Assembly: GCA_023132135.1 (NCBI GenBank)
Contig: JAGLYR010000082.1
Span: forward strand, 1 to 9,633
From: Candidatus Eiseniibacteriota bacterium
Lineage (GTDB): Bacteria > Arandabacterota > Arandabacteria > JAGLYR01
Direction of reading: 5' to 3'
Length of the DNA: 9,633 bases
Shown: in pieces, positions 1 to 9,633 of the stretch
Layout of the letters: every line of letters begins with the position of its first letter
How positions within the stretch are numbered: position 1 is the stretch's first letter
Made by a program: the position numbers and the translations under genes
Notes under the pieces: generated by a model
What the model was told of the DNA's origin: nothing
Database searches by the model: none
Seen by the model: only the letters and a program-made list of their open reading frames with translations

Positions 1-362
1 AGGATGGCGCCGCACAGGTTGTAGAGGCAGCTCTTGGCCCCGGGGGAGACTATGATTTCTTCGATGGCGTAGTCGATGCCGTGGTCGTCCCGCAGCCGGT
101 CGGCAATGGCCTGGCGGAGCTCGGGGACTCCCGTGTTGGCCGTGTACTTGGTGAAATTCTCGTCGATGGCGCGCTTGGCGGCTTGCTTGATGTGATCGGG
201 CGTGGCAAAATCGGGCTCTCCAACGCTGAGGTCGATGACGTCGATGCCCTCGGCCACCATCGCCCTGGCTTTGGCGGCGATCTTGAGCGTCGGGGAAGCG
301 GGCACCCGGCTCACGCGATCCGCCACTGTTCGCGTTGCTTGCTGGGCAGGCTCCGGTACCAT
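1..362 (-). CDS. PLP-dependent aspartate-type aminotransferase, N-terminal part (runs off left edge)
   Basis: Translating the minus strand from ATG at 362 gives 120 codons starting MVPEPAQQATRTVADRVSRV. They contain the class I aminotransferase signatures LSVGEPDFATPDHIKQAA, YTANTGVPELRQAIADRL and a later IIVSPGAK segment. The family transfers amino groups between aspartate or a related amino acid and 2-oxoglutarate using pyridoxal phosphate in the cytosol. The GEPDF...TP and Y...G.PELR motifs resemble the bacterial/Thermus-type aspartate aminotransferase subgroup. The start is supported by AGGAGG seven bases upstream. The usual length is near 400 residues, so about two thirds of the gene, including the PLP-binding lysine, lies outside the window. 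Substrate specificity (aspartate, prephenate or another amino acid) cannot be decided from this fragment. The family call is firm. Confidence 0.93.
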   Translation of the reverse strand, partial: MVPEPAQQATRTVADRVSRVPASPTLKIAAKARAMVAEGIDVIDLSVGEPDFATPDHIKQAAKRAIDENFTKYTANTGVPELRQAIADRLRDDHGIDYAIEEIIVSPGAKSCLYNLCGAI

Positions 363-369
363 CGAATTC

Positions 370-375
370 TCCTCC
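370..375 (-). promoter_or_regulatory. Shine-Dalgarno site of the aminotransferase gene
   Basis: The minus strand reads AGGAGG here, seven bases before the ATG at 362. It is a full consensus ribosome binding site and fixes the start of the partial aminotransferase gene. Confidence 0.75.
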
Positions 376-422
376 TGTGGTTTGTGCTCTGCTTCCCGCT
401 CTTCCGACGAGCGTGCGTTGCC

Positions 423-451
423 ATCGTAGCGCCGCCGCATGGCCGTTTCAA
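423..451 (-). promoter_or_regulatory. Candidate sigma-70-type promoter for the aminotransferase gene
   Basis: On the minus strand TTGAAA (446-451) is followed after 17 bases by TACGAT (423-428), matching the -35 and -10 consensus at 5/6 and 4/6 positions. Transcription would start near 416 and give a leader of about 54 bases before the ATG at 362. The match was found by eye, so it is only a candidate. Confidence 0.35.
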
Positions 452-495
452 CCGAAAACCGATCACGGGCGAGCCGTTCAGTTCTCCGAATCCAG

Positions 496-524
496 TTGCC
501 TATTCACCCGTTCTTCCCTAGAAT
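496..524 (+). promoter_or_regulatory. Candidate sigma-70-type promoter for the QueG-like gene
   Basis: TTGCCT (496-501) and TAGAAT (519-524) are separated by exactly 17 bases and match consensus at 4/6 and 5/6 positions. The predicted start near 531 would leave an untranslated leader of about 90 bases before the ATG at 620. It lies about 45 bp from the divergent candidate promoter of the aminotransferase gene. Confidence 0.45.
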
Positions 525-583
525 ACATCAGGCTAGCGTGGGCAGTTTCCAGTATCACACGAGGTGAATAGAACAACCGCAAT

Positions 584-605
584 CCGGCCAAAGCCGGGCG
601 CCGGC
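584..605 (+). other. Leader segment with two mutually exclusive short hairpins
   Basis: Three 5-base segments lie in a row just upstream of the QueG-like start: CCGGC (584-588), GCCGG (593-597) and CCGGC (601-605). The middle segment can pair with either neighbour (loops of 4 and 3 bases) but not with both. The arrangement resembles a small attenuator-type switch. GC-rich DNA can produce this by chance, and no ligand or leader peptide is evident. Confidence 0.25.
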
Positions 606-619
606 AGGCTAGGCTCGCG

Positions 620-1360
620 ATGAGACAGCAAATCGAACGGATAATCCGGGACCACATCGGCGACCGTGATTTCCTCCTTGGCTTCTCCGATCTCTACAAC
701 ATCGTCGACGGCGAGTACTCCGATTTGATCTACGGTATCACCGTGGGGATCCGGTTGGACGATGAGATCGTCGACGAAATCGGGACCATCGATGGCCCCA
801 CGCTTCGTTACATCCAACACTACCGGGCGGTCAACTGGAGCCTGGATCAGATCACGGGAGCCATCGTCCAAACCCTGAGAGCGGGGGGAGCCAGGGCCGA
901 GGCGATCCCGGCAACCCTCGAGGAGGATCCTCCCCCGGGGGATCCCTACCACCAGACTCTGTCTGCATCGTTTCCCCACAAGACCGCGGCCACCCGCTCC
1001 GGCCTGGGTTGGATCGGCAAGACAGCGTTGTTCGTCTCCGATCGCTTTGGGCCGAGGGTCCGCCTGGCCACTGTGCTGACCGACTGTCCCGTGGAGGTTG
1101 GTACACCGTGCGAGATGAGCCTGTGCGGTGACTGCCTGTGCTGTGTTGAGGCATGTCCGGCCCAGGCCGCCGATGGGATGGAATGGTTTCCGGGTCTCGA
1201 GAGGGAAATGTTCTTCGACGCGCACAGGTGCCGGAAGAAGTGCCGCCAGCTGTCCGGGGACGCAGGCGAAGAGGGCGCCACGGTGTGTGGAATCTGCATG
1301 GCCGCGTGTCCGGTTGGAGTTGAGTTTCGGACCAGCGAAACAGAAGACGACTGGTTCTAG
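620..1360 (+). CDS. QueG-like double [4Fe-4S] cluster protein (COG1600-type), short form
   Basis: The 246-residue protein carries HKTAATRSGLGWIGK (120-134), the hallmark of the epoxyqueuosine reductase QueG family. It is followed by a cluster-binding region: C169-x2-C172-x2-C175-x3-C179-P, then C204/C208 and C223-x2-C226-x3-C230-P, enough ligands for two [4Fe-4S] clusters. QueG reduces epoxyqueuosine to queuosine in tRNA using cobalamin. This protein is much shorter than typical QueG (about 350-400 residues), has no C-terminal HEAT-like extension, and shows no Asp where I place the QueG catalytic aspartate, roughly L114-S117. It is probably a paralogous redox protein of unknown substrate. No signal peptide is seen, so it is likely cytosolic. 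The ribosome binding site before ATG 620 is weak. The stop is followed four bases later by a 7-bp repeat array. The family call is firm and the function is open. Confidence 0.85.
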   Translation: MRQQIERIIRDHIGDRDFLLGFSDLYNIVDGEYSDLIYGITVGIRLDDEIVDEIGTIDGPTLRYIQHYRAVNWSLDQITGAIVQTLRAGGARAEAIPATLEEDPPPGDPYHQTLSASFPHKTAATRSGLGWIGKTALFVSDRFGPRVRLATVLTDCPVEVGTPCEMSLCGDCLCCVEACPAQAADGMEWFPGLEREMFFDAHRCRKKCRQLSGDAGEEGATVCGICMAACPVGVEFRTSETEDDWF

Positions 1361-1363
1361 AGA

Positions 1364-1398
1364 AGTCCCTAGTCCAGAGTCCCTAGTTCCTAGTCCAA
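1364..1398 (+). repeat. Tandem heptamer array, AGTCCCT type, five units
   Basis: Five 7-bp units run without a break: AGTCCCT, then AGTCCAG, a second AGTCCCT, AGTTCCT and AGTCCAA. The array begins three bases after the stop codon of the QueG-like gene and ends 37 bases before the lipoprotein start. It is one of several period-7 arrays in this window. Confidence 0.85.
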
Positions 1399-1412
1399 GG
1401 AAAAGGGCATCA
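1396..1412 (+). repeat. 17-bp dispersed repeat, copy 1
   Basis: CAAGGAAAAGGGCATCA here matches 9343-9359 at 16 of 17 positions (G versus A at position 12). Both copies are downstream of a gene on the plus strand and next to repeat elements. This copy overlaps the end of the heptamer array. The role is unknown. Confidence 0.5.
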
Positions 1413-1435
1413 AAGATGTGCGTAGAGGGCACAAT

Positions 1436-2524
1436 ATGAACGGCCGACCTGTTCACGGTCCATCCCCAATTCTCCTGCTTCTCCTCTGCGCGCTCGTGCT
1501 GATGGCGGCGAGCTGCGGCAAGGAGGCGTCTGGACCGACGGCGGGGGACATTATTGTAGACCGCATAGAGCGGGCACCTGCAGATTCCCTGTATGTTCCC
1601 CCGTGGTCGGTGGTGGGGGAGAGTGTGGAAGTACGGGTGATGGGGGATGCGGGGCCGAATTCGTGCTACTGGCTGGAGAGGATCGACGTCGACCTGGAGG
1701 ACCACACATTCATCCTGAGTCCCTTCCGCCGCTATGTCGAGCGGTATGGGCGGGTCTGCTCCGGGACGGTGGCTGAGTACGACACGACCCTCGTCCTCCA
1801 ACCGTCCGAGGCTGGAACCTGGTGGGTTCGCGTTCACGCCGCCGGCGACACGCTGGTGGACTCAACGCTGATTGTGGTGACCGAGATCAGCGCCGCCACT
1901 GTTCACTCTCTGGAGGTTTCCACGGGCAGCGTGCTGGAGAGCGGAATCCGGATTCGGCTTCTGGGAAACGCGGGCACATCCCCGCAACACAGGCTGGCCT
2001 CCGTCGGCATTGAAGAGGAGAGCCATTCGTTCACGCTTCGTCTCCTTGCCGGACCGTGCGGGCTGCCGGGATTGCCCTGCGAGACTACGACGGCCGAATT
2101 CGACACCACGCTGGTTCTCTTCCCGGCGGAAGAGGGCACATGGACGCTCAGCGTTGTCGCCGGCAACGGGACCTTCGTGCGGACATCGGAGGTCGTCGCG
2201 AGCGACACGTCTTCTGCGTGGATCTACACTCTGTCCATGCCTCCGGTCTGCGATCTTGCGGAAGGCGTCGATGTTAGGCTGACGGGTGTCGTGGGGAACC
2301 AGGCCTGCCGCGGCCTGACGGAAATCGGCATCGAACTCCGGGACCGCACCTACACACTCCATCCTCTCACGGATTACCTGGACGAGTTCGACTATCCGTG
2401 TCGGACGGGGTGGGTATTCTTCGATACCACCCTCGTTCTTTATCCCCCTGAGCATGGGCCGTGGTGGATTGAGGCCATCGGGTCGAACGGGACTTTCGCG
2501 GATTCGATCAAGGCCAATCTGTAA
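1436..2524 (+). CDS. Predicted lipoprotein with three tandem 107-residue repeats
   Basis: I do not recognise this protein as a named family. The start is ATG 1436, giving 362 residues, with AGAGGG upstream; an in-frame GTG at 1418 would add six residues. A hydrophobic signal (PILLLLLCALVLMAASC) ends in Cys27, a likely lipidation site, so the protein should be anchored in a cell-envelope membrane. The rest consists of three ungapped repeats of about 107 residues. Each has the motif [YF]DTTLVLxPxExGxW, at residues 115, 222 and 329, and a preceding G[DNV]xG block. The high Thr/Val content and alternating pattern suggest beta-sandwich (Ig-like) domains. Repeats 1 and 3 share one Cys pair at equivalent positions, while repeat 2 has a shifted pair. 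The gene lies 75 bp after the QueG-like gene and could be cotranscribed with it. It ends 17 bp from the convergent transporter gene. Confidence 0.85.
   Translation: MNGRPVHGPSPILLLLLCALVLMAASCGKEASGPTAGDIIVDRIERAPADSLYVPPWSVVGESVEVRVMGDAGPNSCYWLERIDVDLEDHTFILSPFRRYVERYGRVCSGTVAEYDTTLVLQPSEAGTWWVRVHAAGDTLVDSTLIVVTEISAATVHSLEVSTGSVLESGIRIRLLGNAGTSPQHRLASVGIEEESHSFTLRLLAGPCGLPGLPCETTTAEFDTTLVLFPAEEGTWTLSVVAGNGTFVRTSEVVASDTSSAWIYTLSMPPVCDLAEGVDVRLTGVVGNQACRGLTEIGIELRDRTYTLHPLTDYLDEFDYPCRTGWVFFDTTLVLYPPEHGPWWIEAIGSNGTFADSIKANL
1556..2518 (+). repeat. Three 321-bp protein-coding repeats inside the lipoprotein gene
   Basis: The encoded units span 1556-1876, 1877-2197 and 2198-2518. They align without gaps at a constant period of 107 codons, as the three DTTLVL motifs exactly 107 residues apart show. 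The DNA has diverged, so the duplications are old and under protein-level constraint. Confidence 0.8.
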
Positions 2525-2541
2525 GCCTGGCCTGGATTGCC

Positions 2542-5169
2542 CTATTGAATATCAATCGGCATGGTGGCCTCGACTTCCCAGGGCCCGGGAAAGCCCATCT
2601 GCACGAAGTAGAGAGGTCTGAGGCCGGTGTCGATGAGGCGTATCACTCTGTTCTGGTATTCCCGGTCCTCGGCGAGATCGTCATACCGCATCAGGACCTC
2701 ATGGAATCCCCTTGAGGTGTAGAAGGACTTGAGGACGTCGATGAATGCCCGGAGCTGTTCGCGGGTTTTCCGCGCCTCCGGTTCGGGAAGGCCGCTGTCG
2801 TCGTAGTACCGCCAGATCTCATCCACGCCCTGGAACAGTTGGGGATCCGGAGGGAAGGAAATCGGCACGCAGGTCGCGTATTCCATGTAGGGCCGGTCGT
2901 CGGTCACCGCGTCGACGGGCGCCAGGTACTTCTTGAGCCGCTGTTCGCCCATCACGAAAATCCCGAGGAGCTCCGGCAACGAGCCCAGCCCGATCATCTC
3001 CATTTCTTCCCGGGCCTCTTTGCGGATCTCCAGTTGCTCGGCCAGGTAGGCCGCGTCGAGCCGGATGGGCGCCATTGATCCCACCAGAATGAGGTCATCT
3101 CTCCAGCCCGACACCAGAATGGTATGCGGGAAGACGTCGACGAATGCCTTGATGGTTTTCCGGATCGTCCACGGATCCAGCTGGTGAATGGGCAGCCACT
3201 GGGAGCAGAACCCGCCCGGGGTCAGATGATCGCGCACGAGTTCGTAGTACTCGCGCGTGTAGAGACTCACCACGTGGGCCAGCGCGATGGGAGGAGGCTC
3301 CGAAGTGATGAGATCGTACTTCTCATCGGTCAGCAGGAGATGGTGCCGCCCGTCGTTGACGAAGGCCCGCACCTTGGGGTGCTGCAGCACACCGTAGTTC
3401 GTCGATTCAAAATATGGGCTGAGAGACAGAATCTCCCCCGAGATCTCCACCACGTCAATCCGCTCCAGCGATGGGTGGAGGGATGCGGCCCTCACCGTGT
3501 TTCCGACCCCGTAGCAGATGATGCAGACCTTCTTAGGATTCTCCTGAAGCAGAAGAGGGAGATGGGCCGTGATCTTCATATACCGGAGGGCCGAGAAAGT
3601 CGTCTGCGTCATGGAATAGCCGTTGGTGAAGAGACCCCGGCAACCACCCAGCCCTTCGGCAATCATGATGGACTCGCTTACTCCCTCGTGCCGGTAGAGC
3701 ACCTGGACCACATCCCGGTCCATCCGGAACGATCCGTCCATCACGTGATACTCGGGAATCCGGGACCACAGCACACCGAGGATCACCGAGGCGGTAACCA
3801 GTCCCGCCACAGCGCGTCTCGCACCCAATGCCCACAGGAGATAAGACCCGGACAACGTCAGGAGTACCGCAATGAGAAGCGTACTGCCCTGGGAGCCCAG
3901 GAGAGCCAGAAACACGAACCCCTGAGCCAACGCCCCCAGTGTTGCCCCCGCGGTGTTGCATGCGTACAGAACCCCCACGCCCCGCCCGATCCGTCTCAGG
4001 CTCCGGTGGAAAAACATGTTCACGAGCGGGAAGGAGATGCCCATCAGGATGGCGGGTATCAGGATCAGAAGGAGCGTGGTCAGGAAGTTGACGAAGTAGC
4101 CGGTGCCGAAGTGATCCAGCGTCACCGGGTACAGGGCGTTGTACAACGCTCCCCGGATGTCGGCCTTCTGCGCCCCGGTCAGGAGCAGCAGAGAGCCCAG
4201 TGCGGTGTAGGCCAGCAGCACCTGGCTCACCGCGAACATGAACAGCGGTCGTTCCTTGAGCGCGCGCACGTTTGCGGCAATCCAGGCCCCTGCAACAATC
4301 CCGACAAGGACAACGGCGAGGACCACGCTCAGCGCGGCCCGGAAGTCCAGAAGGTACGATCCCACGACCCGGAACCAGATGATCTCCAGCGCCATCCCGC
4401 AGAAACCGGAAATCCCGAAGGCCGCGACGGTGCAGACCACCAGGCGATCGGTTCTCGGTTCCCGGCTCTCGACCAGCGGGGTTTCCTGTTCCGGTATTTC
4501 TTCGGCCCGATCCTGCCTGTGGAAGTACAGGAACGCGAGGCTGCCGATTCCCACGACGCCGTTGATCACAGCGGCCAGGATGCCGGTGTTCAACACACCC
4601 ATGGACCGGATAAGAATGAAGTCCGTGGCAAAGCAACCCAGCGCGGCCCCCGCTGTGTTGAGCGCGTAGAGAAGACCGATTCGGCTCCCCGCGGTTACGA
4701 TGGATCGCGAGACATACTTGGCCAGCAGCGCGAGGGTGCCTCCCATCAGGAAAGTGGGAGGCAGGAGAAGAACAGCGGAAACCAGGATTCTCAGGATAGT
4801 GGTGGATCCCGTCAGGTGGAAATACGGATCGGCGATGGCACTGTACTCTGAGATCAGAACGGAGAGCCCGGACATTCGGGGGATGCCGAGGACGAGAAGC
4901 AGGCCGAGAACCCCGATCAGGACCTCGCAGATTGCGTACCAACCAAGGAGCCACCGGATGTTGCGGATACGGGCGTCCGCAATCCGCCCGACGACGAGTC
5001 CTCCCACCCCCAATCCCAGCATGAACACGGCCGCCGCGGTTGCCGCCGCGTGGATCGTGTTGCCGAACACGTTTCCCAGCTGCCGCATCCAGATGATCTC
5101 ATACACCAGTCCGCTGATGCCGGAGGCGAAAAACAAAACGTATGCGAGGCGGTGTGGGTATTTGGACAT
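2542..5169 (-). CDS. Fused MFS-like membrane transporter / spermidine-synthase-like protein
   Basis: The start is ATG 5169 (MSKYPHRLAYVLFFASG...), giving 875 residues. Residues 8-470 hold about 14 hydrophobic segments in two homologous halves. SGLVYEIIWMRQLG (19-32) pairs with FCGMALEIIWFRVVG (256-270), and GLLYALNTAGAALG (165-178) pairs with GVLYACNTAGATLG (399-412). Residues 545-700 form a Rossmann fold like spermidine synthase: glycine-rich YGVGN (553-557), acidic VVEIS (573-577), NDGRHHLLL and YDLITSEPPP (618-627), then SLYTREYYELV. This matches the widespread 'fused MFS/spermidine synthase' proteins, whose activity is largely unproven. E624 sits where the catalytic Asp of true spermidine synthases is expected, so polyamine synthesis is uncertain. 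Residues 234-240 (ESREPRT) in the linker between halves come from a 7-bp repeat array. A much longer in-frame extension from 5412 is rejected because it translates the leader repeats. Confidence 0.88.
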   Translation of the reverse strand: MSKYPHRLAYVLFFASGISGLVYEIIWMRQLGNVFGNTIHAAATAAAVFMLGLGVGGLVVGRIADARIRNIRWLLGWYAICEVLIGVLGLLLVLGIPRMSGLSVLISEYSAIADPYFHLTGSTTILRILVSAVLLLPPTFLMGGTLALLAKYVSRSIVTAGSRIGLLYALNTAGAALGCFATDFILIRSMGVLNTGILAAVINGVVGIGSLAFLYFHRQDRAEEIPEQETPLVESREPRTDRLVVCTVAAFGISGFCGMALEIIWFRVVGSYLLDFRAALSVVLAVVLVGIVAGAWIAANVRALKERPLFMFAVSQVLLAYTALGSLLLLTGAQKADIRGALYNALYPVTLDHFGTGYFVNFLTTLLLILIPAILMGISFPLVNMFFHRSLRRIGRGVGVLYACNTAGATLGALAQGFVFLALLGSQGSTLLIAVLLTLSGSYLLWALGARRAVAGLVTASVILGVLWSRIPEYHVMDGSFRMDRDVVQVLYRHEGVSESIMIAEGLGGCRGLFTNGYSMTQTTFSALRYMKITAHLPLLLQENPKKVCIICYGVGNTVRAASLHPSLERIDVVEISGEILSLSPYFESTNYGVLQHPKVRAFVNDGRHHLLLTDEKYDLITSEPPPIALAHVVSLYTREYYELVRDHLTPGGFCSQWLPIHQLDPWTIRKTIKAFVDVFPHTILVSGWRDDLILVGSMAPIRLDAAYLAEQLEIRKEAREEMEMIGLGSLPELLGIFVMGEQRLKKYLAPVDAVTDDRPYMEYATCVPISFPPDPQLFQGVDEIWRYYDDSGLPEPEARKTREQLRAFIDVLKSFYTSRGFHEVLMRYDDLAEDREYQNRVIRLIDTGLRPLYFVQMGFPGPWEVEATMPIDIQ
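4449..4469 (-). repeat. Three-unit heptamer array inside a coding region
   Basis: On the plus strand three 7-bp units, CGGTTCT, CGGTTCC and CGGCTCT, lie end to end. They are the same unit types as the eight-unit array in the leader of this gene at 5207-5262. Three units make 21 bp, seven codons, so the frame is preserved. They encode roughly ESREPRT in the hydrophilic linker between the two membrane halves. Confidence 0.8.
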
Positions 5170-5206
5170 AGAAGTGAGTGCTCCGTGCCGCGGGCTGGGT
5201 GAGAAC

Positions 5207-5262
5207 CGGCTTTCGGCTCTCGGTTCTCGGCTTTCGGTTCTCGGTTCTCGGTTTTCGGTTCC
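5207..5262 (-). repeat. Tandem heptamer array, CGGTTCT type, eight units, in a gene leader
   Basis: On the plus strand exactly eight 7-bp units follow one another. They are variants of CGG[CT][TC][TC][TC], for example CGGCTTT, CGGCTCT and CGGTTCT. The array lies between the candidate minus-strand promoter (5272-5300) and the ATG at 5169, so it would be transcribed in the 5' leader of the fused transporter gene. If read as protein it gives the seven-residue pattern ESREPRA, a source of false N-terminal extensions. Confidence 0.88.
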
Positions 5263-5271
5263 GAATCGCTT

Positions 5272-5300
5272 ACTATACCGGAAACCTCCCGGTGCGACAA
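5272..5300 (-). promoter_or_regulatory. Candidate sigma-70-type promoter for the fused transporter gene
   Basis: The minus strand has TTGTCG (5295-5300) and TATAGT (5272-5277) separated by 17 bases, matching consensus at 4/6 and 5/6 positions. Transcription would begin near 5265, at the upstream edge of the eight-unit heptamer array, giving a leader of about 95 bases. Confidence 0.5.
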
Positions 5301-5326
5301 GTGGTTGTATGGGTGGGAGATTCGAC

Positions 5327-5355
5327 TTGCAGCGAGCGTCTCGCAGCGATAACAT
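5327..5355 (+). promoter_or_regulatory. Weak candidate promoter for the exporter operon with an internal inverted repeat
   Basis: TTGCAG (5327-5332) and TAACAT (5350-5355) are 17 bases apart and match consensus at 3/6 and 4/6. Between them lies the inverted repeat GCGAG-CGT-CTCGC (5332-5344), placed as an operator would be. The predicted start near 5362 is about 95 bases before the adaptor gene. The region 5170-5456 otherwise contains only the divergent promoter and the heptamer array. Confidence 0.3.
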
Positions 5356-5456
5356 GAAGAGCGGGAGCGAAAACCCTGAACCACGAAGGACAAGAAAACC
5401 CCATCTGCGCAATCGGCGGCAAGTGGGTTCCGATTTTCGGGAGTTTCCGGGAGGGA

Positions 5457-6683
5457 GTGGTGGACACGCACAAGAAAAAAATCTGGATTCCGATTCTAAT
5501 TGTCGTCATTGCGGCCGCCGTCATCGGCTTGCGGCTGAGGAACCACGGCGGGCCCGAGGGCGTCTCCGGGCCCCAGGCCGTGGTGGCGCAGCGCGGTCCC
5601 ATCCGCGTCATCGTCTCTGCCTCCGGCGTCCTGGAACCCATATACCAGGTGGAAGTCAAGTCCAAGGCCAGTGGTCTCATCGAGCAGATGCCGGTGGAGG
5701 AGGGCGATTCCGTTGAGGAAGGACAGCTCCTGGCGGAGCTGGACAAAACGGAAGCGCGGACGGAGTACGACCAGGCCGCGGCCAATCTGGCCAGTGCGAA
5801 GGCCAGTCTCCAATACCTCCGGAAACAGCTGGAACGCCAGCAGGAGCTCTACGAGCAGGATCTCATCTCAGACCTGGAGATGGAGGAGACGAATCTCGAG
5901 CTGGTCCGGGCGGAGTCCCAGAAGGTCTCGGCAGAGGCAAAACTTACGGCCGCGAAGCAGCGATTGGACGATACGGTGGTTCGAGCGCCCGTTCGTGGAG
6001 TTGTCCTGCTCAAGTCCGTCGAAGCCGGGCAGATTATCTCCTCGGGAATCAACTCCTACACGGGAGGGACAACTGTCGCGGTGGTGGCGGACATGTCCCG
6101 GATGCTGGTCAAGACCAGTGTGGATGAGGTGGACATCGGAAGTGTCGAGGTCGGCCAAGCGGCCTCCGTCCGTCCGGACGCGTTTCCCGCTGAGGCCAGC
6201 AGCGGCGAGGTTATCCGGATTGCTCCACAGGGACGGATGGAACAGAATGTCACGACCTTCGAGGTTACCGTCCAGATTCCCAATCCCGACCTGAAGCTCA
6301 AAGCCGGCATGAACTGTTCGGTCGACATCAAGGTGGCGGAGCAGGCGGACGCGATCCTGGTGCCGGTGGAGGTGGTGGGCACGGCGAGCGCGCTCAAGCG
6401 GTGGCGCGCCATCCTGCCGGATCTCCGGATTCCCGAGGGCGTCGGTGGTGGAAGGCCCGGTGGGCCCTACAGGCATTTTGTCATCGTGAGGGAGGACGAT
6501 GGGCCGGCGCTTCGTCCCGTGGAGGTGGGCCTCAACGACATGGAGCAGGTCGAGATTGTCCGGGGACTCCAGGAGGGGGAAGAAGTGCTGATTGCCTCCC
6601 GGTCCCGCGCGCTCCAGGCCCGCGCCGAGTTCCAGGAGCGCATCAAGAGCCGCTCGATGGGCGGATTCAGAAAATCCAACTAG
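5457..6683 (+). CDS. MacA/HlyD-type periplasmic membrane-fusion (adaptor) protein
   Basis: The 408-residue protein starts with Lys-rich residues and a single membrane anchor (IWIPILIVVIAAAVIGL, 9-25). It continues with the first lipoyl half (about 65-97, SKASGLIEQMPVEEGDSVEEGQ), a coiled-coil hairpin (101-171, with QAAANLASAKASL), the second lipoyl half (172-212, VVRAPVRGVV), a beta-barrel (217-293) and a membrane-proximal domain (297-380). This is the order of MacA-type adaptors, which link an inner-membrane ABC exporter to an outer-membrane TolC-like channel. Two GTG codons in tandem (5457, 5460) could start it. GGAGG at 5450-5454 lies two bases before the first and five before the second, so 5460 is at least as likely. 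The MacB-type permease follows 214 bp downstream on the same strand and is the obvious partner. The exported substrate is not predictable. Confidence 0.92.
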   Translation: MVDTHKKKIWIPILIVVIAAAVIGLRLRNHGGPEGVSGPQAVVAQRGPIRVIVSASGVLEPIYQVEVKSKASGLIEQMPVEEGDSVEEGQLLAELDKTEARTEYDQAAANLASAKASLQYLRKQLERQQELYEQDLISDLEMEETNLELVRAESQKVSAEAKLTAAKQRLDDTVVRAPVRGVVLLKSVEAGQIISSGINSYTGGTTVAVVADMSRMLVKTSVDEVDIGSVEVGQAASVRPDAFPAEASSGEVIRIAPQGRMEQNVTTFEVTVQIPNPDLKLKAGMNCSVDIKVAEQADAILVPVEVVGTASALKRWRAILPDLRIPEGVGGGRPGGPYRHFVIVREDDGPALRPVEVGLNDMEQVEIVRGLQEGEEVLIASRSRALQARAEFQERIKSRSMGGFRKSN

Positions 6684-6704
6684 CCTGCATAACCCAAGCT
6701 ATGA
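6684..6704 (+). repeat. 21-bp dispersed box, copy 1 (plus orientation)
   Basis: The box reads CCTGCATAACCCAAGCTATG plus one further A. It recurs inverted at 9607-9627 with two mismatches in 21 bases. It starts immediately after the stop codon of the adaptor gene and lies 13 bases before a heptamer array, as the other copy also adjoins an array. It may be the end of a composite repeat element. Confidence 0.6.
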
Positions 6705-6708
6705 TCAG

Positions 6709-6747
6709 GGAAGAGACGTAAATAGTAAATCGTAAATGGGGGGAGGC
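6709..6747 (+). repeat. 39-bp direct repeat, copy 1, containing a GTAAATN heptamer array
   Basis: This 39-bp segment matches 6832-6870 with a single mismatch (A6724 versus G6847). Its core is three 7-bp units, GTAAATA, GTAAATC and GTAAATG (6718-6738), flanked by GGAAGAGAC and a run of six G including the last base of the array. After this copy an extra GGGGGAGGC precedes the shared AAGGAAG. Confidence 0.88.
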
Positions 6748-6796
6748 GGGGGAGGCAAGGAAGTAGGGGCCTATTCCAATGCAGTTCTCCGAGCGC

Positions 6797-6817
6797 CATT
6801 TACCATTTACAATTTAC
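6797..6817 (-). repeat. Inverted heptamer array between the two direct repeats
   Basis: Three 7-bp units, CATTTAC twice and AATTTAC once, are the reverse complement of the GTAAATN units in the flanking direct repeats. In RNA or single-stranded DNA this array could pair with either flanking array, but only with one at a time. Confidence 0.85.
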
Positions 6818-6831
6818 GGGTGTTGGTCTTC

Positions 6832-6870
6832 GGAAGAGACGTAAATGGTAAATCGTAAATGGGGGGAGGC
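6832..6870 (+). repeat. 39-bp direct repeat, copy 2, overlapping an upstream start candidate
   Basis: This second copy has its heptamer array at 6841-6861. The final unit contains the in-frame ATG at 6859 that would extend the permease by 13 residues. That extension translates repeat DNA, so the gene start is placed at 6898 instead. The gap 6684-6897 holds no gene. Confidence 0.88.
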
Positions 6871-6897
6871 AAGGAAGCTCTGCCCCAAGGGCCGGCC

Positions 6898-8109
6898 ATG
6901 AAATGGTTTGAGTACATCGCAGTCGCACTCTCGGCGGTGCGGAATCACAAGCTCCGCTCAGGCCTGACCGCTCTAGGAATCATCATCGGCGTGGCCGCCG
7001 TTATCACCATGGTTTCCCTTGGGCAGGGCGCGCGGAAGGCGGTCGGCGAGAACCTCCAGTCCCTGGGATCCAATCTTCTCTCCATCCGCCCCGGCAGCCA
7101 GGCTCTGCGGCACGTCCGGATGGGGGAGGGGACGAGTCGGACTCTCAGGGCCGAAGACGCCACGGCTGTTCTGGAATCTCCCTATGTGGCCGAAGCGGTG
7201 CCGGAGTTCTCTGGTGGCGGGCAGCTCAAGCGCGGCAACTCCAACTGGTCCACGCGCATCGTAGGGACTCATCCCGAGCTGGCGCCTGTCCGGAATCTGG
7301 ACCTGGACGAGGGACGGTTCTTCAGTCGCCGCGAAGTATTCTCCTCCGCCCGGGTTTGCGTCGTCGGAAAGACGGTCTACGACAATCTGTTCGGTGGTGG
7401 GTCGGCGGTGGACACATTCATCCGCGTGCGTAACATCAACTTCCGCGTTGTTGGAGTTCTGAGGGAAAAGGGCTATGCGGGATGGTGGAACCAGGATGAT
7501 GTGATCTATGTTCCGCTCACCACCGCTCAGCGGAGACTGTTCGGCGAGGACCATGTGTCCTCCATCAGCGTCCAGGTGTGGGAAACGGGCATGACGGATG
7601 ACGCAATTGTGGATATCGAACGGATCCTGAGGAAGCGTCATCGTCTCCTGCCCGACCAGGACAACGACTTCTACGTCCGCAGCTACGCGGACATCGCCCG
7701 CACTTTCCAGGAAGCCACCGAGACCTTCTCCTACCTTCTTCTCTCCATCGCGCTGGTCTCCCTTCTGGTCGGCGGCATCGGCATCATGAACATCATGCTG
7801 GTGTCGGTGACGGAGCGGACGAAGGAGATCGGGATTCGCAAGGCCATAGGCGCCCGATCCCGGGATATCCGCTGGCAGTTCCTGGCCGAGGCCATCAGCC
7901 TGTGCCTCCTGGGGGGGGGGCTCGGTGTGGTCCTGGGTGTAGCTTCGGCTCAGATCCTGACAAGGGCGGCCCAGTGGAACCTGGAAATCACGTGGCTATC
8001 CATCGCTGTGAGTTTCGGGTTCTCCTTCATAGTGGGCGTCTTCTTCGGATACCTCCCCGCGCAACGCGCCGCTCGCCTCAGGCCCATCGAAGCGCTGAGG
8101 CATGAATAG
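6898..8109 (+). CDS. MacB/FtsX-type ABC transporter permease lacking the ATPase domain
   Basis: From ATG 6898 the protein has 403 residues. It opens with the MacB permease N-terminus (MKWFEYIAVALSAVRNHKLR, then SGLTALGIIIGVAAVITM), placing TM1 at about 22-41. A periplasmic MacB-PCD-like domain spans roughly 45-275. The C-terminal FtsX domain has TM segments near 279-301, 330-352 and 366-386. It carries the conserved ERTKEIGIRKAIGAR (306-320) and ends RAARLRPIEALR. MacB of Escherichia coli carries its ATPase on the same chain (about 650 residues). Here the ATPase is absent and none is encoded in the window, so a separate ATPase elsewhere is required. With the adaptor upstream it should form an efflux or mechanotransmission-type exporter for a peptide, lipid, lipoprotein or drug. 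The ribosome binding site is weak (AAGG seven bases upstream). Confidence 0.92.
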   Translation: MKWFEYIAVALSAVRNHKLRSGLTALGIIIGVAAVITMVSLGQGARKAVGENLQSLGSNLLSIRPGSQALRHVRMGEGTSRTLRAEDATAVLESPYVAEAVPEFSGGGQLKRGNSNWSTRIVGTHPELAPVRNLDLDEGRFFSRREVFSSARVCVVGKTVYDNLFGGGSAVDTFIRVRNINFRVVGVLREKGYAGWWNQDDVIYVPLTTAQRRLFGEDHVSSISVQVWETGMTDDAIVDIERILRKRHRLLPDQDNDFYVRSYADIARTFQEATETFSYLLLSIALVSLLVGGIGIMNIMLVSVTERTKEIGIRKAIGARSRDIRWQFLAEAISLCLLGGGLGVVLGVASAQILTRAAQWNLEITWLSIAVSFGFSFIVGVFFGYLPAQRAARLRPIEALRHE

Positions 8110-8141
8110 AACCAGTCCCCAGCTTCGCCGGGAGTCGACAC

Positions 8142-8171
8142 TTGACGACTTCCATAATCCTGTGCTATAAT
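8142..8171 (+). promoter_or_regulatory. Strong sigma-70-type promoter for the thioredoxin-like gene
   Basis: TTGACG (8142-8147, 5/6) is followed after 18 bases by a perfect TATAAT (8166-8171), with an extended -10 TG at 8163-8164. Transcription would start near 8178, leaving a leader of about 42 bases. The -35 lies in CGACACT-TGACGAC, which faintly resembles the CGACACT heptamers near the right edge. This is the best promoter match I found in the window. It makes the downstream gene independent of the exporter operon. Confidence 0.75.
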
Positions 8172-8219
8172 GCACGTTGTTGAATTCGCAGAGGGTGAAC
8201 CTGCACCAAGGAGAGAAGA

Positions 8220-9302
8220 ATGCGTGTATTGATCGCTCTGGGTTTGTTGGGCATTATGCTGTTCTGTTCGCTGCCGGTGGACGCTGCAGACCGCAGCGTT
8301 GTCATGGAGCACTTCACAAACGCTGGATGCGGACCCTGCTACACCCATGATCCGTGGATCAAGGAGTTCGTGGCCTCACACGAGGACCTGGTCGTGGTTT
8401 CCTACCATGTGTCGTGGCCATGGTCCGGCGACCCGTTCTATCAGGCCAACATCACGGAGAACAATGGGAGGAAGAACTTCTACAATGTCACGGGCGTTCC
8501 TCATATCCGGTTCAATGGAAACCGGGAGCCCGTGTACCCCTACACCGTGAGCAGCCTCGAGGCCCTGTACGCCAGCCTCAATCTCACGTCTCCTGCTGTG
8601 ATCAATCTCTCCGGCACATACACACCGGCCCGAGGGAGCAGGGACGGTTCGGGAACGTTGATTGTCGAAGTGATTGCGGAGCAGAGCTTCGCCGGCGACG
8701 ACAAGAGAATCGTGCTGGCTCTGTGCGAGAACGGGATTCACTACTCGGCGCCCAATGGTATCCAGGATCACTACTGGGTCATGCGGGACATGATCCCGGA
8801 TCACAATGGGATCCCGGTGGACCTCTCGGGGCCGTACCCCGACACGGTCATGATCCAGCAGGACTTCGTCGTTCAGTCCACCTGGAACGCGGACTCCCTC
8901 TACTTTGCCGCCATGCTGCAGATCTTTGGGGGATATAACAAGATCAGGCAAGGCGCCAAGATTGATCTCGGCAAGCTTACGGAGATGACCGATGTCGCGT
9001 CCGGCAGTCAGCCGGTCGGCCTGTCCAGGATTTCCCTTGGCCAGAACTTCCCCAACCCCTGCAATCCGACAACCGTGTTCCCGGTCACGGTTGCCGATGG
9101 AGGACCTGCCAGCCTGACGATCTTCGGTGTCGAAGGTCGCCAGGTGCGAGACGTGTTTGCGGCGCGCCTGACCGCCGGAATCCACAGCATCGAGTGGGAT
9201 GGTCGGGATAACAACGGAGTGCGGGTTGCCTCCGGGATCTACTACGCGCGCTTCGAGGCAATGGATCAGATGAAGGTGCGAAAGCTTGTGGTAATCCGGT
9301 AG
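8220..9302 (+). CDS. Secreted thioredoxin-fold (Omp28-like) protein with FlgD-like/T9SS-like C-terminal tail
   Basis: The 360-residue protein begins with a clear signal peptide (MRVLIALGLLGIMLFCSLPV, cleavage near residue 21-23). A thioredoxin-like domain follows, with VMEHFTNAGCGPC giving the redox pair C37-G-P-C40, and TGVPH (91-95) providing the conserved cis-proline loop. The Omp28-related family shares the 'E.FTN..CGPC' opening. Residues about 130-255 form a middle beta-rich region. The C-terminus (273-360) is a FlgD-Ig-like domain with LGQNFPNPCNPTT, LTAGIHSIEWDGRD, GVRVASGIYYARF and a basic end KVRKLVVIR. This is the type used as a secretion or surface-anchoring tail in FCB bacteria. 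A periplasmic or cell-surface thiol-disulfide role is inferred. ATG 8220 has AAGGAG six bases upstream and a strong promoter. A hairpin terminator follows, so it is monocistronic. Confidence 0.92.
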   Translation: MRVLIALGLLGIMLFCSLPVDAADRSVVMEHFTNAGCGPCYTHDPWIKEFVASHEDLVVVSYHVSWPWSGDPFYQANITENNGRKNFYNVTGVPHIRFNGNREPVYPYTVSSLEALYASLNLTSPAVINLSGTYTPARGSRDGSGTLIVEVIAEQSFAGDDKRIVLALCENGIHYSAPNGIQDHYWVMRDMIPDHNGIPVDLSGPYPDTVMIQQDFVVQSTWNADSLYFAAMLQIFGGYNKIRQGAKIDLGKLTEMTDVASGSQPVGLSRISLGQNFPNPCNPTTVFPVTVADGGPASLTIFGVEGRQVRDVFAARLTAGIHSIEWDGRDNNGVRVASGIYYARFEAMDQMKVRKLVVIR

Positions 9303-9342
9303 CCTGCATTTCTCACCAGCGGCCGGGAGACAGTGCTTCGTG

Positions 9343-9359
9343 CAAGGAAAAGGACATCA
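9343..9359 (+). repeat. 17-bp dispersed repeat, copy 2
   Basis: CAAGGAAAAGGACATCA matches 1396-1412 at 16 of 17 positions. It lies between the thioredoxin-like gene and its terminator. The stretch 9303-9633 holds no gene that I can support, only this repeat, the terminator and inverted-repeat pair, the heptamer arrays and the 21-bp box. Confidence 0.5.
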
Positions 9360-9365
9360 TAACAT

Positions 9366-9392
9366 CGTAGGGGCGACCCGGTGGGTCGCCCT
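9366..9392 (+). repeat. 27-bp inverted repeat, left arm
   Basis: This arm is the perfect reverse complement of 9426-9452. The arm is itself nearly palindromic because it contains the GGGCGACCC/GGGTCGCCC hairpin. The two arms can fold separately into small hairpins or together into one long stem of 27 bp around a 33-base loop. Confidence 0.9.
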
Positions 9393-9396
9393 TTTT
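9371..9396 (+). terminator. Rho-independent terminator of the thioredoxin-like gene
   Basis: A perfect 9-bp GC-rich stem (GGGCGACCC, 9371-9379, with GGGTCGCCC, 9383-9391) encloses a 3-base loop and is followed directly by five T (9392-9396). It lies 68 bases past the stop codon at 9302. The mirror copy at 9427-9451 has no T run on its 3' side in either direction, so only this one looks functional. Confidence 0.82.
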
Positions 9397-9425
9397 CCCT
9401 GCAGGGACTTAAGCCCCCGGAGGGG

Positions 9426-9452
9426 AGGGCGACCCACCGGGTCGCCCCTACG
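9426..9452 (-). repeat. 27-bp inverted repeat, right arm
   Basis: This is the perfect inverted counterpart of 9366-9392. The 33 bases between the arms include the 10-bp palindrome CCCTGCAGGG (9397-9406). The paired layout looks like a small palindromic intergenic element. Confidence 0.9.
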
Positions 9453-9505
9453 GGGCTGGTCAGAGCATAGTCCCGTTTGGCCTGCGGAATTCTGCCCTAT
9501 TTCCT

Positions 9506-9533
9506 CGACACTCGACACTTGTCACTCGTCACA
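9506..9533 (+). repeat. Tandem heptamer array, CGACACT type, four units
   Basis: Four 7-bp units, CGACACT twice, then TGTCACT and CGTCACA, run together. An inverted array of related units lies 25 bp downstream, so the two could form an imperfect stem. Confidence 0.75.
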
Positions 9534-9558
9534 CAGGCAAGGCCGACGTGTAGATCCA

Positions 9559-9586
9559 GTGACAGGTGACCGGGTGACAAGCGACT
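9559..9586 (-). repeat. Inverted heptamer array, GTGACAG type, four units
   Basis: Four 7-bp units on the plus strand, GTGACAG, GTGACCG, GGTGACA and AGCGACT, are roughly reverse complementary to the array at 9506-9533: CTTGTCAC and TCAC words recur on the other strand. The array is followed by 20 bases and then the inverted copy of the 21-bp box. Confidence 0.7.
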
Positions 9587-9606
9587 AGGATTGGGGAATA
9601 CTGCCG

Positions 9607-9627
9607 TCATAGCCTGGGTTATTCAGG
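9607..9627 (-). repeat. 21-bp dispersed box, copy 2 (inverted)
   Basis: On the minus strand this reads CCTGAATAACCCAGGCTATG plus A and differs from 6684-6704 at two positions. Read in this orientation, the box is followed by a heptamer array and then an inverted array, the same order as at 6684-6817. Confidence 0.6.
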
Positions 9628-9633
9628 AATCCC

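Follow-up and report, generated by a model that had tools for sequence, protein, structure and literature searches.

The window analysed here, a whole contig (C327) of 9,633 nt from a genome assembly of 3.40 Mb in 345 contigs (96% complete), holds several short tandem arrays whose words differ and whose period is 7, which raises the question of what process makes and maintains repeats of this one length. The window was scanned with Tandem Repeats Finder (TRF) and by lag-autocorrelation against first-order Markov controls. The results showed seven period-7 runs where 0.3 were expected (1364-1396, 4448-4471, 5207-5261, 6718-6737, 6796-6817, 6841-6862 and 9504-9532), and zero runs of periods 5, 6, 8, 11 and 13 in the autocorrelation scan. 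The features of the window are listed below, with the element families named as in the genome-scale analysis and the source of each call in brackets.

1364-1398, plus strand: AGTCCCT-type heptamer array of family E, five units with one AGAGTCC slip (TRF, autocorrelation).
1399-1411, minus strand: anchor box GATGCCCTTTTCC, with the array directly after it on the minus-strand reading (also the genome-wide match G000:C327:1384-1410).
4448-4471, plus strand: weak array of CGGTTCT type within the reading frame of a membrane protein with a spermine_synth domain (TRF, ORF).
5207-5262, plus strand: CGGTTCT-type array (family D word) of about eight units, upstream of a minus-strand gene (TRF, autocorrelation).
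6681-6704, plus strand: REP-like H unit TAGCCTGCATAACCCAAGCTATGA, directly adjoining the family C element (sequence).
6708-6818, plus strand: palindromic element of family C, with left arm GTAAATAGTAAATCGTAAATG, spacer, core box and right arm CATTTACCATTTACAATTTAC (four-copy alignment).
6774-6795, plus strand: family C core box TTCCAATGCAGTTCTCCGAGCG, resembling the anchor of families E and A (sequence comparison).
6832-6877, plus strand: truncated second left half of family C, 91% identical at an offset of 123 bp (repeat comparison).
9333-9358, minus strand: family E remnant, anchor-like GATGTCCTTTTCC then GCACGAAGCAC (anchor search).
9484-9610, plus strand: family B element, with a CTCGACA/TTGTCAC left arm at 9504-9533 and a GTGACAG right arm at 9559-9586 (repeat families, alignment).
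9610-9633, plus strand: REP-like H unit TAGCCTGGGTTATTCAGGAATCCC at the end of the contig, directly adjoining the family B element (sequence).

Seven of the arrays that the sequence-only reading had listed were confirmed by TRF and autocorrelation. Its entry at 9559-9586 does not hold four clean units of 7: the segment reads GTGACAG GTGACCG followed by a one-base register slip, was called by neither program, and makes better sense as the inverted counterpart of 9504-9533. The array at 4449-4469, the weakest of the window, sits in an unconserved linker of the spermine_synth-domain ORF and may be a coincidence. The short heptamer remnant and anchor at 9333-9358, GTGCTTCGTGC-AAGGAAAAGGACATC, had been absent from that list. 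Since 6797-6817 is the reverse complement of both 6718-6738 and 6841-6861, the arrays from 6718 to 6861 are the arms of an inverted-repeat element and of a truncated second copy; no inverted partner was called for the array at 5207-5262.

As to the surroundings, positions 2542-5412 encode a large spermine-synthase-domain membrane protein whose top named homologue, at 39% identity, comes from a Rokubacteria MAG, and within 5457-8109 the family C element lies between the genes of an HlyD-type fusion protein and a MacB/FtsX permease. Positions 9366-9452 form a separate hairpin element, a perfect 27-bp inverted repeat of CGTAGGGGCGACCCGGTGGGTCGCCCT with a 33-nt loop and a folding z of -12; TGTAGGGGCGC stretches, akin to CGTAGGGGCGACCCGGTGGGTCGCCCT, adjoin heptamer arrays in another genome, G023 (L188).

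Beyond the window, we sampled about 1.04 Mb of the genome as stretches, seven of which had been picked for holding arrays; a 543-kb subset that leaves out the array-chosen stretches served for the comparison of periods. At a score of at least 12, this subset contained 20 runs of period 7, as compared with 10 of period 8, 6 of period 9, 6 of period 12, 2 of period 6 and none of period 5, and a second-order Markov control built on a 677-kb sample of the genome gave zero period-7 runs at the same score. The sequence-only reading had proposed comparing period 7 with periods 5, 6, 8 and 9, and the excess holds against each of them. Its statement that the period is always 7 went too far: period-8 arrays (CGCCCTCG, GAAGCCGA) and period-9 arrays (CCACGAAGT) occur in the genome, which makes 7 the dominant but not the sole period. 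Arrays of period 8 were located at L123:777-829, L084:3120-3175 and L129:2567-2601, some of them directly after the anchor of the heptamers, and a period-9 array, CCACGAAGTCCACGAAGAACACGAAG, is identical at L049:6947-6972, L071:10287-10312 and L090:11766-11791.

With the score lowered to at least 10, the 1.04-Mb sample yielded 104 period-7 arrays, the set behind every count out of 104 given here; extrapolation gives roughly 300-350 arrays per genome, a figure slightly inflated because seven stretches were selected for arrays. Only 19% of the period-7 arrays lie inside ORFs versus 80% of random 25-mers, and the coding share is 93% for period-6 and 72% for period-9 arrays. Array size ranges from about 3 to more than 20 units, many arrays having about 3. 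The genome thus has the traits of heptanucleotide LSSR/STRR, with a 7-nt unit above both chance and other unit sizes and a mainly intergenic position; such repeats are (near-)perfect iterations of one word, however, whereas the words here are degenerate and drift within arrays.

Self-BLAST of the sample was used to define repeat regions (depth of at least 6), which make up 1.5% of the DNA. These regions were overlapped by 69 of 123 period-7 arrays, but by 0/62 arrays of period 6 and 1/67 of period 9; some period-7 arrays have just one arm or fall outside such regions. For the most part, the arrays are components of palindromic elements of about 50-150 bp that are scattered through the genome, so that much of their abundance comes from element copying and not from a free-standing heptamer generator. 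The usual plan, common to the families while the heptamer words differ, is a heptamer array, a spacer with a conserved anchor box, and a second array, in many cases reverse-complementary to the first. The families are as follows.

Family A, about 100 bp: GAGAATAGACAATAGAGAATAGA ... TCTATTCTCTATTGTCTA.
Family B, about 130 bp: CTCGACACTCGACACTTGTCAC ... GTGACAGGTGACAGGGTGACA; window copy at 9484-9610.
Family C, about 110 bp: GTAAATGGTAAATCGTAAATG ... CATTTACCATTTACAATTTAC; window copy at 6708-6818 and truncated left half at 6832-6877.
Families D and G: words CGAAAGC/GGCTTTC and GGTGAAA/TCACCTC.
Family E: anchor with arrays of GGACTAG or GCACGAA; frequently part of composites; single-armed.

As MITEs do, the elements occur as short, non-coding, multi-copy sequences at dispersed sites, dispersal being judged from copy number. 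They also resemble REP/BIME sequences as short palindromes in mosaic composites, in which heptamer elements directly adjoin one another as well as H units. An H-like motif (TAGCCTGSRTT...) was found within 100 bp of 22/104 arrays versus 9% of random intergenic sites, an enrichment that points to mosaics of heptamer elements and further REP-like units. A known structured RNA family was considered and rejected, as an Rfam search of the window and four element-rich loci matched only tRNAs, and searches with the stretches and a single pattern returned no plasmid or viral copies. A heptamer-free repeat family of about 90 bp (family 2; CGGATCGAAGAGAATCCCCCTTGCC...) was noted at L079:17683-17779 and five other sites.

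Because 20/104 arrays lie within 150 bp of the end of a sequence under 20 kb, in an assembly of 345 contigs, one might suspect an artefact of assembly or binning in a fragmented, metagenome-type assembly. Arrays near contig ends are expected, since repeats break assemblies. Copies also lie inside contigs, their flanks differ, they are not identical to one another, and other assemblies as well as published complete genomes contain features of the same class; we therefore regard an artefact as extremely improbable.

Within 150 bp, 37/104 arrays have a partner that matches them in reverse complement at 12 or more of 14 positions, against 0.8 expected, and a direct partner for 4 of the 104 against 0.4 expected. 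The paired arms give a stem of about 20 bp on one strand. In the terminal-inverted-repeat test, families A, C and D folded into hairpins through their arms and family E was single-armed; single-stranded DNA folding gave z values of -4.9 for C, -4.4 for A and -4.3 for D, and the hairpins of families B and G were no stronger than those of shuffled sequences (z about -0.6). In family A, 94% of arm cells were paired, versus 38-53% when the arms were slid by 1-3 columns. Three pairs of family A had changed on both sides, a covariation that is only suggestive, as 54/500 shuffles reached the same number.

On this evidence we consider it likely that the arrays are parts of non-autonomous, MITE/REP-like, high-copy palindromic interspersed elements, with arms that evolve by steps of 7 nt. 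The single heptamer mechanism supposed by the sequence-only reading survives in part: the excess over many words suggests a common process, but much of the abundance derives from the copying of elements, as the overlap and pairing counts indicate (69/123 and 37/104).

Arrays with different words are preceded by a common anchor box. The anchor consensus of families A and E is TTCYRATGCYCTTNTCC, and the box of family C, TTCCAATGCAGTTCTCC, is similar. When one mismatch was allowed, RATGCYCTTNTCC was directly followed by a period-7 tract in 27/111 matches versus 1/21 for the reversed motif, although the 27 anchored tracts include copies of the same family and the independent evidence is a handful of different words. 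The words that follow RATGCYCTTNTCC are GGACTAG, GCACGAA and TCTATTC/TCTAATT; L123 and L088 have a word of period 8, TCGGCTTC, after the anchor. Anchor plus GGACTA matched 72 times genome-wide and the reversed pattern 0 times. That arrays begin 0-6 nt past the anchor with different words could suggest a templated enzyme, such as a reverse transcriptase, writing them at this site. The sole RVT_1 match in the genome, however, is a reverse transcriptase (RT) gene that neighbours a membrane-protein gene and has no arrays in its vicinity, and the heptamer-rich genome G023 is without an RVT_1 match. The reverse transcriptase was accordingly rejected as a candidate, and we hold templated writing to be very improbable. 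At L204:232-2682, a small membrane-protein gene is followed by that of a reverse-transcriptase-domain protein, an arrangement that may resemble RT defence systems.

How the arrays change was examined by comparing copies and units. Tracts after the family E anchor measure 12, 19, 26 or 33 nt, and the left arm of family B has one, two or three units across copies, again in steps of 7; its right arm in L120 is 15 nt shorter. In L041:17764-17886 the unit drifts through ACAGAAA, ACCGAGA, ACTGAGA and ATAGAAA, while the identity between units drops from 0.82 (lag 1) to about 0.60; at L076:10990-11044, CCTCCCC gives way to CCGAAAG. The register stays intact in both. Drift with a kept register fits local duplication and deletion of units combined with point mutation. 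A complete change of word in an unchanged register means that what persists is the period and not the sequence.

A conserved register with a changing word, together with the many arrays of about three units, also invites the view that the heptamers are iterons bound by a protein that recognises DNA or RNA, with a trio of units spanning 21 bp or two helical turns and selection acting on the spacing; the operators of SARP-LAL regulators are described as heptameric direct repeats (PMC5930380). Such binding sites are improbable here, given the many unrelated words per genome, the spread from about 3 to more than 20 units and the drift of words within single arrays. In the element reading that we favour, elements would be copied into new intergenic sites by some machinery, presumably through active transposition; slippage of the arms at replication, perhaps aided by the hairpin, would gain or lose units mostly of 7 nt; and mutation with local re-duplication would let the word drift while the register stays.

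Word drift with the register kept and length steps of 7 are equally what generic DNA-polymerase slippage with a 7-nt preference would leave in any non-coding DNA, the location in elements being secondary. Heptanucleotides were reported to be the most frequent long simple repeats of most genomes, in many bacteria in excess, and slippage governed by polymerase contacts was proposed as the cause (Mrazek et al. 2007, as cited in PMC4679880). By itself, this explanation does not predict the location in high-copy elements, the common anchor or the inverted pairs. The TAGTCC word of family E has 120 overlapping matches in this genome versus 0 for the reversed control, and its longer form, TAGTCCN, was found in 7/290 surveyed genomes, each of a different family, as a general process would allow. 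On the other hand, TAGTCC was absent from seven same-class genomes examined, and stretches of 21-60 kb from each of four same-class genomes showed no period-7 excess, a weak result in that, at the density of this genome, a few arrays would be expected per stretch; MutS1 is above cut-off in 3/4 of these, as it is here. The look at relatives, which the sequence-only reading had called for, covered these same-class genomes. We judge generic slippage as the whole explanation to be unlikely.

The scattered carriers suggest a trait that is sporadic and recurrent. The anchor was tried as a feature common to the six other genomes carrying TAGTCC and was not found with this word in any of them. One carrier, G023, is rich in other heptamers, 8/21 of which have an inverted partner within 250 bp, and its word TTCGACC was absent from three family mates; a Nitrospinia contig (L152) holds one inverted heptamer pair. 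A dedicated process that writes and rewrites 7-nt repeats beside an anchor, with the period fixed by an enzyme or structure and the word left free, and that acts in scattered unrelated bacteria, seems to us quite unlikely.

Candidates for the machinery behind the favoured elements were sought in the same genome, with Y1_Tnp and RVT_1 as the mobile-enzyme profiles covered. Y1_Tnp gave a single partial match (profile positions 21-82), no arrays lie within its 3.2-kb locus, and same-class genomes without the family E word also have Y1; a RAYT/Y1 transposase was therefore rejected as the mobiliser, and the REP-associated Y1 transposase that accompanies REP/BIME with RAYT has no intact counterpart in this 96%-complete assembly. 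Loss of mismatch repair was rejected as a full MutS1 is present, and loss of SbcD showed no pattern. None of Y1, RT, MutS1 and SbcD explains the elements.

The nearest known systems share single traits with the elements. Cyanobacterial STRR, which the sequence-only reading had named as the analogue, are a real parallel: in Calothrix and Nostoc, too, several different intergenic tandem heptamers occur per genome. The AGTCCCT word resembles the classic cyanobacterial STRR word, CCCCAGT. The arrays here differ in standing in anchored palindromic elements, and the likeness rests on the period. REP/BIME and MITE sequences, including RAYT-associated REPs and REPINs, are likewise high-copy, short, palindromic and intergenic and form mosaic composites, but the arms here are tandem heptamers and the genome holds no intact RAYT transposase.

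The sequence-only reading had called heptamers in a probable FCB-type genome unusual; outside cyanobacteria, a wealth of heptamers has been documented in Xanthomonas, Beggiatoaceae and Bacteroidetes (PMC4692102, PMC4679880). The GGGAATC arrays of Xanthomonas form 70-75 inverted pairs per genome and, as here, are intergenic; unlike ours, they were studied as one word, for which a G-quadruplex was proposed, and are reported to have, in general, no association with mobile elements (PMC4692102). TAACTGA of marine Beggiatoaceae is also intergenic with a scattered phylogenetic distribution, but it is one word, repeated almost always in direct orientation and in most cases immediately upstream of a start codon (PMC4679880). 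In the P6b stem of the tRNA-Leu (UAA) intron (trnL) of Nostoc and Calothrix, as here, a stem is built from interchangeable heptamer words (Class I TDNGATT or Class II NNTGAGT), with seven-nucleotide indels, sometimes on both sides of the stem, and repeated, independent switches from one word to another (PMC4476775). That stem is one group I intron locus, whereas the hairpins described here are dispersed, intergenic and many-copy, with an anchor and at least five words.

Our literature search, which most subscription papers lie outside, returned no description of several dispersed families with a common anchor and differing heptamer words. The heptamer bias and inverted heptamer pairs are already known, and the anchored, multi-word, multi-family design looks like a novel variation on them. 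Since 2007 it has been asked why seven bases dominate the long simple repeats of many bacteria; by tying heptamers to dispersed anchored palindromes, these elements offer a system in which to ask whether slippage in hairpin arms gives the 7-nt steps, and whether the heptamers of cyanobacteria, Xanthomonas and intron stems go back to the same process.
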